Positions 1 to 64,000 of a stretch of 64,000 nt of DNA are shown one piece after another; within the stretch, counting starts at the first letter, position 1, and each line of letters begins with the position of its first letter. Below the pieces are notes generated by a model that saw only the letters and a list, made by a program, of their open reading frames with translations, had not been told where the DNA came from and searched no databases. The position numbers were made by a program, and so were the translations under genes. The stretch covers positions 1-64,000 of the forward strand of contig JAFTYV010000032.1 in the NCBI GenBank assembly GCA_017461225.1, written 5' to 3'. This DNA comes from Candidatus Methanomethylophilaceae archaeon (GTDB lineage: Archaea; Thermoplasmatota; Thermoplasmata; Methanomassiliicoccales; Methanomethylophilaceae).

Positions 1-534
1 ATGTCCGGGTACCTCAGGGCGGAACCCTCCGGGAGGAGCCACATGCTGTCCCTCCCCAACGGCGAGATGTGCACGCTCTTCGGGGAGATGGTGTCCAGGT
101 ACCTGGAACGGAGGTGCGGGGACAGCGACATCCTCAGGATGATCATGGACCTGACGGATGCGATCCTCGTTGACGATGTCCCCGTCATCGGGAGGTCCCT
201 GTCGGAACTGTTCCACAGCTCGTTGGGCTACATGATGCTGGACAGCGAGCACGTCTACCAGGCGTTCATCGCGGCGATCCTGCTGAACCTCTCGAGGAGG
301 TACGACATCCTCCTGGAATCGAAGGTGCCCGGTCCGCCCCATGTGGTGATAGAGCTGAAGCGCTCGGATTCCGATGCGGGTGACGACAGGGTGCTCTCCG
401 ATGCGCGCAGGGCACTGGAGCAGATCTCGAAGAAGGGATACACCACCGGTCTCAGGGGAAACGTCCTGATGTACGGCATCGCGTTCAGGGGGAAGGAGCC
501 CACCATCGTCTCCGATACCACGACACTCCTGTGA
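1..534 (+). CDS. PD-(D/E)XK nuclease-superfamily protein (DUF1703-type), C-terminal part
   Basis: Only the end of the gene is in the window; the ATG at base 1 is probably internal, because proteins of this family (an AAA-ATPase-like domain followed by DUF1703) usually run to about 500 residues. The visible 177 residues hold the C-terminal nuclease-like fold: a helical stretch around residues 80-95, then RYDI (the Asp of the motif, about residue 100), then the E-x-K of VIELKR (about residue 118), and the typical closing segment ALEQISKKGY followed by MYGIAFRGK. The piece between Asp and ExK is shorter than usual. The family is linked by proximity to mobile or defence loci, but no such partner is visible here. 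It ends in TGA, followed by a T-run at about 554-560 that may serve as terminator. Confidence 0.7.
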   Translation: MSGYLRAEPSGRSHMLSLPNGEMCTLFGEMVSRYLERRCGDSDILRMIMDLTDAILVDDVPVIGRSLSELFHSSLGYMMLDSEHVYQAFIAAILLNLSRRYDILLESKVPGPPHVVIELKRSDSDAGDDRVLSDARRALEQISKKGYTTGLRGNVLMYGIAFRGKEPTIVSDTTTLL

Positions 535-568
535 AAAGAGTCCGACCCCCGTCGTTTTTTCCCCTTGT

Positions 569-1588
569 TCACGGTCGATACCCACGTCCACCGAGGTATC
601 CGGCCAGGGCACGCAGGTTCCCGTCAGAGGTCCTCGGCGGCACCCCGCACTCCGGTGCGACGACGTCGAACCCCGCATCCGCCGCGTTCCGGGCAGAAGC
701 CGCCACGTCCGCGGGGGAACCGGACAGCAGCGTGCGCACGGTATCTATCCCCCCGACCAGCCTCACCGACCCGCCGACCAGGTCCCTGTACCCGACCGGA
801 TCCGAGGAGGCCTCCACCGACAGGGCGTCCGAACCGATCCGGGACAGTTCCGCCGCGACCGGGAACGTGTTCCCGCAGCTGTGGATCGTCGTGAACGAAC
901 CGTGTGCCGCCGACACGACCTCCGGGAGGTGGTCGCCTATCACGGTTTTGAACATGTACGGAGGCGTTATGTCCGTCCCGGACTCCTCCATGATCTGCAC
1001 GTTGTCTGCCACCTCCGACAACGTGTGCGCATATGCCGACAGGTACGGTGTCACTGCGGTCAACCAACGCTGCACCGCCTCCGGCTCCATCAGGAGACCT
1101 ATCAGTACGTTCTCCACACCCAGGAGGCTGTTGACCAGTGCGAACGGTCCGTTCATCCCCGCGGTCAGGAACAGCTCCCCGCGACCGGAGATGCGCCCGG
1201 CGGCGGAAACCACCGTCGGCAACCTCCCGGACGACAGGAACACGTCGACCGGAGGAAGGTCGTCGGAGACATCGGGGATGCACCCGTCGCGCCTGTACGG
1301 CGATGACGCCACGGACGTCTGTATGGCCTCCCTGCCGGGGTTGATCCCGCAACCGAACGCCTCCGCCTCATTCGTCAGGTCGAACGGCACCCTGGCCGAT
1401 GCGAAACCGAAGGAGCGGTTGAGCTGCAGCGACAGGCGCACCATGGCGTCCCCGTCGAAGTTCGCCTCCGGCCAGCGGCTGCCGCACGCCTCCATCTGGC
1501 TTGTTGTCGCGGACTGTGTGAACACCGCCGGCGGATGGATGCCGCCGTCTCCCTCCATGGCGCGGATTACGTCCTCCCTTGTGACCAT
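569..1588 (-). CDS. Methylcobamide:CoM methyltransferase (MtaA/MtbA type, UroD family)
   Basis: A 339-residue protein of the uroporphyrinogen decarboxylase fold that in methylotrophic methanogens moves a methyl group from a methylated corrinoid protein to coenzyme M in the cytoplasm. The zinc-binding set of the methyltransferase branch is visible: IHSCGN (His and Cys at about 235-237) and a later Cys in APECGV near residue 312. Those ligands separate it from true UroD enzymes. No corrinoid protein or substrate-specific methyltransferase gene lies beside it, so its substrate (methanol, methylamine or methylthiol) cannot be told. It is transcribed away from the chloride-channel gene through a shared AT-rich spacer. 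A second, clearly different paralogue lies at 55397-56446. Confidence 0.82.
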   Translation of the reverse strand: MVTREDVIRAMEGDGGIHPPAVFTQSATTSQMEACGSRWPEANFDGDAMVRLSLQLNRSFGFASARVPFDLTNEAEAFGCGINPGREAIQTSVASSPYRRDGCIPDVSDDLPPVDVFLSSGRLPTVVSAAGRISGRGELFLTAGMNGPFALVNSLLGVENVLIGLLMEPEAVQRWLTAVTPYLSAYAHTLSEVADNVQIMEESGTDITPPYMFKTVIGDHLPEVVSAAHGSFTTIHSCGNTFPVAAELSRIGSDALSVEASSDPVGYRDLVGGSVRLVGGIDTVRTLLSGSPADVAASARNAADAGFDVVAPECGVPPRTSDGNLRALAGYLGGRGYRP

Positions 1589-1640
1589 GGGGCATGCATC
1601 CGCGTGATGCGGTTAAACGGTTGCGTGGCGCCCTCACCCG

Positions 1641-1660
1641 TCATAATAGATATTATATCA
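1641..1660. promoter_or_regulatory. Divergent promoter region, methyltransferase and CLC gene
   Basis: The AT-rich block TCATAATAGATATTATATCA sits in GC-rich surroundings. Read on the plus strand TATTATATCA is about 40 bases before the CLC start; read on the minus strand TCTATTATGA is about 55 bases before the methyltransferase start. Both distances suit archaeal TATA boxes with short leaders. Confidence 0.5.
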
Positions 1661-1699
1661 CCGCACCACGTGGACGGACATGTAATCCGGGGTCTGGAC

Positions 1700-2950
1700 A
1701 TGGATGGCGTGAAGGTGGCGAACAGGTCGGTCTTCCTCGCATCGGTCCTCGTGACCGGGGCGGTGGCCGGCGCGTTCATCTGGCTGCTGCTGTTCCTCAT
1801 GAACCTCGGCATATCGCTCCTCTGGGACAGGGTCCCCCTGTACCTGGGGCAGTTCTACCCGCTGATCATGTGCGTCATCGGGGGAGTGGTCATCGGCCTC
1901 TTCACCAAGAGGTACGGTCCGTACCCCGAGGACATGAGGGCCGTCATGGCCAAGGTGAGGGCGGAGGGGGGATACGACTACAGGGACCTCGGACCCATGT
2001 CCGCCGGTGCCCTGCTCCCACTGGTGTTCGGCGGATCGGTCGGACCCGAGGCGGGGCTCGTGGGATCCATAGCCGCGGTCTGCACATGGGTCGGGGACCG
2101 CCTGAAGCGCTTCGGAAGCGGGTTCAGGGAGCTGAGCAGGGCTGGGACCTACGCCGCGCTGTCTGCAATATTCACCGCGCCCCTGTACGGTCTGGCCACC
2201 GCTGTGGACGGGAGCAGGGCCGGGGGCGACGGGGACGCGGAGGTCACCAGGGCGCAGGGGATCCTGATCAGCGCCGTCGCCATCGTCGGTGCGGTGGGGG
2301 CGGTGATGGCCCTCACCCACCTGTTCGGCGGCGGGATGTCCCTGCCGAGGTACTCCGGGATCTCGTACGGCACGGACGAGTTCCTGTGGCTGGTCCCCAT
2401 GGCCCTGGTCGGTGGACTGGCAGGGTGGCTCTTCCACATCCTCGAGCACGGCCTGAGGCATGTCTCGGACGGGCTCGGCGACAGGCACGTGACCAAGGCC
2501 GCCATCGCAGGTGCCCTGCTCGGCCTCTGCGGGATGGTGCTGCCGTTCACCATGTTCGCGGGCGAGGTCCAGGCGGAGGAGCTCAACGAGGTCTGGACGA
2601 CCATGTCCGTCGCCACGCTCCTGGCGACGGGTTTCCTCAAGATCGCCGTCACCGCCCTCTGCGTGAACATGGGCTGGCGCGGCGGACACTTCTTCCCCGT
2701 GATATTCTCCGGGATCTCCATCGGCTACGGGCTCGCAATGGCACTGGGGCTGGATCCCGTCTTCTGCGTCTGCGCCGTCACCGCATCGGTGGTCGGCGGT
2801 GTGATGAGACGCCCCCTGATGGCCGTCCTGCTCCTGTTCCTGTGCTTCCCGGTCCAGAGCGTGCTGGTCCTCGCGGCGGGTGCCGTGATCGGTTCCGTCA
2901 TCCCGCTCCCCCGCGGGATCGCCCATACGGACGACACGGACGGGCTCTGA
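1700..2950 (+). CDS. CLC-family chloride channel or transporter
   Basis: A 416-residue polytopic membrane protein. The CLC signature is recognisable as GSVGPEAGL at about residues 112-120 and a GGHFFP motif near residue 330, corresponding to the chloride-filter loops GxxGP and GxFxP. Most hydrophobic segments fit the duplicated CLC fold. At the gating position, where many CLC exchangers have Glu (GxEGP), I read Val, so it may not exchange protons the usual way. The frame is open further upstream to 1535, but ATG 1700 follows the TATA-like block at 1651-1660 and leaves a normal N-terminus just before the first membrane helix. No regulatory CBS domains follow. The transported anion is inferred, not shown. 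Confidence 0.8.
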   Translation: MDGVKVANRSVFLASVLVTGAVAGAFIWLLLFLMNLGISLLWDRVPLYLGQFYPLIMCVIGGVVIGLFTKRYGPYPEDMRAVMAKVRAEGGYDYRDLGPMSAGALLPLVFGGSVGPEAGLVGSIAAVCTWVGDRLKRFGSGFRELSRAGTYAALSAIFTAPLYGLATAVDGSRAGGDGDAEVTRAQGILISAVAIVGAVGAVMALTHLFGGGMSLPRYSGISYGTDEFLWLVPMALVGGLAGWLFHILEHGLRHVSDGLGDRHVTKAAIAGALLGLCGMVLPFTMFAGEVQAEELNEVWTTMSVATLLATGFLKIAVTALCVNMGWRGGHFFPVIFSGISIGYGLAMALGLDPVFCVCAVTASVVGGVMRRPLMAVLLLFLCFPVQSVLVLAAGAVIGSVIPLPRGIAHTDDTDGL

Positions 2951-2956
2951 GCGACC

Positions 2957-3005
2957 ATTAGACATTTGTCTAGTCGGACCCACCATCCATTAGACGTTTG
3001 TACAC
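2957..3005. promoter_or_regulatory. Inverted-repeat operator pair 1 (ATTAGAC-N4-GTCTAAT type)
   Basis: Just after the CLC stop, ATTAGAC-ATTT-GTCTAG (2957-2973) is a near-perfect inverted repeat. A degenerate copy starting ATTAGAC follows at 2989, 32 bases later. The same element recurs at 3142-3159 and as a half-site near 3184, upstream of the HTH gene. The shared sequence and the three-helical-turn spacing suggest a dimeric regulator. Confidence 0.55.
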
Positions 3006-3141
3006 CGACATCCGGCGCATATGCCGCACCCATCCCCCGTTCCCACCGCACATAACCACTGTGAATGGGCATGAGGTGCCCGAAAAAAGACCTTCGGACG
3101 GCCCTGTCGTATATCACAAGTGTCCAGTAATTCAGAAATAT

Positions 3142-3190
3142 ATTAGACAAATGTCTAATCAAACGGATTTTCACGCAACATTTGTCTGGT
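3142..3190. promoter_or_regulatory. Inverted-repeat operator pair 2, upstream of HTH regulator
   Basis: ATTAGAC-AAAT-GTCTAAT (3142-3159) is a perfect seven-base inverted repeat with a four-base spacer. A half-site GTCTGGT lies 31 bases further on at 3184-3190. Both lie 20-65 bases upstream of the TATA box of the HTH gene at 3238, a usual place for an activator site, so autoregulation is plausible. Confidence 0.55.
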
Positions 3191-3206
3191 AAATGTTAGT
3201 AATTAA

Positions 3207-3217
3207 CTTTATTTATC
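3207..3217 (+). promoter_or_regulatory. TATA box of the HTH regulator gene
   Basis: CTTTATTTATC is centred about 26 bases before ATG 3238, which would make the transcript leaderless or nearly so. No ribosome binding site is seen before the start, in agreement. Confidence 0.55.
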
Positions 3218-3237
3218 TAAAATAACAATCATGCTCC

Positions 3238-3906
3238 ATGTATTGTTGCAAGATACTGTTGGACCGTTCGTCCATAGGAGACGAACGCCCCTGCACGGAC
3301 ATGGTCCCCAGGGGATCCGACGCCGGCAATGCATCCATGACCGTCCTGTCCTGCTCCATGATCGGAGAGGGAACGGGTCAATCCATGATCCGCATAAGCA
3401 CGGACGGCGACACCATACCCGTGGGCTGCCACGCGTACCCCGAGGGCGAGTGCGATGTCACCCGCATCTCCAGGGGGAACTACCTTGCGATGGTCACCAA
3501 CCGCCGTTGTCTCCTGGCGAAGCTGGTGAACAGGTCCGGATGCTTCCTGTCATCCGCCGTACCGAAATCCAAGGGTCTCGTGGAATGGACGGTCCTAGGT
3601 CCGAACTGGAACAAGGTCCATGGTCTCCTCAAGGACCTGAAGGCCCATGGATACGAGTACCGCACCCTGTCGAGCGGTAACGCATCCACTGCATCCACAC
3701 TCACACCCAAGCAGGAGCGGTACATCTACGCCGCATACGAGATGGGTTACTACGACATCCCCAAACGGGCGGATCTGGACGACCTGTGCGGCGTCCTCGG
3801 TTGCTCGAAATCCACGTTGAACATATCGCTCAGGACCGCCGAGAAGAGGCTGTTCGAGTACCACCGCAACCTCTGCCGCCGCGACCAGCAGGTCAGCGAC
3901 CCTTAA
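3238..3906 (+). CDS. Bat-type helix-turn-helix transcriptional regulator (HTH_10)
   Basis: A 222-residue protein. The C-terminal third is a clear HTH_10 (bacterioopsin-activator) DNA-binding domain: LTPKQERY at about residue 157, a tyrosine-rich AYEMGYYDIP turn, then LDDLCGVLGCSKST and the recognition helix ending near residue 212. The N-terminal 150 residues resemble the poorly defined sensor half of archaeal Bat-like proteins; no PAS, GAF or metal site can be named with confidence, although several Cys occur. The start at 3238 is leaderless from the TATA box at 3207-3217. Palindromic elements upstream are the obvious candidate binding sites. A strong hairpin terminator follows the stop. The ligand and regulon are unknown. 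Confidence 0.78.
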   Translation: MYCCKILLDRSSIGDERPCTDMVPRGSDAGNASMTVLSCSMIGEGTGQSMIRISTDGDTIPVGCHAYPEGECDVTRISRGNYLAMVTNRRCLLAKLVNRSGCFLSSAVPKSKGLVEWTVLGPNWNKVHGLLKDLKAHGYEYRTLSSGNASTASTLTPKQERYIYAAYEMGYYDIPKRADLDDLCGVLGCSKSTLNISLRTAEKRLFEYHRNLCRRDQQVSDP

Positions 3907-3913
3907 TGACAGC

Positions 3914-3944
3914 CCACCCCTCTCCGGAGGGGTGGACACTTTTT
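3914..3944 (+). terminator. Hairpin terminator after HTH gene
   Basis: CCACCCCTC (3914-3922) pairs perfectly with GAGGGGTGG (3927-3935) around a TCCG loop, and TTTTT (3940-3944) follows. It begins eight bases after the TAA stop. Confidence 0.75.
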
Positions 3945-3956
3945 ACAATCCGATAA

Positions 3957-4047
3957 AGGCCGTGATTCGGGGATTCCGGGGTCAGCGGAGAGGTATCATA
4001 AGGAGGAATACCTGTTTTTAATGTGAGGACGACCCCGGAAACGGCCT
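3957..4047 (+). other. Possible structured RNA in a 387-base gene-free stretch
   Basis: Between the terminator at 3944 and the next gene at 4294 no coding frame is convincing. Three nested perfect stems are present: AGGCCGT (3957-3963) with ACGGCCT (4041-4047); CCGGGGTC (3976-3983) with GACCCCGG (4031-4038); and AGGTAT (3991-3996) with ATACCT (4008-4013), whose loop carries AAGGAGG. A further GTGAC/GTCAC hairpin follows at about 4049. The arrangement looks like a folded RNA, but I match it to no known family and strand is uncertain. The rest of the stretch holds the TATA box at 4130-4141 and a leader of roughly 130 bases. Confidence 0.3.
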
Positions 4048-4129
4048 GTGACCGTTGCCGTCACGGTGCGCCGGCTCCGCGCCGACATATTGGAAGTGCA
4101 CCGCGCCCTGTTGGATGGATTCGATATCC

Positions 4130-4141
4130 TATATTTAAAAA
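4130..4141 (+). promoter_or_regulatory. TATA box of the zinc-ribbon protein gene
   Basis: The sequence around TATATTTAAAAA is the only strong TATA element in the stretch. Transcription would start near 4165, leaving a leader of about 130 bases, long for this genome. An AGGAGGGG ribosome binding site at 4275-4282 precedes ATG 4294. Confidence 0.5.
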
Positions 4142-4293
4142 TAACTGTTTATGGATGGTAATGGCGACCATCTGCCCATGACTCCCGCAGGGGCCGGGGA
4201 CGTCCGGCCAGTTTAGTTGGGACATGAATTATTAGCAGTGACGGCGACCGGTCATGGAGAAGAATCAAATACTCAGGAGGGGTTGGCATCCGC

Positions 4294-5292
4294 ATGGCAT
4301 TCGAACAGATGTCCTGCCCCTATTGTGGCGGGACCATCGCACCGGCGGATGACAGGTACAAACTCTGCCACGGTTGTGGGAAGAGGATATACAACGTCAG
4401 GTCGCAGCTCCTCACATTCACATCTTCCGTGGAGGACGGGGAGAGGTTCGTCCCGATAATCGAGATGATCGATGACGACAACCTCCAGAAGGCCCTCTCA
4501 ACGGTCGAGGAGATGATCGAGGACGGTGCATCGGATGCGGACACCATCTTCGTCCGCGGACTCGTCCACTGCTACATGGGCGAGGACGGCAGGGCCCTCA
4601 ACGACTGGAAGAAGGGCCTGGAGATGCTGGAGACGTTCTACAACATCGACTGCTACATCTGCATGATGGGCAAGGCGATCTCCGACCTCATCTACTACAA
4701 GGAGACGGAGTTCATCACGTTCAGCAACATACAGTACATCGACCGCATCGCCGATGCGCTGTACGAGTGCACTGGGGACTCCTGCAAGTACTCCCTCTAC
4801 CACACGGTCTACAAGTCCTACGTCAGGCTCCTCGCCGACGAGGAGGTTCCATCGGACGACTCGCTCTTCCTGGACATCGTCCCCGGACTGTTCCGCAGGG
4901 TCATAGAGTGCCAGCGCAACTACAGGACCCTCATCGACAACATCGACGAGCTCCTGAACAGCATCGACTACGACGACGAGACCTACGAGGACGATGACAA
5001 CTACGAGTGCCACCTGTACTACCTGGTGAAGCTCTACCTCGAGGCCTACACGAAGGAGATGGACGAGGACGACCACCTCAGGATCATGTGCCACTGGAAC
5101 GACTCCAACATGAAGGTCCTCATCGACCACTTCGAGACCCTGGCCTCATGCGTCAGGGACGACGGTCTGCTGGACAAGCTCAGGAGATCCAGGAACGACG
5201 AGTGCATGGACCTCACCGCGGGCGTCAACGCCTACGTCAAGGACTACCTGCTCATCACGGAGCAGGAGTCAGAGGAACCCGAGATGGTCTGA
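4294..5292 (+). CDS. Zinc-ribbon protein of unknown function
   Basis: A 332-residue acidic cytosolic protein. Residues 8-29 form a zinc ribbon (CPYCGG then CHGCGK). The remainder is alpha-helical and rich in Asp, Glu, Tyr and Leu, with spacing that resembles tetratricopeptide-like helical repeats, but no repeat can be fixed by eye. A strongly acidic stretch (DYDDETYEDDDNYE) lies near residue 225. No membrane segment or signal peptide is seen. The start is supported by a good ribosome binding site. Its last 24 bases overlap the tail of the convergent mntP gene. I do not recognise a function; similar zinc-ribbon plus helical-repeat proteins are common and mostly uncharacterised in this order. 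Confidence 0.7.
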   Translation: MAFEQMSCPYCGGTIAPADDRYKLCHGCGKRIYNVRSQLLTFTSSVEDGERFVPIIEMIDDDNLQKALSTVEEMIEDGASDADTIFVRGLVHCYMGEDGRALNDWKKGLEMLETFYNIDCYICMMGKAISDLIYYKETEFITFSNIQYIDRIADALYECTGDSCKYSLYHTVYKSYVRLLADEEVPSDDSLFLDIVPGLFRRVIECQRNYRTLIDNIDELLNSIDYDDETYEDDDNYECHLYYLVKLYLEAYTKEMDEDDHLRIMCHWNDSNMKVLIDHFETLASCVRDDGLLDKLRRSRNDECMDLTAGVNAYVKDYLLITEQESEEPEMV

Positions 5293-5829
5293 GAGGATCC
5301 TGAGACCCATTATTATCAGGACCGCACCGCCCAGGAGCTCCGCGTTCCTTCCGAACCTGTCCCCCAGGGCGCTCCCGAACCTCACACCGAACATCGAGAG
5401 CACCATCGTCACGACACCGATCACCAGTGCGGGGACCCATATTCCGCCACCGGCCATGGAGAGCGATATGCCTACCGCCAGGGCGTCTATGCTGGTGGCT
5501 ATCGCCAGGAGCAGCATCGTGCGCGGGCGGAGGTCGTCGTCCACGGACTCCTCCTCGCCGGAGAGCGCCTCGCGGATCATGTTCGCACCTATCGCCGCGA
5601 GAAGTACGAACGCCACCCAGTGGTCGTATGCGGCGATCTGGTCGTAGAAGAGGGAACCGACATGGTACCCGATGATGGGCATCAGAGCCTGGAACACACC
5701 GAACCACAGCCCCACGGTCAGCATGGAACCGAACGTCACCCTCCTCAGCGCGGTGCCCTTGCACAGCGAGACGGCGAATGCGTCCATGGCGAGTCCGACG
5801 GCTATCAGCAGGATGGATACGATGTCCAT
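5269..5829 (-). CDS. mntP: Manganese efflux pump MntP
   Basis: A 186-residue inner-membrane protein with six predicted helices arranged as two related halves. The paired signatures are visible: GLAMDAFAVSLCKG in the first helix and AIATSIDALAVG in the fourth, each with the conserved Asp used for Mn(II) export. ATG 5829 gives the usual family length; an in-frame ATG six codons earlier is possible. It starts 24 bases after the DUF1848 stop, so the two may be co-transcribed. No yybP-ykoY manganese riboswitch can fit in that gap. The 3' end overlaps the convergent zinc-ribbon gene by 24 bases. Confidence 0.9.
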   Translation of the reverse strand: MDIVSILLIAVGLAMDAFAVSLCKGTALRRVTFGSMLTVGLWFGVFQALMPIIGYHVGSLFYDQIAAYDHWVAFVLLAAIGANMIREALSGEEESVDDDLRPRTMLLLAIATSIDALAVGISLSMAGGGIWVPALVIGVVTMVLSMFGVRFGSALGDRFGRNAELLGGAVLIIMGLRILSDHLGFL

Positions 5830-5852
5830 GACGGTGCATCGGTGCATCGGAT

Positions 5853-6815
5853 TTATGGGTTGTCCCCGCCGGGATGGAGGTGGTCCTCCAGCCGGGTGCA
5901 TCCCCTCGTACGGATGTCGACGACCGTGTCGCGCGGCCTGACCCTGTCCCACAGCATCTCCGCCGTCGGGTCGTAGACCTTCGCCGTCCTGTGGCCCCCG
6001 TCGGCACGGTTGGCGTAGCAGTACACGCAGTCGTGCATGCATGTGTCGTACTGTCCTATGTCGATGCTCCTGACGCAGAGGCAACCGTCCCTCAGGTTCC
6101 CGTCCCCGGTCTCGTACGGGATGTCCAGCGAGCGCATCGTCCCGCGGTCCAGGCACCCCCTCCTGAGGATCCCGAGGTCGGACATGTCGCGGTCGGTGCA
6201 GCAACCCGTCACGGTCATCCCGTGGTCCCCGGCGACCTCCGACACCATCTCCGCGAAGGCGTCCTCCTCCGCCCTGGTGACCCGTCTGAGCGTCCCGTCC
6301 TCCACCAGGCGGTTCAGCTTCCCGTACACGTCCAGGAAGCTCACCACGCACCTGTCGGTCCACTCGGACACCTCGCGGCACATCATGGAGAACTTGCGGC
6401 GGTGGTAGTCGATACCCATCCCCGGACCGAAGATGACCGGGTCGTACCTCCACACCATCCTGTCCCTGCCTATCCTGTCGGATATCCCGATGCACGCGTC
6501 GTTCACGTCGGCCTTGAAGGGCACACCGGGTTCCAACCCCCTCCCGTACGGGGTCATGGTCACATGGAAAAGGCACACGTGCCCCATCGAGCCGATCTCC
6601 CTCAGATGGGGCACCATCGGCCGGGGGTCCTTGGTCACGAAGACGATGCAGTCGACGTTCGACCTGCCGAGGTCCACGCGGTGGACCGTCGTGCGGTGGA
6701 CGGGGTTCCTGACCAGGACGGTCCCTGCACGCAGGCGGTTCATGAACCACTCCGAATGGAAGGCGGGGATGTCCGTCCTGCGGCTGGCCGTGATGATCAT
6801 GGTCCGTGCATCCAA
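5853..6815 (-). CDS. DUF1848 family protein with C-terminal cysteine cluster
   Basis: A 320-residue protein. It opens with MIITASRRTDIPAFH and a later NPxH segment (VRNPVHRT), both typical of DUF1848, and ends with a cysteine cluster near residue 270: GCLC, then CMHDCVYCYA. The CxxxCxxC arrangement followed by Tyr resembles the radical-SAM iron-sulphur motif, here at the C-terminal end of a barrel-like protein. The family is found in bacteria and some methanogens and has no established reaction that I know of. It is transcribed divergently from ogt, 61 bases away, and lies upstream of mntP on the same strand. Confidence 0.78.
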   Translation of the reverse strand: MDARTMIITASRRTDIPAFHSEWFMNRLRAGTVLVRNPVHRTTVHRVDLGRSNVDCIVFVTKDPRPMVPHLREIGSMGHVCLFHVTMTPYGRGLEPGVPFKADVNDACIGISDRIGRDRMVWRYDPVIFGPGMGIDYHRRKFSMMCREVSEWTDRCVVSFLDVYGKLNRLVEDGTLRRVTRAEEDAFAEMVSEVAGDHGMTVTGCCTDRDMSDLGILRRGCLDRGTMRSLDIPYETGDGNLRDGCLCVRSIDIGQYDTCMHDCVYCYANRADGGHRTAKVYDPTAEMLWDRVRPRDTVVDIRTRGCTRLEDHLHPGGDNP

Positions 6816-6876
6816 CTGACACGATAAGACGATTGTCGTCGGTAAGGCTTAAGACGCCGACCACGATTCGAAGCCG

Positions 6877-7350
6877 ATGAGGGGTCCCTGCATTTGTTCG
6901 TTCATAACCCTGATCGGTACGGTCAGCATCACCGAGGATGGTGAGGGGCGCATAACCGGCGTCTACCTCCCCAGTTCGAACCTCCCCCCGATGGATGACG
7001 AGGAGACCGATCCGCTGAGCGAGGCGGGACTCCAGCTCAACGAGTACCTCGCGGGGAAACGCAGGGAGTTCGACCTCGACATCCACTACACGGGCACCGA
7101 GTTCAGGATGGCCGTCATGGAGGAGATCCGCAGGATCCCCTACGGCGAGGTGCGCACGTACAAGGAGATCGCGACCGCCGTCGGATCGCCCAACTCCTCC
7201 CGCGCCGTCGGGAACGTCTGCGCGGAGAACCCGTTGCCGATCATCGTGCCCTGCCACAGGGTCGTACCGTCCACGGGCGGATACGGCTACTACGAGGGCG
7301 GTACCGCCCTCAAGAGGAGGCTCATCGAGCACGAGGGGTCGCAGTCTTGA
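6877..7350 (+). CDS. ogt: Methylated-DNA--protein-cysteine methyltransferase
   Basis: A 157-residue suicidal repair protein that removes the methyl group from O6-methylguanine onto its own cysteine. The active-site motif PCHRVVP is at about residues 126-132, preceded by the helix-turn-helix region YGEVRTYKEIA and the arginine-finger segment SSRAVGNVC. Residues 1-65 form a short N-terminal domain as in small Ogt proteins. The stop overlaps the TTG start of the next gene (TTGA), so the two alkylation-repair genes are translationally coupled. Nothing is missing. Confidence 0.93.
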   Translation: MRGPCICSFITLIGTVSITEDGEGRITGVYLPSSNLPPMDDEETDPLSEAGLQLNEYLAGKRREFDLDIHYTGTEFRMAVMEEIRRIPYGEVRTYKEIATAVGSPNSSRAVGNVCAENPLPIIVPCHRVVPSTGGYGYYEGGTALKRRLIEHEGSQS

Positions 7351-8030
7351 TCGACTACAGGTCGGCCCTGGAATCCTCATGGGATCCGAAGCTGGCGGCG
7401 TTCCAGTCGAGGCTGACTCCGGGGAAGGCCGAGATCCACGGGGTGAGGGTGCCCGAGATACGCCGTCTGGCGAAGCTCATCGCGAATGACGACTGGAGGT
7501 CGTACCTCGGCGACGTCCCGGAGAACTTCGAGGAGGAGATGCTCAGGGGGATCGTCATCGCCACCGCACCCATGGACACGGACGAGCGCATCCGCCTCTC
7601 GATGGATTTCCTCCGGTATGTCGACAACTGGGCCACGTGCGACTCGTTCTGCTCGTCGTGGAAGTTCCGTCCGGAGGATTCGGACGTGGTCTGGGACGCG
7701 TTCTCGTCCCTGATGGGCTCCGACAGTGAGTATCCGATGAGGGTCTCCGTCATCATGAGGATGGACCATTACAGGGACAGGCACCATGCGGGGCTCCTCC
7801 TGGAGGACCTGATGTCCCACGACAACCCGGGATACTACTACAGGATGGGTGCGGCATGGGCGGCATCGGTGCTGTATGTGGACCACGGTGACCTGGTGGT
7901 GGCCGCACTGGAGTCCGGGAGGTTCTGCGACCAGACCCAGAACCTGACGATAAGGAAGATCCGGGAGTCCCGCAGGATCCCGGATGATGAGAAAGCGGAG
8001 CTGCTGCGCCTCAGGCGCAGAGCTCCCTGA
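7347..8030 (+). CDS. DNA alkylation repair glycosylase, AlkD family
   Basis: A 227-residue all-helical protein of the HEAT-like AlkD family, which excises positively charged alkylated bases. Landmarks are EIHGVRVPEIRRLAK near residue 30 and the central YVDNWATCDSF (about residues 90-100), whose Trp and Asp correspond to catalytic-cleft residues, then YRMGAAWAASV. It starts with TTG inside the ogt stop codon (TTGA). With ogt it forms a two-gene alkylation-repair operon. Its last 20 bases overlap the convergent gene at 8011-8571. Confidence 0.85.
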   Translation: MIDYRSALESSWDPKLAAFQSRLTPGKAEIHGVRVPEIRRLAKLIANDDWRSYLGDVPENFEEEMLRGIVIATAPMDTDERIRLSMDFLRYVDNWATCDSFCSSWKFRPEDSDVVWDAFSSLMGSDSEYPMRVSVIMRMDHYRDRHHAGLLLEDLMSHDNPGYYYRMGAAWAASVLYVDHGDLVVAALESGRFCDQTQNLTIRKIRESRRIPDDEKAELLRLRRRAP

Positions 8031-8571
8031 TTATCCTCTCGATCTCGTCGGCGTTCTCCTTGCCGACACGTGCCCCGCGCCTCTCGAGGAACGTCCAACC
8101 CCTGGACTCGCACTCCTCCTTGAAATCGGGACTGGTGACGGCGATGAGGACGCCGTCGCGTATGAGGTCCGCCTCCAGGAACATGGCGAACATGTCCTTG
8201 GGCATGCAGAACACGACCTTCTCGAAGGGCTGGGTCAGGTAGGACACCTGCTCGACGAACTGCTTCTCGGCCTGGACCCTCTCGTAGTCCTCCCTGCACT
8301 CCATGACCTCGTCGTAGCCGGTGATCATGTAGTTGGCCGGGACGAAGCCGTACCTGGCGGTGATGATCCCGAAGGACACGTCGCAGAGCTTGGCCCCGTT
8401 CCCGTCCACCGCGGTGTCCAGGCGTGCGACAAGGTTCTTGACCTCGGTCATGCGACCCTCGAACATCTCGAACGCGGACAGGAGCCTGTGCTTCGCGGTG
8501 AACACGGTGGAATCGTTGGTGACTATCAGTATGCGTTTCTTGAGGACGGTCTCCGTCATGAGTTTCGTCAT
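8011..8571 (-). CDS. Hypothetical protein downstream of hypD (DUF6884/YaaA-like)
   Basis: A 186-residue cytosolic protein without membrane segments. The segment DVSFGIITARYGFVPAN followed by GYDEVM is reminiscent of DUF6884/YaaA-type proteins, which carry an 'ISAxYGLL...YD' pattern, but the match is partial. It starts one base after the hypD stop, so it is probably translated as the third gene of a hypA-hypD unit. That position hints at a link to hydrogenase maturation, but no known Hyp factor resembles it. Confidence 0.6.
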   Translation of the reverse strand: MTKLMTETVLKKRILIVTNDSTVFTAKHRLLSAFEMFEGRMTEVKNLVARLDTAVDGNGAKLCDVSFGIITARYGFVPANYMITGYDEVMECREDYERVQAEKQFVEQVSYLTQPFEKVVFCMPKDMFAMFLEADLIRDGVLIAVTSPDFKEECESRGWTFLERRGARVGKENADEIERIIRELCA

Positions 8572-8572
8572 G

Positions 8573-9661
8573 TCACAACCTCTTTGCGCCCAGTCTGTAT
8601 GCGATGCTGCAGTTGCCCTCCGCCGAGACCATGCACGGTCCCATCGGGTTCATGGGCTTGCACACCTTCCCGAACAGCGGGCACTGCTCGGACTTTATGA
8701 GCCCCCTGAGGACGTCCCCGCACCTGCATCCGCTGGCCTCGTCCTCCACGTGGGGGGTGGTCGCCAGGATGTCCTCGTGCACCTTGGTGGCGTCGTGGGC
8801 GGCGAACTCGGGTCTGAGCGCGAGTGCGCTCTTGGGGATCACGGGGAATCCCCTCCAGGAACGGTCGACGGCCTCGAACGTTTCCGCCATGAGCTGCATG
8901 GCCTTGGGGTTGCCCTCCGGCCTGACCAGCCTCGTGTACTCGTTCTCGACCTCCGCGCGACCCTCCTTGATCTGCTTGCAGAGCATGTAGCATGACATCA
9001 GGATGTCCAGGGGCTCGAACCCGGAGATCACCTGGGGCACGGTGTGCGCCCTGCAGAACTCCTCGAACATACCCGTACCCGTGATGACCGCCACGTGTCC
9101 GGGCTGGATTATACCGTCCAGCCTCATCTCCCCGAGGCTGAATATGGTCTCGAGCACGGGGGGACATATCCTGTGGCAGCTGTAGACGCTGAAGTTCTCG
9201 GGGCAGTCGTCCCTGTGCAGGGGGACGCATGTGGACGGCGCGGTCGTCTCGAACCCCACGCCCACGAACACGAGGGGTTTGTCGGGCTGCTCGCGGGCCA
9301 TCTGCACCGCATCGTCTATGGAGTAGACGATCCTGACGTCGGCTCCGTCAGCCTTGGCGGAGAACAGCGAACCGATGGTTGTGGGGACCCTCATCATGTC
9401 GCCGAACGCGGTGACTGTCACGCCGTTCCTGGCGAGGGTGATCGCATCCGCCACCTCCCTGCTGGTGGTGACGCACACCGGACAACCCGGCCCCTGCGCG
9501 ATCTCCACACCGACCTCGTTGAGCATCTCCTCGAGGCCGAACCTCACGATGGTGTCCTGATGGGTCCCGCAGATGTGCATGAACTTGACATCGACGTCCA
9601 TCGCCCTGATTCCGTCCAGGATCTTCCTGGCGGTTCCCTCGTCCCTGTACTTGTACATCAT
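8573..9661 (-). CDS. hypD: Hydrogenase maturation factor HypD
   Basis: A 362-residue scaffold protein of [NiFe]-hydrogenase assembly, on which HypC-HypD builds the Fe(CN)2CO unit from cyanide made by HypE-HypF. Conserved elements: FMHICGTHQ near residue 28, GPGCPVCVT near residue 58, VGFETTAP near residue 135, and the C-terminal cysteine set for the 4Fe-4S cluster (CRCGDVLRG, then CPLFGKVC). The start at 9661 overlaps the hypA stop as ATGA; an upstream extension to 9685 lies inside hypA and is not supported. hypA is immediately upstream and hypF is at 38128. Confidence 0.95.
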   Translation of the reverse strand: MMYKYRDEGTARKILDGIRAMDVDVKFMHICGTHQDTIVRFGLEEMLNEVGVEIAQGPGCPVCVTTSREVADAITLARNGVTVTAFGDMMRVPTTIGSLFSAKADGADVRIVYSIDDAVQMAREQPDKPLVFVGVGFETTAPSTCVPLHRDDCPENFSVYSCHRICPPVLETIFSLGEMRLDGIIQPGHVAVITGTGMFEEFCRAHTVPQVISGFEPLDILMSCYMLCKQIKEGRAEVENEYTRLVRPEGNPKAMQLMAETFEAVDRSWRGFPVIPKSALALRPEFAAHDATKVHEDILATTPHVEDEASGCRCGDVLRGLIKSEQCPLFGKVCKPMNPMGPCMVSAEGNCSIAYRLGAKRL

Positions 9662-10038
9662 TCGGCCTCCTCGATATCCATGCACCTAATCCTGCACGAC
9701 TGTCCGCTGGTCACGGTCACGGCACCCCCGCATGAGGGGCACGCCAGTATCGGGACCGAGTGGGACGTGAAATCCGGATCGGTCAGGATGGTGGCCGGTC
9801 CCTCGAAACCGCAGGAACCGCAGAGGAGCTCGATCGGCTCCTCCTCCACGATGAGCTCGGACCCCTCGAGGATCGTGTCGCGCGTCACGATCTCGTACGC
9901 GAACTTCATCTGCTCCTCGCCGAGATTCGTCAGGCGCCCTATGACCGCGGTCACGCTGTTGACCCTGGTCACGTTGTACTTTCCGAGCTCCGCTATCACA
10001 GCGTCCACAAGACTTGCTACCACCGATACCTCGTGCAT
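9658..10038 (-). CDS. hypA: Hydrogenase/urease nickel incorporation protein HypA
   Basis: A 126-residue nickel metallochaperone. The family-defining MHE start (His2 binds nickel) fixes the start at 10038 rather than the ATG one codon earlier. Two CxxC pairs (LCGSCGF near residue 73 and CPSCGG near residue 97) form the structural zinc site. It is the first gene of the hyp unit, overlapping hypD by four bases. A TATA-like GCATTAAATCC at about 10063-10073 lies upstream, overlapping the nth stop. Confidence 0.93.
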   Translation of the reverse strand: MHEVSVVASLVDAVIAELGKYNVTRVNSVTAVIGRLTNLGEEQMKFAYEIVTRDTILEGSELIVEEEPIELLCGSCGFEGPATILTDPDFTSHSVPILACPSCGGAVTVTSGQSCRIRCMDIEEAE

Positions 10039-10062
10039 CACGGGTGTATCGGCTATGCGGAT

Positions 10063-10752
10063 TTAATGCACTATGCCCGGCCCGGTCCCGGACGATCGGT
10101 GGGTGAGGCCGTATTCGCACAGTTCGCGCACGACGCACTCCCCGCAGCGCTGGCGGTTGGGCAGGCAGACCACCTGGCCGTGGCGGACCATGTAGCGGTT
10201 GATGTCGGACCAGCGCTCCTCGGGCGTGATCGCCATGAGTGCGAACTCCGTCGCCTCGGGCGTCGTGGTGTCGACCAGCCCCATCAGGTTCGCGATCCTG
10301 TGGACATGCGTGTCCACGCATACGGACGGTATGTCCATGGCGTACGACCTGACGCACGCCGCGGTCTTCCTCCCGACCATGGGGAGCTTCAGCAGCTCCT
10401 CCGTCTCGGACGGGACCTCCCCGCCGTACTCGTCACGGAGGATCCTGCAGCAGTCGACGATCGCCCTCCCCTTCTGCTTGGGGAACCCGGCCGGCCTGAC
10501 CAGCTCCGCCACGTGGTCCGGGTCCGCATCGGCTATCGCCTCCAGGGTCCCGTAGGCGTGGAAGAGGTTGTCGGACGCCCTCCTGGTGTTGTCGTCGCGG
10601 GTGCGCTGCGACAGTATGGTCGCCATCAGGACGTGGAACGGATCGCACGGCCACTCGGGGTTCAGGCCCTCGGAGTTGCGTCCGGGGTACGCCCCCTTGT
10701 CGTACTCCCCGGAGAGCCTGTCGAGTATCACGCAGATCTCGTCTGAAGCCAT
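10063..10752 (-). CDS. nth: Endonuclease III-like DNA glycosylase/AP lyase
   Basis: A 229-residue base-excision-repair enzyme. It has the helix-hairpin-helix LPMVGRKTAA with the catalytic Lys (about residue 130), the catalytic Asp in VCVDTHVHR (about residue 148), and a C-terminal 4Fe-4S loop with the canonical C-x6-C-x2-C-x5-C spacing (CLPNRQRCGECVVRELC). Oxidised pyrimidines are the expected substrates. Its start overlaps the end of folC by 25 bases on the same strand. Confidence 0.92.
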   Translation of the reverse strand: MASDEICVILDRLSGEYDKGAYPGRNSEGLNPEWPCDPFHVLMATILSQRTRDDNTRRASDNLFHAYGTLEAIADADPDHVAELVRPAGFPKQKGRAIVDCCRILRDEYGGEVPSETEELLKLPMVGRKTAACVRSYAMDIPSVCVDTHVHRIANLMGLVDTTTPEATEFALMAITPEERWSDINRYMVRHGQVVCLPNRQRCGECVVRELCEYGLTHRSSGTGPGIVH

Positions 10753-11987
10753 CTCAGAACATCCTCCGCCGTGCGGAAAGAACCGGTCACCAGGACCATC
10801 GACTCGCCGCGTGCCTCCAACGCGTCCTCCACCGCCTCCGCGACGGTCCCGCGGGCCCTCACGTCGCCGTGGTGCGCGGACATGATCTCCGCCAGCGCCT
10901 CCGCCGTCGCCGCCCTGGGCGAATCCGGCTGGGTCACGAACACCGTGTCGGCCATCGGGGCCAGTATCCCGGACACGCCGTCCAGGTCCTTGTCGTCCAG
11001 CATCGCCAGGACCAGGACCACGCGGCCGTAGATCTCCTCCACGTCCCTGCGGAGGCACTCGGCGCCGGACACCGTGTGGGTGGCGTCCACCACCAGCGGC
11101 ATCCCCATTACCTTCTGCATCCTGCACGGCCACGAGACGTCCTCCAGACCCTCCGCGATGTGCGGCACTATGCGGTCCACGTAATCCGGTAGCAGCGACA
11201 CCGCCGCGATGGCGAGCGCGGCGTTCTTCGCCTGGTGCCTCCCCGGGAGGCCGACCGTGTACAGCTCGCCGCGGTACAGCATGTCCACGGAATCCGGTTT
11301 GCTGTCCACGACCTCCACCTCCCTGGCCGATATCTGCACCAGGGGGGATCCGATCTCCTCCGCATGGCGCATGAGCACCTCCAGGACAGGTCCGTCGTTG
11401 GATGTCACGCATGGGACGCCGGGTTTCATTATGCCCGCCTTCTGCAGCGCTATCTCCTGGATCGTGTCCCCCAGGTGGCCCCTGTGCTCCATGCTGACGT
11501 CGTTGATCACGGACACCTCCGGGACCACGACGTTGGTTGAGTCCAACCTGCCACCCATACCGACCTCGACAACGGCGATCTCCGCCGCGACGAGCCTGAA
11601 GTACAGCAGTGCGACGGCCGTGAGGACCTCGAAGTACGTGCACTCCATGCCGTCGGCCTCCATGTCCTCGACATGGGGCCTGACCATCGAGACGACACCC
11701 GAGAGGTCGTCGTCCAGGACGTCCTCTCCGTCCAGCCTTATGCACTCGTTGACACGCATTATGAAGGGCGAGGTGAAGGCCCCTACACGGAACCCGGACG
11801 CCCTTAGGATCGATTCGACCATAGCGCAGACGGAACCCTTGCCGTCCGTACCGGCGACGTGCACGAACCTCATACCATCATGGGGGTCGCCGAGGCGACC
11901 CAACAACTCCACCATGTTACCGAGACCCAGTCTCACGCCCCTCCTCGAGAGGCCGTCTAGCCAGGTCAAACTCCCATCGGGATCCAA
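10728..11987 (-). CDS. folC: Folylpolyglutamate/dihydrofolate synthase (Mur-ligase family)
   Basis: A 419-residue cytosolic ATP-dependent ligase that adds glutamate to folates. The P-loop HVAGTDGKGSVCAM is near residue 45, the second loop FTSPFI near residue 75, the EVGMGGRLDSTN metal/folate loop near residue 145, and the C-terminal Mur-ligase domain starts at about 290. Methanomassiliicoccales are reported to use folate for C1 transfer because they lack the H4MPT methyl branch, so the gene makes sense here. The annotated start is TTG 11987; the exact start is uncertain. nth follows with a 25-base overlap, and two RimK-like ligases are divergent. Confidence 0.85.
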   Translation of the reverse strand: MDPDGSLTWLDGLSRRGVRLGLGNMVELLGRLGDPHDGMRFVHVAGTDGKGSVCAMVESILRASGFRVGAFTSPFIMRVNECIRLDGEDVLDDDLSGVVSMVRPHVEDMEADGMECTYFEVLTAVALLYFRLVAAEIAVVEVGMGGRLDSTNVVVPEVSVINDVSMEHRGHLGDTIQEIALQKAGIMKPGVPCVTSNDGPVLEVLMRHAEEIGSPLVQISAREVEVVDSKPDSVDMLYRGELYTVGLPGRHQAKNAALAIAAVSLLPDYVDRIVPHIAEGLEDVSWPCRMQKVMGMPLVVDATHTVSGAECLRRDVEEIYGRVVLVLAMLDDKDLDGVSGILAPMADTVFVTQPDSPRAATAEALAEIMSAHHGDVRARGTVAEAVEDALEARGESMVLVTGSFRTAEDVLRWLQTRSA

Positions 11988-12017
11988 TCCAATCTCCGGA
12001 CGTTGTCATGGATGATA

Positions 12018-12030
12018 CTCTTTAAATTTC
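12018..12030. promoter_or_regulatory. Divergent promoter between folC and RimK-like genes
   Basis: CTCTTTAAATTTC is the TATA-like element in the 62-base spacer. For the plus-strand gene it lies about 25 bases before ATG 12050, implying a leaderless transcript; read in reverse it can serve folC. Confidence 0.5.
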
Positions 12031-12049
12031 TTCACTTGCAGTCCCCCGC

Positions 12050-12919
12050 ATGAACGGTGTGATCGTCACCAACGGGTTCCTCACCGGGGACAAGTTCATG
12101 GAGCCTGTGCGGATGGTCTCCGCCGCGGCGGAGCGCATGGGGATCGGGATGCGCGTGGTCCGCAACACCGGGTTGGCGGTCCCGATCGGCGACGGGGCCG
12201 CCGTCCACGGCATCCTGGGCGATGCCGACTTCGTGCTGTTCTGGGACAAGGACCACCGCTGCGCACGCAACCTCGAGCTGTGCGGACTACCCGTGTTCAA
12301 CTCCTCGGAGTGCATACGTGTGTGCGACGACAAGTCGCTGACCCATCTGGCACTGGCCGGTGCCGGGATCCCCATGCCCAGGACGGTCTCCTGCCCCCAG
12401 ACGTTCGAGGGGATCGGTTACTCCGACACGGGCTTCCTCGACGACGTGGTCGGGACCCTCGGGTTCCCCCTGGTCGTCAAGGACTGCTTCGGGTCATTCG
12501 GACAGCAGGTGCACCTGGTCGACGACATGGCGTCCCTCAGGTCGCTCCTCCGCGACCACCGCCCGCGCATCCTCCAGGAGTACATCGACTGCGGCTCCAC
12601 GGACATCAGGGTGGAGGTCGTCGGCGGGGAGGTGGTGGCGTCGGTCCTGCGCACCGGTCCCCCGGGGGACTTCAGGTCCAACTGCACCATCGGAGGGCGC
12701 ATGCACGTCCACGACGCGACGGAGGAGGAGTCCGAACTGGCCATCTCCGCATGCGGGTGCGTCGGTGCAGACTTCGCCGGGGTGGACATCATCGCGACGG
12801 ACGACGGACCGGTGGTCTGCGAGGTGAACTCCAACGCCCACATCCGCAACCTCCGGGACTGCACCGGCATCGACGTGTCGGACCTAATACTCGCACACAT
12901 CCTGGATGTGATCGGTTGA
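12050..12919 (+). CDS. RimK-family ATP-grasp ligase (paralogue 1)
   Basis: A 289-residue ATP-grasp enzyme that would form an amide or glutamyl bond. Residues 1-90 are the pre-ATP-grasp domain; ATP-binding landmarks are PLVVKDCFGSFGQQV (about 140-155), LQEYID (about 180) and the magnesium-binding DFAGVDII...CEVNSNAH (about 243-266, Glu and Asn intact). Family members include MptN and CofF, which glutamylate methanopterin and F420, and RimK itself. Divergence from folC points to a cofactor-tailoring role, but substrate is not determined. It overlaps the next paralogue as TTGA. Confidence 0.8.
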   Translation: MNGVIVTNGFLTGDKFMEPVRMVSAAAERMGIGMRVVRNTGLAVPIGDGAAVHGILGDADFVLFWDKDHRCARNLELCGLPVFNSSECIRVCDDKSLTHLALAGAGIPMPRTVSCPQTFEGIGYSDTGFLDDVVGTLGFPLVVKDCFGSFGQQVHLVDDMASLRSLLRDHRPRILQEYIDCGSTDIRVEVVGGEVVASVLRTGPPGDFRSNCTIGGRMHVHDATEEESELAISACGCVGADFAGVDIIATDDGPVVCEVNSNAHIRNLRDCTGIDVSDLILAHILDVIG

Positions 12920-13713
12920 GCCGTCCCACGTGCTGGATCCTGTACGACCGCGCCGACCTGGAGGTCAACCGCTTCTTCGCCGACCGCCTGGCATCGGCCG
13001 GGGACTCCCTGGGGATGGACTGCGAGGTGGTCACCACCGACTCCGTGGACCCGTACGACGCCCCCGACGTGGTCGTCGCACGCACCAGGGACCATTCCCT
13101 GACGTCCCTCCTGGAGGACTGCGGTTCGACCGTGTTCAACCGCCCCTCGGTGTCCAGGGTCTGCAACGACAAGGCGGCGACCTACGGACTCGCACGCATG
13201 CTCGGGATACCGTACCTGCCGTACTCCCTCCCGGGGGAGCCTCTTCCGCCCGGTCCGCCCTGGGTCGTCAAGTCCCGCACGGGGCACGGCGGCACCGACG
13301 TCCACATGGCCGACACCCCCGATGCGGTGGAAGCTCTGTGCGGGACCGTCCCGTCACCGCTGGTGCAGAGCATGGCCCCGGTCGGGGGGAGGGACCTCAG
13401 GGTCTACGTCCTGGGTGGGAGGCCCCTGTGCTCCGTGATGCGCTCGAGCGACACGGACTTCCGTGCGAACCACGGACTGGGGGGCAGGGCGGAGGTCGTG
13501 GAGCCCCCGCCGGAGGCCCTCGACATCGTCAGAAGGATCGTCCCCGAGCTCCTGCCGGACTTCGTCGGCGTGGACTTCGTGTTCGGGGACGGGTGCGTCT
13601 ACCTCAACGAGGTTGAGGATGTCGTGGGGACCAGGATGCTCTACGAGCTCACGGACCTGGACCCCGCGACGATGTACATGGTTTACATCGCTCAGTCGAA
13701 GATCTCCCTGTAA
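12916..13713 (+). CDS. RimK-family ATP-grasp ligase (paralogue 2, divergent)
   Basis: A 265-residue paralogue of the preceding gene, starting with TTG within its stop codon. It keeps the ATP-grasp landmarks: VFNRPSVSRVCNDKAAT, PWVVKSRTGHGGTDVHM (about 110-125) and DFVGVDFVF (about 215). At the metal site I read NEVEDVVG where paralogue 1 has CEVNSNAH, so the second ligand position is Glu rather than Asn. This may alter or weaken catalysis, or the two proteins may work as a pair. The last 22 bases overlap the convergent asparagine-synthetase-like gene. Confidence 0.75.
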   Translation: MSRPTCWILYDRADLEVNRFFADRLASAGDSLGMDCEVVTTDSVDPYDAPDVVVARTRDHSLTSLLEDCGSTVFNRPSVSRVCNDKAATYGLARMLGIPYLPYSLPGEPLPPGPPWVVKSRTGHGGTDVHMADTPDAVEALCGTVPSPLVQSMAPVGGRDLRVYVLGGRPLCSVMRSSDTDFRANHGLGGRAEVVEPPPEALDIVRRIVPELLPDFVGVDFVFGDGCVYLNEVEDVVGTRMLYELTDLDPATMYMVYIAQSKISL

Positions 13714-14486
13714 ATGGAGTCGACGAGCTCGGAGTAGGTCATGCCCTTGGACTTGGCCACGTCGCGGACGAGGTCCATGGTTCCGGACCCGTACTGCGCG
13801 GCCTTCTTCCTCTTGTCCGCGATGAACGGGTACCCGAGGTTCCTGGCGACCTGCTTGAGGAGCATCTTCCTGGAGTCCGCGTCGACGGGCTTCAGATCCT
13901 CGAGGTCCATGGCGTTGACCTGCATGGTGACGAGGGGGTCGAGGTAGGGGTACAGGAGCTTCTTTCCGAAGTGGTCGGCGACCTTGGTCTCGTGGGGGAT
14001 GGTGGATGTGATCAGCTTCCCCATGTCGGACTTCATCGCCCTGGAGAGCTCGTCGTCCGCCATGCCGACGTACTTGGAGTAGCCGGCGAAGAGCTCGTCG
14101 GAACCCTGACCGCCTATGATCAGCTTCTCGTGGACGGTCCTGCACACGAAGAACAGCGGGAGCTCGAACGAGAGTGTGAGCGGACTGGAGGTACCGGTGA
14201 TGGAGATCATCTCCCTGAGCCTGGCCTCGATGTTGTCCTCGGTGATCGGGATGTGGAGCCAGGGGAGACCGAGCCTCTCGGACATGTCGTGCGCCATGAC
14301 CACGTCGTAGGACTGGTCCTTACCGGATGTGTACAGGGTCACGGACCTGGCGTAATCCTTCGCGATCGCCGCGACGAGACCGGAATCGAGACCTCCGGAG
14401 AAGGCCACGGCGATGTCCTGGTCCTCGACGCTGTTCCTGATCGCGGATACTATCGCGCGCTCGAGATTCTCAGAGTTCACAGACAT
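13692..14486 (-). CDS. Stand-alone asparagine-synthetase-type amidoligase domain
   Basis: A 264-residue protein containing only the AMP-forming synthetase half of glutamine-hydrolysing asparagine synthases. The PP-loop SGGLDSGLVAAIA is at about residues 30-42, and IGGQGSDELFAGYSKY (about 135-150) and the C-terminal GYPFIADKRKKAAQYGSG are typical. There is no N-terminal glutaminase (no Cys2), so it would need ammonia or a partner. Such single-domain members are common in methanogens with unknown substrates. The longer open frame to 14789 runs antisense to nikR and is not used. A TATA-like GTTTATAACG at about 14507-14518 precedes ATG 14486. Confidence 0.8.
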   Translation of the reverse strand: MSVNSENLERAIVSAIRNSVEDQDIAVAFSGGLDSGLVAAIAKDYARSVTLYTSGKDQSYDVVMAHDMSERLGLPWLHIPITEDNIEARLREMISITGTSSPLTLSFELPLFFVCRTVHEKLIIGGQGSDELFAGYSKYVGMADDELSRAMKSDMGKLITSTIPHETKVADHFGKKLLYPYLDPLVTMQVNAMDLEDLKPVDADSRKMLLKQVARNLGYPFIADKRKKAAQYGSGTMDLVRDVAKSKGMTYSELVDSIYREIFD

Positions 14487-14577
14487 GCGGTGAGTATCAC
14501 AGGATGCCGTTATAAACGTCACCCATGGTTCGACATACGTCGCACCCGGGGCCCGTGGATGGACGCCGTAGCCAACA

Positions 14578-15585
14578 TTAAAGTCCTGTCCGTGCGTACG
14601 GTACCCCATGGATGGTGTCACACGCATCGGCGTATCCCTCGAACCGGATCTTCTCAGGGAGTTCGATGCTTCCATAGCCAAGAAGGGGTACGTCAGCAGA
14701 TCCGAGGCGATACGCGACCTCGTCCGCGACTCCCTCGCCGAGAACGAGTGGAAGAACGACGACGAGTGGATGGTCGGCACGGTGGTCATGATCTACGACC
14801 ACACGATGAGCTCGGTCGGGGAGAAGCTGACGGACATACAGCATGCTCACGGCCATATGGTCAAGACATCGGTCCATGTCCACCTGGACCACGACAGGTG
14901 CATGGAGATCCTCATATGCGAGGGGCCCCTCGGAGAGCTCAAGACGTTCGCCAACGAGGTGACATCGATAAAGGGCGTCCTCAGGGGAAGGCTCACCATG
15001 GCCGCGCCCTCCACCGGCAACCTCCACCACATCGGGCACAGGCACTGAACCAGCAGTGCGGACCGCCACCATCACCGTGGCCATCCCGTCGCCGCTCACG
15101 CCCATGCGCTCGTTGATCAGCATGGCGGTCGACACCGACGGGTAGTACATCTCCAGTTCGACACCGTCCGGCAGGCCCTCCGGCTCGAACGGGGTCGACC
15201 CCATCACCATCCTCGCATCACCGTACCCGATCAGCGAGGGATACAATACGAACCCCTGGCAGAGCCACATCACGTCGTCCCTGGACGAGTACATGTCGAT
15301 GAGGCTCTCGGGGACGTCGTGGCCGATCACGGTGCCCTCGTCGTCCACCATGTACATCGTGACATCAGACGGACGGGTGAAATCCGAATCGCAGAACATC
15401 GCCGCGACCCTCCCCGAGGACAGGCAGCTGTCAAGACCCCTGCACTCCAGACGCATCCCGAACGACACGGTCCTGCGCGACCGCTCCGTCGACACGGCCT
15501 CCTCCAGGAGGTCGGCCGGCACCCATGCCGCGTCTATCACACCGGGGATGCGTTGAAGGAAAGTCAACAGGGAACCGTCGTCCAT
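14578..15585 (-). CDS. Hypothetical protein; reading frame has no stop before crossing nikR
   Basis: From ATG 15585 the first 179 residues or so (to about 15049) read as a normal protein: MDDGSLLTFLQRIPGV, then a stretch with VLYPSLIGYGDARMVMG. I recognise no domain; no membrane helices are seen. The frame then has no stop and continues for about 157 codons exactly antisense to the whole of nikR, where it becomes His/Asp/Val-rich shadow-like sequence, ending at TAA 14578. The true protein may end near 15049 through an unseen frameshift, or the tail may be real. A TATA-like ACATATATCC at about 15640-15650 supports the start at 15585 over the longer frame to 15699. Confidence 0.45.
   Translation of the reverse strand: MDDGSLLTFLQRIPGVIDAAWVPADLLEEAVSTERSRRTVSFGMRLECRGLDSCLSSGRVAAMFCDSDFTRPSDVTMYMVDDEGTVIGHDVPESLIDMYSSRDDVMWLCQGFVLYPSLIGYGDARMVMGSTPFEPEGLPDGVELEMYYPSVSTAMLINERMGVSGDGMATVMVAVRTAGSVPVPDVVEVAGGGRGHGEPSPEDALYRCHLVGERLELSEGPLAYEDLHAPVVVQVDMDRCLDHMAVSMLYVRQLLPDRAHRVVVDHDHRADHPLVVVLPLVLGEGVADEVAYRLGSADVPLLGYGSIELPEKIRFEGYADACDTIHGVPYARTGL
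14608..15048 (+). CDS. nikR: Nickel-responsive transcriptional regulator NikR
   Basis: A 146-residue repressor. Residues 1-50 are a ribbon-helix-helix DNA-binding domain (TRIGVSLEPDLLREFD); residues 60-146 are an ACT-like tetramerisation and nickel-sensing domain. The high-affinity nickel ligands are visible as His in QHAHGH (about 80-83), His-x-His in SVHVHLDHD (about 89-93) and Cys in RCMEILICEG (about 98-103). It probably represses nickel uptake; no nikABC or cbiMNQO genes lie within the window. hypA, hypD and hypF here show that the cell makes nickel enzymes. A short palindrome (GTACGGTAC) sits just before the start and could be an autoregulatory site. Confidence 0.92.
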   Translation: MDGVTRIGVSLEPDLLREFDASIAKKGYVSRSEAIRDLVRDSLAENEWKNDDEWMVGTVVMIYDHTMSSVGEKLTDIQHAHGHMVKTSVHVHLDHDRCMEILICEGPLGELKTFANEVTSIKGVLRGRLTMAAPSTGNLHHIGHRH

Positions 15586-15692
15586 GTGCGGGTGAGCCGG
15601 GACCCCATGATAAAACCTGCCAACGTTGGATTGTGTATGGATATATGTTCCATCCATGATGCTGGACATCCGCTTCGGCCCACCTTCTGAAG

Positions 15693-15704
15693 AAAACATT
15701 AATC
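15693..15704 (+). promoter_or_regulatory. TATA box of topA
   Basis: AAACATTAATC lies about 30 bases before ATG 15730, giving a very short or absent leader. This supports 15730 over the in-frame ATG at 15706. Confidence 0.45.
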
Positions 15705-15729
15705 AATGTGCATCGTGTCCTCGAAACCG

Positions 15730-18021
15730 ATGAGGAAACTGATCATAACCGAGAAGGCCAATGCAGCCAGGAGGATATCCACGATCCTCTCTGACGGTAA
15801 ATCGCAATCCACCACCAGCGGTGGTGTGACGGTCATCTCGTTCGAGTCAGGGGGCGACGAGTACAACGTCGTCAGCCTCAGGGGACACATCATCGAGCTG
15901 GACTACCCCAAGGAGTACAACGACTGGAGCAGCACGTCCCCGGTCGAGCTCGTCTACGCACCCCAGATCAAGACGGTGCGTGTGAAGTCCATCCTCAACA
16001 TGATCAGGGAGCTCGCGGCACAGTCCCACGAGATCATCATCGCGACCGACTACGACAGGGAGGGGGAGCTCATCGGCATGGAGACGGTCAGGGAGATCGG
16101 AGCCGACATGAGCATCGTCAGGAGGGCCAAGTTCAGCGCCCTCACCAAGGGCGAGGTCGAGGCGGCGTTCGCCAACCTGGCCGACCCCGACAAGAACCTC
16201 GCCGATGCGGCCGAGGCCCGTCAGATAGTGGACCTCTCATGGGGTGCGGTCCTCACCAGGCTCATCTCGCTCTCATCCGGACAGGTCGGCAAGAACTTCA
16301 TGTCCGTCGGGAGGGTCCAGAGCCCCACGCTCAAGCTCCTGGTGGACAGGCACGAGGAGATCGAGAACTTCGTACCGGTCCCCTTCTGGAACATCGTCGG
16401 GAAGTTCGGCATGCTCGCTTTCAAGGGCGAGCACGAGGCCAACCCGTTCTGGGACAAGGACGAGGCGGAGGCCGTCCTCTCGGTCGTCAGCGACGCCACC
16501 GAGGGAACCGTCACCGAGTACGAGGTCTCCATGAAGGAGGAGTACAGACCCGCGCCCTTCGACACCACGCAGATGCAGGTGGAGGCCAACAAGATCGGCA
16601 TCCCGCCCACCGTGGCGATGAAGCTCGCCGAGGACCTCTACACCGGTGGATACATATCCTACCCCCGTACCGAGAACACCGAGTACCCCAAGAGCCTCAG
16701 CCTCAGGTCCGTCCTGGACAAGCTCAAGGACACCGAGTTCAAGGGGGAGGTCGAGGAGATCCTGTCCCAGGAGAAGATCGTACCATCCAAGGGGAAGAGG
16801 AGGACCACGGACCATCCGCCCATATACCCGACCGCGGGGGCATCCTCCGACAAGATGAAGGGCGACAAGTGGAAGCTGTACGAGCTGATCGTCAGGAGGT
16901 TCCTCGCCACCGTCGGACCGAACGCCGAGGCGGAGATCACCAAGTGCACCATAGAGGTCGAGGGTGAGAAGTTCTTCTCGGAGGGATACGTCCTCAAGAA
17001 GCAGGGTTGGAAGAAGTACTACAAGAAGTACCTCAAGTCTTCCGACTCCAGGCTCCCGACCATGAAGGTCGGCGACACGGTCGACATCCGCTCCATGTCC
17101 GTCACCGAATCCGAGACGAAACCACCCTACCGCTACAACCAGGGTTCGCTCATCCAGGAGATGGACAGGCTGCAGCTGGGTACCAAGAGTACCAGGCACG
17201 ACATCATAGGCAAGCTGTTCTCCAGGAACTACGTCCAGGGCAACTACATGATACCCACCCCCAGCGGTATAGCCCTCACCAAGTCGCTGGAGAAGCACGG
17301 AGGAGGCATCACCGAACCCGACATGACCGCCAAACTGGAGGCGGACATGCTCAAGATCACGGACGGGGAGAGCACACTCGACTCCGTCGTCAGGGAATCA
17401 CAGGACATGCTCTACGAGGTGGCACGCAAGATCGACGAGGAGTCCGACGAGATCGGACAGGAGATCAAGAGCGCCCTCCACTCGCAGCAGCACATCGGCG
17501 TCTGTCCCACATGCGGGAACAACATGACGGTCAAGAGGTCCAAGAACGGCAACTTCATCGGTTGCGACGGGTACCCGGACTGCACACGCGCATACCCCAT
17601 GCCCAGGGGCGCCCTCGTCCAGACGATGGACACCACCTGCGAGGTGTGCGGACTCCCCCAGCTCAGGATAATCAGGAAGGGCAACCCGCCGTCGGTGCAG
17701 TGCATCGACCCGAAGTGCACCAGCAACACCGAGAGGAACGATCTCGGGGCCTGCCCCACATGCGAGAACGGACGCATACGCATAATGTTCTCCAAGGCGG
17801 GCAGGAGGTTCGCCGGATGCTCCACGTGGCCCGCCTGCACCCAGACCTACCCGCTCAGACCCCGCGGCAGCATAACGTCCACCGGGAGGGCATGCACGAT
17901 CTGCAAGGCACCGATGATATCCATGGGCAACATGGAGGAGTGCATCAGCCCGGACTGCCCCGGAAGGAAGAAGTCAGGGCGTGCCAAGAAGACCGAGAAG
18001 AAGGCTCCCGAGTCGGAGTGA
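15730..18021 (+). CDS. topA: DNA topoisomerase I (type IA)
   Basis: A 763-residue enzyme that relaxes negative supercoils through a 5'-phosphotyrosine intermediate. The N-terminal TOPRIM domain has LIITEKANAA and the acidic triad in TDYDREGELIG (about residues 104-114). The active-site Tyr is in ISYPRTEN (about residue 311). At the C-terminus at least three, probably four, zinc-ribbon modules follow from about residue 590 (CPTCGNNM, CEVCGLPQ, CPTCENGR, CTICKAPM), more than in many archaeal TopA proteins. The start MRKLIITEK fits the family N-terminus and the TATA box at 15693. It stands alone and is followed by a symmetric hairpin shared with the convergent gene. Confidence 0.95.
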   Translation: MRKLIITEKANAARRISTILSDGKSQSTTSGGVTVISFESGGDEYNVVSLRGHIIELDYPKEYNDWSSTSPVELVYAPQIKTVRVKSILNMIRELAAQSHEIIIATDYDREGELIGMETVREIGADMSIVRRAKFSALTKGEVEAAFANLADPDKNLADAAEARQIVDLSWGAVLTRLISLSSGQVGKNFMSVGRVQSPTLKLLVDRHEEIENFVPVPFWNIVGKFGMLAFKGEHEANPFWDKDEAEAVLSVVSDATEGTVTEYEVSMKEEYRPAPFDTTQMQVEANKIGIPPTVAMKLAEDLYTGGYISYPRTENTEYPKSLSLRSVLDKLKDTEFKGEVEEILSQEKIVPSKGKRRTTDHPPIYPTAGASSDKMKGDKWKLYELIVRRFLATVGPNAEAEITKCTIEVEGEKFFSEGYVLKKQGWKKYYKKYLKSSDSRLPTMKVGDTVDIRSMSVTESETKPPYRYNQGSLIQEMDRLQLGTKSTRHDIIGKLFSRNYVQGNYMIPTPSGIALTKSLEKHGGGITEPDMTAKLEADMLKITDGESTLDSVVRESQDMLYEVARKIDEESDEIGQEIKSALHSQQHIGVCPTCGNNMTVKRSKNGNFIGCDGYPDCTRAYPMPRGALVQTMDTTCEVCGLPQLRIIRKGNPPSVQCIDPKCTSNTERNDLGACPTCENGRIRIMFSKAGRRFAGCSTWPACTQTYPLRPRGSITSTGRACTICKAPMISMGNMEECISPDCPGRKKSGRAKKTEKKAPESE

Positions 18022-18025
18022 ATCG

Positions 18026-18053
18026 GTAACACCTTTATCAATACCGGTGTTAC
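18026..18053. terminator. Bidirectional hairpin between topA and 18083-18352
   Basis: GTAACACC (18026-18033) pairs with GGTGTTAC (18046-18053), with a 12-base AT-rich loop. It lies five bases past the topA stop. A second small hairpin CTAAG-TTT-CTTAG follows. Confidence 0.6.
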
Positions 18054-18082
18054 GGTCTAAGTTTCTTAGAGTGAACCCGAGG

Positions 18083-18352
18083 TCAGAAGAGGCAACCGTC
18101 GGTTTCGGGGATCCTGTCGAAGTGCCTGTTCATCGCGTCGATCTCCCCGGAGATACGGGCGTTGCGGCACTCCATGCACTGGAGGTCCTTTCCGAGATCC
18201 AGTTTGACCCTCATCTCGGAACGATCGAGCACCACGATACGTCCGCAGTCACAGTACACACTCATCATCAGATCGGACGTAATCGAGTCCAACTTCCTCA
18301 GATGGTTATGACATGACGCGTAGCTGACGCTATCATCGCGGTATTCTTCCAT
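18083..18352 (-). CDS. Small cysteine-rich protein, probable zinc ribbon
   Basis: An 89-residue protein with CHNHL at about residue 14, then VYCDCGRIVVLD (about 33) and LQCMECRNARI (about 60). The CxC and CxxC pairs about 25 residues apart suggest one zinc-binding knuckle pair. No membrane segment. ATG 18352 is chosen over in-frame GTG and TTG codons just upstream. I do not recognise a family. It is convergent with topA and shares its terminator. Confidence 0.55.
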   Translation of the reverse strand: MEEYRDDSVSYASCHNHLRKLDSITSDLMMSVYCDCGRIVVLDRSEMRVKLDLGKDLQCMECRNARISGEIDAMNRHFDRIPETDGCLF

Positions 18353-18473
18353 CAACACACTTCCCTATCCTTCAGGTGCGGAAACGATGAAAACATCCGG
18401 TTTTCGTGCCATCGCACCTGCATCCACCTCTATGATGATGGACAATATAAGCCTTGTCACAGGCGGGATTTGC

Positions 18474-18515
18474 GGGTCCCCGCGGAGTGTCCGGATGTGT
18501 CCAGCACGGGGACCC
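18474..18515. other. Nine-base inverted repeat downstream of pncB
   Basis: GGGTCCCCG (18474-18482) and CGGGGACCC (18507-18515) are perfectly complementary with a 24-base spacer. A second small repeat CAGATA/TATCTG (about 18529-18555, minus strand) lies at the pncB end. Both fit a terminator for the minus-strand pncB operon; a small RNA is possible. No gene is seen in 18353-18553. Confidence 0.4.
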
Positions 18516-18553
18516 TTTGGATGTTTTCAGATAAAAATGTTTAAATATCTGTA

Positions 18554-19759
18554 TTACTCGCTCCCGAGCTCCGAAATCTGTCTGACCTGCGCCATGACGC
18601 TGTCGCGGATCTCGGACGGCGTGCGGTCCGGAAGGACCTTCCTGCCGTCGATCATCACGGGCACCTCGATCATGTCCATGACGGAACCGCACGAGCAGCG
18701 GATCTCGTCGTCGGGCCTGAGGGACACGCCCATGTTGAAGCAGTGGGGGCAGCGGTAGGTGAACTTCCTGCCTCCGAACTTACCGCGCTTGGAGATGGGC
18801 GTGCCGTCCTTCTCGACGATGTCCATCGAGAGGTCCAGGGTTGGTGCGTTGCTTATGGACGTGCCGACGCCGAACGCCGCCACGCAGGTGTCGGCGATCT
18901 TGGCCACGGACGTCTCGTCCAGGCCGCCGGAGACGATGATGTCCACATCGGTGTAGCCGTACATGTCCAGCTCCCAGCGGACCTCGTTGATGAGCTCCTT
19001 GAAGTTGCCCCTCCTGGATCCGGGGGTGTCGAGCCTGACGCCCTTGAGGTCCTTCACGGACCTGCACGCGTCCAGGGCGGCGGTGCGCTCGTCGGAGAAC
19101 GTGTCTATGAGCATCATGCGCGGGACCTCGGGTTCGATGATCTCGTCGAACGCCCTGAAGGCCGAGTCGTTGCTGCCCATCATGAGCATCAGGGCATGGG
19201 GGACGGTCCCCACCGGGACGGTGTCGGTTATGTCCCCTCCCATGCGTGACGAGACGGCGTCGCAACCGCCTATGTACGCGGACCTGTCGATCACACCGGA
19301 TATGGCGGGGTGCATCCTCCTGTTTCCGAACGCGAGGACCGTCTTCCACTTAGCTGCGATCTTCGTGCGTGCCGCCGCCGTCGCGATACCGGACGGCTGG
19401 CAGATCATGCCGAGGATGGCCGTCTCCATCTCCCCGAACCCCGTGTAAGGCCCGTGGAAGTTCATCAGGGGGACCCTGACGGAGTTGTCCGTCCTGGGCC
19501 TGAAGACCGTCCCCTCGGGGACGGAGTAGATGGACACGTCGCTGCCCTCCAGGAGGTTGAGCACCTCCTGCAGACCGCAGAACACGGCCCAGTCCCATCC
19601 CCTGGGGAGGGAGCTGCCCGTGAACTCCGCCCACACGGGGACACCGGCGAGGCCGCGGTTCTCCAGGATGCGCTTGGTGCGCTCGAAGTACACGTCCATC
19701 GTGTACCCGTCACGTATCTCCTTCTCGCTGGCGTTGAAGAGGCCGCCCATGGATACCAT
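18554..19759 (-). CDS. pncB: Nicotinate phosphoribosyltransferase
   Basis: A 401-residue NAD-salvage enzyme that joins nicotinate and PRPP. LFNASEKEI and TMDVYFERT at the start, the central GSSLPRGWDW, and the phosphate-binding VSGGLDETSVAKI near residue 283 mark the archaeal NAPRTase family. A C-terminal zinc-ribbon-like addition (CPHCFNM, then CSCGSVMDM) covers about residues 340-365. It starts one base after the enolase stop; an ATG three codons later (19750) is an alternative. It is the last gene of a response-regulator/enolase/pncB unit on the minus strand. Confidence 0.87.
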   Translation of the reverse strand: MVSMGGLFNASEKEIRDGYTMDVYFERTKRILENRGLAGVPVWAEFTGSSLPRGWDWAVFCGLQEVLNLLEGSDVSIYSVPEGTVFRPRTDNSVRVPLMNFHGPYTGFGEMETAILGMICQPSGIATAAARTKIAAKWKTVLAFGNRRMHPAISGVIDRSAYIGGCDAVSSRMGGDITDTVPVGTVPHALMLMMGSNDSAFRAFDEIIEPEVPRMMLIDTFSDERTAALDACRSVKDLKGVRLDTPGSRRGNFKELINEVRWELDMYGYTDVDIIVSGGLDETSVAKIADTCVAAFGVGTSISNAPTLDLSMDIVEKDGTPISKRGKFGGRKFTYRCPHCFNMGVSLRPDDEIRCSCGSVMDMIEVPVMIDGRKVLPDRTPSEIRDSVMAQVRQISELGSE

Positions 19760-19760
19760 C

Positions 19761-21026
19761 TCAGATGCGGAACTTGCTCACTCCGGGGTACACTGCCCTG
19801 GATCCGAGCTCCTCCTCTATCCTGAGGAGGCGGTTGTACTTGGCGGTCCTCTCACCGCGTGCGGGGGCACCGGTCTTGATCTCGCCGGATCCCCATCCGA
19901 CGGAGAGGTCCGCGATGGTCGTGTCCTCGGACTCGCCGGACCTGTGGGAGACGACGACGTTGTAGCCGTTGTCGAAGCTCATCTGGGCGGCGTCTCCGGA
20001 TTCGGTGACGGTTCCGATCTGGTTGACCTTGAGGAGGAGCGCGTTGGCGGCTCCCTCGTCGATACCGCGGGCGAGGCGCTTCGTGTTGGTGACGAAGAGG
20101 TCGTCACCGACGATCTGCACCCTGTCGCCCACCTTCCTGGTGAGCTCGGCGGTGGTCTCGAAGTCGTCCTCGAAGAACGGGTCCTCGATGCTGATGAGGG
20201 GGTGGTTCCTGGTGAGCTCGACGTAGTGGTCCGCCAGCTCCCCCGCGGAGAGCCTCATGCCGTCCACGTTGTAGACGCCGTCCTCGAAGAACTCGGAGGA
20301 CGCCGCGTCCATCGCGAGGTAGACGTCCCTCCCTGGGACGTAACCGGCATCGGAGATGGCGGCGACGATCGTGCTGAGGGCCTCGTCAACGGTGTCGAGC
20401 GGGGGTGCGAAACCTCCCTCGTCGCCGATGTTGATGGCTCCCACGCCGTACCTGTCCTTCAGGATGGTCTTGAGGTGCATGTAGACCTCGGTGGACATCC
20501 TGAGGCACTCGGAGAAGCTCTTCGCCCCTGCGGGGATGATCATGCACTCCTGGATCTTCAGGTTGCCACCTGCGTGCTTCCCGCCGTTGATGATGTTGAG
20601 CATGGGGACGGGAAGGGTCACGTGGTCGCCTCCGATGTGCTCGTAGACGGGGATGTTGTTGCACATGGCACCCGCCTTGGCGACGGCGAGGGACACGGCA
20701 ACGGTGGCGTTGCCGCCGAGCCTGGTCTTGTTCTCCGTGCCGTCGAGCTCGATCATGGCCTCGTCGACAGCCCTCTGGTCCGTGGGGTCCATCCCGACGA
20801 GCCTCTTCGCGATCTCGCCGCGGACGTTCTCGACCGCCTTGAGCACCCCCTTGCCGCTGTACCTGTCGCCGCCGTCGCGGAGCTCGTGCGCCTCCCATGT
20901 ACCGGTGGATGCACCGGAGGGTGCGATCGCGCTGATCCTGTGGCCGGCCACGGTGACCTCCGCCTCGACAGTGGGGTTTCCCCTGGAATCCAGAACCTCT
21001 CTTGCCCAAACCTTCTCTATCTGCAT
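19761..21026 (-). CDS. eno: Enolase
   Basis: A 421-residue enzyme converting 2-phosphoglycerate to phosphoenolpyruvate. Landmarks: RQ-less N-terminus VWAREVLDSRGNPTVE, SGASTGTWEA (about 38-47), the lid and GGKHAGG (about 150), metal ligands in MDAASSEF and SIEDPF (about 235 and 285), catalytic Lys in LLKVNQIGT (about 335), and SHRSGESEDT near residue 362. Complete and of normal length. It lies nine bases after the REC-DUF835 gene, so it is probably transcribed with it. Confidence 0.96.
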   Translation of the reverse strand: MQIEKVWAREVLDSRGNPTVEAEVTVAGHRISAIAPSGASTGTWEAHELRDGGDRYSGKGVLKAVENVRGEIAKRLVGMDPTDQRAVDEAMIELDGTENKTRLGGNATVAVSLAVAKAGAMCNNIPVYEHIGGDHVTLPVPMLNIINGGKHAGGNLKIQECMIIPAGAKSFSECLRMSTEVYMHLKTILKDRYGVGAINIGDEGGFAPPLDTVDEALSTIVAAISDAGYVPGRDVYLAMDAASSEFFEDGVYNVDGMRLSAGELADHYVELTRNHPLISIEDPFFEDDFETTAELTRKVGDRVQIVGDDLFVTNTKRLARGIDEGAANALLLKVNQIGTVTESGDAAQMSFDNGYNVVVSHRSGESEDTTIADLSVGWGSGEIKTGAPARGERTAKYNRLLRIEEELGSRAVYPGVSKFRI

Positions 21027-21035
21027 TTTAACTCC

Positions 21036-21953
21036 TCATTTCCTGAAATTGAACTGTTTCATCTCGTGTAGTATTATGTTGCGGTCCTTGTCCGTGAGGA
21101 TGGAGGGGTCCACCGACGCCACGAACGTCGTCTCCCTCGTGCGGTCCCCGGTCAGCTCGTGGAGCATGACGAGGACCTTGTTCAGACCGTTGGCCTCGAC
21201 CAGGGTCGAGAAGTTGTCGATGACCACGACGGGACGGTCGTGACCGGACACGAACCCCCTGACCAGGGCCACCAGGGACCCCAGGTTGAGTATGTCCATC
21301 GCACCCGCCTTGTGGGTGGCGGTCATGGACACCACCTCGATCCTCTCGGACTCGAACCTCTGCCTCACGGCCTTGACCTTGTCGGATGTGATTATCAGCA
21401 CGTCGTATGCGGTGGGGTTGAAAAGACCCGCGAACCTGTAGACGGCGTCCGGTGCGGCCTCGAACATCACGTACGACGTCCCGAAGCGGACCGTCTCGTC
21501 CATGATGTTGGTAGACGGGACCGGTATCCTCTCGACCTTCCTCTTCCTCAGGAGGGGTCCGCGCCTCTTCTTGGATACGGATACGGGGTGTGCGTCCTCT
21601 ATCCTGTCACGGGTCTCCCTCAGGACCGTGAGGACGTCGGCCGTCATGAACGGCTTGTCCAGGTACCCTTTGATGTAGGGGTTGTCCTTGGGCACCTGCT
21701 CACTGGCGCTCTTGATCAGGATGACGTTGAGGACCATGTCCTCGTCGACCTCGTGGGCACGCGATATGAGACGCATCCCGTCCTCGTCGCCGACCCATGT
21801 GTCCAACATGACGATGTCCGGATGGGAACCCTCCAGATCGGACACGGCCTCGTCGACACTGCTGGCGACATGGATGTCGTGCCCCTCCTCCTCCAGGATG
21901 TCCCTCAGGATCCCCTGGACGGCGACGTTGTCATCGACGATGAGAACCTTCAT
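21036..21953 (-). CDS. Response regulator receiver with C-terminal DUF835 domain
   Basis: A 305-residue cytosolic protein. Residues 1-115 are a REC domain: acidic pair VDDN at 7-9, phosphoacceptor Asp in DIVMLDTW (about 51), and Lys in GYLDKPF (about 97). A basic linker (KKRRGPLLRKRK) is followed by DUF835 (about 160-305), with AYDVLIITSDK, the Walker-B-like VVVIDNFSTL and VASVDPSILTDKD. DUF835 is an archaeal, KaiC-like-fold domain whose output is unknown. No DNA-binding domain and no histidine kinase is nearby. The gene has its own TATA element and heads the unit with eno and pncB. Confidence 0.82.
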   Translation of the reverse strand: MKVLIVDDNVAVQGILRDILEEEGHDIHVASSVDEAVSDLEGSHPDIVMLDTWVGDEDGMRLISRAHEVDEDMVLNVILIKSASEQVPKDNPYIKGYLDKPFMTADVLTVLRETRDRIEDAHPVSVSKKRRGPLLRKRKVERIPVPSTNIMDETVRFGTSYVMFEAAPDAVYRFAGLFNPTAYDVLIITSDKVKAVRQRFESERIEVVSMTATHKAGAMDILNLGSLVALVRGFVSGHDRPVVVIDNFSTLVEANGLNKVLVMLHELTGDRTRETTFVASVDPSILTDKDRNIILHEMKQFNFRK

Positions 21954-21988
21954 TGTGTCCGCTCCGATGGTCGGCCTAGGGGTTGCGG

Positions 21989-22001
21989 GTTATTTATTGT
22001 A
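21989..22001 (-). promoter_or_regulatory. TATA box of the REC-DUF835/eno/pncB unit
   Basis: On the minus strand ACAATAAATA lies about 40 bases before ATG 21953, in an otherwise GC-rich spacer. Confidence 0.5.
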
Positions 22002-22060
22002 GCGGTGGCGGGCTGTGGCCGGGGACCGGACCCCGACCATAGCCGTAGCTATCGCCTGAA

Positions 22061-22080
22061 TAAAACCGGCCGATGGCCGG
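22061..22080 (-). terminator. Terminator of the eL40 gene
   Basis: Read on the minus strand, CCGGCC-ATC-GGCCGG (22080-22066) is followed directly by TTTTA. It lies about 30 bases after the rpl40e stop. Confidence 0.65.
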
Positions 22081-22108
22081 CCGTAAAAATCAATGTTGTG
22101 AAGCAGAT

Positions 22109-22258
22109 TTACTGCTTCCTGCTCTCTTTGGCCTTGGGCCTGAGGTTGCTGTATCCGCACTTCCTGCACCTGCTCGCCTTCTTGGGGTTGGTGGCGTAGC
22201 AGTTCATGCATACAGTCTTGTCAAGGAGCCTGTGCTCAGCCTCTTTGAAACGTGCCAT
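22109..22258 (-). CDS. rpl40e: Ribosomal protein eL40
   Basis: A 49-residue, Lys/Arg-rich large-subunit protein. Its single zinc ribbon is [21 protein letters not shown] (C-x2-C-x10-C-x2-C). It starts [15 protein letters not shown], as expected for archaeal L40e, with an AGAGGA ribosome binding site. It is monocistronic with its own TATA box and terminator. Confidence 0.95.
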
Positions 22259-22289
22259 TTGAATTCCTCTGGTGCTACCGATTATAGAG

Positions 22290-22303
22290 GTAATATAAAA
22301 AAG
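22290..22303 (-). promoter_or_regulatory. TATA box of rpl40e
   Basis: The minus strand reads TTTTTTATATTA about 35 bases before ATG 22258. It is one of the strongest TATA elements in the window, as expected for a ribosomal protein gene. Confidence 0.6.
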
Positions 22304-22337
22304 GTTGGCAGAACCGCGGACAGCGTCTTGATACCGT

Positions 22338-23279
22338 TCACGGCGGCAGGAGTGCACGTTGGCGCCCGAAGTCCTCGAGCGGACCGTCGACGGAACCGGG
22401 CATCTCGTGGACCACCGTGTCCGGACGCAGGACATCGAGTATCTCCGCGCACCTGGGATCCGTGAACGGCATGTGCTGGTCCAGTGTGCACACGTGGCCG
22501 TACGCCTCCGACACGAAGTCGAGGGGCGGCAGGTCCATCGGCCTCTCCTCGAACGTCGCCCTGTACTCCCCCGATGCGCTGTAGTGGAAGTGGACCGCAT
22601 GCACGCGATCGACGAGGTCGTCGCCGTAACCGGTCACGACATCCATCACGGCATCTATGCCTTCGGCCTCGGTGCGGATGTCCGGGATGCAGTTCATCAT
22701 GTGCCCGGTGTCGAGGCACACCCCCCAGTTGTCGAACTCTATGCGGGATCCGAGGTACCTGTAGTCCGACTCGTCGAGCAGCCTCAGGCCCGGCCACCAA
22801 AGGTTCTCGAAGAGCAGTCTGAACGGGGGCTCCCCTCCCGGGAGCATCGACACCGCCGTGTTGACCATCTCCGAGAACTCGCGCAGAACCTCTCTGCAGT
22901 CGCGTGTGTATCTGCGCATCATGATCTCCGGCAGGTCGGCGTTGGATGCGTGCAGCACCCCGTGTACGGGGGACAGCGGTGCGGCCACCTCCATCATACG
23001 GACCAGGTTGGACACGACCTCCTCCCTGTTCCTCCCGTACATTATGTGGACCGCGCTCTCGGGATCCATATCGTACGCCCTGCCCTGCCACGCGGCCATC
23101 CAGTCCGTCGCGTACGGCAGGTGGACGGACACGGTGTGGGGGATGTAGACCGGATCCACGGGGGATGTGGACGTCAGGAGCTCCAGACCGTCGCAACCCA
23201 CGGAGGACAGGGTCCCCTGCACATCGTCTCCGAAGAAGCCCATGTCCTGGTACACGGAGTAGCTGAGAAGATGACGCAT
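22338..23279 (-). CDS. TIM-barrel sugar phosphate isomerase/epimerase-like protein
   Basis: A 313-residue protein of the xylose-isomerase-like/AP-endonuclease-2 barrel family. Typical strand ends are visible: [12 protein letters not shown] (about 46-58), [11 protein letters not shown] (about 155), [11 protein letters not shown] (about 187) and [12 protein letters not shown] (about 225), which provide the Glu, His and Asp metal ligands of the family. No signal peptide. The substrate cannot be deduced; members include hydroxypyruvate isomerases and endonuclease IV-like proteins, but DNA-binding features are not evident. It is transcribed alone, upstream of rpl40e. Confidence 0.65.
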
Positions 23280-23318
23280 ACCGTGTGATGGACCGGGCGG
23301 GTTAATATCGGTTTTGCA

Positions 23319-23903
23319 TCAGAACATCGCAAGGGCCGCTGTGACCGCCGCCTCGATGGCGGAGGTCTTGGTGTCGCTGCCGCCGATGATCAGGGCGTCG
23401 TTCTCGGTGAGGCCTATGTCCTTGCGGATCCTGTAGGCGAGCTCGGGGTCCTTCTCGTCCAGGTTCCAGTCCGGGGGGATCATGAGGTTCCCATCGCGGA
23501 TGACGATGGTCGTGCAGCCCTCCGCTCCGACCTTGATGCCGGCGTCCCTCTGCTCCATGCCGTTGACGACCTTGCCGACACCGCCGAGGACGAGGACGCC
23601 CTGCTGGTACTCCCCCTCCACGGACTCCTCGATGTGGATGTCCACGGGCCTCATGGGTATCTGCTCGAGGAACGAGAGACCGGCCTTGGTGATGGTGATG
23701 CCGGTCTGCTTGATGTTGATGAAGTCCCACTCCTTCAGGGTGTCGATGATCCTGCGCATGCTGCCCTCGCCGACACCGACCTCCTCGGCCAGTCTCTTGC
23801 GACCCATGCGCCTGCCGTCGGACAGGATGTGAAGTGACCAGTAAACATTGGCGTCATTGAACCTGAACATAGGTCCGAACTGTGGCTCATCGATGATCTT
23901 CAT
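23319..23903 (-). CDS. HTH protein with C-terminal DUF4443-like domain
   Basis: A 194-residue protein. Residues 18-80 form a winged helix (RKRLAEEVGVGEGSMRRIIDTLKEW); residues 85-194 resemble DUF4443, ending in ENDALIIGGSDTKTSAIEAAV, with the pattern GCTTIVIRDGNL in the middle. Proteins of this layout are restricted to archaea and are presumed regulators; the C-terminal part may sense a small molecule. A TATA-like CCTTAATAAACC at about 23945-23955 lies upstream. The family name is from memory of its pattern and should be treated as probable only. Confidence 0.6.
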   Translation of the reverse strand: MKIIDEPQFGPMFRFNDANVYWSLHILSDGRRMGRKRLAEEVGVGEGSMRRIIDTLKEWDFINIKQTGITITKAGLSFLEQIPMRPVDIHIEESVEGEYQQGVLVLGGVGKVVNGMEQRDAGIKVGAEGCTTIVIRDGNLMIPPDWNLDEKDPELAYRIRKDIGLTENDALIIGGSDTKTSAIEAAVTAALAMF

Positions 23904-23957
23904 GGTAATCCCATCCGCTTGGCTACGATTAGCGGAAAACGGTTTATTAAGGTTTTT

Positions 23958-23987
23958 CCCGAACCGTACGGCGGTGTACGGTTCGGG
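23958..23987. terminator. Twelve-base perfect hairpin between the archaeal MAT gene and the HTH gene
   Basis: CCCGAACCGTAC (23958-23969) and GTACGGTTCGGG (23976-23987) pair perfectly around a six-base loop. It lies about 30 bases after the S-adenosylmethionine synthetase stop. No U-run follows in the minus direction, so it may act as a 3' stabiliser or terminator of an unusual kind. Confidence 0.5.
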
Positions 23988-24015
23988 AATGTAATGTGTG
24001 TCCGATACGTCCAGA

Positions 24016-25239
24016 TCAGAACGTCCTGACCTTGCCTTCGATGATCATATCGGAGACCTTGTCGACGTTGTCGAGCCACTCCTCGGCGATGGACTCGGCC
24101 TCGGACCTCCACTTGGGGAGGTTGGGGTCGTTCTCCGCGTCGGGGAGGACGATCTGGATGGATGCGTTGAGGGGCTCGGAGACGGGCTTACCGATCTGGG
24201 AGAGCAACCTGACCCTGATCTCGGCATCGCTGGTGACCTTCTTCGCGACATCGTCCGCGATGAGCTTGGACATGACGTTGTAGATCTTGCCGATGTGCGT
24301 GATGGGGTTCTTACCTGATGTCGCCTCCATGGACATGGGCCTGTAGGGTGTGATCAGTCCGTTGCACCTGTTACCCCTTCCGACGGAACCGTCGTCACCC
24401 ATCTCCTGGGAGAGTCCGGTGCAGGTGAGGTAGTACACGCCGCGGTCGTAGTCGTCACCGGTGTTGATCTCGAGCTTGAAGTTGATCTTCTCGTCGCCGA
24501 TGACCTTGAGGGCGTTGTCGTAGACCTTGTCGTACATCTGCTCGACGACGGACCTGTAGTGGCCGGCGTCGGGGACGTACTTGTCCACCATGGCGCATGC
24601 GATGGTGACGGTGAGATCCTCTCCGACCCTGGAGGCCATGACCTTGACGTCCTGTCCGGTCTCGGGGAGGTCCTTCTTCATGGCACCGTTGACGTACTCC
24701 TCGGTCTTGAGGACGACGGAATCGGTGATGGAGTAAGGAGCGTAACCCACACCGAAGGATGTGTCGTTGGCGAGGTGTCCGGATGCCTTGTACACTCCGG
24801 TGAGGTCGTCGGATCCCATGCCGAGCTTGGCATCGAGGATGATGTCCGAGTCGACATCGAGGTTGGGGAATGTGGCCCTGAGGTAGTCGCGTGCGGCTTT
24901 GAGTGCGACGGGTGTGCAGGGGAGGGACTTGAGGTCCTTTCCCTCTCCGATGTGGGTCGTCGCACGGCCCACGAGGAGGATGTAGGTGGGGTCGATGACG
25001 GAACCTCCGCCGAACCTGGGCGCTGCCTGTCCTGCGGCGATCTGGGTCTCGTCGGTGTTGTGGTGGAGGACGTGTCCGACCTCCTTCTTGTACATCCTGC
25101 AGAGTGCCTTGCTGACCTCCTCCGCGAGGGCGTCGGAAACACTGTCAGGGTGTCCGATTCCTTTCCTCTCGACGATCTCGACTCTCTTCATGGGGACGGG
25201 GATCTCGTTGAGACCCTCTACGTAAATGTTCTTAGCCAT
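24016..25239 (-). CDS. mat: Archaeal S-adenosylmethionine synthetase
   Basis: A 407-residue enzyme making S-adenosylmethionine from methionine and ATP. It belongs to the archaeal type, which differs from bacterial MetK. Conserved segments: VERKGIGHPDSVSDALAEE (about 25-43), HNTDETQIAAGQA (about 60), IGEGKDLKSLPCTP (about 97), and GDDGSVGRGNRCNGLITP (about 265-285). Complete. It has its own TATA box and an AGGAGCACC ribosome binding site. Confidence 0.95.
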   Translation of the reverse strand: MAKNIYVEGLNEIPVPMKRVEIVERKGIGHPDSVSDALAEEVSKALCRMYKKEVGHVLHHNTDETQIAAGQAAPRFGGGSVIDPTYILLVGRATTHIGEGKDLKSLPCTPVALKAARDYLRATFPNLDVDSDIILDAKLGMGSDDLTGVYKASGHLANDTSFGVGYAPYSITDSVVLKTEEYVNGAMKKDLPETGQDVKVMASRVGEDLTVTIACAMVDKYVPDAGHYRSVVEQMYDKVYDNALKVIGDEKINFKLEINTGDDYDRGVYYLTCTGLSQEMGDDGSVGRGNRCNGLITPYRPMSMEATSGKNPITHIGKIYNVMSKLIADDVAKKVTSDAEIRVRLLSQIGKPVSEPLNASIQIVLPDAENDPNLPKWRSEAESIAEEWLDNVDKVSDMIIEGKVRTF

Positions 25240-25278
25240 GATAGGTGCTCCTATATCTATTGTGAAAGATGGTTTTCC

Positions 25279-25290
25279 TCTTAATAAATG
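25279..25290 (-). promoter_or_regulatory. TATA box of the archaeal S-adenosylmethionine synthetase gene
   Basis: The minus strand reads CATTTATTAAG about 40 bases before ATG 25239, with a ribosome binding site between. Confidence 0.55.
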
Positions 25291-25329
25291 GTGTGGATGG
25301 ATGAAGGGTCGAACGTCAATGGACGAACC

Positions 25330-26244
25330 TCATCTGGAAGCCCTGCGGACCCCACGGGACGTTATCTCGAACAGGTCCATGTCCTCCACGGCGACCACCT
25401 CGGGGAAGTGCTCCCTCGCCTCCGCCTCCACCAGCGAACGGTCGTCGTACCTGTTGCTCACGTGGGTCAGCATCAGGCACCTGACACCGGCCTCGCGGGC
25501 GGCCACAGCCGCCTGGGAGGCGGTGGAGTGGAAGTGGTCCGCGGCCATCTCGGATTCGGACGACATGTAGGTGGACTCGTGGATCAGCACGTCCACGCCC
25601 GCGGACGCCTCCACTATCCCCGGACACGGGACGGTGTCCCCCGTGTACGACACCGATGCACCCGGTGTCGGGGGGCCCACGACCTCCGACGGACTGACCC
25701 CGTTGACGGTCTCGCCCGCCTTGAGGAGGGCCATCTCCGGACCGTCATGCACACCCAGTTCCAGCGCCCTCGCGCGGTCCGGCCTCCCGGGGCGGTCCGG
25801 CTCCCTCACGGTGAACCCGACGGACGGTGTTCCGTGGGACGTGGCGTAGGCGGTTATGCGGAGGCCGCAGACGTCGAACGTCTCGCCGCCCTCCAGCTCC
25901 ACCACCTCCAACGGGTACTGGGTCTCACCCTCGGTGACCGACATCATCGCGGACACGCCGTGTGCCAGCCCCACCGGACCGTACACCGTCAACGGGTCCC
26001 TCCTCCCGGAGAGGCTCATCGTCTGGAGCAGACCGGGGAGTCCGAAGACGTGGTCGCCGTGCATGTGGGTGATGAGGATGGTCCTGATCTTCATGAACGA
26101 GAACGGGGAGACCATCAGCTGCCTCTGGGACCCCTCCCCGCAGTCCATGAGGACTATGTCGGGACCGACCCTGACCGCTATGCAGGAGGTGGCCCTGTCG
26201 CGGGACGGGACGCTCGCCCCGGTCCCCAGGAACAGGAGTTCCAT
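25330..26244 (-). CDS. rnz: Ribonuclease Z (tRNA 3'-processing endonuclease)
   Basis: A 304-residue metallo-beta-lactamase-fold enzyme that cuts tRNA precursors at the discriminator base. The metal site is THMHGDHVFGLPGLL (about 59-73), with further ligands in SYTGDTVPC and LIHEST and the final His in LMLTHVSNRY (about 268). Start MELLFLGTG is the second of two ATGs. It is preceded by the small zinc-binding gene with a 12-base gap and is probably in operon with it. It is relevant that tRNA-Arg here lacks an encoded CCA while tRNA-Leu has one. Confidence 0.93.
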   Translation of the reverse strand: MELLFLGTGASVPSRDRATSCIAVRVGPDIVLMDCGEGSQRQLMVSPFSFMKIRTILITHMHGDHVFGLPGLLQTMSLSGRRDPLTVYGPVGLAHGVSAMMSVTEGETQYPLEVVELEGGETFDVCGLRITAYATSHGTPSVGFTVREPDRPGRPDRARALELGVHDGPEMALLKAGETVNGVSPSEVVGPPTPGASVSYTGDTVPCPGIVEASAGVDVLIHESTYMSSESEMAADHFHSTASQAAVAAREAGVRCLMLTHVSNRYDDRSLVEAEAREHFPEVVAVEDMDLFEITSRGVRRASR

Positions 26245-26256
26245 CATCGCGGACCC

Positions 26257-26469
26257 TCAGTACATCTGGTCGATCTGCCTGTCGGACTTGGTCTCCTTCT
26301 TGAACTCCCTGTAGTGCTCCCTGCAGAGGTGCACCTGGCGGAGCCCCTCCTCCCTGAGCTTGAGGGAGGACCTCGCCACCAGTTTGATGTTGCAGGAGCG
26401 CTCGCATACCCTGTCGCATCCCGCCACGTCGCAGGTGTCGGGTGCCACATCGTGTTTTGCCAAAGACAT
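26257..26469 (-). CDS. Small zinc-binding protein upstream of rnz
   Basis: A 70-residue basic protein with Cys and His spaced as TCDVAGCDRVCERSC (about 12-26) and HLCREHYREF (about 48-57). It resembles small archaeal treble-clef or zinc-finger proteins of unknown role. ATG 26469 is preceded by a TATA-like AGTATAAAAACG at about 26490-26500. Its co-transcription with rnz suggests a link to RNA, which is inference only. Confidence 0.65.
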   Translation of the reverse strand: MSLAKHDVAPDTCDVAGCDRVCERSCNIKLVARSSLKLREEGLRQVHLCREHYREFKKETKSDRQIDQMY

Positions 26470-26551
26470 GCACTGGTCATCTCCGTGGACCGTTTTTATA
26501 CTATTGGCGACCCCTCCAACATTTATTAGTGCGGTCGGCATACATCGGTCG

Positions 26552-27211
26552 ATGACCAAAGTATCCCCGTCGATGCTCTCGGCGGATTTCTCGAAACTGG
26601 GCGAGGAGCTCGTGCGCGTGGAGAGGGCGGGTGCCGACTGGGCACACCTCGATGTCATGGATGGGATGTTCGTCCCGAACATAACGTTCGGGCCCCCCGT
26701 CATCAAGGCCATCAGGAGGCACTCCGACATAACATTCGACGCACACCTCATGATCCAGGACCCCGCCAGGTACATCGGGGCCTTCCTGGACGCGGGCTGC
26801 GACATCATCACCGTCCACTGCGAGGCCGATGGAGATATCCACGAGGCCATATCGCTCATAAAGGCCGGAGGGGCGCGTGCGGGGATCTCCGTGAACCCGG
26901 AGACGCCCGTGGAGGAGCTCCTGCCGTACCTCGGCGAGGTCGACCTGGTCCTCGTCATGACGGTGCACCCCGGTTTCGGCGGCCAGTCCTTCATCGCCGA
27001 GTGCGTCCCCAAGATCGCATGGGTCCGCGAATGGGCGGAGGCGAACGGGAGGGACCTCGAGATATCGGTCGACGGCGGCGTGAACCCCGAGACCGGCAGG
27101 ATATGCACCGATGCGGGGGCGACGGTCCTCGTCGCGGGCTCGTCGCTCTTCAGACTGGACGACATGGCCCCGGCCATCGCCGAGTGGAAGGGTTTCGGCA
27201 GGGACCTGTGA
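26552..27211 (+). CDS. rpe: Ribulose-phosphate 3-epimerase
   Basis: A 219-residue TIM-barrel enzyme interconverting ribulose 5-phosphate and xylulose 5-phosphate. Conserved: SPSMLSADFSKL at the N-terminus, the metal-binding HLDVMDGMFVPN (about 32-43), FDAHLMI (about 62), VMTVHPGFGGQ (about 135-145) and EISVDGGVN (about 170). A TATA-like ACATTTATTAG about 30 bases upstream gives a short leader. FEN-1 follows nine bases later. Confidence 0.94.
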   Translation: MTKVSPSMLSADFSKLGEELVRVERAGADWAHLDVMDGMFVPNITFGPPVIKAIRRHSDITFDAHLMIQDPARYIGAFLDAGCDIITVHCEADGDIHEAISLIKAGGARAGISVNPETPVEELLPYLGEVDLVLVMTVHPGFGGQSFIAECVPKIAWVREWAEANGRDLEISVDGGVNPETGRICTDAGATVLVAGSSLFRLDDMAPAIAEWKGFGRDL

Positions 27212-27220
27212 GGTGCGCCG

Positions 27221-28249
27221 ATGGGAGTCAACCTTTCACCCATCGTCGAGGCCACGGAGATCGAGCTCCAGGACCTCCGCGGCAAGACGGTGGCCGTGGA
27301 CGCCTACAACACAATATTCCAGTTCCTATCGATAATCAGGCAGCCCGACGGGAAACCGCTGCAGGACGGACAGGGGCGCGTGACGTCGCACCTCTCCGGG
27401 ATACTGTACCGCACGGCCAACCTCGTAGAGGCCGGAATCGAACCCACCTTCGTCTTCGACGGCAAGCCCAGCGAGCTCAAGAGCGGCACGATCGAGGAGA
27501 GGATAGCCCGCAGGGAGAGGGCCAAGGTGGAGTACGAGGAGGCGCTTGCGGAGGGGGACCTGAAGAAGGCGTTCTCCAAGGCGCAGCAGACCTCCAGGAT
27601 GACCCCCGAGATACTGGAGACGTCCAAGGAGCTCCTGGAGCTCATGGGGATACCCGTGGTCCAGGCGCCCAGCGACGGCGAGGCGCAGGCGGCCTACATG
27701 TGCCTCAAGGGGGACGTGCACGCCGCGGCATCCCAGGACTACGACTCGATCCTGTTCGGTGCACCCACGCTGGTGAGGAACCTCACCGTGTCCGGGAGGC
27801 GCAAGGTCCCCGGCAAGAGCGTCTACAGGGACGTCCACACGGAGGTCATAGACTCCGCATCGGTCCTCGGATCCCTCGGCATCACCAGGGAGCAGCTCGT
27901 GGACGTCTGCATACTCATGGGCACAGACTTCAACGAGGGTGTCCAGGGCATAGGACCCAAGAAGGGACTCAAGCTCATCCAGAAGCACGGCGACCTCGAG
28001 ACCGTGATGGAGAAGACCGACGTGGACATCCCCGGGTACGAGCAGGTCAGGGCGATATTCCTCGACGGACCGAGATCCGACGACTACTCTGTCAAGACGG
28101 GCAGGATGGATCCCGAGGGGGTCGTGGCCATGATGACCGAGTACGGGTTCTCCGCCGACAGGGTCGGCACCGTGATCAACAAGATCGAGGCCGCACGCAA
28201 GGCCGAGTCCAACAGACGCAAGCAGAGGTCCCTGGACAACTGGTTCTGA
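27221..28249 (+). CDS. fen: Flap endonuclease 1 (FEN-1)
   Basis: A 342-residue structure-specific nuclease that removes 5' flaps in Okazaki-fragment maturation and repair. The active-site acids are in TVAVDAYN (Asp27), FVFDGKP (Asp80), APSDGEAQAAYM (about 150-161), SQDYDS (about 171-176) and LMGTDFNEG (about 233). The C-terminus QRSLDNWF is a textbook PCNA-interacting motif. The gene ends one base before the convergent DUF3793 gene stop, with no spacer at all. Operon with rpe. Confidence 0.96.
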   Translation: MGVNLSPIVEATEIELQDLRGKTVAVDAYNTIFQFLSIIRQPDGKPLQDGQGRVTSHLSGILYRTANLVEAGIEPTFVFDGKPSELKSGTIEERIARRERAKVEYEEALAEGDLKKAFSKAQQTSRMTPEILETSKELLELMGIPVVQAPSDGEAQAAYMCLKGDVHAAASQDYDSILFGAPTLVRNLTVSGRRKVPGKSVYRDVHTEVIDSASVLGSLGITREQLVDVCILMGTDFNEGVQGIGPKKGLKLIQKHGDLETVMEKTDVDIPGYEQVRAIFLDGPRSDDYSVKTGRMDPEGVVAMMTEYGFSADRVGTVINKIEAARKAESNRRKQRSLDNWF

Positions 28250-28903
28250 TCAGGCCCTGACGGCGAGCCTGTGGAGGGGCGCACCCTCCGCCAGCCTGCG
28301 GGTGAACACGTCCCTGCAGTGCCTGTAGGACCTGAACCTCCTCTCCGCTGAATCGAGGTCCCCGTACACCTTCCAGCACCCGATCGCCTTGTATCCGGTG
28401 CCGTTGTTCTCCATGTACCCGCGGATGTCCTCCATGGGGTAGTCCAGGAACACGCCGATCTCGTGGGGCATCCCCATCTCGGCGAACCTCCCCTCGAGAC
28501 GGTCCACCGCACCCTCCGCATCGCAGTCGTCGTAACCGTTCTCGCACAGGAAGCCGCGGACCTCCGGATCGGAGAGCCTCGCCTCCAGGAGACGCGGCCT
28601 GTACACGTAGATGAGACAACCGCAGCTGTCCCCGCGGAGTATGCGCGCACGGACACCGCGGTGGCTGATGGTTGCGACCACGGCCTCGAGGCTGTCCCTG
28701 GTGCCGTCGTGGGGGGTGCACACCCTGAACATGCTGCCGCACTTCAGACCCGCCAGGGTCGGTGCGCAGTGCCTGACCAGCCTCTCCACGAGGACGTCGT
28801 CGGGTACGCGGCACGCCCCGCATGTGCAGCCGTGTCCGCATCCGCATCCCCTGTCCACGACCGGCAGGGTCGCCCCGTCGACGGTGTCTGTCGCATACAT
28901 CAT
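28250..28903 (-). CDS. DUF3793 family protein with Cys-rich N-terminus
   Basis: A 217-residue protein. Residues 40-215 match DUF3793: HCAPTLAGLKCGSMF, a central YVYRPRLLEA, GMPHEIGVFLDYPMEDI and IGCWKVYGD. The N-terminal 35 residues add a Cys cluster (CGCGHGCTCGAC) that could bind metal. DUF3793 genes in Firmicutes often sit near iron-uptake genes, from general knowledge. The promoter here carries two DtxR-like boxes, which fits iron or manganese control. No enzymatic motif is known to me. Confidence 0.75.
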   Translation of the reverse strand: MMYATDTVDGATLPVVDRGCGCGHGCTCGACRVPDDVLVERLVRHCAPTLAGLKCGSMFRVCTPHDGTRDSLEAVVATISHRGVRARILRGDSCGCLIYVYRPRLLEARLSDPEVRGFLCENGYDDCDAEGAVDRLEGRFAEMGMPHEIGVFLDYPMEDIRGYMENNGTGYKAIGCWKVYGDLDSAERRFRSYRHCRDVFTRRLAEGAPLHRLAVRA

Positions 28904-28904
28904 G

Positions 28905-28949
28905 TTTAGGTAATCCTAAAATGATTATTTAAATTTAGGGATACCTAAC
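28905..28949. promoter_or_regulatory. Paired DtxR/IdeR-like operators over a divergent promoter
   Basis: TTTAGGTAATCCTAAA (28905-28920) is a perfect inverted repeat. TTAGG-GATA-CCTAA (28935-28948) is a second. Their centres are 29 bases apart and flank a TATA-like TTATTTAAATT. The TTAGGnnnnCCTAA pattern is that of DtxR-family metal-dependent repressors. Occupancy would block both DUF3793 and the tatD-tcdA transcript. Confidence 0.65.
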
Positions 28950-28992
28950 ATCAATGGTATGAACGATGACGGGGATACACGTCCGATAACAG

Positions 28993-29706
28993 ATGAGCGG
29001 AACGGGTTTCACGGATTCCCACCTGCACATGGTGGAGGACGGGTACGATTCGGACTACGGCGACATCGCCGACTGCCACCGCATGCTCGCATGCACCGCC
29101 AGGAGGGACGAGTGGGCGGCACAGGCGGCGCTGGACGACGGCAGGGTCGTGAGGTTCTACGGGATCCACCCCTGGTACGCGGACGAGTGGTCCGCGGACA
29201 CTCGCTCCGCACTCCTGGACGTCCTGTCGGACGGATCCCATATCGGGGAGATCGGCCTGGACTCCAAACGCGGCGACCTGTCCGTCCAACGTCCGGTGTT
29301 CGAGAACCAGCTGGACATCGCGTCCTCCCTCGGGAGGGTGGTGACCGTCCACATGGTCGGCACCGAGGCGGAGGTGCTGTCGTCGCTCAGGGGGCACGCC
29401 GGTGGCTGCAGTGGCGTGATCCTCCACTCCTACGGGTCGGACAGCTACGTGAAACCGTTCACGGAGATCGGATGTCATTTCTCCGTGTCCCCCCGCATAC
29501 TGTCCCGTTCCGACATCAGGGTCTCCAGGCTCCTGAAGGCGATTCCGGGGGACAGGTTGCTGCTGGAGACGGACGCGCCGCACCACGGGAGGGGGTTCAC
29601 GGGTATGCGCGCCTTCGCGGAGCGCCTTGCGGGACTGATGGGCACGGATGCCGACACCCTGCTGGGGATCGCGGACGACAACGCCGGGAGGCTGCTGGAT
29701 GGCTGA
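28993..29706 (+). CDS. TatD-family metal-dependent hydrolase
   Basis: A 237-residue amidohydrolase-fold protein. The metal-binding DSHLHMV is at residues 8-14, GIHPWYA near 57, IGEIGLDSK near 83, VTVHMVG near 118, ILHSYG near 142 and the last Asp in LLETDAPHH near 197. TatD proteins are 3'-5' exonucleases or broader hydrolases. It overlaps tcdA by eight bases. The upstream DtxR-like boxes may place it under metal control. Confidence 0.82.
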   Translation: MSGTGFTDSHLHMVEDGYDSDYGDIADCHRMLACTARRDEWAAQAALDDGRVVRFYGIHPWYADEWSADTRSALLDVLSDGSHIGEIGLDSKRGDLSVQRPVFENQLDIASSLGRVVTVHMVGTEAEVLSSLRGHAGGCSGVILHSYGSDSYVKPFTEIGCHFSVSPRILSRSDIRVSRLLKAIPGDRLLLETDAPHHGRGFTGMRAFAERLAGLMGTDADTLLGIADDNAGRLLDG

Positions 29707-30409
29707 CGGCATCTCGGACCGCACCGGGCTCCTCCTCGGTGACGAGGGGGTGGAGCGGCTCCGCTCCGCATCCGTCGTCCTGTGCGGATGCGGTGCCGTC
29801 GGCGGGTACGCCCTGGAGGGGCTCGTCAGGGCGGGGGTCGGCAGGATACGCGTCGTGGACGCGGACGTCTTCTCCGGATCCAACCTGAACCGCCAGATCC
29901 TGGCGACCGTCGACACCGTCGGCAGACCGAAGGCGGAGGTCGCGTGCGAACGCGCCCGCTCGATCAACCCGGACATCGACATCGAGGCCGTGTCCGTCAT
30001 GGTCTCCGAATCCACCGTCCCCGGGATCGTGGACGGCGGGTACGGCATCCTCGTCGACGCCATAGACACGGTGGAGCACAAGGTGGCCCTGCTGAGGCAC
30101 GCGGCGTCCACGGGGACGGTGACGTTCTCGTCCATGGGTGCAGCCCTCCACATCGACACGCAGATGATACGCGTGGCCCCGCTCGCATCGACACGGGTGT
30201 GCCCGCTGGCCGCAGCGGTGCGCAAGAGGACGAGGGACCTGGACACCTCCCGCATCACATGCGTCTTCTCCGAGGAGCCGCCGATCGCCAGACCCGGTGA
30301 CAGAGACGAGCACGGGAAGAGCGTCCTCGGCTCCCTCCCGACGGTTCCCGCCGTGTTCGGCATGACACTCGCCAACCTCGCCATACGCCACATCGTCGAA
30401 GGACGGTGA
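29699..30409 (+). CDS. tcdA: tRNA threonylcarbamoyladenosine dehydratase-like E1 enzyme (TcdA/ThiF family)
   Basis: A 236-residue E1-like adenylating enzyme. The nucleotide-binding GCGAVGGYALEGL is at about 31-43, DADVFSGSNLNRQ at about 54-66, and the adenylation and C-terminal segments VDAIDTVEHK and SSMGAALH follow. The overall pattern fits TcdA, which cyclises t6A37 of tRNA, rather than ThiF or MoeB: no CxxC zinc pairs are seen. A tRNA-modifying role next to TatD is inferred. Confidence 0.78.
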   Translation: MADGISDRTGLLLGDEGVERLRSASVVLCGCGAVGGYALEGLVRAGVGRIRVVDADVFSGSNLNRQILATVDTVGRPKAEVACERARSINPDIDIEAVSVMVSESTVPGIVDGGYGILVDAIDTVEHKVALLRHAASTGTVTFSSMGAALHIDTQMIRVAPLASTRVCPLAAAVRKRTRDLDTSRITCVFSEEPPIARPGDRDEHGKSVLGSLPTVPAVFGMTLANLAIRHIVEGR

Positions 30410-30464
30410 ACCGGCCCGGTTCCCTGTGACAACTTTATTAATCGTCAAGTGCTAGTGGTCATAA

Positions 30465-30493
30465 TAAGTTCGAGGACTCGAAAAAAGTTCGAG
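30465..30493 (+). promoter_or_regulatory. Direct repeats resembling LytTR-binding sites
   Basis: TAAGTTCGA (30465-30473) and AAAGTTCGA (30484-30492) are direct repeats 19 bases apart. Each nearly fits the nine-base LytTR consensus centred on GTT. TTCGAGGACTCGAA (30469-30482) is also an inverted repeat. They lie just downstream of the probable TATA element TTTATTAA (about 30434-30441). Confidence 0.4.
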
Positions 30494-30517
30494 TATCGGA
30501 CCGACGGGGGAACCGCT

Positions 30518-31264
30518 ATGGGAAGCGCTCAGGACCTATTCGACAGGAACGGGACCAACTTCGATGACGTCATGTACATCGTGAGATCCGGAAGGAAAAC
30601 CGTCGTGCATCTTCAGGACGGCAACGTCCTCGGGACGTACGCACCGCTGAAGGACGTCGTCGCATCCCTCCCCGCCGGGGATTTCATACACATCAACAAG
30701 AGCTCCGTCGTCTCCAGGCGCCACGTGGTGGCGGTGGAGGGGAAGTCGTACGTCATGTCCGACGGCACGGTGCTCCAGGGACGCGTCCGCACCCCCGGGG
30801 AGCACAACAAGAACCGCGAGAGCATCAAGCTGATGAGGCGCAGGGAGTCGAACCCCACGTTCAACCCCGGTCGCATGTTCGAGGGCATGGGCAACTTCCC
30901 GCTGCCGTTCTGCATCGTCGAGCTCCTCCCGGACGTCTCCGGACGCGGGGCGGAGCTGAAGGTCCGCTACCACAACGACAGGTTCGAGGAGATGGTCGGC
31001 ATGCACGGGATCGACATCGTCAACCACTCCCTGTACGACTCGTTCGAGAACCTCGACAGGAAGTGGTTCGCCACCATGTCGGAGGTGGCGCTCAACGGAG
31101 GGGAGGCGGTGATCGTGGAGAGGAGCCGCGAGGTCAACTGGATGCTGTGCTGCTACAGACCGTCCGAGGGACACTGCGGGGTGTTCTTCATCAGGAACGA
31201 CGACGCCATCACGGATGCGATGAGGGATTTCATCGGGACCGACGGGACGTCGCTACATTTTTAA
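30518..31264 (+). CDS. LytTR-domain transcriptional regulator with C-terminal sensor-like domain
   Basis: A 248-residue protein. Residues 10-100 read as a LytTR DNA-binding domain: DVMYIVRSGRKTVVHLQDG, YAPLKDVVASLP, FIHINKSSVVSRRHV and the final strand region. Residues 125-248 look like a PAS-type module (PFCIVELLPDVSGRG...RYHNDRFEEMVGM), so the sensor follows the output domain, opposite to the usual REC-LytTR order. ATG 30518 has a GGGGGAACC ribosome binding site and lies downstream of the TATA box; the longer GTG 30449 frame would start before the transcript. LytTR proteins are rare in archaea. Confidence 0.75.
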   Translation: MGSAQDLFDRNGTNFDDVMYIVRSGRKTVVHLQDGNVLGTYAPLKDVVASLPAGDFIHINKSSVVSRRHVVAVEGKSYVMSDGTVLQGRVRTPGEHNKNRESIKLMRRRESNPTFNPGRMFEGMGNFPLPFCIVELLPDVSGRGAELKVRYHNDRFEEMVGMHGIDIVNHSLYDSFENLDRKWFATMSEVALNGGEAVIVERSREVNWMLCCYRPSEGHCGVFFIRNDDAITDAMRDFIGTDGTSLHF

Positions 31265-31323
31265 CCGTCACTCGGATGGTGTCCCAGATTCCGGGAAAGA
31301 TAACCCGGGGAAAGGGACGAGCG

Positions 31324-34275
31324 ATGATAAAGCAGATCCGCGCCAATTATGATGCCAAGGCCATCGAGAAGGACATCCAGGCATACTGGAACTCCGAGAA
31401 CGCCTATGAGAAGACCAAGGAACTGAGGAAGGACGGCAAGAAGTTCTACTTCGTCGACGGACCCCCGTACACGACCGGGGCCATCCACCTCGGTACCGCG
31501 ATGAACAAGACCGTGAAGGACATCCTCGTCAGGTACTGGAGGATGAACGGTTACAACGTCCGCGACCAGCCCGGTTTCGACATGCACGGGCTCCCCATCG
31601 AGGTCAAGGTCGAGAAGAACATCGGTGTCCACTCCAAGAAGGACATCGAGGAGCTGGGTATCGACAAGTTCGTGACCACCTGCAAGGAGTTCGCACTCGG
31701 ACTCCACGCCGACATGACCGAGCAGTTCAAGCAGCTCGGCGTGTGGATGGACTGGGACAGACCCTACCAGACGATCAACCTCGACTACCTCGAGTCCGCC
31801 TGGTGGACCCTCCAGCGCGCATACGAGAAGGACCTCCTCAAACCCGCAAGCAGGGTCGTCACCTGGTGCCCCAGGTGCGAGACCGCGCTCGCGGAGGCGG
31901 AGATCGAGTACTGGGACGAGACGGACCCGTCCATCATGGTCAGGTTCCCCCTGGTCGACGGCGAGGGATCGCTCCTCATCTGGACCACCACGCCCTGGAC
32001 CCTCGCGGCCAACATGGCCGTCGCGGTCCACCCCGACTTCGACTACGCCAAGGTCAGGATGACCGGCCCCACCGGATCCGAGGTCGTCTACATCCTCGAG
32101 TCCCAGGCCGAGTACGTCCTCCAGAAGGGTGGATACGAGTCCTTCGAGGTCCTCGACAGGATGAAGGGTAAGGACATGGAGGGCATGGCCTACATCCCCC
32201 CGTTCGCACTCGAGGCGGCACCGCTCAACGACTGGACCCACAGGGTCCTCACCGCGGACTACGTCGAGAAGGACAACACCGGACTGGTCCACACCGCCCC
32301 CGGACACGGTCCCGACGACTACGAGACCGGCAAGAGGTACGGCATCGAGCCCTTCTGCCCCGTCGCGGAGAACGGAAGGTACACCGACGAGTTCCCCATG
32401 CTCGCGGGCAAGAAGGTCAAGACCGTGGCCGACGACATCATCAAGGACCTCTCCGCCAGGGGCCTGATGTTCAACACCAGCAAGATCAAGCACAGGTACG
32501 GTCACTGCTGGAGATGCAAGTCCCCCATCATCTACAGGAACACGAGGCAGTGGTTCGTGACCGTCCCCGACTGCAAGGACCAGATGCTCGAAGAGATCGA
32601 CCGCGCGAAGTGGGTCCCCGACTGGGCCGGCGCATCCAGGGAGAAGAACTGGGTCGAGGGCGCCAGGGACTGGTGCATCTCCCGTCAGAGGTACTGGGGG
32701 ATCCCCATGCCCGTGTGGGAGTGCGAGTGCGGATCCAGGAAGGTCGTCGGACAGTACAGGGAGCTCGAGGAGGGCGAGGGGTACACAGAGGGCATGGACA
32801 CACACAGGCCCTGGATCGACGGCGTCACGTTCACCTGCCCCGACTGCGGCAAGACCATGCACAGGGTCCCCGACGTCCTCGACGTCTGGTTCGACTCCGG
32901 AGTGGCCGCATGGGCGTCCCTCGGATACCCCCACAGGACCGAGGAGTTCGAGAAGTGGTGGCCCTGCGACTTCATCGTCGAGGCCCACGACCAGACCCGC
33001 GGATGGTTCTACTCCCAGCTCGGCGCAGGTGTCATATCCTTCGACCGCGCACCCTACGACGAGGTCATGATGCACGGATGGGTGCTCGACCCGAAGGGAC
33101 AGAAGATGTCCAAGTCCCTCGGAAACGTCATCGAGCCCCTGGAGCTCATCGACCAGGTCGGTGCGGACTCCCTCAGGTACTACCTGATCAAGTCCAACGC
33201 ACCCTGGGAGGACACCGCGTTCCAGAAGGACGGACCCAAAAACGCCAGGAAGGTCCTCAACACATACTGGAACGTCGTCAACTTCACGTCCACGTACATG
33301 CTGATCGACGGATACGACCCGGACAAGGTCACACTCGCCGACGTGTCCGCCAACCTCCGTGACGAGGACCGCTGGATGATATCCAGGACCGAGAAGATGA
33401 AGAGGGCCGCCACCGAGTACCTCGAGACCAGGGAGCTCCACAAGCTCGCCAGGATGCTGGAGGACTACATCATGGAGGACCTCTCCAGGTGGTACGTGTG
33501 CCTCGTCAGGGACAGGTCCTGGTCCGAGGACAGCGACATGGCCGCGGACAAGAACGCATCCTACTTCACGCTGCACTACGCCATCATGAACACCGCGCTC
33601 GTCCTGGCCCCCATCGCACCCCACATCGCGGAGGAGGTCTACCAGCACATGGGCGGCAAGCTCCTGTCCGTCCACATGGAGGACTGGCCGTCCTACGACG
33701 AGTCGCTCATCGACGAGGAGGTCGAGCACAGCACCTCGCTCATCCAGAACATCGTGGACATCATCGCGGCCGAGAGGGCCAAGATGGGCTCCAAGCTCAG
33801 GTGGCCCCTCCTGCAGGTCTTCGTCCGCGGCAACGACTCCGGTGTGAACAAGGCGGTCAAGACCTTCGACGAGGTCCTCTGCGCACAGGGGAACATCAAG
33901 AAGGTCGTCTACCTCGGAAAGGACGAGATCCCCTCCGTGGAGAACGAGATCGAACCCGTGGAGTTCCTCGAGGGGACACTGTTCATCGACTTCAACGTGA
34001 CACCCGAGATCGAGGCGGAGGGTTACGCCAGGGAGCTCATCAGGAGGATCCAGCAGATGCGCAAGGAGCTCAAGCTCAACGTCGAGCAGTACGTGCGCTG
34101 CGAGGTCTCCGCAGAGGAGTACCTCATCGGCCTCTTCGAGACCTGGTGCGACCACATCGCCGGCGAGGTCAGGGCGAGGGAGCTCGTGTTCGTCGCGGAA
34201 CCCGCCGGATCGGCCGTCAAGACATGGGACGTCACCGGAAAGGACATCACCATCGGAATCACCCCCATGGAGTGA
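31324..34275 (+). CDS. ileS: Isoleucyl-tRNA synthetase
   Basis: A 983-residue class I synthetase. The HIGH-like motif is AIHLGT (about residue 55), WCPRCETAL is the zinc site near residue 180, the editing domain spans about 190-390, and GQKMSKSLGN (about 593) is the KMSKS loop. The C-terminal anticodon-binding region is complete. ATG 31324 has a GGGACGAG ribosome binding site; the frame open to 31063 overlaps the LytTR gene and is not used. A GGGGC-GTAA-GCCCC terminator follows. Confidence 0.96.
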   Translation: MIKQIRANYDAKAIEKDIQAYWNSENAYEKTKELRKDGKKFYFVDGPPYTTGAIHLGTAMNKTVKDILVRYWRMNGYNVRDQPGFDMHGLPIEVKVEKNIGVHSKKDIEELGIDKFVTTCKEFALGLHADMTEQFKQLGVWMDWDRPYQTINLDYLESAWWTLQRAYEKDLLKPASRVVTWCPRCETALAEAEIEYWDETDPSIMVRFPLVDGEGSLLIWTTTPWTLAANMAVAVHPDFDYAKVRMTGPTGSEVVYILESQAEYVLQKGGYESFEVLDRMKGKDMEGMAYIPPFALEAAPLNDWTHRVLTADYVEKDNTGLVHTAPGHGPDDYETGKRYGIEPFCPVAENGRYTDEFPMLAGKKVKTVADDIIKDLSARGLMFNTSKIKHRYGHCWRCKSPIIYRNTRQWFVTVPDCKDQMLEEIDRAKWVPDWAGASREKNWVEGARDWCISRQRYWGIPMPVWECECGSRKVVGQYRELEEGEGYTEGMDTHRPWIDGVTFTCPDCGKTMHRVPDVLDVWFDSGVAAWASLGYPHRTEEFEKWWPCDFIVEAHDQTRGWFYSQLGAGVISFDRAPYDEVMMHGWVLDPKGQKMSKSLGNVIEPLELIDQVGADSLRYYLIKSNAPWEDTAFQKDGPKNARKVLNTYWNVVNFTSTYMLIDGYDPDKVTLADVSANLRDEDRWMISRTEKMKRAATEYLETRELHKLARMLEDYIMEDLSRWYVCLVRDRSWSEDSDMAADKNASYFTLHYAIMNTALVLAPIAPHIAEEVYQHMGGKLLSVHMEDWPSYDESLIDEEVEHSTSLIQNIVDIIAAERAKMGSKLRWPLLQVFVRGNDSGVNKAVKTFDEVLCAQGNIKKVVYLGKDEIPSVENEIEPVEFLEGTLFIDFNVTPEIEAEGYARELIRRIQQMRKELKLNVEQYVRCEVSAEEYLIGLFETWCDHIAGEVRARELVFVAEPAGSAVKTWDVTGKDITIGITPME

Positions 34276-34284
34276 TCGGAAACA

Positions 34285-34315
34285 GGGGCGTAAGCCCCAT
34301 CTTCCCTTTTCTCAC
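34285..34315 (+). terminator. Terminator of ileS
   Basis: GGGGC (34285-34289) and GCCCC (34294-34298) form a short stem with a GTAA loop, followed by a pyrimidine-rich stretch ending CCCTTTTCTC. Confidence 0.6.
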
Positions 34316-34362
34316 AACCACCGTCCGAAAGACGGTTATCGGAGTCGGGGCATCAACCGTCC

Positions 34363-34908
34363 ATGACCCTGGAAGCGGTGATGACCGCACGCGGATCCGA
34401 ACACCTCGACACCGTCCTGGAACTCTACAGGGGATCGTTCCCGGAGATGGAGCGCATGTCGGAGGACACCCTCCTGGACCTCGCCGAGACGGACGGGGTG
34501 GAGTTCACATCGTACCTCGGTGACGGTACCCTTAGGGGGATGACGTACACCATAGAAGGGCCCGGGATCCTGTACCTGGTATACCTCGCCGTGGACCCGG
34601 GATCGAGGTCCATGGGTCACGGATCCGCCATACTGTCGTCGCTGCGCGGAAGGTACCCGGACAGCGTCATCGTACTGAACGTCGAACCGCTGGATCCGGG
34701 ATCCGAGAACGTAGGACAGCGTATCCGCAGGATGGACTTCTACATAGGGAACGGTTTCCACGACACCGGATACGTCCTGGGTGACGACGCCCAGGAGTTC
34801 ACGGTGGTCGCCTCGGGGGAGGGTTTCTCCCCCGATGCGTACCTGGATGTTGTCGGCAGGCTCATGCCGGAGTTCGGTCCGGCATGGATACGCCCCGCCG
34901 GAGAATGA
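34363..34908 (+). CDS. GNAT-family N-acetyltransferase
   Basis: A 181-residue acyl-CoA-dependent acetyltransferase. The acetyl-CoA pyrophosphate loop reads VDPGSRSMGHGSAIL (about 77-91), preceded by the beta-4 strand LYLVYLAV and followed by MDFYIGNGFHDTGYVL, the usual beta-6/7 region. The substrate cannot be inferred. An in-frame ATG six codons later is possible. It is convergent with the dehydratase small-subunit gene, four bases away. Confidence 0.78.
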   Translation: MTLEAVMTARGSEHLDTVLELYRGSFPEMERMSEDTLLDLAETDGVEFTSYLGDGTLRGMTYTIEGPGILYLVYLAVDPGSRSMGHGSAILSSLRGRYPDSVIVLNVEPLDPGSENVGQRIRRMDFYIGNGFHDTGYVLGDDAQEFTVVASGEGFSPDAYLDVVGRLMPEFGPAWIRPAGE

Positions 34909-34912
34909 TGGG

Positions 34913-35686
34913 TCAGCCGAGGAGGGTCCCGAGCACCCTGCCGGTGCCCTTGACGGTGTCCCTGTCCGAGACCGCGTCGACGGGGACCCACTCGAACCCC
35001 TCGTTCTCGTCGTTGAGGACGGGTTCCGCTCCGGAGACCCTGTACAGGAACGGGAACACCTTCCACAGGGTCGTCCCCTCCCTCACGTAGACGGGGTCCA
35101 TGGTCCCGTCGGGGGAACCGACCTCTATGCCCGTCTCCTCCATGATCTCCCTGCGGGATGCGTCGACGGGTGCCTCGCCGTCCTCGATCTTCCCCGAGAC
35201 GAGGGACCATACGCCGGGGAACGACCTGGATGTCGCGGGGCGGCTGAGCATCAGGACGCGGCCGTTGTCCACCAATGCGGATGAGACCGCCTCGCGGAGC
35301 TCCACGCCCTCCACCTCGACGGTGCCGGTGTCCGCATCCACGGACACGATGTCCCCATCCTCGAAGACGTCCACGGTCGGGATGAGGTCGACCATCGGGA
35401 TCGACGATATCACCGCACCAGTGGCCACGATGGTCTCCGCGGACTCGTTTATGACCGCCACGGGCTGCCTCCCGTGGACCATCAGGTCGTACATGACGAA
35501 GGAACCGACGGTGCTGCCCTTGCCCTTGGGGAACACCAGCACCTTTCCGGCTACGTTGCCGCCGTTCCCGACGCGTATCTCACCGGTGGAACCGTCCACA
35601 CCGCCGAGGAAGCTGAGGGGTTCGTCGAGCTTCACGACCTCTCCCCTCGCACTGCCGGGCGATATGCAGCGTCCGTTGAGTATCAC
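34913..35686 (-). CDS. Phosphomevalonate dehydratase small subunit fused to a Nudix hydrolase domain
   Basis: A 257-residue fusion. Residues 1-130 are the swivel (DUF126, aconitase-X small) domain: MILNGRCISPGSARGEV, FPKGKGSTVGSF (about 52-63) and SIPMVDLIP. Residues 132-257 are a Nudix domain with a perfect Nudix box from Gly165 to Ile187 (pattern GX5EX7REUXEEXGU; REIMEETGI visible). It starts with GTG inside the stop of the catalytic subunit (GTGA). The dehydratase makes trans-anhydromevalonate 5-phosphate in the archaeal mevalonate route. Known small subunits are about 130 residues, so the Nudix part is an addition. What it hydrolyses, a side product, a nucleotide or an isoprenoid diphosphate, is open. 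Confidence 0.82.
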   Translation of the reverse strand: MILNGRCISPGSARGEVVKLDEPLSFLGGVDGSTGEIRVGNGGNVAGKVLVFPKGKGSTVGSFVMYDLMVHGRQPVAVINESAETIVATGAVISSIPMVDLIPTVDVFEDGDIVSVDADTGTVEVEGVELREAVSSALVDNGRVLMLSRPATSRSFPGVWSLVSGKIEDGEAPVDASRREIMEETGIEVGSPDGTMDPVYVREGTTLWKVFPFLYRVSGAEPVLNDENEGFEWVPVDAVSDRDTVKGTGRVLGTLLG

Positions 35687-36858
35687 ATGACCACCTCCAT
35701 GAGCTTGGCGATGTCCCTGCACATGGCCTTCTGCGAGCACAGGGTGGGGAGGTAGTTGCCGGCCTTGGCGGAATTGGTGCCGGTCCTCTCGAAGGTGCCC
35801 TCGATGGGTGCCACGACCATGCAGGTGTCCGCGAGGACGGGTCCGAACTCCTCCATGATCCTGACGTCCTCGGGGCACTGGTCCCTGACCTCCGCGGATG
35901 TGCAGAACCAGATCTCCACATCCCTGTTCACCTTCCTCTTGCCCTTGAGGAACGATGCGATCTGGTGCATCTCCTTGACGGTGAGATGGGGGCACCCAAT
36001 CGCTATGAGCTGGACGTCGTCCGTCCTGTTCAGCTTGTCGTAGGCCGCCTCGAGCTCCGCGGGACCTATGTGGATCGTCTCCAGTTCCGACACGTCGTGA
36101 CTCCCGGCCTCGGGGGTCACGCCCTCGGCGTGGTAGAGTGCGACGGAACCGGATGCGGCCATCGCCGCGGAGAGGGTCTTTGCCTCCTCCACCTCCGGGG
36201 ATATGCCCCTGAAGTAGGGCACACCGCCGCCTATCGCCATCCCGACCGCCTGGCCGAGGAGGGAGTACGAGAACACGGAACCGTCTATCTCGGCATCGAT
36301 TACCACGGTCGGCCTCCTGTTCTCATCCAGATGGAGGCCGTAGTTGGCGGTCTTCCCGAGGATCGCGGCCGCCAGGGCACCGGGTCCACCCTCCCTGTTG
36401 GTCCTGGCCCCGATGTAGGAGTTGACGAACGACAGGGCGGACGACTCCGCCCATGCAACATGGTCCCCGAAGGAGGGGACGTTGGGCCCGATGTACGGTG
36501 TGCAGGAACAGGTGGTCCTGATCCCCATGCGGCCGTACAGGTCAATGATCCTGAGCTGCTTCTCGGCGAACTCCTCGGGGATGTGCATCTCCCTCCAACG
36601 GGTCCTGTCCATCCCCACGGGGTTGAGCGTGGACGGCACCGTGACCGTGGCGCCTCCCGCCACCATGTCCTCCAGATACTTCAGGCCCCCGTCGCCGATC
36701 GTCTTGTACGATGCGCCCGACAGGTGGGCGGATGTGATGTCTATCAGGTCCTCCGCACCGTATATCTTCCCGAGTGCGGTGACCAGTTCCATCGCCTTCT
36801 GTCTGCCCTCGCCCTCCTCACCGTGGAGGATGGCCTCTTCTGATCTGGTAAGGTCCAT
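35683..36858 (-). CDS. Phosphomevalonate dehydratase large subunit (aconitase X catalytic)
   Basis: A 391-residue iron-sulphur dehydratase of the archaeal mevalonate pathway. Aconitase-X features: LTRSEEAILHGEEGEG at the start, TTCSCTPYIG (about 133-142) with cluster cysteines, SYIGARTNREGG (about 166), and further cysteines in AIGCPHLT (about 290) and WFCTSAEVRDQC. It makes anhydromevalonate phosphate for archaeal lipid synthesis. It overlaps the small subunit by four bases. A TATA-like TTTCTATATCG about 25 bases upstream suggests a leaderless transcript. Confidence 0.9.
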   Translation of the reverse strand: MDLTRSEEAILHGEEGEGRQKAMELVTALGKIYGAEDLIDITSAHLSGASYKTIGDGGLKYLEDMVAGGATVTVPSTLNPVGMDRTRWREMHIPEEFAEKQLRIIDLYGRMGIRTTCSCTPYIGPNVPSFGDHVAWAESSALSFVNSYIGARTNREGGPGALAAAILGKTANYGLHLDENRRPTVVIDAEIDGSVFSYSLLGQAVGMAIGGGVPYFRGISPEVEEAKTLSAAMAASGSVALYHAEGVTPEAGSHDVSELETIHIGPAELEAAYDKLNRTDDVQLIAIGCPHLTVKEMHQIASFLKGKRKVNRDVEIWFCTSAEVRDQCPEDVRIMEEFGPVLADTCMVVAPIEGTFERTGTNSAKAGNYLPTLCSQKAMCRDIAKLMEVVM

Positions 36859-36952
36859 GGACGTGCATGGTCGGGGGCGATATAGAAATGTCGGGTGCGC
36901 CCTCCGGATACGGGAAGGTGGGCCCGGCCGTCGGACCGGACCCGTTTCGTGA

Positions 36953-37099
36953 TCATATCCCCTTGATCTGGATCATGGACCTGAGGCAGAAGGGGATCTT
37001 CTCGCTGTTCGCCTTGTGGAACTCCACACACTCCATGCAGCTGCCGTGTCTGGGGCAGTCCGTCTTGGGGCATGTGCAGTTGGGGTTGAGGTCCGCCAT
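36953..37099 (-). CDS. Small Cys-rich protein (DUF6485-like)
   Basis: A 48-residue protein, shorter than most ORF-calling limits. Cysteines are spaced CTCPKTDCPRHGSCMEC, then a final Cys in PFCLR, as in DUF6485 proteins, presumably metal-binding. Its start codon lies in one arm of a ten-base perfect inverted repeat (37096-37120). ybaK lies 29 bases upstream on the same strand. Function unknown. Confidence 0.7.
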   Translation of the reverse strand: MADLNPNCTCPKTDCPRHGSCMECVEFHKANSEKIPFCLRSMIQIKGI

Positions 37100-37120
37100 G
37101 GGGCGTGCATCGCCCCATGG
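37096..37120 (-). promoter_or_regulatory. Hairpin covering the start codon of the DUF6485-like gene
   Basis: CCATGGGGCG (37096-37105) and CGCCCCATGG (37111-37120) pair perfectly around a five-base loop. The ATG at 37099-37097 is inside the downstream arm. It could occlude initiation or, alternatively, mark the end of the ybaK transcript. Confidence 0.5.
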
Positions 37121-37128
37121 GTATAGAA

Positions 37129-37602
37129 TCACATTGGTCTGGACACGTCCGCGAACGAGAACTCCATCATCCCCGGCAGGTCCGACACCGCGACCTCCAG
37201 CTGGTACCCTATCCTCCCCGCGCTGAAGTAGATCCTGTCGAGTGCCTCGGCGCTGGAGTCGACGGTGATCCTCATCGGACGCTTCAGGCACAGGGGCGAG
37301 CACCCGCCGTGCACGTAACCCGCCAGCTTGGGGAGCTCGTCCTGCCTCAGCATGGACACGGACTTCTCGCCGACGGAGGCGGCGGCCTTCTTCAGGTCCA
37401 GTCCACCGGTCACCGGGACCAGGAACACGTAGTAGTTGCGGGGGCTCCCAACCATGACGAGCGTCTTGAACACCTCGCGGGGATCCTCCCCGGTCGCGGT
37501 CGCGACCTCCATCCCGCCGAGCGCCTCCTCGCCGTAGTAGTGGACCCTGTACGGGATCCCGAGCCTGTCCAGATGCCTCATGGGGTTGGTCTTGACGTCC
37601 AT
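37129..37602 (-). CDS. ybaK: YbaK/EbsC-type aminoacyl-tRNA deacylase
   Basis: A 157-residue trans-editing enzyme that hydrolyses Cys-tRNA(Pro) or related mischarged tRNAs. Conserved: VFKTLVMVG (about 45-53, catalytic Lys), YYVFLVPVTGGLDLKKAA, and YVHGGCSPLCLKRPM (about 96-110) with the GxxxP loop. Start MDVKTNPMRHLDRLGIPY is typical. Upstream extension to 37740 overlaps the divergent ArsD-like gene and is not used. Confidence 0.9.
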   Translation of the reverse strand: MDVKTNPMRHLDRLGIPYRVHYYGEEALGGMEVATATGEDPREVFKTLVMVGSPRNYYVFLVPVTGGLDLKKAAASVGEKSVSMLRQDELPKLAGYVHGGCSPLCLKRPMRITVDSSAEALDRIYFSAGRIGYQLEVAVSDLPGMMEFSFADVSRPM

Positions 37603-37723
37603 GGGGGCGTCTCCTGCACACGTGTATTTCAAGGTTGTGTGGAGACGGTGCGCCTGTTGACGGAAACACCGCGGGATACCATCCGTGTGGAGGGTTCTTG
37701 TAACTACAGGGCGAGACGGGTGC

Positions 37724-38092
37724 ATGAACTCCAAACTCACCGTCTACGAGGCACCGGGTTCCACCGGGCAGAGGAACGACGACGCAGCGAGGTTCCACTC
37801 CTCCGTCGAGAGGCTGGCGGAGGCCGGCATCGATGTGAGGTGCATCACGTGCAGACGCCCCTCGGACATGGACACCCGCGGGGAGGCGTGGGAGACGCTG
37901 TCCTCGGAGGGACTCGGATCGCTGCCCCTCGCAGAGTACGACGGCGTGCTGATATCCTCCGGACGCTACCCCTCCGACCAGGAGCTGGCGGACTTCCTGA
38001 GCCCTCCCGACGGGACCCTGTCCGTGGACAGTTCCAAACCGTACCCCATGGGCAACAACTCCGAGCAGAGCTGCCACATGTCACCCAGATGA
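37724..38092 (+). CDS. ArsD-family protein lacking the metal-binding cysteine pair
   Basis: A 122-residue thioredoxin-fold protein. KLTVYEAPGSTGQRND aligns with the ArsD start 'KLTVFDPxxCCSTGVCG', and LPLAEYDGVLISSGRYPSDQELADFL matches the ArsD C-terminal 'LPLILVDGxxVxxGRYPSxEELxxWL'. ArsD delivers arsenite to ArsA and represses ars operons. Here the vicinal cysteines and following Cys are absent, and no arsA, arsB or arsR is nearby, so an arsenic role is doubtful. hypF follows 35 bases downstream. Confidence 0.65.
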   Translation: MNSKLTVYEAPGSTGQRNDDAARFHSSVERLAEAGIDVRCITCRRPSDMDTRGEAWETLSSEGLGSLPLAEYDGVLISSGRYPSDQELADFLSPPDGTLSVDSSKPYPMGNNSEQSCHMSPR

Positions 38093-38127
38093 AGCCCCTT
38101 ATCTACTGATACCCCCATCCCCCCGGC

Positions 38128-40293
38128 ATGAGGATAACCATCAGGGGGACCGTCCAGGGGGTCGGCTTCAGACCCGCGGTGTACCGTGCGGCCATGGCCG
38201 CGGGTGCATCCGGCGGCGTCTGGAACGAGGGTTCGGACGTGGTCATCGACACGGACGGGCCCGACGGGCTCCTGGACGCCCTGATGTCCGACCTGCCGCC
38301 GCTGGCGCACGTGGACTCCGTGGAACGCATCGAGTGCCCGTACACCGGCCCTCCTGGGTTCGCCATCCGCGGCTCCACGGACGGGGGCGACGGGGCGTCG
38401 ATCCCCGCGGACAGCGCAGTCTGCGACAGGTGCGTGTCCGAGATCATGTCCCCCGGCAGACGTCACGGGTACCCGTTCACCACGTGCACGGACTGCGGGC
38501 CCCGCTACACCCTCCTGAGGGGGATGCCGTACGACAGGGTGCGCACGTCCATGGACGCGTTCCCCCCATGTCCGGAATGCGGGTCCGAGTACTCCGACCC
38601 GTCCGACAGGAGGTTCCACCACCAGACCGTGTGCTGTCCGTCCTGCGGACCCCGCTACACCCTCCTGGACGGATCCGGAGAGGTCATCGGCGGCGATCCG
38701 ATACCGACCCTCGCCCGCATACTGGATTCCGGGGGGATCGCGGTCCTGAAGGGGTGGGGAGGGATGCACATATGCTGCATCCCGGACCGTCTCGGACATC
38801 TGCGCGAGTGGTACGGGCGCAGGGAGAAGCCGTTCGCCCTGATGGTACGCGACATCGACGCGGTTCGCAGGTACGCGGACCCCACGGATTCGGAGGTCGC
38901 CGAGCTCCTGTCCCCGCGCAGGCCCATAGTCCTGCTGGGGAAGGTACCGTCCGGGATCACGGAACTCGCATCCCCCGGCCTGGACAACATAGGGGTGTTC
39001 CTGCCCTACACCGGCATGCACCACATGCTGTTCTCCGAGATGGACTGCGACGCACTGGTCATGACGTCCGCCAATGTCCCCGGGGAGCCCATGGTCACGG
39101 ACAACGTCCGCGCACTGGAACTCGGTGCGGACGCGTACCTCCTGCATGACCAGCCCATCCTGAACCGCGCCGATGACAGCGTCGTCAGGATGCTGGACGA
39201 CAGGACCCAGTTCATCAGGAGGTCCCGCGGGTACGTGCCGTTCCACATCCCGACCGGCATGGACGGCGACGCCGTCGCACTGGGGGCCCAGGAGAACCTG
39301 ACCGGGGCGGTGGCATCCGACAGCAGGATATGGCCGACGCAGCACATCGGGAACGGTGAGAGGATCGGCGTACCCGAGTACCTGGAGGAGGCGGTCCGCC
39401 TGCAGATGGACCTGGTCCGCTGCGAACCCTCCGTGGTGGCGATGGACCTGCACCCGGGGTACTCCAACAGGTCGATCGGCAGGAGGATCGCGGAGGAGCA
39501 CGGCGCGGAGATGGTCGAGGTGCAGCACCACTGGGCGCACGCGGCGGCACTCATGACCGACAACGGGGTCGACGGATGCGTCGCGCTCACACTGGACGGC
39601 ACCGGTCACGGCGACGACGGGACCGCGTGGGGCGGGGAGGTCCTGTCCGCGGACCTCGACGGCTACAGACGCGTCGCACACCTCCAGGGCATCCCGCTGC
39701 TGGGGTCCGAGCGCGCCCTCCACGACCTGAGGAGACTCGGTTTCGCCGTCGACACCATGAACGGTGTGGAGAACCACGACTTCACCGACAGGGATGCATC
39801 CGTGATGTCCAAGCTCATGGGCAGGAGCGTGACGTCCTCGTCCTTCGGAAGGCTCCTGGACACCCTGTCCTACAAACTGGGGGTCTGCTCCGAGCGCTCG
39901 TACGACGGGGAACCCGCGATGAAACTGGAACCCCTCCTCGCGCGCGGATCGCTCATCGACGGGTTCGAGGCCCGCACCGTGGACGGGACGGTCATGACGG
40001 CGGAGCTGTTCTCCCGGATCGAGCCGGGGATGGACCCGGCGGATGTCGCCTACTCGGTCGTATATAACGTGATGGGTGAGCTCGTGGCATCGGCGGTGGG
40101 GGAGGCCGACCGCAGCGGTCTGGAACGCATCGGAATCACCGGTGGCGTGTCCTACAACGGGACCGTCTCCCGGATGTTCAGGGATATGGTTTTATCATCC
40201 GACCATGTACCGTTGCTCCACAGGGACGTGCCCAACGGCGACGGCGGAATCTCCGTCGGCCAGGTGGCGATCGCCCTAAGGAGAATCGCCTGA
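38128..40293 (+). CDS. hypF: Carbamoyltransferase HypF
   Basis: A 721-residue enzyme making the thiocarbamate precursor of the hydrogenase cyanide ligands. Domains in order: acylphosphatase (1-90, TVQGVGFRPAVYR), two zinc fingers (CDRCVSE...TTCTDCGPRYTLL and CPECGSE...VCCPSCGPRYTLL, about 98-185), YrdC-like (about 200-380), Kae1-like carbamoyltransferase (about 385-721, with QHHWAHAAA and LDGTGHGDDG). All elements are present. hypC and hypE are not in the window. It is followed by the PGM-like gene after one base and cobT after that. Confidence 0.96.
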   Translation: MRITIRGTVQGVGFRPAVYRAAMAAGASGGVWNEGSDVVIDTDGPDGLLDALMSDLPPLAHVDSVERIECPYTGPPGFAIRGSTDGGDGASIPADSAVCDRCVSEIMSPGRRHGYPFTTCTDCGPRYTLLRGMPYDRVRTSMDAFPPCPECGSEYSDPSDRRFHHQTVCCPSCGPRYTLLDGSGEVIGGDPIPTLARILDSGGIAVLKGWGGMHICCIPDRLGHLREWYGRREKPFALMVRDIDAVRRYADPTDSEVAELLSPRRPIVLLGKVPSGITELASPGLDNIGVFLPYTGMHHMLFSEMDCDALVMTSANVPGEPMVTDNVRALELGADAYLLHDQPILNRADDSVVRMLDDRTQFIRRSRGYVPFHIPTGMDGDAVALGAQENLTGAVASDSRIWPTQHIGNGERIGVPEYLEEAVRLQMDLVRCEPSVVAMDLHPGYSNRSIGRRIAEEHGAEMVEVQHHWAHAAALMTDNGVDGCVALTLDGTGHGDDGTAWGGEVLSADLDGYRRVAHLQGIPLLGSERALHDLRRLGFAVDTMNGVENHDFTDRDASVMSKLMGRSVTSSSFGRLLDTLSYKLGVCSERSYDGEPAMKLEPLLARGSLIDGFEARTVDGTVMTAELFSRIEPGMDPADVAYSVVYNVMGELVASAVGEADRSGLERIGITGGVSYNGTVSRMFRDMVLSSDHVPLLHRDVPNGDGGISVGQVAIALRRIA

Positions 40294-40294
40294 C

Positions 40295-41302
40295 ATGGAG
40301 AACACCCTTTTCGTGCTGTTGGACGGAGCGGAGGACCATCCCCATCCCGATCTGGATGGTAGGAAACCGTTGGATGTAGCGGAGATGCCGTTCCTCGAGA
40401 GGAAGGCCCCGCACAGGATCCGCACCACCGGAAGGGGTTACACCCACCTGTTCCTGAACGAGTTCCTCACCGGACACCCGCCGGAGATCCCCCGCGGCGC
40501 CCTGGAGGCGCTCGGACTGGGGATGTCCATGCAGGACCCGCGCAGGACCGCGTACAGGCTCAGCCCCGCCGAGATAAGGGACGGGATGATCGAGTGGTCC
40601 TACCACTCGGGGACGTTCTGCGACAGGCTCATGGAGGTCATGGACGCCAACATGGGGATACTGGAACCGTACAACCCCGAGATCAGGTACTTCATAGGGG
40701 GCAGGGCCGTGCTCACCATGGAGTGCGACGATGTCCCGGACCTGCCGGCCCCGCCCGTCAACGCACCCTTCGTGGAGGTCCCCGGGATCCTCGGGGAGTT
40801 CGTCATGAAGGTCGCCGAGGACATGGGCGGCATCACGGACTACCCGTGGGGATGCGGCAAGTTCGGCCACCAGTACGACCCGGTGCCCGGGATCAACAAC
40901 CTCACGGCCATATCCGACAGCCCCACATCGCTGGGGATATGCGCATCCCTCGGCTACGACATCATGCTCGTGGACGACCTGGACGACAGGTTCCCGCTGG
41001 CCAGGGACGCCCTCGAACACGGCGACGTGTTCCTGCATGTGGACGAGGTGGACGAGTACAGCCACCAGAAGGACCCCATGAAGAAGAAATGGGTCCTCGA
41101 ACATGCGGACGAGCTCATGGAGGAGTACTTCTCCGATGTGGACAACATAATCTACTTCGTCGACCACGGCACCTCGTGTGTCACCGGGGAGCACATCCTC
41201 ATGGACGTCCCCCTCTGGACCAGCATGGACGCCGGTTTCGGAAGGGACGAGATGGTACCCCTGGACACCGTGCTCTCGACACTACTCAGATACAAACGGT
41301 GA
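40295..41302 (+). CDS. Phosphoglycerate-mutase-like protein of the alkaline phosphatase superfamily, in the cob cluster
   Basis: A 335-residue protein related to archaeal 2,3-BPG-independent phosphoglycerate mutase: FVLLDGAEDHPHPDLDGRKP and PRGALEALGLG fit that family, and C-terminal metal-ligand regions (LHVDEVDEYSH; YFVDHGT) are present. True aPGM proteins are about 400 residues and carry a nucleophilic Ser in PGSD; the equivalent segment here reads TTGRGYTHLF, with Arg or Gly instead. It starts one base after hypF and ends four before cobT. Alpha-ribazole-phosphate phosphatase, the step otherwise missing here, is a reasonable but unproved guess. Confidence 0.6.
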   Translation: MENTLFVLLDGAEDHPHPDLDGRKPLDVAEMPFLERKAPHRIRTTGRGYTHLFLNEFLTGHPPEIPRGALEALGLGMSMQDPRRTAYRLSPAEIRDGMIEWSYHSGTFCDRLMEVMDANMGILEPYNPEIRYFIGGRAVLTMECDDVPDLPAPPVNAPFVEVPGILGEFVMKVAEDMGGITDYPWGCGKFGHQYDPVPGINNLTAISDSPTSLGICASLGYDIMLVDDLDDRFPLARDALEHGDVFLHVDEVDEYSHQKDPMKKKWVLEHADELMEEYFSDVDNIIYFVDHGTSCVTGEHILMDVPLWTSMDAGFGRDEMVPLDTVLSTLLRYKR

Positions 41303-41306
41303 AACA

Positions 41307-42416
41307 ATGGGAGAATTCGAACTGCCCCCCTCGCTCAGCATATACGGAAACGAGAAGATCGCAAAGGACATCATCTCCAGGATTTGGGGAGGGAGGGGCG
41401 TGTTCACATGCACCGTGGCCAACACCCTGACGTCCACCATACCCGGGGTTTCCGATGCCGGCGACACACCGGAACTCACCATGTTCACACCCGCGGCGGA
41501 CGCGGAGATCCTCATCAGCGGGAAGACCACCTGCATGAAGGGCATCCCGATCAACCCGGGAGGGATCCCCACCCCCGCCACACTGACCAAGGCCGCCCTG
41601 AGCCTCTCGGGCATGCCCTACTACATAGTCAACGGCGGATGCAAGATCAGGCCGTACGTCCCCTACTTCGACATGGGCGGGGAGTGCGGCGAGAAGATCA
41701 CCACCGGCAGCTCCGTCAGGAACGTCCGGGAGATCTACGAGAAGGGGTACATGCTCGGCGAGATGCTCGCCAGGGCGTACGACTACGTCGTCATAAGCGA
41801 GAGCTGTGCAGGAGGCACCACGACCGCACTCGCGGTCATGACCGCCATGGGCGTCCTCAAGGAGAACCTGGTGAGCAGCAGCTCACCCAACAACCCCAAG
41901 GAGCTCAAGAGCAGGCTGGTCGCCGAGGCTCTCGCCGCAGCCGGCGTGGAACCGGGGGACCTGGCGGACGACCCCCTCAGGGCGATAGAGTGCGTGGGGG
42001 ACCCCATGATGCCGGCCAACATCGGTATCCTGTGCGGTGCGGCGAAGAGCGTCCCCGTCATCGTCGGCGGCGGGACCCAGCTCGCGGCGGTCATCGCCGG
42101 TGCGGTGAAACTCCACCCGGAACTCGTGGGCAACTTCTTCCAGGGCACCACCAGATGGCTCATGAACGACCCCAACTCGAACATGAAGAAGATCATGGAC
42201 TGCATCTCCGACGACGTGCCCATAGTCTACGTCAACGTGGACTACAGCACCAGCCCGTATGAGGGGCTCCAGGCCTACGAGTGGGGATTCATCAAGGAGG
42301 GCGTCGGTTGCGGCGGTGCATCCGTCGGAGCCGTGATCTCCTCCGAGGGCAGGATAACCTGCAGGGACCTCGAGGACAAGGTCCACGAGATCTACAGGGG
42401 CATAATGGGGTTCTGA
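41307..42416 (+). CDS. cobT: Nicotinate-nucleotide-dependent phosphoribosyltransferase CobT (archaeal type)
   Basis: A 369-residue enzyme that makes the alpha-ribazole phosphate of the lower cobamide ligand. Conserved elements are GVSDAGDTPELTMFTPAADAE split over residues 45-65, NPGGIPTPATLTKAAL (about 88-103), SCAGGTTTALAVMTAMG (about 170-186) and IVGGGTQLAAV (about 252). It belongs to the archaeal CobT branch. It is the third gene of hypF/PGM-like/cobT and its stop lies in a symmetric terminator facing cobY. Confidence 0.88.
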   Translation: MGEFELPPSLSIYGNEKIAKDIISRIWGGRGVFTCTVANTLTSTIPGVSDAGDTPELTMFTPAADAEILISGKTTCMKGIPINPGGIPTPATLTKAALSLSGMPYYIVNGGCKIRPYVPYFDMGGECGEKITTGSSVRNVREIYEKGYMLGEMLARAYDYVVISESCAGGTTTALAVMTAMGVLKENLVSSSSPNNPKELKSRLVAEALAAAGVEPGDLADDPLRAIECVGDPMMPANIGILCGAAKSVPVIVGGGTQLAAVIAGAVKLHPELVGNFFQGTTRWLMNDPNSNMKKIMDCISDDVPIVYVNVDYSTSPYEGLQAYEWGFIKEGVGCGGASVGAVISSEGRITCRDLEDKVHEIYRGIMGF

Positions 42417-42423
42417 ACCCCAT
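42405..42423. terminator. Bidirectional terminator between cobT and cobY
   Basis: ATGGGGTT-CTG-AACCCCAT is perfectly symmetric and contains the cobT TGA; it also touches the cobY stop on the other strand. Seven bases separate the two stop codons. Confidence 0.6.
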
Positions 42424-43028
42424 CATTCCCTGAAATAGGAACGCGCCAGGTCGAGCTCCTTGGGTGTGTTCATGTTTATGGACAGTTCCACCCAGTTGGT
42501 CTCGAACAGGTACTCCTCGAGGTAATCCCCCCTGAGGGTACCCGGGCGGTTCATTATGCAGAGTCCCGAGAGGACCCAGTTCTTCCCTCCGGACTCACGT
42601 GTGTAGGACGGGGTTATGCCGACCCTGCGGACGGTCTCCTCGTCCACCACCGCGAGTGCGGACTCCATCGTCCCGGGGATGAAGTACTCTATGAACGTGT
42701 CCACGACCTCGGTCGTGAGGAGCGGCAGGTCGGAGGGGCATGTGAGGACGTACTCGCCCTCGAGGACGCTGAACGAATCGTGCAGGTCGTCCATGAAGCT
42801 CTCCCCGGACGTGCGTATCGTCTCCACCCCAATGTCCCTGAGGAACCTCTCGGTCTCGAGGGTGTTGTCGCTGACGGACACGAGGATGCGGTCTATATGG
42901 GATGACTGACGGAGGGCGTCCAGCACCCTCTCGATGGTGTGCTTGTCCCCCACCATGTGCATCGGCTTCTCCACACCGCAGCGTCCCATGCGGGAACCCT
43001 TCCCTCCCGCGTTGATCAGGGCCTCCAT
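42423..43028 (-). CDS. cobY: Adenosylcobinamide-phosphate guanylyltransferase CobY
   Basis: A 201-residue nucleotidyltransferase that activates adenosylcobinamide phosphate with GTP; archaea use CobY in place of bacterial CobU. The GTP-binding start reads MEALINAGGKGSRMGR, VEKPMHMVGDK follows (about 18-28), and LTCPSDLPLL (about 94-103) contains the metal-binding Asp. It is the last gene of the cob operon and overlaps cobS by one base (TGATG). Confidence 0.92.
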   Translation of the reverse strand: MEALINAGGKGSRMGRCGVEKPMHMVGDKHTIERVLDALRQSSHIDRILVSVSDNTLETERFLRDIGVETIRTSGESFMDDLHDSFSVLEGEYVLTCPSDLPLLTTEVVDTFIEYFIPGTMESALAVVDEETVRRVGITPSYTRESGGKNWVLSGLCIMNRPGTLRGDYLEEYLFETNWVELSINMNTPKELDLARSYFRE

Positions 43029-43897
43029 CAGATCACCGCCATCGCGATGTGGAGGACCAGCGCCATCAGGAAGAGCGTCACGGGCCTGGCCACCTCGTTG
43101 GTGGCACCGAGTATGTCGCCGTTGACCATGTCGAAGTTGCGGTTGGCCACACGGGCCATGACGACACCGACGACGGACGACGCCACCAGTCCGGTGATGA
43201 CCGCAGCCGCCAGGAGGACGGGGTCATCGAATACGATCCTGCCGTCCCAGACGATGGACAGCAGTGCGACGGAGAACGCGAGCAGTGCGAGCGAGCAGAC
43301 GACGGACACTACGAGCGACCTGACCGCGGAATCGGTGGTCGTCATGGACACCTGCCTTCCGGCCATACCCTTGCCGGGACGGCCGTACGCGGCGGCGAAG
43401 ACCATGGCGTTCTTCACCATGACCTCGACCAGGGGGGCGAGTACGACCAGCATCAAGACGTCCACAGACGAGTACACGGCCACGGACGTGAGCGTCACCG
43501 CGACGGCGACCCCCAGTCCCCCGGCACCGACGAGTGTGTCCTTGAGGGCACGGACATGGGCCTCCGGACCGCCGGAGACGATCATACCGTCACCGAAGTC
43601 CGTCAACCCGTCGAAGTGGATGAACTTGCTCCCGATGTAGACCGTCAGGAGTACGGCCATCGCGTTCAGGAACTGCGTGCCGAAACCGAGCCTGATGTTC
43701 ATCAGGGACAGGAGCGTGAGCTCCACCGCCAGGATCAGTCCGAAGAGGAGTCCGACCACGGGAACCAGGTGGAACCTCTGCTCCATCGAATCCATGTCCC
43801 TCTGCGTGATGTCCATATGCCACAGTGTGAAGAAGGACACCATGCCCTTCAGGGCCGATGCCGAACTCGTACCCTCCGTACCGTTACCTCCAGTCAT
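43028..43897 (-). CDS. cobS: Adenosylcobinamide-GDP ribazoletransferase CobS
   Basis: A 289-residue membrane protein with about seven helices that joins adenosylcobinamide-GDP to alpha-ribazole(-phosphate). Signature sequences: FHFxxL-type VPVVGLLFGL, the catalytic HFDGLTDFGDGM (about 93-104), and NGDILGATNEV (about 260-270). Complete. It overlaps cbiZ by four bases (ATGA) and cobY by one. Confidence 0.93.
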   Translation of the reverse strand: MTGGNGTEGTSSASALKGMVSFFTLWHMDITQRDMDSMEQRFHLVPVVGLLFGLILAVELTLLSLMNIRLGFGTQFLNAMAVLLTVYIGSKFIHFDGLTDFGDGMIVSGGPEAHVRALKDTLVGAGGLGVAVAVTLTSVAVYSSVDVLMLVVLAPLVEVMVKNAMVFAAAYGRPGKGMAGRQVSMTTTDSAVRSLVVSVVCSLALLAFSVALLSIVWDGRIVFDDPVLLAAAVITGLVASSVVGVVMARVANRNFDMVNGDILGATNEVARPVTLFLMALVLHIAMAVI

Positions 43898-44865
43898 TCT
43901 AATCTCTCCGCCTCTGACGCCAGCACCGATGCGAGTACGTCCATAAGTGTCCTTCCATCCGGGGGTTCCACCCCGAACTCCGATCCCAGGATCGACGCCA
44001 TCATGGACATCGCCGTCCCGTCCCCGTCGGCTGCCAGGGAGTCCACCCTGGATGACACATGATCGAACAGATCGACCAGGGAACGTACGCGCGGATCGCC
44101 CATCAGCCCTTCCGCACCGGGCCCGGACACGGCCTCCGCGAGTCCGTGCCTTCCGAGGACCCTGGCAGGATCATCCGGGACGGGATGCTCCCCCCTCACG
44201 CCGAGCGCATGGCCCACGGCGGAACGGACCGCACGTGCGGCGGCTATCCCGGGGGCCGAACCGGTGCCGGTGTATGAGACCCTGTCCCCGCCGATCGGCG
44301 AGACGACCGCCATCGCATCCGATGTGGTGCCGGTCTCCCTGAAACCGTGGTCCGCCATGGCGGCGGACTTGGCCTCGACCAACGGGATCATGAGGTTCAC
44401 CTTCCCCTCGGTCGTCAGTGGGACGGACGAGACGACGGCTATGTTGATCGTCCCCGCCATCATGATGCGGGCGCGTTCCAGGGACACCCTGTGACGCTCC
44501 TCCCAGTCCTCCAGGAGGTCGCCCGCGACGACGTGGTTGCTCAGTCCCGCGGTGGCCACGGCCTCCATCCGGATGCCGTCCACCTCCGAGGACCTCAGAT
44601 TGAAAACGTAATCAACCTCCGCGGCCGTCATCATGCCGACGGCATCCTCCGGAAGCCCCAATGATGCACGGACCCTGTCCGCATGGGAACGGGGTTCCAT
44701 GTCGTTGTAGTCCTTCGGGACCTGCATTATGAAGAGGGCGGTCGTCGTCCTGTCGCCGCCGTTGAGGACGGCGCTGCTGAGGACCTCCATCCTCTCACTG
44801 AACCTGACCACACCCACCGGAAGGCCCTCGCAGACGAGGACCTCCGTCGAAGCCACCATGCTCAT
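43894..44865 (-). CDS. cbiZ: Adenosylcobinamide amidohydrolase CbiZ
   Basis: A 323-residue salvage enzyme that cleaves the aminopropanol side of adenosylcobinamide to give adenosylcobyric acid, letting the cell re-use foreign cobamides. Family features: AVATAGLSNHVVAGD (about 100-114), AGTINIAVVSS (about 137-147), and ETGTTSDAMAVV (about 177-188). It overlaps cbiB and cobS by four bases each. The C-terminal 90 residues beyond the core CbiZ domain are helical and unassigned. Confidence 0.87.
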   Translation of the reverse strand: MSMVASTEVLVCEGLPVGVVRFSERMEVLSSAVLNGGDRTTTALFIMQVPKDYNDMEPRSHADRVRASLGLPEDAVGMMTAAEVDYVFNLRSSEVDGIRMEAVATAGLSNHVVAGDLLEDWEERHRVSLERARIMMAGTINIAVVSSVPLTTEGKVNLMIPLVEAKSAAMADHGFRETGTTSDAMAVVSPIGGDRVSYTGTGSAPGIAAARAVRSAVGHALGVRGEHPVPDDPARVLGRHGLAEAVSGPGAEGLMGDPRVRSLVDLFDHVSSRVDSLAADGDGTAMSMMASILGSEFGVEPPDGRTLMDVLASVLASEAERLE

Positions 44866-45914
44866 GCGGCACCCGCCCCGATGATGGATGCGATGCATCC
44901 GACGACGGACTCCAGGACGCCCTCGGCGAACAGCTGAACGTGGATCCCCAGGAGCGCATACATTATGAGCCCGACCGTCACCGCGAACAGGACGGACGAG
45001 AGCTCCACCAGCCTGCAGCAGCGGCGTATGTCGTCGGTGGTGGGCATAGGGCCCTTCCCCATGACGTAGACACCCTCCTTCTCCATGCTGATCCCCAGGA
45101 CGGCGGCGACCGCCGTCATCGAGTAACCGCTGTTGGGACTGGGTGTCTTCCCGTGCTCCTCCCTGGCCGCCGGAACGGCCGCCCTCCAGTCCATGCCCAT
45201 GAGCATGCCCGCCAGGGCGACGAAGTAGGGGGAGACGCGTGCGGTCAGGAACCCGAGGAGATCGTCGAACTTGGCCGGGAAGAACCCCAGCCTGGAGTAC
45301 TTGTCGTTCAGGTACCCCCACATGGCATCCATGAGGTTGGCGCAACGGAACATGACCGCCCCGGGGATGCCGAGGAGTCCGAAGTAGAACACCGGCGAGA
45401 ACACGCTGTCCACCAGGTTCTCTGACACCGTCTCGCAACAGGACGATGCGATGTGCTCCGCATCCATGCCCCTGGTGTTGCGGCTGACGATCATCTGGAC
45501 CTTGTCCGCCGCGGCGCCGGTGTCGCCCCTGTCGAGGTCGGCGCGTATCGGATCGCAGTGCGCCCTGAAGGAGAACACCGCGAAGGAGACCTTGAACACG
45601 AACGCCGTGGCGACGATCCACGCCACCTCGCCCGCGACGGGCGACACGTAGTCGGATACGAGGACACGGCATGCCGTGGTCACCGCCAGACCCGCGAACG
45701 AGAACAGCAGGAACACCAGCACGTACGACAGGAACCCCCACACGCTGGTGGCGGCGGAGTCCCTGACACGTATGCGCCTGTCGATGGCCGAGAGTATGTT
45801 GCCCATCCACCTCAAAGGATGGACGTTGTTGGGCACCTCGCCCACGTACCTGTCTATGAGCAGGGCCAGAACGACCACAGCCATCGCATCCAGGATGAGA
45901 TGCATCCTGATCAC
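44862..45914 (-). CDS. cbiB: Adenosylcobinamide-phosphate synthase CbiB
   Basis: A 350-residue polytopic membrane protein that attaches (R)-1-amino-2-propanol O-phosphate to cobyric acid. Typical: LLIDRYVGEVPNNVHPLRWMG (split, about 18-38), DLDRGDTGAAADKVQMIVSRNT (about 125-145), SCCETVSENLVDSVFSP (about 157-173) and NSGYSMTAVAAVLGI. Start GTG 45914 overlaps the cobD stop (GTGA); ATG 45905 is the alternative. Confidence 0.92.
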   Translation of the reverse strand: MIRMHLILDAMAVVVLALLIDRYVGEVPNNVHPLRWMGNILSAIDRRIRVRDSAATSVWGFLSYVLVFLLFSFAGLAVTTACRVLVSDYVSPVAGEVAWIVATAFVFKVSFAVFSFRAHCDPIRADLDRGDTGAAADKVQMIVSRNTRGMDAEHIASSCCETVSENLVDSVFSPVFYFGLLGIPGAVMFRCANLMDAMWGYLNDKYSRLGFFPAKFDDLLGFLTARVSPYFVALAGMLMGMDWRAAVPAAREEHGKTPSPNSGYSMTAVAAVLGISMEKEGVYVMGKGPMPTTDDIRRCCRLVELSSVLFAVTVGLIMYALLGIHVQLFAEGVLESVVGCIASIIGAGAA

Positions 45915-47023
45915 CCGTTGATCACGGAGTCCACCGCCGCGATGAAACGGCAGTTACGCTCCCTGTCCTTGACGCTGTAACGGACGTATCCCCTGAACTC
46001 GTCACCGAACGATGAACAGTCCCTCACCATGATGCCCTGTGCGAGCATCTTCCTCTTGAACGTGGGGCTGTCCATGCCCAGGGGCTCGAGTGAGTTGAAG
46101 TAGAAGAACGAATCCGAGACGGATCCGACCGGGAACCCAATCTCGCGCAGACTGGAGTTGAGCACCTCGGACTCGACGGCCATGACGGCCGCGGCATGGT
46201 CCACGTAGTCCATGTGATCCCTCAGGAGGACGTTCGCCACGACCTGCTCGATCTGTCCGACGTTCCAGGTCATGCGCACCTTCTCCATCTCGGAGATGAT
46301 GTCGGGGTTGGACATCCCGAACCCGATGCGTATGCCCGGGATCGCGAACGACTTGGTCAGGGACGATGCAACGATCAGGTTGGTGAACCTGTCCACCATG
46401 CCGGACAGCGTTATGTCCATGTAACCGGGGACCAACTCGAGGAGCGTCTCGTCCAGGAACACGAGGACACCACGTTCCTCGCACTCGCGGACTATGCTCA
46501 CGATCTTGTCACGGGGTTCCACCCTCCCGGTCGGGTTGTTGGGGTTGCATATGTACAGGGCGCGGGTGTCGTCGCCCACGTTCACCATCAGGGAATCCAG
46601 GTCTATGCGGAAGTCGTTCTCCGGCAGGAGGTCGTTCCACACTATGTCCGCACCCACGATGCGGCACTGCTGGCTGTACTCCGCGAAGGACGGACGGTTG
46701 AGCACCACCCTGTCCCCCGGCGAGAAGAACGTGTTGGGGACGTTGCGGATTATATCCGACGAGCCCGCCCCGATGGTTATGCAGTCGGGATCGATGTTGA
46801 ACGCCCTGGATATGGTCTCCTTGAGCTCGGTGCAGGAGTCGTCCGGGTAGTGGCCCAGGTCCGACACGGCCTGCATGATGATCTCGGATATCTCCTCGGG
46901 AGGCCCGAAGGGGTTCAGGTTGTGACTGTAGTCCTCGATTCCCTCGAGCTTCCAGGCCTGTCCCCCGTGCACGGTCTTGGGCAGATCGGACAATGCCCCC
47001 CTGGGTAGAATGCGTCCCTTCAT
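45911..47023 (-). CDS. cobD: Threonine-phosphate decarboxylase CobD-like (HisC-fold PLP enzyme)
   Basis: A 370-residue fold-type I PLP enzyme. VHGGQAWKLEGIEDYSHNLNPFGPP (split, residues 18-42) is the CobD/HisC N-terminus; YICNPNNPTG (about 157-166), FLDETLLELVP (about 190) and the PLP-lysine in SSLTKSFAIPGIR (about 219-231) follow. Position at the head of the cob operon favours decarboxylation of threonine phosphate over histidinol-phosphate transamination, though the fold alone cannot separate them. A TATA box lies about 30 bases upstream. Confidence 0.83.
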   Translation of the reverse strand: MKGRILPRGALSDLPKTVHGGQAWKLEGIEDYSHNLNPFGPPEEISEIIMQAVSDLGHYPDDSCTELKETISRAFNIDPDCITIGAGSSDIIRNVPNTFFSPGDRVVLNRPSFAEYSQQCRIVGADIVWNDLLPENDFRIDLDSLMVNVGDDTRALYICNPNNPTGRVEPRDKIVSIVRECEERGVLVFLDETLLELVPGYMDITLSGMVDRFTNLIVASSLTKSFAIPGIRIGFGMSNPDIISEMEKVRMTWNVGQIEQVVANVLLRDHMDYVDHAAAVMAVESEVLNSSLREIGFPVGSVSDSFFYFNSLEPLGMDSPTFKRKMLAQGIMVRDCSSFGDEFRGYVRYSVKDRERNCRFIAAVDSVING

Positions 47024-47050
47024 CGGTATCGTCTACGAATCCCCATCTAG

Positions 47051-47060
47051 CTATATATCA
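47051..47060 (-). promoter_or_regulatory. TATA box of the cobD-cbiB-cbiZ-cobS-cobY operon
   Basis: The minus strand reads TGATATATAG about 30 bases before ATG 47023. No cobalamin riboswitch can fit in the short leader. Confidence 0.55.
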
Positions 47061-47195
47061 TGGTCGGATGGACTATCCATCATACATCCAGACCGTATCC
47101 AGACGTGTGCCGGGACCACATGGATCCAACATCCGAATGCATGCACAACCCATCTCCCCGGTCGGGGTATCGCAACGGGAAAGGATGGTTCGAGG

Positions 47196-47414
47196 ATGAT
47201 CCCCGGGGATCTCGGCGACGATCGGAAGTACGACATCTGCGTGAGGAGGGATGCACGTTTCGACGGCGTGTTCTGGTTCGGAAGCCGCGTATCCGGTGTT
47301 TTCTGCTGCCCCTCCTGCAATGCGGGGATCCCCGCCACACGGAGCGGGACGGGAAACACCTTCCCGTACAAAGGGCAACGTGTGACCCTCATGATCCTTT
47401 GTGCGGTGCCATGA
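47196..47414 (+). pseudogene. Ada-type methylphosphotriester domain fragment
   Basis: In the 620-base stretch 47024-47648, the only recognisable coding sequence is this 72-codon frame. YDICVRRDARFDGVFWFGSRVSGVFCCPSCN matches, in two halves, the Ada N-terminal domain ('RDARFDGxFxxGVxxTGIYCRPSCPA'), including the methyl-accepting Cys and the next zinc Cys. The second CxxC of that zinc site ('FRPCKRC') and all later domains are missing; the frame ends at TGA. It looks like a decayed Ada gene, or a very short orphan. The rest of the stretch is without clear signals apart from the cob promoter. Confidence 0.55.
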
Positions 47415-47648
47415 CCCGGGTGTGTTATAGAATGTTGGAACTCGGAGGAATCCCTGTATCTTTCCAAACTCTCCATATGATGCGATTCGGCGTATCCCCG
47501 GATCAAATCATCTTCAGCCTGTGGGGATCATGTGGGTCGGACCACGATCCCGTGATACGGTCGTCATGATCGGACGTGATCGGGAGAAGTGGTCGTGACG
47601 GTCGAACGGCCACGGGAACCCCGTCCCTATAATGATGTATAATATGAG

Positions 47649-47722
47649 CGGGCCCGTCGGGATTCGAACCCGAGTCCGAGGCTCCGGAGGCCCCTATGCT
47701 ATCCAAGCTATACTACGGGCCC
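47649..47722 (-). tRNA. tRNA-Arg (anticodon CCG)
   Basis: On the minus strand GGGCCCG pairs with CGGGCCC as acceptor stem; the T-arm is CGGGTTCGAATCCCG; the anticodon stem GGGGC/GCCTC encloses CTCCGGA, giving anticodon CCG. The discriminator is G and no CCA is encoded. Intronless, about 74 bases. Confidence 0.9.
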
Positions 47723-47769
47723 AGTTCAAAACATGGAATCCGGTTTAGGGGGGGATTGGGAAGGTATTT

Positions 47770-47792
47770 GCCGGGGCCAGATACGCCCCGGC
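47770..47792 (-). terminator. Hairpin downstream of the rpoE-rps27ae operon
   Basis: GCCGGGGC (47770-47777) and GCCCCGGC (47785-47792) pair perfectly with a seven-base loop, about 50 bases after the rps27ae stop. A smaller CCTCC/GGAGG repeat lies between. Confidence 0.55.
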
Positions 47793-47841
47793 GATCCTGA
47801 GCCTCCAATTGAGAGGGAGGAGGCGAATGAAGAATACCTTC

Positions 47842-48027
47842 TCAGTCCTTCTTGCTGAACTCGGTGTATCCGCAGTTACCACAGGAGACACGGTCCTTGT
47901 GGGTAGCCATGAAGACTCCGGGTCCGCACTTGGGGCAGACGGGTTTGGTCCTGACGAGCTTGTCTCCGTCGACCTGGTATGCGTCCTTCTTTGCGACTGC
48001 CTTCTTGGGTGCTGCTGCCTTTGCCAT
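47842..48027 (-). CDS. rps27ae: Ribosomal protein eS31 (S27Ae)
   Basis: A 61-residue basic small-subunit protein. After a Lys/Ala-rich start, the zinc ribbon is CPKCGPGVFMATHKDRVSC then GNCGY (C-x2-C-x15-C-x2-C), ending FSKKD. It lies five bases after rps24e at the end of the rpoE operon, the usual archaeal place. Confidence 0.95.
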   Translation of the reverse strand: MAKAAAPKKAVAKKDAYQVDGDKLVRTKPVCPKCGPGVFMATHKDRVSCGNCGYTEFSKKD

Positions 48028-48032
48028 TTAAA

Positions 48033-48356
48033 TCACTCCTCTGCGGGTGCGTCCTCTGCGGCCTCGGGCTTGTCCGCCTCGATTCCGTTCCTCTTCAGGA
48101 GGTACTCCCTGTCGAACTCGAGTGCTGCCTCTTTGTTGTCGTAGACCTTGGCGTATCCCTTGGACATGCCCTTTCCGTAGACGGACTCGATGGTGTCGAC
48201 GACGACGCAGTCCCTCTTGGACTTCATCTCCTTCGCGACTGCCTCTGCGACCGCGTTCCTACCGGGGGTGGACTCGCCGTTGTGGTCGATAGTGAAGTAG
48301 ACCTCCACCCTCTTCTGGAGGGGGTTCTCTTTCTGCTGTGTGATTTCCATCTTCAT
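48033..48356 (-). CDS. rps24e: Ribosomal protein eS24
   Basis: A 107-residue small-subunit protein: NPLQKRVEVYFTIDHNGES near the start, STPGRNAVAEAVAKEMKS, and KGYAKVYDNKEAALEFDREYL (split, about 66-86) are typical. The final 20 residues are an acidic/alanine tail. The ATG at 48356 overlaps the preceding stop (ATGA); an ATG two codons later is also possible. Confidence 0.93.
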   Translation of the reverse strand: MKMEITQQKENPLQKRVEVYFTIDHNGESTPGRNAVAEAVAKEMKSKRDCVVVDTIESVYGKGMSKGYAKVYDNKEAALEFDREYLLKRNGIEADKPEAAEDAPAEE

Positions 48357-48856
48357 TCTTCTTCCTCCATTAAGGCCATCAGTTCCATGGCCTTCTTCCT
48401 GATGGACCCATCCGTGGTGATGAGCATCATGCACTTTCCGGGCCAGCCGTAGACGATGTTGCTCCCCTCCGGGGCCATGAGGATGCATGGCAGCAGGGCC
48501 AGATCCTCCTCCCCATCGACGAGCACCAGTCCACCGGACCCTTCGATGCACCTGCGGATCGTGCCGGCCAGTTCGGCCGTTATCCTCCCCGCAGGGTTCG
48601 TGACGGTCTCCTTCGGCTCGTTCTCCACGAGCCTGGCGAATCCCGTCATCTCACGGCGCTCCGTCATCCCGTCGTACACCGACAGGAACGGGGTTATGCC
48701 GTGTTCCGCGAACGTCAGGGATACCACGTCCCCGACCGTGATCAAGATGTTTCCGGAGTCGAACGAGTCGAGCTCCGCGTCGTCCATCTCACGTCCGATG
48801 GGTTCCTTGAACGCACCCCTCTTCGCATCGGGGAGGACAAGGTCCCTCTCGAACAT
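48353..48856 (-). CDS. GTP-dependent dephospho-CoA kinase (DUF359)
   Basis: A 167-residue enzyme for the last step of archaeal coenzyme A synthesis, phosphorylating dephospho-CoA with GTP. The family signatures GDVVSLTFAEHGITP (about 42-56) and VYDGMTERRE (about 60-69) and the late LVDGEEDLALLP (about 112-123) are present. It lies between spt4 and rps24e, a conserved archaeal arrangement. The frame extends upstream to 49066 only as a shadow across spt4. Confidence 0.9.
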   Translation of the reverse strand: MFERDLVLPDAKRGAFKEPIGREMDDAELDSFDSGNILITVGDVVSLTFAEHGITPFLSVYDGMTERREMTGFARLVENEPKETVTNPAGRITAELAGTIRRCIEGSGGLVLVDGEEDLALLPCILMAPEGSNIVYGWPGKCMMLITTDGSIRKKAMELMALMEEEE

Positions 48857-48861
48857 GGGAC

Positions 48862-49053
48862 TCAACGGACCTTCAGGGCATACGTGCCGTTGTCGGCGAT
48901 GCCCATCCTCTTGGCGATCTCGGACCTCTCGAAGTCGATGACGGCGAGGTATCCCTGCCAGTCCCTCGAGGTCTGACCCCCGCAGCGGGGGCAGACGTCG
49001 TCCTCCGAGATGAAGCTGCACTGCTTGCATGCCTTCTGGACCGGGCCTGCCAT
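48862..49053 (-). CDS. spt4: Transcription elongation factor Spt4 (RpoE'')
   Basis: A 63-residue zinc protein that partners Spt5/NusG on RNA polymerase. It has ACKQCSFI and VCPRCGGQ (two CxxC pairs), then DWQGYLAVIDFERSEIAKRMGI. The ATG at 49053 directly touches the rpoE stop; a GTG one codon upstream is in frame. Part of the rpoE operon. Confidence 0.93.
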   Translation of the reverse strand: MAGPVQKACKQCSFISEDDVCPRCGGQTSRDWQGYLAVIDFERSEIAKRMGIADNGTYALKVR

Positions 49054-49619
49054 CACTCCTCACCATCCTGTCTCTTCTTGTGGTCCTCCTCGAGCCACTG
49101 GAGCTTTCCGAGGCCGGGCTGGCGCATGGTCAGTCCGATCTTGCTGTCCTGGGGGTTCTTCTCGTTGAGGTCGATGCTCACGACCCTCGCCTTGACGACG
49201 TCCCCGACAGCGAGGAACCTTCCGGTCTCCTTTCCGACGAGCCTCTGGTTGACCTCGTCGATGTCGACGCGGTCGTCCATGACCTGGCTGATGTGCAGGA
49301 GTCCGTCGAGGGGACCGAATCTGACGAATGCTCCGAACTTGAGGACTTCGACCACTACACCCTCGACGATCTCGTTCTCCTTGGGCTTGAACACCACCTG
49401 GTCGAACTTGACGGTCTGGTAGACCGCCCCGTCGCCGTGGACGATACGTCCGGGACCTACTGTCCTAACGTTCTTGATCAGCACGGTGAACGACTTGTCC
49501 TCGCCGAGCCTACCCTCGTAGGTCTCCCAGGTGAGGTTGTCGATGACGTTGTCGATGTCGTCTTTGAGCTCGACCGGCGGAATGCGGACGATCTTCTCGA
49601 CCTCTGTAAGCATGTACAT
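49053..49619 (-). CDS. rpoE: RNA polymerase subunit Rpo7 (RpoE', Rpb7-like)
   Basis: A 188-residue subunit of the polymerase stalk. Residues 1-80 form the RNP-like tip (EVEKIVRIPPVEL...YEGRLGEDKSFTVLIKNV); residues 80-170 form the S1/OB domain (GAFVRFGPLDGLLHISQVMDDRV). Complete. It heads an operon of spt4, dephospho-CoA kinase, rps24e and rps27ae. Confidence 0.95.
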   Translation of the reverse strand: MYMLTEVEKIVRIPPVELKDDIDNVIDNLTWETYEGRLGEDKSFTVLIKNVRTVGPGRIVHGDGAVYQTVKFDQVVFKPKENEIVEGVVVEVLKFGAFVRFGPLDGLLHISQVMDDRVDIDEVNQRLVGKETGRFLAVGDVVKARVVSIDLNEKNPQDSKIGLTMRQPGLGKLQWLEEDHKKRQDGEE

Positions 49620-49654
49620 GGTTGGTCCTCTCGGGACAGAGCATCAAACAGGTC

Positions 49655-49666
49655 GTATATAAAACT
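49655..49666 (-). promoter_or_regulatory. TATA box of the rpoE operon
   Basis: The minus strand reads AGTTTTATATAC about 40 bases before ATG 49619. A second AT-rich element lies at about 49688-49705 and may be an additional promoter. Confidence 0.6.
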
Positions 49667-49737
49667 AGGTGCGCCCAATGTACGCGCGTAATATAATAAA
49701 TAAGGGGGTTTGGTGGACGGGGCGGACCCCGTCCCGA

Positions 49738-50262
49738 TCACATGTCGGGGAACTCCTCGTTGTACCTGTCGATGCAGACCCTGATCATGTCCTTGGCGGC
49801 TTCGACGTCGAGCATCTCCTTAGCCTCGGTGACCTTGCCCTCGAGGGCCTTGTAGACGCAGAAGAAGTGCCTGATCTCCTCGATGAGGTGCTTGGGGAGC
49901 TGATCGACGTTCTCGAAGTCCTTGAAGAAGCGGTCCTTGGTCGCGACTGCGATGACCTTGTCGTCCTGGTCGCCTCCGTCGATCATCTTGAGGAGACCGA
50001 GGGGCTTGCACTCGACGAGGGTGTTGGGGAGGATCGTCTCGGAACAGACGAGGAGGATGTCGAGGGGGTCGCCGTCGAACGCGTAGGTCCTGGGGATGAA
50101 ACCGTAGTTCCAGGGGTACGCGACGGAGGTGGAGAGGATCCTGTCGAGGGCGAGCATCCCGGTCTCCTCGTCGATCTCGTACTTGACCTTGCTACCCTTG
50201 GAGATCTCGATGACGGCCGTGAACTTGTCGGGGGACACCCTGTCCTTGGAGAGTTCGTGCAT
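49738..50262 (-). CDS. ppa: Inorganic pyrophosphatase (soluble, type I)
   Basis: A 174-residue enzyme hydrolysing pyrophosphate. Active-site segments: KVKYEIDEETG (about 26-36), YPWNYGFIPRTYAFDGDPLD (about 49-68, with the DGDPLD metal motif), and IDGGDQDDKVIAV (about 94-106). Start MHELSKD is chosen over the two codons upstream. Standing alone on the minus strand. Confidence 0.95.
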   Translation of the reverse strand: MHELSKDRVSPDKFTAVIEISKGSKVKYEIDEETGMLALDRILSTSVAYPWNYGFIPRTYAFDGDPLDILLVCSETILPNTLVECKPLGLLKMIDGGDQDDKVIAVATKDRFFKDFENVDQLPKHLIEEIRHFFCVYKALEGKVTEAKEMLDVEAAKDMIRVCIDRYNEEFPDM

Positions 50263-50305
50263 AATCATTCAAATCACTTGGGACGAGGATGCCTCGGATC
50301 GTATT

Positions 50306-50770
50306 TCATACATACGGTCCCGTCGGGACCCCGTGGCGCGACGACACCTCGGACAGGGATTCGTCGGACACCGTCCTCCCGCACACGACTGACCTCAGGC
50401 GCGGCGTACCGTCGGCGGCGAGGTACCCTGAACCGAACGTGAGGACGGGGTTGACGACCTCCGCCCGGCAGCGGTCTCCGACGCACCCCGCACCGATGTC
50501 GCATGTCAGTGCCAGCACCACGTCGAAACCTCCGTCGGCCGGCAGGTTGTCGGACACCTTCTGGATCACGCAGGACGCACCCACGGAGACCGTGCCGACG
50601 ACGTCCACACCGTCACGGGACAGACTCTCGGACAACCTCTCGGCGGACTCCCGCCCGCCCAGTCCGTCGCAGAGTCTGGCACATGTTCCACAGGTCCACA
50701 CGAGGACCCTCCTGCCGCGTAGTTCGGACAGGAGGTCGCCGTACCCCCTGTCGCGAGTCATGACCATCAT
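50306..50770 (-). CDS. MetV-like (methylene-THF reductase C-terminal type) cysteine protein
   Basis: A 154-residue protein. [21 protein letters not shown] (split, about 22-42), a middle GASCVIQKV and [12 protein letters not shown] (about 88-99) follow the pattern 'CGTCxxxCxxGGxxE...ADxVLxLxCGxGxQ' of the zinc- or iron-sulphur-binding MetV/MTHFR-C domain. MetV partners MetF in acetogens and some archaea. No metF is nearby, so this could be a stand-alone relative in folate C1 metabolism or another cysteine protein. The assignment is tentative. Confidence 0.5.
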
Positions 50771-50852
50771 GGGGTCCGGATCACCCCGTCACTATAAGCC
50801 AACCCCCCTCGGACCAACGGGGTCCTATACGTGCAGGGCGGTACGTACCGGC

Positions 50853-53351
50853 ATGACGGACAGGATAAGCGTACGCAGGGCGAGGGTGCACAACCTGAGG
50901 GACGTCGATGTCGACGTGCCCCTGAACAGGGTGGTCGGGATCGCGGGGGTCTCCGGATCCGGGAAGTCGTCACTCGCACTCGGCGTGCTGTACGCCGAGG
51001 GGTCCAGGCGCTACCTCGACTCCCTGTCCACATACACCCGCCGCAGGATGACCCAGAGCAAGAGGGCGCAGGTCGACGAGGTCGTGCACGTCCCGGCGGC
51101 ACTGGCGCTGCACCAGCGCCCGGCGGTCCCCGGGATCCGCAGCACGTTCGGGACCGGCACGGAGCTCCTGAACACACTCCGCCTGATGTACTCGAGGCTG
51201 GCGGAGCACAGGTGCCCGAACGGACACATGGTCGGACCGTCCCTCGCCGTCGCCGCGGGTTCGGACCTCGTATGTCCCCTGTGCGGCACCGTGGTCGACG
51301 TCCCGTCCGCGGAGGACCTGGCCTTCAACGGCAACGGGGCGTGCCCCGGATGCGACGGGACGGGCGTGTCGTGGACGGTCGACCGCAGCACCCTGGTCCC
51401 GGACGAGTCGCTGACCATCGACGGCGGTGCCGTCGCACCGTGGAGGTCCCTCATGTGGTCCCTGATGACCGACGTCTGCAGGGAGATGGGCGTCCGCACG
51501 GACGTCCCGTTCAGCGAACTCACCGATGCGGAGAGGTCCATCGTGTTCGACGGACCGGCCGTCAAGAAGCACATACTGTACAAGTCGAAGACATCGGAGA
51601 ACGCCGGGGAGCTGGACTTCACGTACTACAGCGCGGTCCGCACGGTGGAGAACGCCCTATCCAAGGTCAGGGACGAGAAGGGGATGAAGCGCGTCGAGAG
51701 GTTCCTCATGCGCTGCACGTGCCCGCAATGCGGCGGATCCCGCCTGTCGGAGGCCGCCAGGGCCCCCAGGTTGCTCGGGATCGGATTGGATGCGGCGTGC
51801 GCCATGAGCCTGTCCGGGTTGGTGGAATAGGTCCGCGGGGTCCCGGGATCCCTGCCCGATGCCATGGTCCCGATGGCCGAGAGCATCTGCGGGACGTTCC
51901 TGGAGAACTCCGGGCGCCTGATGGAGCTGGGCCTCGGGTACCTGTCCCTGGACCGCGCCTCCTCGACCCTCTCCACGGGGGAGAGGCAGAGGATGCAGCT
52001 GTCGCGTGCGGTCCGCAACCGCACCACCGGCGTCCTCTACGTGCTGGACGAGCCCTCCATCGGACTCCATCCGTCCAACATGACGGGCCTGAGGGGTGTG
52101 ATCCGCGACCTCGTCGCGGACGGGAACTCCGTGGTGCTGGTCGACCACGACACGCAGCTGCTGTCCGACACGGACTGGCTGATCGAGATGGGGCCGGGTG
52201 CCGGCACCGACGGCGGCAGGGTGGTCGCCCAGGGCACCGTCGCGGACATCGTACGCGACCCGTCCTCCATCATAGGGCCGTACCTCGCGGAGGGCGGGAG
52301 GGCCGGTGACACGGACGACCGGTGTCCCGACGACCCCTTCGCACACGGCCGCCTGCACATCTCCACGGATGCGATCCACACGGTGGGACCGCTGGAGGTC
52401 GACATCCCGCTCGGGAGACTGACCGTGGTCACGGGGGTGAGCGGTTCCGGCAAGACCACCCTCGTCCTGGAGAGCCTGGTCCCCGCGCTGGAGTCCCTGG
52501 TGTCCGGAACGCCCCTCCCGGAGCACGTGCTGTCGGTCGAGGCCGCCGGCATCTCACGTGTGAGGCTGGTGGACGCCTCGCCCATAGGCGCCAACGTCCG
52601 CTCCACCGTGGCCACGTTCTCAGGGGTCCACGACGACCTCAGGCGCATGTTCGCGAGGACCGACGACGCCCGCTCCTCCGGACTCGGGGCCGGCGACTTC
52701 TCCTACAACACGGGATCGCTCCGCTGCGGGACGTGCGACGGGACGGGGGAGATGTGCCTCGACGTGCAGTTCCTCCCGGACGTCGTGGTCCCGTGTCCCG
52801 ACTGCGGCGGCTCCCGCTACGGACCTGCGGCATCTGCGATCCGGCTGGGGTGCCCGGACGGCACGTTCCGCACGATCCCCGAGGTCATGGGGATGGAGGT
52901 CCGCGGTGCCCTGTCGGTCTTCGGGAGCGGGGGCGGCATCGGCAGGAGGCTCTCGGTGCTGGACGAGCTGGGGCTCGGGTACCTCGCACTGGGCGAGGGT
53001 ACGCCCGGACTCTCCGGCGGGGAGGCGCAGCGCCTCAAACTGGCGGGGGACATGGGACGCGGACAGTCAGACACGGTGTTCGTGTTCGACGAACCGACCA
53101 TCGGGCTCCACCCCCGGGACGTGGCCAACCTCATGGGGATACTGCGCACCCTCACGTCGCACGGTGCGACGGTGGTCGTGGTGGAGCACGACCTGGACGT
53201 CATCGGTGGCGCGGACTGGATCTTGGACATGGGACCCGGCGGAGGGGAGGAGGGCGGGAGGATCGTGTCCACCGGTAGGCCCGGGGACGTCGCCCGGGAC
53301 CCCGGGAGCGTGACGGGACGCTACATCCGGGGGACGGACACCACGACATAA
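50853..53351 (+). CDS. uvrA: UvrA-family ABC ATPase with an in-frame TAG (probable pyrrolysine codon 326)
   Basis: Reading TAG 51828-51830 as sense gives a single 832-residue protein with all UvrA parts in order: Walker [12 protein letters not shown] (about 35), a zinc module CPLCGT...CPGCDG (about 143-172), CPQCGG (about 293), the ABC signature [13 protein letters not shown] and [12 protein letters not shown] (about 372-402), second Walker [12 protein letters not shown] (about 530), CGTCDG...CPDCGG (about 628-652), [12 protein letters not shown] and [12 protein letters not shown] (about 725-755). The length, shorter than the about 940 of canonical UvrA, marks a paralogue. No frame decay is seen after the TAG. 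If TAG stops translation, two half-proteins result, the second with no good start. Confidence 0.8.
51828..51852 (+). other. In-frame TAG and downstream stem-loop within uvrA
   Basis: TAG is flanked by GTG-GAA upstream and GTC-CGC-GGG downstream. Six bases further, GGGGTC (51837-51842) can pair with GATCCC (51847-51852) through one G-U, with a CCGG loop. Stem-loops after TAG are described for some pyrrolysine genes but are not required in archaea. Confidence 0.55.
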
Positions 53352-53353
53352 GC

Positions 53354-53365
53354 GTTTTAAACAAC
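53354..53365 (+). promoter_or_regulatory. TATA box of the deoxyhypusine synthase gene
   Basis: GTTTTAAACAAC lies just after the uvrA TAA and about 40 bases before ATG 53401. A CCAAGGAGAG ribosome binding site lies between. Confidence 0.5.
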
Positions 53366-53400
53366 ATGCAACTAGTCCGGCCAAGGAGAGTTGAACGAAC

Positions 53401-54348
53401 ATGTCAGAGAAACTCGATCTCATAGCTGTAGAGGACATCAAGGTCACCAAGGGGATGACCGTTGACCAGATGCTCAGGGCGATGGGCCGTGCCGGAGGAT
53501 TCACCGCGCAGAAGCTCGCAGACGCCACCGACATCGCCGAGGCGATGATCAGGGAGGAGAACTGCCTCAGGATCCTGTCCTTCCCCGCATGCATCATGGC
53601 CACCGGGACCCGCGGGGTCATCGTGGACCTCGTCAAGAACAAGATGGTCGATGTGATCATCACCACCTGCGGAACCCTGGACCACGACCTCTCCAGGACC
53701 TTCGCGGAGTACTACAAGGGCGACTTCATGATGGACGACGCCATGCTCAGGGACGAGTACGAGATCAGCAGGCTCGGGAACGTCCTCGTGCCCGACTCCT
53801 GCTACGGGGAGGTCCTCGAGGACAACCTCCTCCCCATGTTCGACGAGATCTTCGCCGAGATCCAGTCCATGACCACCCACGAGATCATCGACCAGGTCGG
53901 CGCGAGGCTCGACAACGAGGACTCCCTGCTCTACCAGTGCCACAAGAACGGCGTCCGCGTCGTCGTCCCCGGTATCACCGACGGATCATTCGGATGCCAG
54001 CTCTGGATGTACTACCAGATGCACAGGAAGCTCAGGATCGACCTCTTCGCGGACGAGCAGATGCTCTCCGAGCTCACCAACGACGCCGAGCAGATGGGTG
54101 CCATCATCATCGGCGGGGGAATCTCCAAGCACCACGTCATCTGGTGGAGCCAGTTCCGCGGCGGACTCGACTACTGCATCTACCTCACGACCGCGCAGGA
54201 GTTCGACGGATCCCTCTCCGGAGCGCAGATCCGCGAGGCCGTCTCCTGGGGCAAGGTCAAGAGCGACGCCAAGAAGATGACCGTCGAGGGCGACGCGACA
54301 ATCTCCCTCCCCATCATCTACGCGGGACTCGTCGAGAGGCTGCTCTGA
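53401..54348 (+). CDS. dys: Deoxyhypusine synthase
   Basis: A 315-residue NAD-dependent enzyme that transfers aminobutyl from spermidine to a lysine of aIF5A. Conserved features: TRGVIVDLVKNKMVDVIITTCGT (split, about 74-96), DHDLSRTF, PGITDGSFGCQLW and the catalytic Lys in IIGGGISKHHVIWW (about 235-248). It is complete and is followed after two bases by the dehydrogenase-like gene. Confidence 0.95.
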   Translation: MSEKLDLIAVEDIKVTKGMTVDQMLRAMGRAGGFTAQKLADATDIAEAMIREENCLRILSFPACIMATGTRGVIVDLVKNKMVDVIITTCGTLDHDLSRTFAEYYKGDFMMDDAMLRDEYEISRLGNVLVPDSCYGEVLEDNLLPMFDEIFAEIQSMTTHEIIDQVGARLDNEDSLLYQCHKNGVRVVVPGITDGSFGCQLWMYYQMHRKLRIDLFADEQMLSELTNDAEQMGAIIIGGGISKHHVIWWSQFRGGLDYCIYLTTAQEFDGSLSGAQIREAVSWGKVKSDAKKMTVEGDATISLPIIYAGLVERLL

Positions 54349-54350
54349 AC

Positions 54351-55340
54351 ATGGACCGCATCCTGGTCCTCCCGGGCGACGGGATCGGCCCGTCGATCAT
54401 GGAATCCGCCGTGAAGGTCATCGGCGCCGCATGCAGCGACGTCGAGATCGTCCACGGCGACATAGGGTTCTCCGCATACGAGGTGTCCGGACACCACCTC
54501 CCCTACGAGACGCTCGATCTCGCGGGGGAGTGCGACAACATCCTCTGCGGACCCGTGAGGACCACGAGGGACGACAGGGGTTCCGAGAGGGACCCCGTCG
54601 AGACCCTCAAGATACAGCTCGACCTGTACGCGATGACCCGCACGTTCAGGACCCTGGCCCCGGACCTGGGGCCGGAGGGCATGGAGGTCACCCTGTGGGC
54701 GACCAACACCGACCTGGGCCAGGACGTGGTGGAGACCCGCGACATGGACGGGATAACGCTCACCAAGTACTCCCGCTCCTCGTCGTACAGCAGGATGATG
54801 GGGAAGGCCCTCTCGGACATGGAGATGTCCGGGAAGAGGAGGGTCGCCTGCATCGGCCGCGGGGACCTGTTCCCCGAGTCCAGCGGACTCTTCAGGGAGA
54901 GTTTCGACTCCCTCTTCGACGACGGGATCTACGGCATAACCCACATGGATGTGCCGGAATGGTCCTCCAGGGTCGTGAGGGAGCCCATGTCCAACGACTA
55001 CATCGTCTGCGCGGACATGTACAGCCACGTGGCCGCCGGGATCCTCTCGGGACTCACCGGCGGCAACCACATCACCCCCGTGGGGTTCGTCGGCGATTCG
55101 AGCACGTTGTACCTGCCGGGGAACATGCACACCTTCGAGGACATTCCCCCCGAGTACGTCAACCCGACATCGGCCATCCTCGCCGGGGCGTCCGCACTGT
55201 TCAACATGAACAGGAGGGCGGAGGCCGAATCCATAGTGGAGGCCGTCAGGGACGCCTACATGGCGGGGAAGCGCACCCCGGACATGGGGGGCGACCTCAC
55301 CGGATCCGGATTCACGGACCTGATAGTCGGTTCCATATGA
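54351..55340 (+). CDS. Isocitrate/isopropylmalate dehydrogenase-family protein, divergent
   Basis: A 329-residue protein with the family fold: LVLPGDGIGPSIMESAVKV at the N-terminus, LDLYAMTRTFR (about 88-98), NTDLGQD (about 122) and GGNHITPVGFVGDSSTLYLPG (split, about 235-255). However, the usual Arg-rich substrate motif before 'LDLYAN(L)RP' is mostly lost, the catalytic Lys/Asn segment 'HKANV' reads IGRGDLF, and one metal-ligand Asp lies in an altered context (CADMYSHVA). It may act on an unusual substrate or be inactive. It is coupled to deoxyhypusine synthase. Confidence 0.65.
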   Translation: MDRILVLPGDGIGPSIMESAVKVIGAACSDVEIVHGDIGFSAYEVSGHHLPYETLDLAGECDNILCGPVRTTRDDRGSERDPVETLKIQLDLYAMTRTFRTLAPDLGPEGMEVTLWATNTDLGQDVVETRDMDGITLTKYSRSSSYSRMMGKALSDMEMSGKRRVACIGRGDLFPESSGLFRESFDSLFDDGIYGITHMDVPEWSSRVVREPMSNDYIVCADMYSHVAAGILSGLTGGNHITPVGFVGDSSTLYLPGNMHTFEDIPPEYVNPTSAILAGASALFNMNRRAEAESIVEAVRDAYMAGKRTPDMGGDLTGSGFTDLIVGSI

Positions 55341-55396
55341 CCTCCTTTTAATAACCAGCAACATGATGCGACCTCCATTCATAAGGAGAACGTACC

Positions 55397-56446
55397 ATGA
55401 AGGATACAGGACACAGGGCATGCGTCGAGGCGGCCCTCAACCACGAGGTCACGGACAGGACACCCGTCAACAACTTCGCACTCGTCACGGCGGCGCGCAG
55501 CGCCGGGGTGACGGTCGATTCCGCCAGGTGGGACCCGAAGGTCTCCGCCAAGGTCTCGGTCGACTACGCGATGAGGACGGAGTCCGATTTCATCAAGCCC
55601 ATCCTGGATTCCCAGGTCCCCTTCCTCGACCTCGGAATGAACGTGAAGTTCCCCGAGGACGACTACGGCAGCGTCCACGGGGGCATCGTGGAGACCCAGG
55701 AGCAGATCGACGACCTGGCCCTCTTCGACCCCTATGCGGCAGCGGAGTGCCCCAACTTCACCAAGGTGTTCGTGGACAGCCTCGAGGAGACCTCCAGGAT
55801 CCTGGAGGAGGACCTCCACATCTGCGGACTGTCCTGGGGCCCCATCACGACCGCAGGGTACGTCATGGGCGTCGAGAACATGATCATGAACACGTTCGTC
55901 GACCCGGACATCGTGAAGTCCCTCGTGGCCAAGATCGCCGGTTTCGTGTCCGACATGCAGAGGCGCATGATCGACGCGGGTGCGACGGTCATGTGGATGG
56001 CGGACCCCACCTCCTCCGAGGACCTCATCTCCCCCGACATGTTCGCGGAGTACTCCTTCGACCACATCAAGAGGGTCGTGTCCGACGTGAAGGCCATGGA
56101 CAGCAGCATCCCCGCGTTCGTGCACATCTGCGGGAACACGCTCGACATCATCAAGCAGCTCCCCGCCACCGGTGCGGACTGCCTCAGCTTCGACCACGCC
56201 GTCGACCCCGCCAAGGCGAAGGCCAACGCGGGAAGGGACATCTCCATCATGGGCAACATAGACCCCGTCGCACAGATGTGGAGGGGGACGCCCGACTCCA
56301 TCAGGAGCGAGAGCTTCAGGATCATCGATGCGGCCGGACAGGAGGGAGGGTTCATACTCGCCCCCGGTTGCGAGACCCCGATCATGAGTCCGGACGAGAA
56401 CGTCCTGGCCCTCGGAAGGGCCGGACGCGAGTACTGGACCCGCTGA
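55397..56446 (+). CDS. Methylcobamide:CoM methyltransferase (MtbA/MtaA type, UroD family)
   Basis: A 349-residue corrinoid-dependent methyltransferase. The N-terminal KDTGHRACVEAALNHEVTDRTPVNNF (split) is typical of MtaA/MtbA/CmuA proteins; the zinc ligands are His and Cys in FVHICGNTLD (about 243-245) and Cys in LAPGCETP (about 322). Closer to the usual family pattern than the paralogue at 569-1588. AAGGAGAAC precedes the start and a TATA-like CTTTTAATAACC lies about 45 bases upstream. No mtxC or mtxB gene is adjacent. Two hairpins follow. Confidence 0.88.
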   Translation: MKDTGHRACVEAALNHEVTDRTPVNNFALVTAARSAGVTVDSARWDPKVSAKVSVDYAMRTESDFIKPILDSQVPFLDLGMNVKFPEDDYGSVHGGIVETQEQIDDLALFDPYAAAECPNFTKVFVDSLEETSRILEEDLHICGLSWGPITTAGYVMGVENMIMNTFVDPDIVKSLVAKIAGFVSDMQRRMIDAGATVMWMADPTSSEDLISPDMFAEYSFDHIKRVVSDVKAMDSSIPAFVHICGNTLDIIKQLPATGADCLSFDHAVDPAKAKANAGRDISIMGNIDPVAQMWRGTPDSIRSESFRIIDAAGQEGGFILAPGCETPIMSPDENVLALGRAGREYWTR

Positions 56447-56453
56447 ACACCAC

Positions 56454-56519
56454 GACGGCCGCCCGCTATGACGGGCGGTCGTCCCAGACGGTGTGGGACC
56501 CGGGGTTCCGGGAACCCCG
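56454..56519 (+). terminator. Double hairpin after the second methyltransferase gene
   Basis: GACGGCCGCCCG (56454-56465) pairs with CGGGCGGTCGTC (56472-56483), with one G-U. A second stem CGGGGTTC (56501-56508) pairs with GAACCCCG (56512-56519). The tRNA-Leu promoter begins directly after. Confidence 0.6.
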
Positions 56520-56527
56520 TCCATAGA

Positions 56528-56540
56528 AACATTTATTAAC
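56528..56540 (+). promoter_or_regulatory. TATA box of tRNA-Leu
   Basis: AACATTTATTAAC is about 30 bases upstream of the mature tRNA 5' end, the standard archaeal distance for a tRNA promoter. Confidence 0.6.
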
Positions 56541-56567
56541 TACTTATCCATCCCCTGTTTTGCAACT

Positions 56568-56651
56568 GCAAGGGTAGTCAAGCATGGCCAACGACGCTAG
56601 CTTGAGGGGCTAGTCCTTAGTGGTCCGTGGGTTCAAATCCCATCCCTTGCA
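56568..56651 (+). tRNA. tRNA-Leu (anticodon GAG)
   Basis: GCAAGGG pairs with CCCTTGC as acceptor stem. The anticodon stem CTAGC/GCTAG encloses TTGAGGG, giving anticodon GAG. A long variable arm (TCCTTAGTGGTCC) fits tRNA-Leu. The T-arm is GTGGGTTCAAATCCCAT. The discriminator is A and CCA is encoded at 56652-56654. Confidence 0.93.
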
Positions 56652-56708
56652 CCACTTCTTCTCCTATCCATCGTTTCCATCATCCGTCATCCCGTTTTCC
56701 CGTGTCGA

Positions 56709-57653
56709 TCACACCGTCAACGATGGGTTCACGACCATCATGACGATGTACAGCGCGTACATCACCACCAGCAGCGCACCCCTCGGCCTGTCCACCACGT
56801 CACCGTGACGGACCATCGCGAACATCATCGCCGAGAACAGGATCATGACGGGGATGTGGAAGACCAGCATGCTGTGGGACACGGGCACGTCGAAGAGGAC
56901 CGCACCCACTCCGAGCACGAAGAGGAGGTTGAAGATGTTGCTGCCCACGATGTTGCTCACAGCCAGGTCAGCCTCGCCCCTGTAGGCGGCCACGACCGTT
57001 ATGCACATCTCCGGGAGCGACGTCCCGATCGCCACGACCAGCAATCCGACCAGCATGTCGGACACACCGAACATCCCGGCCAGTTCCCTCGCACCGTCTA
57101 TGAACGACTGCGCACCGAAGTACAGGACGGTCAGACCGACCGCCACAGCCACGAGGGACATCGGCACGCCCATGCCGCCCCCCTCCGGACCGGTGACCGG
57201 TTCCGGGGCATCGCCACGTCTGGACAGGTAAACTACGAGCACGAAGACCGCTATCGCCGCGATGAGGACCAGTCCGTCCGCGGTGCCGATGGTCCCCGCG
57301 AGGGCCATGACTGCGACCAGGACGGAGGAGAGAATCATCACCGCCAGCTCCAGCCTCATGCCGCGGTACCGGGCGGTCAATGGACCGACGACGGCCGCGA
57401 GACCTATCGCCAGCCCGATGTTGGCTATGTTGCTCCCCACGACGTTCCCGATTATTATCTGGGGCGTGTCGCCGCTGACCACCGATGTCACGCACTCTGG
57501 TGCGGACGATCCGAACGCCAGGACGGTCAGTCCCACGACGAACGGTGCCACCCCGAGGCGTACCGCCAGGTCCCTCGCACCGCGGACCATCCAGTCCGAG
57601 CCGAGGTACAGCATCACGATGCCTATCGGGATCCCGAGGAGCGTCCAATCCAT
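56709..57653 (-). CDS. Calcium/sodium antiporter (CaCA family, YrbG type)
   Basis: A 314-residue membrane protein of about ten helices in two inverted repeats. The alpha-motifs are FGSSAPECVTSVVSG with GNVVGSNIANIG in the first half, and IGTSLPEMCITVVAA with SNIVGSNIFNLL in the second. The conserved acidic residues of the ion path are intact. ATG 57653 is preferred over 57668. It probably exchanges Ca2+ or another divalent cation for Na+. Confidence 0.9.
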   Translation of the reverse strand: MDWTLLGIPIGIVMLYLGSDWMVRGARDLAVRLGVAPFVVGLTVLAFGSSAPECVTSVVSGDTPQIIIGNVVGSNIANIGLAIGLAAVVGPLTARYRGMRLELAVMILSSVLVAVMALAGTIGTADGLVLIAAIAVFVLVVYLSRRGDAPEPVTGPEGGGMGVPMSLVAVAVGLTVLYFGAQSFIDGARELAGMFGVSDMLVGLLVVAIGTSLPEMCITVVAAYRGEADLAVSNIVGSNIFNLLFVLGVGAVLFDVPVSHSMLVFHIPVMILFSAMMFAMVRHGDVVDRPRGALLVVMYALYIVMMVVNPSLTV

Positions 57654-57710
57654 GTGTGCCGTTCGCATCCCGTCGGGATAACCGTGTCGGCACCTGGGTC
57701 GGAACGTGTG

Positions 57711-58715
57711 TCATCTGCCGAAGTCGTATTCGAGCGTGCAGGAACCGCCCCTCACATCGAATGTCGCCACCGCCCCGTTGACGATGGTCATGCGAGGTGC
57801 CTTGTGGCCTATGTCCGCACCGAAGACCTTCGGCACGTCGAATCCGGAGAGCGCATCGGACACCACGTCCACGTAGTCCCCTCCGGAGTAGAACAGGGAC
57901 CTCCCGAACACGAAACCGGTGACGCCCTCGAACCAGCCGTCGCGCTCCATCCCGGACAGCATCGCGCGTATGCGGGACTCGTCCATGTCGTACGTCTCCA
58001 TGTACCATACGATCCCGTCCCCGGCGTACCTCTCGATGAACCTGCGGGGGTCGGCGGTGGCCTTCCTGTGGAACCACTCGAGGACGTCCATGCATCCCCC
58101 GATGAGCCTCCCGGTGAACCTGACGTCCCCGGACGGGGACACCCATTCCACGGGGGCCTCCTCCCTCAGCCCCTCCAGACCGGTCACCCTGTCCGCGAAA
58201 CCGACCTCGTGGTACGGGAACGACCCCTGGACCGTCCTGCGGCCCTCCACGACCTCCAGGTTCTCGGATACGCTCCTGTGCCACGGCTCCATGCCGTAGT
58301 CGCCGAAGTTCCCGCCGTAGATGGTGGCGATGTCGTGTTCGGCCGTGATCTTGAACAGCAGCGTCGTGTTGTCGGAGTAGCCCTGGATCCACTTGGGGTG
58401 CCTCTCCATGTGGTCCCAGTCCATGTGGAGCAGCATCTCGAACTGGTAGTCCCCTCCCTTCGCCGAGACGATGTACCCGACCGTCGGATCCTCCAGGAGG
58501 GATGCGAGCTCCATCACGCGCTGACCGGCCGGTGCGCTCCTTCCGCTCTCGTCGGCGGTGTACACGTCCGGGGTCTCCACCACGGGGTGCCCCATCGATG
58601 CGAGACGGGACTTCGCGTTGTCGAAACGGTTCTTGTCTGTGGGGTCCGTGACACCGAACGACGGTGCGGTCACACCGATGCGTTGGCCCTCGGACAGGAA
58701 GCGCGGGATGATCAT
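57711..58715 (-). CDS. S66-family peptidase (LD-carboxypeptidase/MccF-like)
   Basis: A 334-residue Ser-Glu-His peptidase-fold protein. The N-terminal IGVTAPSFG, the nucleophile loop IQGYSDNTTLL (about 114-124), GGCMDVLEWF (about 205) and the His in DIGHKAPRMTI (about 305) are typical. The GYSDNT form is that of MccF-like members, which inactivate microcin C7-type aminoacyl-sulphamoyl adenylates; archaea lack murein, so immunity to a peptide-nucleotide antibiotic or dipeptide hydrolysis is more likely than LD-carboxypeptidase activity. Start 58715 is chosen over 58772, which overlaps dcd. Confidence 0.83.
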   Translation of the reverse strand: MIIPRFLSEGQRIGVTAPSFGVTDPTDKNRFDNAKSRLASMGHPVVETPDVYTADESGRSAPAGQRVMELASLLEDPTVGYIVSAKGGDYQFEMLLHMDWDHMERHPKWIQGYSDNTTLLFKITAEHDIATIYGGNFGDYGMEPWHRSVSENLEVVEGRRTVQGSFPYHEVGFADRVTGLEGLREEAPVEWVSPSGDVRFTGRLIGGCMDVLEWFHRKATADPRRFIERYAGDGIVWYMETYDMDESRIRAMLSGMERDGWFEGVTGFVFGRSLFYSGGDYVDVVSDALSGFDVPKVFGADIGHKAPRMTIVNGAVATFDVRGGSCTLEYDFGR

Positions 58716-58765
58716 GCGTACCGGAAGTCGACAACTATTCTTAACCATGCGCCGTTCCGGAGGGT

Positions 58766-59257
58766 ATGGCAATACTGTCTGACAAGGACATAGTCGAGAG
58801 CATGATGACCGGGTACATCGGCATCAGTGACTACCACGAGAGGGGGCTCACACCCAACGGTTACGACCTCCGCATAGCGGAGATCTCCGTCAGGGGCGAC
58901 CCCGAGGTGAAGAGGGAGGGCGTGGTCACGATCCCCCCGAGGACGATGTTCTACGTCTCCACCATCGAGAGGGTCAGGATGGCCAACGACATCTGCGCCC
59001 AGCTCTGGCTCAGGACCACGTGGATCAGGAAGGGCATCATCGGCGCGTTCGGGAAAATCGACGCGGGATTCGAGGGGACGCTCACCCTCGGCGCCTACAA
59101 CGCGACGGACGACCCCGTGGAGATCCCGATCGGCGAGAGGTTCTGCCAGATGGTCCTGGAGACCCTGAACTCCGTGTCCCTGAAGGACTATGCGGAGAGG
59201 AGCGGCAACTACCAGGGTCAGACCGGCATCACCCTGGAACCCGTCAGGAGGAGCTGA
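58766..59257 (+). CDS. dcd: dCTP deaminase/dUTPase-family protein
   Basis: A 163-residue trimeric-fold enzyme of pyrimidine deoxynucleotide metabolism. ILSDKDIVE opens the protein; LTPNGYDLRI (about 28-37), LWLRTTWIRKG (about 75-85), DAGFEGTLTLG (about 97-107) and GNYQGQTGIT (about 147-156) are diagnostic. In place of the usual RSS nucleotide motif I read RTTW, a difference shared by some archaeal members. Whether it deaminates dCTP, hydrolyses dUTP or both is not determinable. Confidence 0.85.
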   Translation: MAILSDKDIVESMMTGYIGISDYHERGLTPNGYDLRIAEISVRGDPEVKREGVVTIPPRTMFYVSTIERVRMANDICAQLWLRTTWIRKGIIGAFGKIDAGFEGTLTLGAYNATDDPVEIPIGERFCQMVLETLNSVSLKDYAERSGNYQGQTGITLEPVRRS

Positions 59258-59507
59258 GGAGCTCCCTCCTCATCGGGAGGTAGCACGAGGGTATCCTCGG
59301 CAGCCCCACCACGTGGGTGTCGCCCGTGTCCAGGTCCGCCCACTCGCTCACATGGTAGCGTTTGGGTATGAACTCCCTGGTCTCCACGTCGACCCTCCCG
59401 ATGTATATCCTGTCCGACACGGGGTTCATCCCCGGACCGGGCCTGTAGCTGCGGCATTCGTAGAGGTACTCGTACCCTTCCCTCCTGACACGGACCAGAT
59501 AGACCAT
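59244..59507 (-). CDS. Small protein resembling a transposase N-terminal module
   Basis: An 87-residue frame: YLVRVRREGYEYLYECRSYRP then DRIYIGRVDVETREFIPKRY. It recalls the N-terminal 'YVYESxSYRD...KYIGKIDPETGEFIP' of IS1634/IS4-like transposases, but the DDE catalytic part is absent and no inverted repeats are seen. It may be a stranded fragment or a domesticated small protein. ATG 59507 has GGGGGG upstream; ATG 59549 is an alternative. It overlaps dcd tail to tail by 14 bases. Confidence 0.5.
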   Translation of the reverse strand: MVYLVRVRREGYEYLYECRSYRPGPGMNPVSDRIYIGRVDVETREFIPKRYHVSEWADLDTGDTHVVGLPRIPSCYLPMRRELLSSS

Positions 59508-59626
59508 GCCCCCCGTACGGCGTGGCTGAAGATAACCGTGTCGTTCCATCAGGAACAGATTGTAGTTACACACAGGTGCCGATTCCTCAGTGTTATGCGC
59601 TTCCGACCCCGCGGGATGGTATTCCT

Positions 59627-61657
59627 TTAAGTACGGAACCCATTGAGAGTCGTCCCACGGCTTCTAGCCGGGGAGTGAAACAGGAAATGGTGTTCATAAG
59701 GTACCAGCATGTGGAACGCATAGACTCCGACGAGGTGGAGGGACTGTTGGACGGGACCTGCCACGTGTTCCCCAAGATGGACGGATCGAACATGTGCGTC
59801 TACTCCGAGGACGGGGTGCTCCGCACGATGAGCAGGAACGTCGCCCTGAACGGGAGGGAACCGTTCGCACGCTTCGCGGAGGGACATGATGGGATACGCA
59901 GGTTCGTACGGGACTTCCCGGGGATCAGGCTCTACGGGGAGTGGATGGTCCCGCACACCGTGAGGTCCTACATCCCGGAGGTGTGGGACAGGTGGTTCGT
60001 CTTCGACATGATGGCGGAGGATCCCGATGCGGAGTACCCGTACACGGATGCGGAGGGGAGGGAGAGGACACTGCGCTGCGGCGGCAGGACCTACATCCCC
60101 TACGGGGAGTACGTGCCGATCCTGGAATCGTACGGGATAGAGTACGTACCCGTCATCGGGGTCCTGGACTCCCCCGATCCGCACACCCTGTTGGACATGG
60201 CCGACAACCGCAACACGTGGATGATCCCCGAGGGTTGCGGATGCGGCGAGGGGATCGTGGTGAAGAGGTACGACTACCGGAACAAGTACGGCAGGGTGAC
60301 GTGGGCGAAGGTCATATCGTCCGCCTTCTCGGGGGTCAAGAGGGAGGCGCGCAAGCTGAAGAGGCGCGCGTCCGAGAGCGGTGCGGGTGTGGAGCATTCC
60401 ATCGTTGTCCGCTACATGACCCCTGACGTCGTCAACAAGGAGTACGACAGGATACGCGTGGAGGCGGGGGCTGTGGAACCCCGCAGACTGCTGGGGAGCG
60501 TGTGGCACTGCCTCGTGACCGAGAGCATGTGGGACGCGGTCAAGAGGTTCCGCAACCCCCGTGTGGACTTCGACGTGCTCCGCCGGGAGTGCGAGCTCTA
60601 CGTCAAGGTGGTGCGGCCCGAGGTGTTCGGACTGAGCTCGCTGGACGTCGAGCCCCTCGGAGACATGTACGACGTCGAGTGAGTAGACGCTCATCGTGGG
60701 GGAGTAGGTCTTCAGCTCGGAGCTGTGGATCTCGATCCCGTGTCCGAGCTCCCCCATGGACCTCACCAGGTCGTCGCAGAATCCGGGGAAATCCTCCCTC
60801 TCGATGATCTTGTACATGTGCGCCGTGCCGCCGACCTTCAGACGGTCCATCGCGAACCCGAGGAACCTGTCCGCTATCTGGGGGAGGTTCATGACGATGC
60901 GGTCCGCCATGGGCAGGTCGTATATCAGCTTGGACGAATCCCCGGTCATCGGGACCAGGCGGTCGATGCGGTTCCTCTCCGCGTTGATGCGTGCGAAGTG
61001 CTCCGCCTCCGGGTTCAGGTCTATGGAGTAGACGACCTCCGGGGACGCCATCCTGCATATGACGGTCCCGAACGGGGCGACTCCGGCGAACATGTCTATG
61101 ATCACCTCGCCGTCGGCCACGAGTCCGGCGATCCTGGACCTCTCCGTGGACAGCCTGGGGTTGAAGTACACCCTGGCCGGGTCCGTGTACAACCTGACCC
61201 CGAACTCCTTGTGGACGGTCTCGGAGACGCCGTCGCCGGCGATGCACTCGAGGTCCCTGATACGGAAATCCCCCTTCACGCCGGAATCGATGAAGACGGT
61301 GCGCAGGCTGCGGTTCACACGCAGGAGCGCATCCCCTATCGCACCGGCATGGGGCAGGAGCTCGTCGGGGAGCTTGATCATCGCCACATCCCCCACCACG
61401 TCGAACGAGCTGGGCAGGAGGGGTGACAGCTCCTCCGGGACGTCCGCGACCTCGCGGTAGTCCGTCGCCCTCTGCTCCTGCACCTGCAGCTCCGCATCGA
61501 CGACCTCGTAGCCGTCCACGCTGTCGCAGAGCACCGGGATCAGGAGACTGTCCCCGTCGGAACGTATCCTGGCACCGAGGTTGAGTGTGCCTTCGGCCGC
61601 GAGACGGGACCTGACGATCTCCCCGTCCTTCTTCGGAACACGTACGCAGAGGGTCAT
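59627..61657 (-). CDS. trm5: tRNA (guanine37-N1)-methyltransferase Trm5; frame lacks a stop at its natural end
   Basis: The first 332 residues (61657 to about 60662) are a complete archaeal Trm5: N-terminal domains, DFRIRDLECIAGDG (about 130-143), FGVRLYTDPARVYFNPRLSTER (split, about 152-173), the SAM site IDMFAGVAPFG (about 187-197) and MNLPQIADRF (the NPPY-like motif, about 256-265), ending ELKTYSPTMSVYSLDVVHV. The enzyme makes m1G37 to keep the reading frame. No stop follows; the frame continues about 344 codons antisense to the RNA ligase gene, in His/Pro/Val-rich shadow sequence, to TAA 59627. The tail is probably not functional sequence. Confidence 0.75.
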   Translation of the reverse strand: MTLCVRVPKKDGEIVRSRLAAEGTLNLGARIRSDGDSLLIPVLCDSVDGYEVVDAELQVQEQRATDYREVADVPEELSPLLPSSFDVVGDVAMIKLPDELLPHAGAIGDALLRVNRSLRTVFIDSGVKGDFRIRDLECIAGDGVSETVHKEFGVRLYTDPARVYFNPRLSTERSRIAGLVADGEVIIDMFAGVAPFGTVICRMASPEVVYSIDLNPEAEHFARINAERNRIDRLVPMTGDSSKLIYDLPMADRIVMNLPQIADRFLGFAMDRLKVGGTAHMYKIIEREDFPGFCDDLVRSMGELGHGIEIHSSELKTYSPTMSVYSLDVVHVSEGLDVQRAQSEHLGPHHLDVELALPAEHVEVHTGVAEPLDRVPHALGHEAVPHAPQQSAGFHSPRLHAYPVVLLVDDVRGHVADNDGMLHTRTALGRAPLQLARLPLDPREGGRYDLRPRHPAVLVPVVVPLHHDPLAASATLGDHPRVAVVGHVQQGVRIGGVQDPDDGYVLYPVRFQDRHVLPVGDVGPAAAAQCPLPPLRIRVRVLRIGILRHHVEDEPPVPHLRDVGPHGVRDHPLPVEPDPREVPYEPAYPIMSLREACERFPPVQGDVPAHRAEHPVLGVDAHVRSVHLGEHVAGPVQQSLHLVGVYAFHMLVPYEHHFLFHSPARSRGTTLNGFRT
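59687..60682 (+). CDS. ATP-dependent RNA ligase (Rnl2-like)
   Basis: A 331-residue nucleotidyltransferase. The adenylation motif is FPKMDGSN, with the nucleophilic Lys at residue 30; RLYGEWMV (motif III region, about 82-89), FVFDMM (about 104) and GEGIVVKRYDY (motif IV, about 190-200) and a WAKV motif V follow. These fit the RNA_ligase family related to T4 Rnl2. Residues 220-331 are a helical C-terminal domain. Not the Rnl3 type usual in thermophilic archaea. GGGAGTGAAACAGG before ATG 59687 serves as ribosome binding site, with a TATA-like CCTTTAAGTA upstream. Confidence 0.8.
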   Translation: MVFIRYQHVERIDSDEVEGLLDGTCHVFPKMDGSNMCVYSEDGVLRTMSRNVALNGREPFARFAEGHDGIRRFVRDFPGIRLYGEWMVPHTVRSYIPEVWDRWFVFDMMAEDPDAEYPYTDAEGRERTLRCGGRTYIPYGEYVPILESYGIEYVPVIGVLDSPDPHTLLDMADNRNTWMIPEGCGCGEGIVVKRYDYRNKYGRVTWAKVISSAFSGVKREARKLKRRASESGAGVEHSIVVRYMTPDVVNKEYDRIRVEAGAVEPRRLLGSVWHCLVTESMWDAVKRFRNPRVDFDVLRRECELYVKVVRPEVFGLSSLDVEPLGDMYDVE

Positions 61658-61688
61658 GGGGACTCCGATACCGTGATCGTAGATAACC

Positions 61689-62495
61689 TTAGAGTGTGTC
61701 GTGGCCCTTGCGGTACCTCTTCGGCAGGACGAACAGCTCGCCCTCCTCGTCGAACCCGACGGAGGCGCTGACCTCGTAGACCTCCTCGATGAGCTCCGGG
61801 GTTATGATCTCCTTGGGCTTACCGATGGCCATGATCCTGCCCTTCTTCATGATGATGCAGAGGTCGCAGTACCTGGCCATCAGCGAGATGTCGTGCTCCG
61901 CCACGAGGATCGTCATGTCCTTCTTGACCATGGCGTTGAGGTACTCCATCACGTCGAGCTTGTACTTCATGTCCAGATGGGACGTCGGTTCGTCGACGAG
62001 CATGAGCCTGGGCTCCTGCACGTAGGCCTTCGCGATCAGGACGCGCTGCTGCTCACCGGATGAGAGCATGTTCAGCTGCCTGTCCTGCAGGTGGTCCACA
62101 CCGAACTTCCTGAGGGCGTCCAGGACGACCTCCTCGTCGTTCTCGGTCTCCCACCACACGTTCTTCAGGAACGGGTAGCGCCCCATCATGACCGTCTCGT
62201 AGACGGTGAGGCCGAAGCTGTTCCTGAGCTCGGCGGGGACGGTCGCGACGAGCTTCGCGACCTCCGACGGCGTCTTGCCCAGCACGGACTCCCCGTCTAT
62301 GAGTATCTCCCCCGAGGACGGGTCGTGCATCCTGTTGATGCACTTCATCATCGTGGACTTCCCGCAGCCGTTGGGACCTATCAGCCCCACGAGCATCCCC
62401 GGTCCGATCCTGTACGACACACCGCGCACGGCGTGGTAGCCGTCATCGTAGTACTTGTTGAGATCCCTCAACTCCAGAAGCGGAACTTCATCCAT
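61689..62495 (-). CDS. ABC transporter ATPase of an iron-siderophore/corrinoid-type importer (FecE/BtuD family)
   Basis: A 268-residue ATPase. Walker A GPNGCGKSTMMK (about 37-48), the signature MLSSGEQQRVLIAKA (about 140-154) and Walker B LMLVDEPTSHLD (about 160-171) are followed by the switch His in VAEHDIS. It belongs with FecCD-type permeases. The start overlaps the permease stop by eight bases. A substrate-binding protein is not in the window and may lie beyond the right edge. Confidence 0.9.
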   Translation of the reverse strand: MDEVPLLELRDLNKYYDDGYHAVRGVSYRIGPGMLVGLIGPNGCGKSTMMKCINRMHDPSSGEILIDGESVLGKTPSEVAKLVATVPAELRNSFGLTVYETVMMGRYPFLKNVWWETENDEEVVLDALRKFGVDHLQDRQLNMLSSGEQQRVLIAKAYVQEPRLMLVDEPTSHLDMKYKLDVMEYLNAMVKKDMTILVAEHDISLMARYCDLCIIMKKGRIMAIGKPKEIITPELIEEVYEVSASVGFDEEGELFVLPKRYRKGHDTL

Positions 62496-64000
62496 CGTAC
62501 ATCCTCCCCTTCTTGATGAGAAGGTACGCGAACACCGGCGCACCTATCACGGTCGTTATGGCTCCCACGGGCAGTTCCATGGGGATCATCACCATCTTCG
62601 CGAACAGGTCGGCCGCCAGCATCAGCGCACCGCCCACCACCATCGAGGCGGGCATGACCAGCCTGTGGTCCCCTCCGAGGATCATGCGGCACAGGTGCGG
62701 GACGACGAGTCCCACGAAGCCGATGATGCCCACGAACGCGACGCACACCGACGCGAGGACGGATGCCAGGATCAGCATCCACCTGTTGAACCTGCGGACG
62801 TCCAGACCCATCTGACGTGCCTGGTCCTCGCCCAGCAGGACGAGGTTGAACTCCTTGGCCCAGACCAGGGGGATCAGGGAGAGCGTGATGGCGGGGATCG
62901 CCATCACGATCGCCTGCTCCCAGTTCACGTTGGCGAACGAACCGAACAGCCACGACATGGCGCTGTTGAGCTTGTCACCGGCCATACTGAGCATGAGGGT
63001 CTGGATGGCGGAGAACACCAGCCCGATGATCACACCGGCCAGGACGTAGTTTATGGACGAACCTCCGGACTTCTCGGCCAGGATCATCGTGGCGCCGAAC
63101 GCCACCACGCCCCCGACCATGGCCACTATCGGCGTCACGTAGGTTATGTTGTCCAGGAGTCCGAAGAACGTGAAGTTGAACGCGATGCATGCGATCGCGG
63201 CGACACCGGCACCGGCGGACACGCCCATGATGTAAGGGTCCACCATCGGGTTGCGGATGATCGCCTGGTATATCGAACCGGATATCGAGAGTCCGAAACC
63301 GACCACGAAGGCGGCCACGGCCCTGGAGCACCTGGAGTCGAACACGATGACCTCGTCGTCCGTGAGCCCCTGACCCGCGAACGTCTTCCCGATGGCGGAA
63401 CCGAGGATCGACATCGTCTCCCCGAGGGAGTAGTTCCCTCCGGGACCGTATGCAAGGCTGGCGATGAACAACACGAACCCGATGGCGAGTCCGACGACGA
63501 GCACCACGGCCAGCTTGCGCTTGTTCCTCCTTATCCTGGACACGTTCGTGCCGCCGGATCCGGACGAGAACATGGACCTCATGAAGACCATCGGGGGCAT
63601 GCCCCTGGTCCTACCGCCGTGGATGCAGTACGCCGCGAACAGCAGCAGCACGATGACCAGGACGACCGCGGCGACCGCCCAGGCCCCGACACCGCCCCCG
63701 GACACGGAGGGCATGGCACCGGAGTACGCGAACACACCTCCGTCGGTCCCGTTGTAGAACATGCCGTCGATGATGACCAGGGCCGTCATGGTGTGCTCGT
63801 CCACGAGGTCGGGCTTCTCCATCATCCCGACGACATCGCCGTCCAGGGTCATGGTGTAGAGCCTGGTGCCGAACCCGTATCCGGACGCATAGAGAGTGTC
63901 CCCGTTCACGAGCATGAGGGGTGCCTTGAAACCGTCGTCGAAAGCACGGAGGAGCTCGAATGCCCCGTCGGTGGACACCCTGCAGAGACCGTCGTTGTTC
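62488..64000 (-). CDS. FecCD-family permease with N-terminal propeller-like domain (partial, runs off window)
   Basis: The C-terminal 340 residues are a complete FecCD/BtuC permease: SRCSRAVAAFVVGFGLSISG, RNPMVDPYIMGVSAGAG, the long helix series and GFVGLVVPHLCRMILGGDHR, the ATPase-coupling loop. Upstream is a single helix (WAVAAVVLVIVLLLFAAYCI), a basic cytoplasmic linker, and before that at least 100 residues with propeller-blade-like repeats (VNGDTLYASGYGFGTRLYTM; LVIIDGMFYNGTDGGVFAY), open at base 64000. Ordinary FecCD proteins have no such domain, which should face outside the cell. It may bind substrate or sense the surface. Confidence 0.85.
   Translation of the reverse strand, partial: NNDGLCRVSTDGAFELLRAFDDGFKAPLMLVNGDTLYASGYGFGTRLYTMTLDGDVVGMMEKPDLVDEHTMTALVIIDGMFYNGTDGGVFAYSGAMPSVSGGGVGAWAVAAVVLVIVLLLFAAYCIHGGRTRGMPPMVFMRSMFSSGSGGTNVSRIRRNKRKLAVVLVVGLAIGFVLFIASLAYGPGGNYSLGETMSILGSAIGKTFAGQGLTDDEVIVFDSRCSRAVAAFVVGFGLSISGSIYQAIIRNPMVDPYIMGVSAGAGVAAIACIAFNFTFFGLLDNITYVTPIVAMVGGVVAFGATMILAEKSGGSSINYVLAGVIIGLVFSAIQTLMLSMAGDKLNSAMSWLFGSFANVNWEQAIVMAIPAITLSLIPLVWAKEFNLVLLGEDQARQMGLDVRRFNRWMLILASVLASVCVAFVGIIGFVGLVVPHLCRMILGGDHRLVMPASMVVGGALMLAADLFAKMVMIPMELPVGAITTVIGAPVFAYLLIKKGRMYDG

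Follow-up and report, generated by a model that had tools for sequence, protein, structure and literature searches.

Phosphomevalonate dehydratase (PMDh) is the key enzyme, discovered recently, in the synthesis of archaeal lipid precursors. In the two-subunit archaeal PMDh (AcnX type IIb), as in Aeropyrum pernix (Ape_2087.1/Ape_2089) and Thermococcus kodakarensis (7cnr/7cns), the genes for the large and the small subunit lie side by side, and the small subunit, where known, is a separate protein of about 130 residues. The T. kodakarensis aconitase X, of which TK1248 is the small subunit, is treated as a phosphomevalonate dehydratase in a later paper, and 7CNS is a structure with mevalonate 5-phosphate (PMC10040528). 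In the window, a stretch of 64,000 nucleotides from a Candidatus Methanomethylophilaceae archaeon (contig JAFTYV010000032.1), the two subunit genes are also neighbors, and the swivel fold and GSTVG loop of the small subunit are kept, but a Nudix domain of about 130 residues is attached to the small subunit. In a literature search covering mainly papers open without subscription, no paper was found that connects Nudix proteins to aconitase X or to the mevalonate pathway of archaea; the architecture may be recorded in domain databases. The PMDh paper PMC10040528 mentions neither Methanomassiliicoccales nor gene fusion. The features of the locus are as follows.

34913..35686, minus strand: fusion gene for the PMDh small subunit and a Nudix hydrolase, 257 aa, GTG start (translation, Pfam, relatives)
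35309..35686, minus strand: swivel (small subunit) domain, residues 1-126 (PF01989; TK1248/7cnr by sequence and fold)
35504..35518, minus strand: GSTVG motif, swivel residues 57-61, invariant in 77/77 fused homologues
34916..35302, minus strand: Nudix hydrolase domain, residues 129-257 (PF00293; fold close to MutT/RppH/NudI)
35126..35194, minus strand: Nudix box G165-I187, with metal-binding E180, E183 and E184 conserved in 75-76/77
35683..36858, minus strand: PMDh large subunit, the aconitase X catalytic chain (PF04412, E 3.5e-146)
35694..35698, minus strand: GGAGG, 7 nt ahead of the GTG and likely the fusion gene's ribosome-binding site (read from sequence)

The fusion gene and its small-subunit half

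The reading frame at 34913..35686 on the minus strand consists of 257 codons from GTG to stop, and no stop was found near residue 130. The chain matched the AcnX swivel family PF01989 at residues 24-99 (E 6e-26, 90.6 bits, cut-off 27) and the NUDIX family PF00293 at residues 131-243 (E 8e-17, 61.9 bits, cut-off 21.1). A first-pass annotation made from the letters, which named no strand, had described a swivel domain running into a Nudix domain in one frame, with a complete Nudix box at G165-I187. The translation and the two Pfam families bear out the first point, and the box was found exactly there, its letters G-KIEDG-E-APVDASR-REIMEETGI being an exact fit to GX5EX7REUXEEXGU. The first 4 nt of the fusion gene are shared with the end of the large-subunit gene. 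There is no stop at the domain junction. A second GGAGG is poorly spaced there, with just 2 nt between it and GTG128, which makes it unlikely that the Nudix domain is translated separately from this codon. An AlphaFold2 model of the fusion built with 49 homologues had a mean pLDDT of 95.5 and a pTM of 0.86, and a disordered linker was absent. Adjoining the fusion gene on the plus strand, at 34363..34908, is a 181-residue frame which looked by eye like a GNAT acetyltransferase and had no match in Pfam or NCBIfam.

Among solved structures, T. kodakarensis TK1248 (7cnr) was the best relative for residues 3-125, with an E value of 6e-30 and an end-to-end alignment. In a Foldseek comparison, the swivel half of the predicted fold matched the TkPMDh small subunit with a target TM of 0.89-0.91. 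The top model match was NF003046 (named ‘DUF126 domain-containing protein’), which gave 132.3 bits over residues 3-126, below its 163-bit cut-off. This shortfall weakens the case for an equivalog; membership in the PMDh small-subunit family is supported by Pfam, by the fold and by the gene pair.

The genome of the window organism contains one UbiD-family gene, a candidate anhydromevalonate phosphate decarboxylase, together with adjoining genes for archaeal isopentenyl phosphate kinase (IPK) and type II IPP isomerase (IDI-2), and UbiX is also present. In five relatives (G238, G451, G457, G421 and G151) the UbiD gene is directly upstream of the large subunit, and in another (G166) IPK and IDI-2 are downstream of the PMDh genes on the same contig. 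Because of these genes in the genome and the pathway neighbors in relatives, we read the enzyme as PMDh and not as hydroxyproline dehydratase. For the latter identity the large subunit reached only 259 bits against a 700-bit cut-off. The translationally coupled operon would thus yield a PMDh whose small subunit bears a C-terminal Nudix hydrolase, and the swivel with the aconitase X large subunit would convert (R)-mevalonate 5-phosphate into trans-anhydromevalonate 5-phosphate, as homology and the pathway neighbors in relatives suggest. The sequences show one conserved chain with intact motifs and separable halves, and we infer for it both a dehydratase and a diphosphate-hydrolase activity.

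In two families (f35 and f43), unlike the rest of the phylum, the aconitase X frames reach about 550-630 residues, which would accommodate both subunits in one chain; the Nudix orthologue is absent from these genomes.

Spread and age of the fusion

A match to the fusion chain was found in 140 of 147 genomes of the order Methanomassiliicoccales, covering 30/30 genera, nearly always at full length and free of internal stops, with single-contig genomes included. When only the good genomes of the order were counted, 73 of 74 carried the fusion. The named relatives with the fusion belong to Methanomethylophilaceae and to other Methanomassiliicoccales, and eight further families of the class carry it as well (f7, f10, f11, f13, f15, f17, f20 and one genome of f21). 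The search for the same domain pair in other archaeal genomes, which the first-pass annotation had proposed, was thus positive across the order and in these eight families. In most other lineages of the phylum the swivel ends near residue 126-135, and more distant relatives have a free subunit of about 130 residues, often plus a free Nudix orthologue; the earlier statement that the small subunit is normally a free protein of this size agrees with what is seen in these lineages. One search was also run beyond Methanomassiliicoccales, where the matches, archaeal and bacterial, covered the Nudix domain only and the four archaeal ones read were ordinary free Nudix proteins.

Two observations had been named in advance as damaging to the fusion, namely an assembly artefact and relatives with two separate genes. 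Neither holds, since the chain is no assembly artefact and relatives in the order and in much of the class carry it fused. An assembly or frameshift artefact could be argued from one genome (G426) in which the frame is broken near residue 160, but almost every genome of the order, and several other families too, carry the chain at full length and free of stops. Since it recurs in independent assemblies, single contigs included, an artefact can practically be dismissed. The incomplete matches examined were located at contig ends, apart from one frame break (G036). In G426 (L149, 6664..7451) the fusion is split into two overlapping frames, with the remaining Nudix part in the next frame, which may be a sequencing error or recent decay. 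In another genome (G095, L009) the fusion frame extends to 390 residues, past the Nudix domain, by either a further domain or a lost stop.

In the swivel tree, whose root is unresolved, a 99/99 branch sets all the fused proteins apart, and no free swivels but two (G179 and G185, family f42) group with them. The free swivels of f12, f16, f19 and G457 were on the opposite side of this branch. The gene order in G179 and G185 is large subunit, swivel, one other gene and Nudix, all on the same strand. This tree and this gene order are compatible with a single fusion of near neighbors, or with a subsequent separation in f42. The tree of the Nudix domain was less clear than that of the swivel; it was too short and too badly rooted to separate one fusion from several. 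On the sequences compared, the fusion is real and old; a single origin in an ancestor of the class is probable, and the fusion would hold both activities in a fixed ratio and in one place.

The Nudix domain and natural dissection of the two halves

Among the 77 fused homologues, which come from many families, R149, G165, E168, E183, E184, R202 and E227 hardly vary. Sequence change is quicker in the Nudix domain than in the swivel, with identities within the genus of 57% and 80%, respectively. The Nudix domain of the window organism's family has diverged and forms a long branch, with LNxEN in place of the DWEHTEY stretch of other families.

The structures nearest to the Nudix half were MutT, RppH, NudI and Ap4A hydrolases, Foldseek matched its predicted fold to Nudix hydrolases, and no equivalog cut-off was reached for the Nudix domain. 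The fold and the full Nudix box are common to MutT-like Nudix hydrolases (3grn of Methanosarcina mazei, BdRppH 3ees and NudI 6dt3), and the EH-EY-WV stretch that follows the box in 3grn, a MutT-related protein, is also present in the fused Nudix domain. However, identity to 3grn, 3ees and 6dt3 is only 22-25%, and the fusion to a PMDh subunit, the invariant R202 and the WE(H/N) stretch set the fused domain apart as its own subfamily. The motif of CoA-hydrolase-type Nudix proteins was looked for by eye and was absent.

Type I IPP isomerase belongs to the same superfamily and also has a tie to isoprenoid precursor metabolism, and IPP isomerase models and chains gave weak hits. The isomerase, however, has a catalytic cysteine, whereas the fused Nudix domain has none. 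The genome also has IDI-2 beside IPK, the type I isomerase model TIGR02150 had no match in this genome, and a separate IDI-1 gene is present in three genomes without IDI-2. Because the catalytic cysteine is missing and another gene supplies the isomerase, there is next to no likelihood that the domain is a type I IPP isomerase, and the first-pass annotation was right to keep the two apart, given a Nudix domain lacking the cysteine and an IDI-2 elsewhere in the genome. The genomes with IDI-1 and a missing IDI-2 (G184, G238 and G398; L274-L276) are all from genus g33 of family f7, an apparent replacement in one genus.

Several genomes separate the two halves of the fusion. In five genomes of family f7 the large subunit and the fusion gene are on different contigs, and no second swivel was found beside the large subunit in these five. 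Genome G238 (L148/L240, L241) contains two fusion copies with reciprocal decay. The copy beside the large subunit and UbiD has kept its swivel, while a catalytic glutamate of its Nudix domain is gone (EE to EA) and so is the WEH stretch; the other copy has lost most of its swivel and has an intact Nudix domain. In G150 and G227 the large subunit is absent and a degenerate swivel with an intact Nudix domain remains, and IPK and UbiX are still present. Selection therefore keeps both halves separately, and the Nudix domain even without PMDh. Since the copies of G238 split the functions and G150 and G227 keep the Nudix domain without PMDh, the domain is, as far as these sequences indicate, more than an accessory of PMDh and has its own job. 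We regard this natural dissection as the strongest evidence that the Nudix domain is an enzyme with such a job.

Alternatively, the Nudix domain could serve PMDh chiefly as a structural or regulatory module that responds to a diphosphate (IPP, GGPP or ADP) in feedback control instead of acting as an enzyme. A constant linker length, the high-confidence two-domain model and a partner that is an early pathway enzyme would suit such a module. This role is nevertheless quite improbable, given that the catalytic glutamates are nearly invariant, that the Nudix domain is intact where PMDh is gone, and that G238 tolerates its loss where swivel and large subunit are intact.

Candidate substrates and meaning of the fusion

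With a profile of the fused Nudix domains, free orthologues were detected in further families of the phylum; they measure about 130-180 residues and have E values of 1e-29 to 1e-50. The gene upstream of these free orthologues encodes a 595-residue PIN/ATPase/KH protein (f23, f46) or PurQ (f34), as named by eye from the sequences. At ten loci (L190-L193, L195, L197, L200, L201, L205 and L207) the free Nudix gene immediately follows the gene for this PIN/ATPase/KH protein (about 595 residues), and the two mostly overlap by 4 nt. The convergent genes 3' of the fusion in the order, IleRS and FEN1 (named by eye), are uninformative on the substrate. Outside the order, 34 genomes had both the Nudix domain and the two-subunit PMDh, 24 had PMDh only, 8 had Nudix only and 61 had neither, an odds ratio of about 11 that is inflated by shared ancestry. 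With the single-chain aconitase X, a Nudix orthologue was present in only 1 of 35.

Our best explanation of the whole, to which we give about even confidence, is a PMDh small subunit carrying a separate, MutT-like housekeeping hydrolase. The Nudix domain would ride on the complex as an apparently catalytically intact enzyme of its own. Its probable substrate is a nucleoside di- or triphosphate or an NDP-X compound, cleaved in a housekeeping role outside the steps of the mevalonate pathway, as suggested by the nearest structures and the operons of the free orthologues. Because some relatives have lost PMDh but kept the Nudix domain, and because free orthologues are found in PurQ or PIN/KH-ATPase operons, its job may lie outside the pathway. 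For the substrate, a nucleotide-type diphosphate, proposed from resemblance only, stands at roughly even chances and is favored over an isoprenoid diphosphate, which is distinctly less probable. The class-wide retention, the co-occurrence with the two-subunit PMDh and the Nudix gene two genes after the swivel in G179 and G185 are hints of a link with the pathway. The first-pass annotation had seen in the fusion a possible control or repair step tied to this pathway, which stays a conjecture.

Under the isoprenoid alternative, the Nudix domain would strip the outer phosphate of IPP or DMAPP to give IP or DMAP, either providing UbiX with DMAP for the prenyl-FMN on which the next enzyme depends, or as a brake opposite IPK. 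The fused enzyme stands one step before a prenyl-FMN decarboxylase (the UbiD-type anhydromevalonate phosphate decarboxylase), the Nudix domain co-occurs with the two-subunit PMDh, UbiX and UbiD are in the genome, and G150 and G227, which lost PMDh and kept the Nudix domain, retain IPK and UbiX. Some known UbiX enzymes use DMAP and others DMAPP (PMC6541611), and most readable UbiX sequences have F, Y or I at the position of F181 in the DMAP-using P. aeruginosa UbiX, that of the window organism having I. However, among the readable sequences this residue is F, Y or I with or without the Nudix domain, with one Q, and residue 181 is not the sole determinant of DMAP or DMAPP use (PMC6541611). Two families of the class (f8 and f9) lack a close Nudix orthologue yet possess IPK and UbiX, the free orthologues are away from isoprenoid genes except in G179 and G185, and the nearest structures are nucleotide hydrolases. 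Plant Nudix enzymes, e.g., tea NUDX1, also cut prenyl diphosphates (PMC9131077); NUDX1-type hydrolases have the same Nudix fold and, compared at the superfamily level, are only a precedent for isoprenoid diphosphates as substrates. Overall, removal of phosphate from IPP or DMAPP is possible but unlikely. That the domain makes dimethylallyl or isopentenyl monophosphate and thereby feeds the prenyl-FMN of the next enzyme, or meters flux against IPK, is rather improbable.

Between the favored nucleotide-type hydrolase and the isoprenoid alternative, the substrate question is directly testable, and the reciprocal copies of G238 and the Nudix-only genomes are nature’s own dissection of the fusion. 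The interest of the fusion is this sharp, testable question, and it is no new mechanism yet. If the isoprenoid alternative is true, the archaeal mevalonate pathway would have a built-in diphosphate hydrolase. An old fusion across an order of methanogens suggests that a diphosphate hydrolase belongs physically with PMDh.
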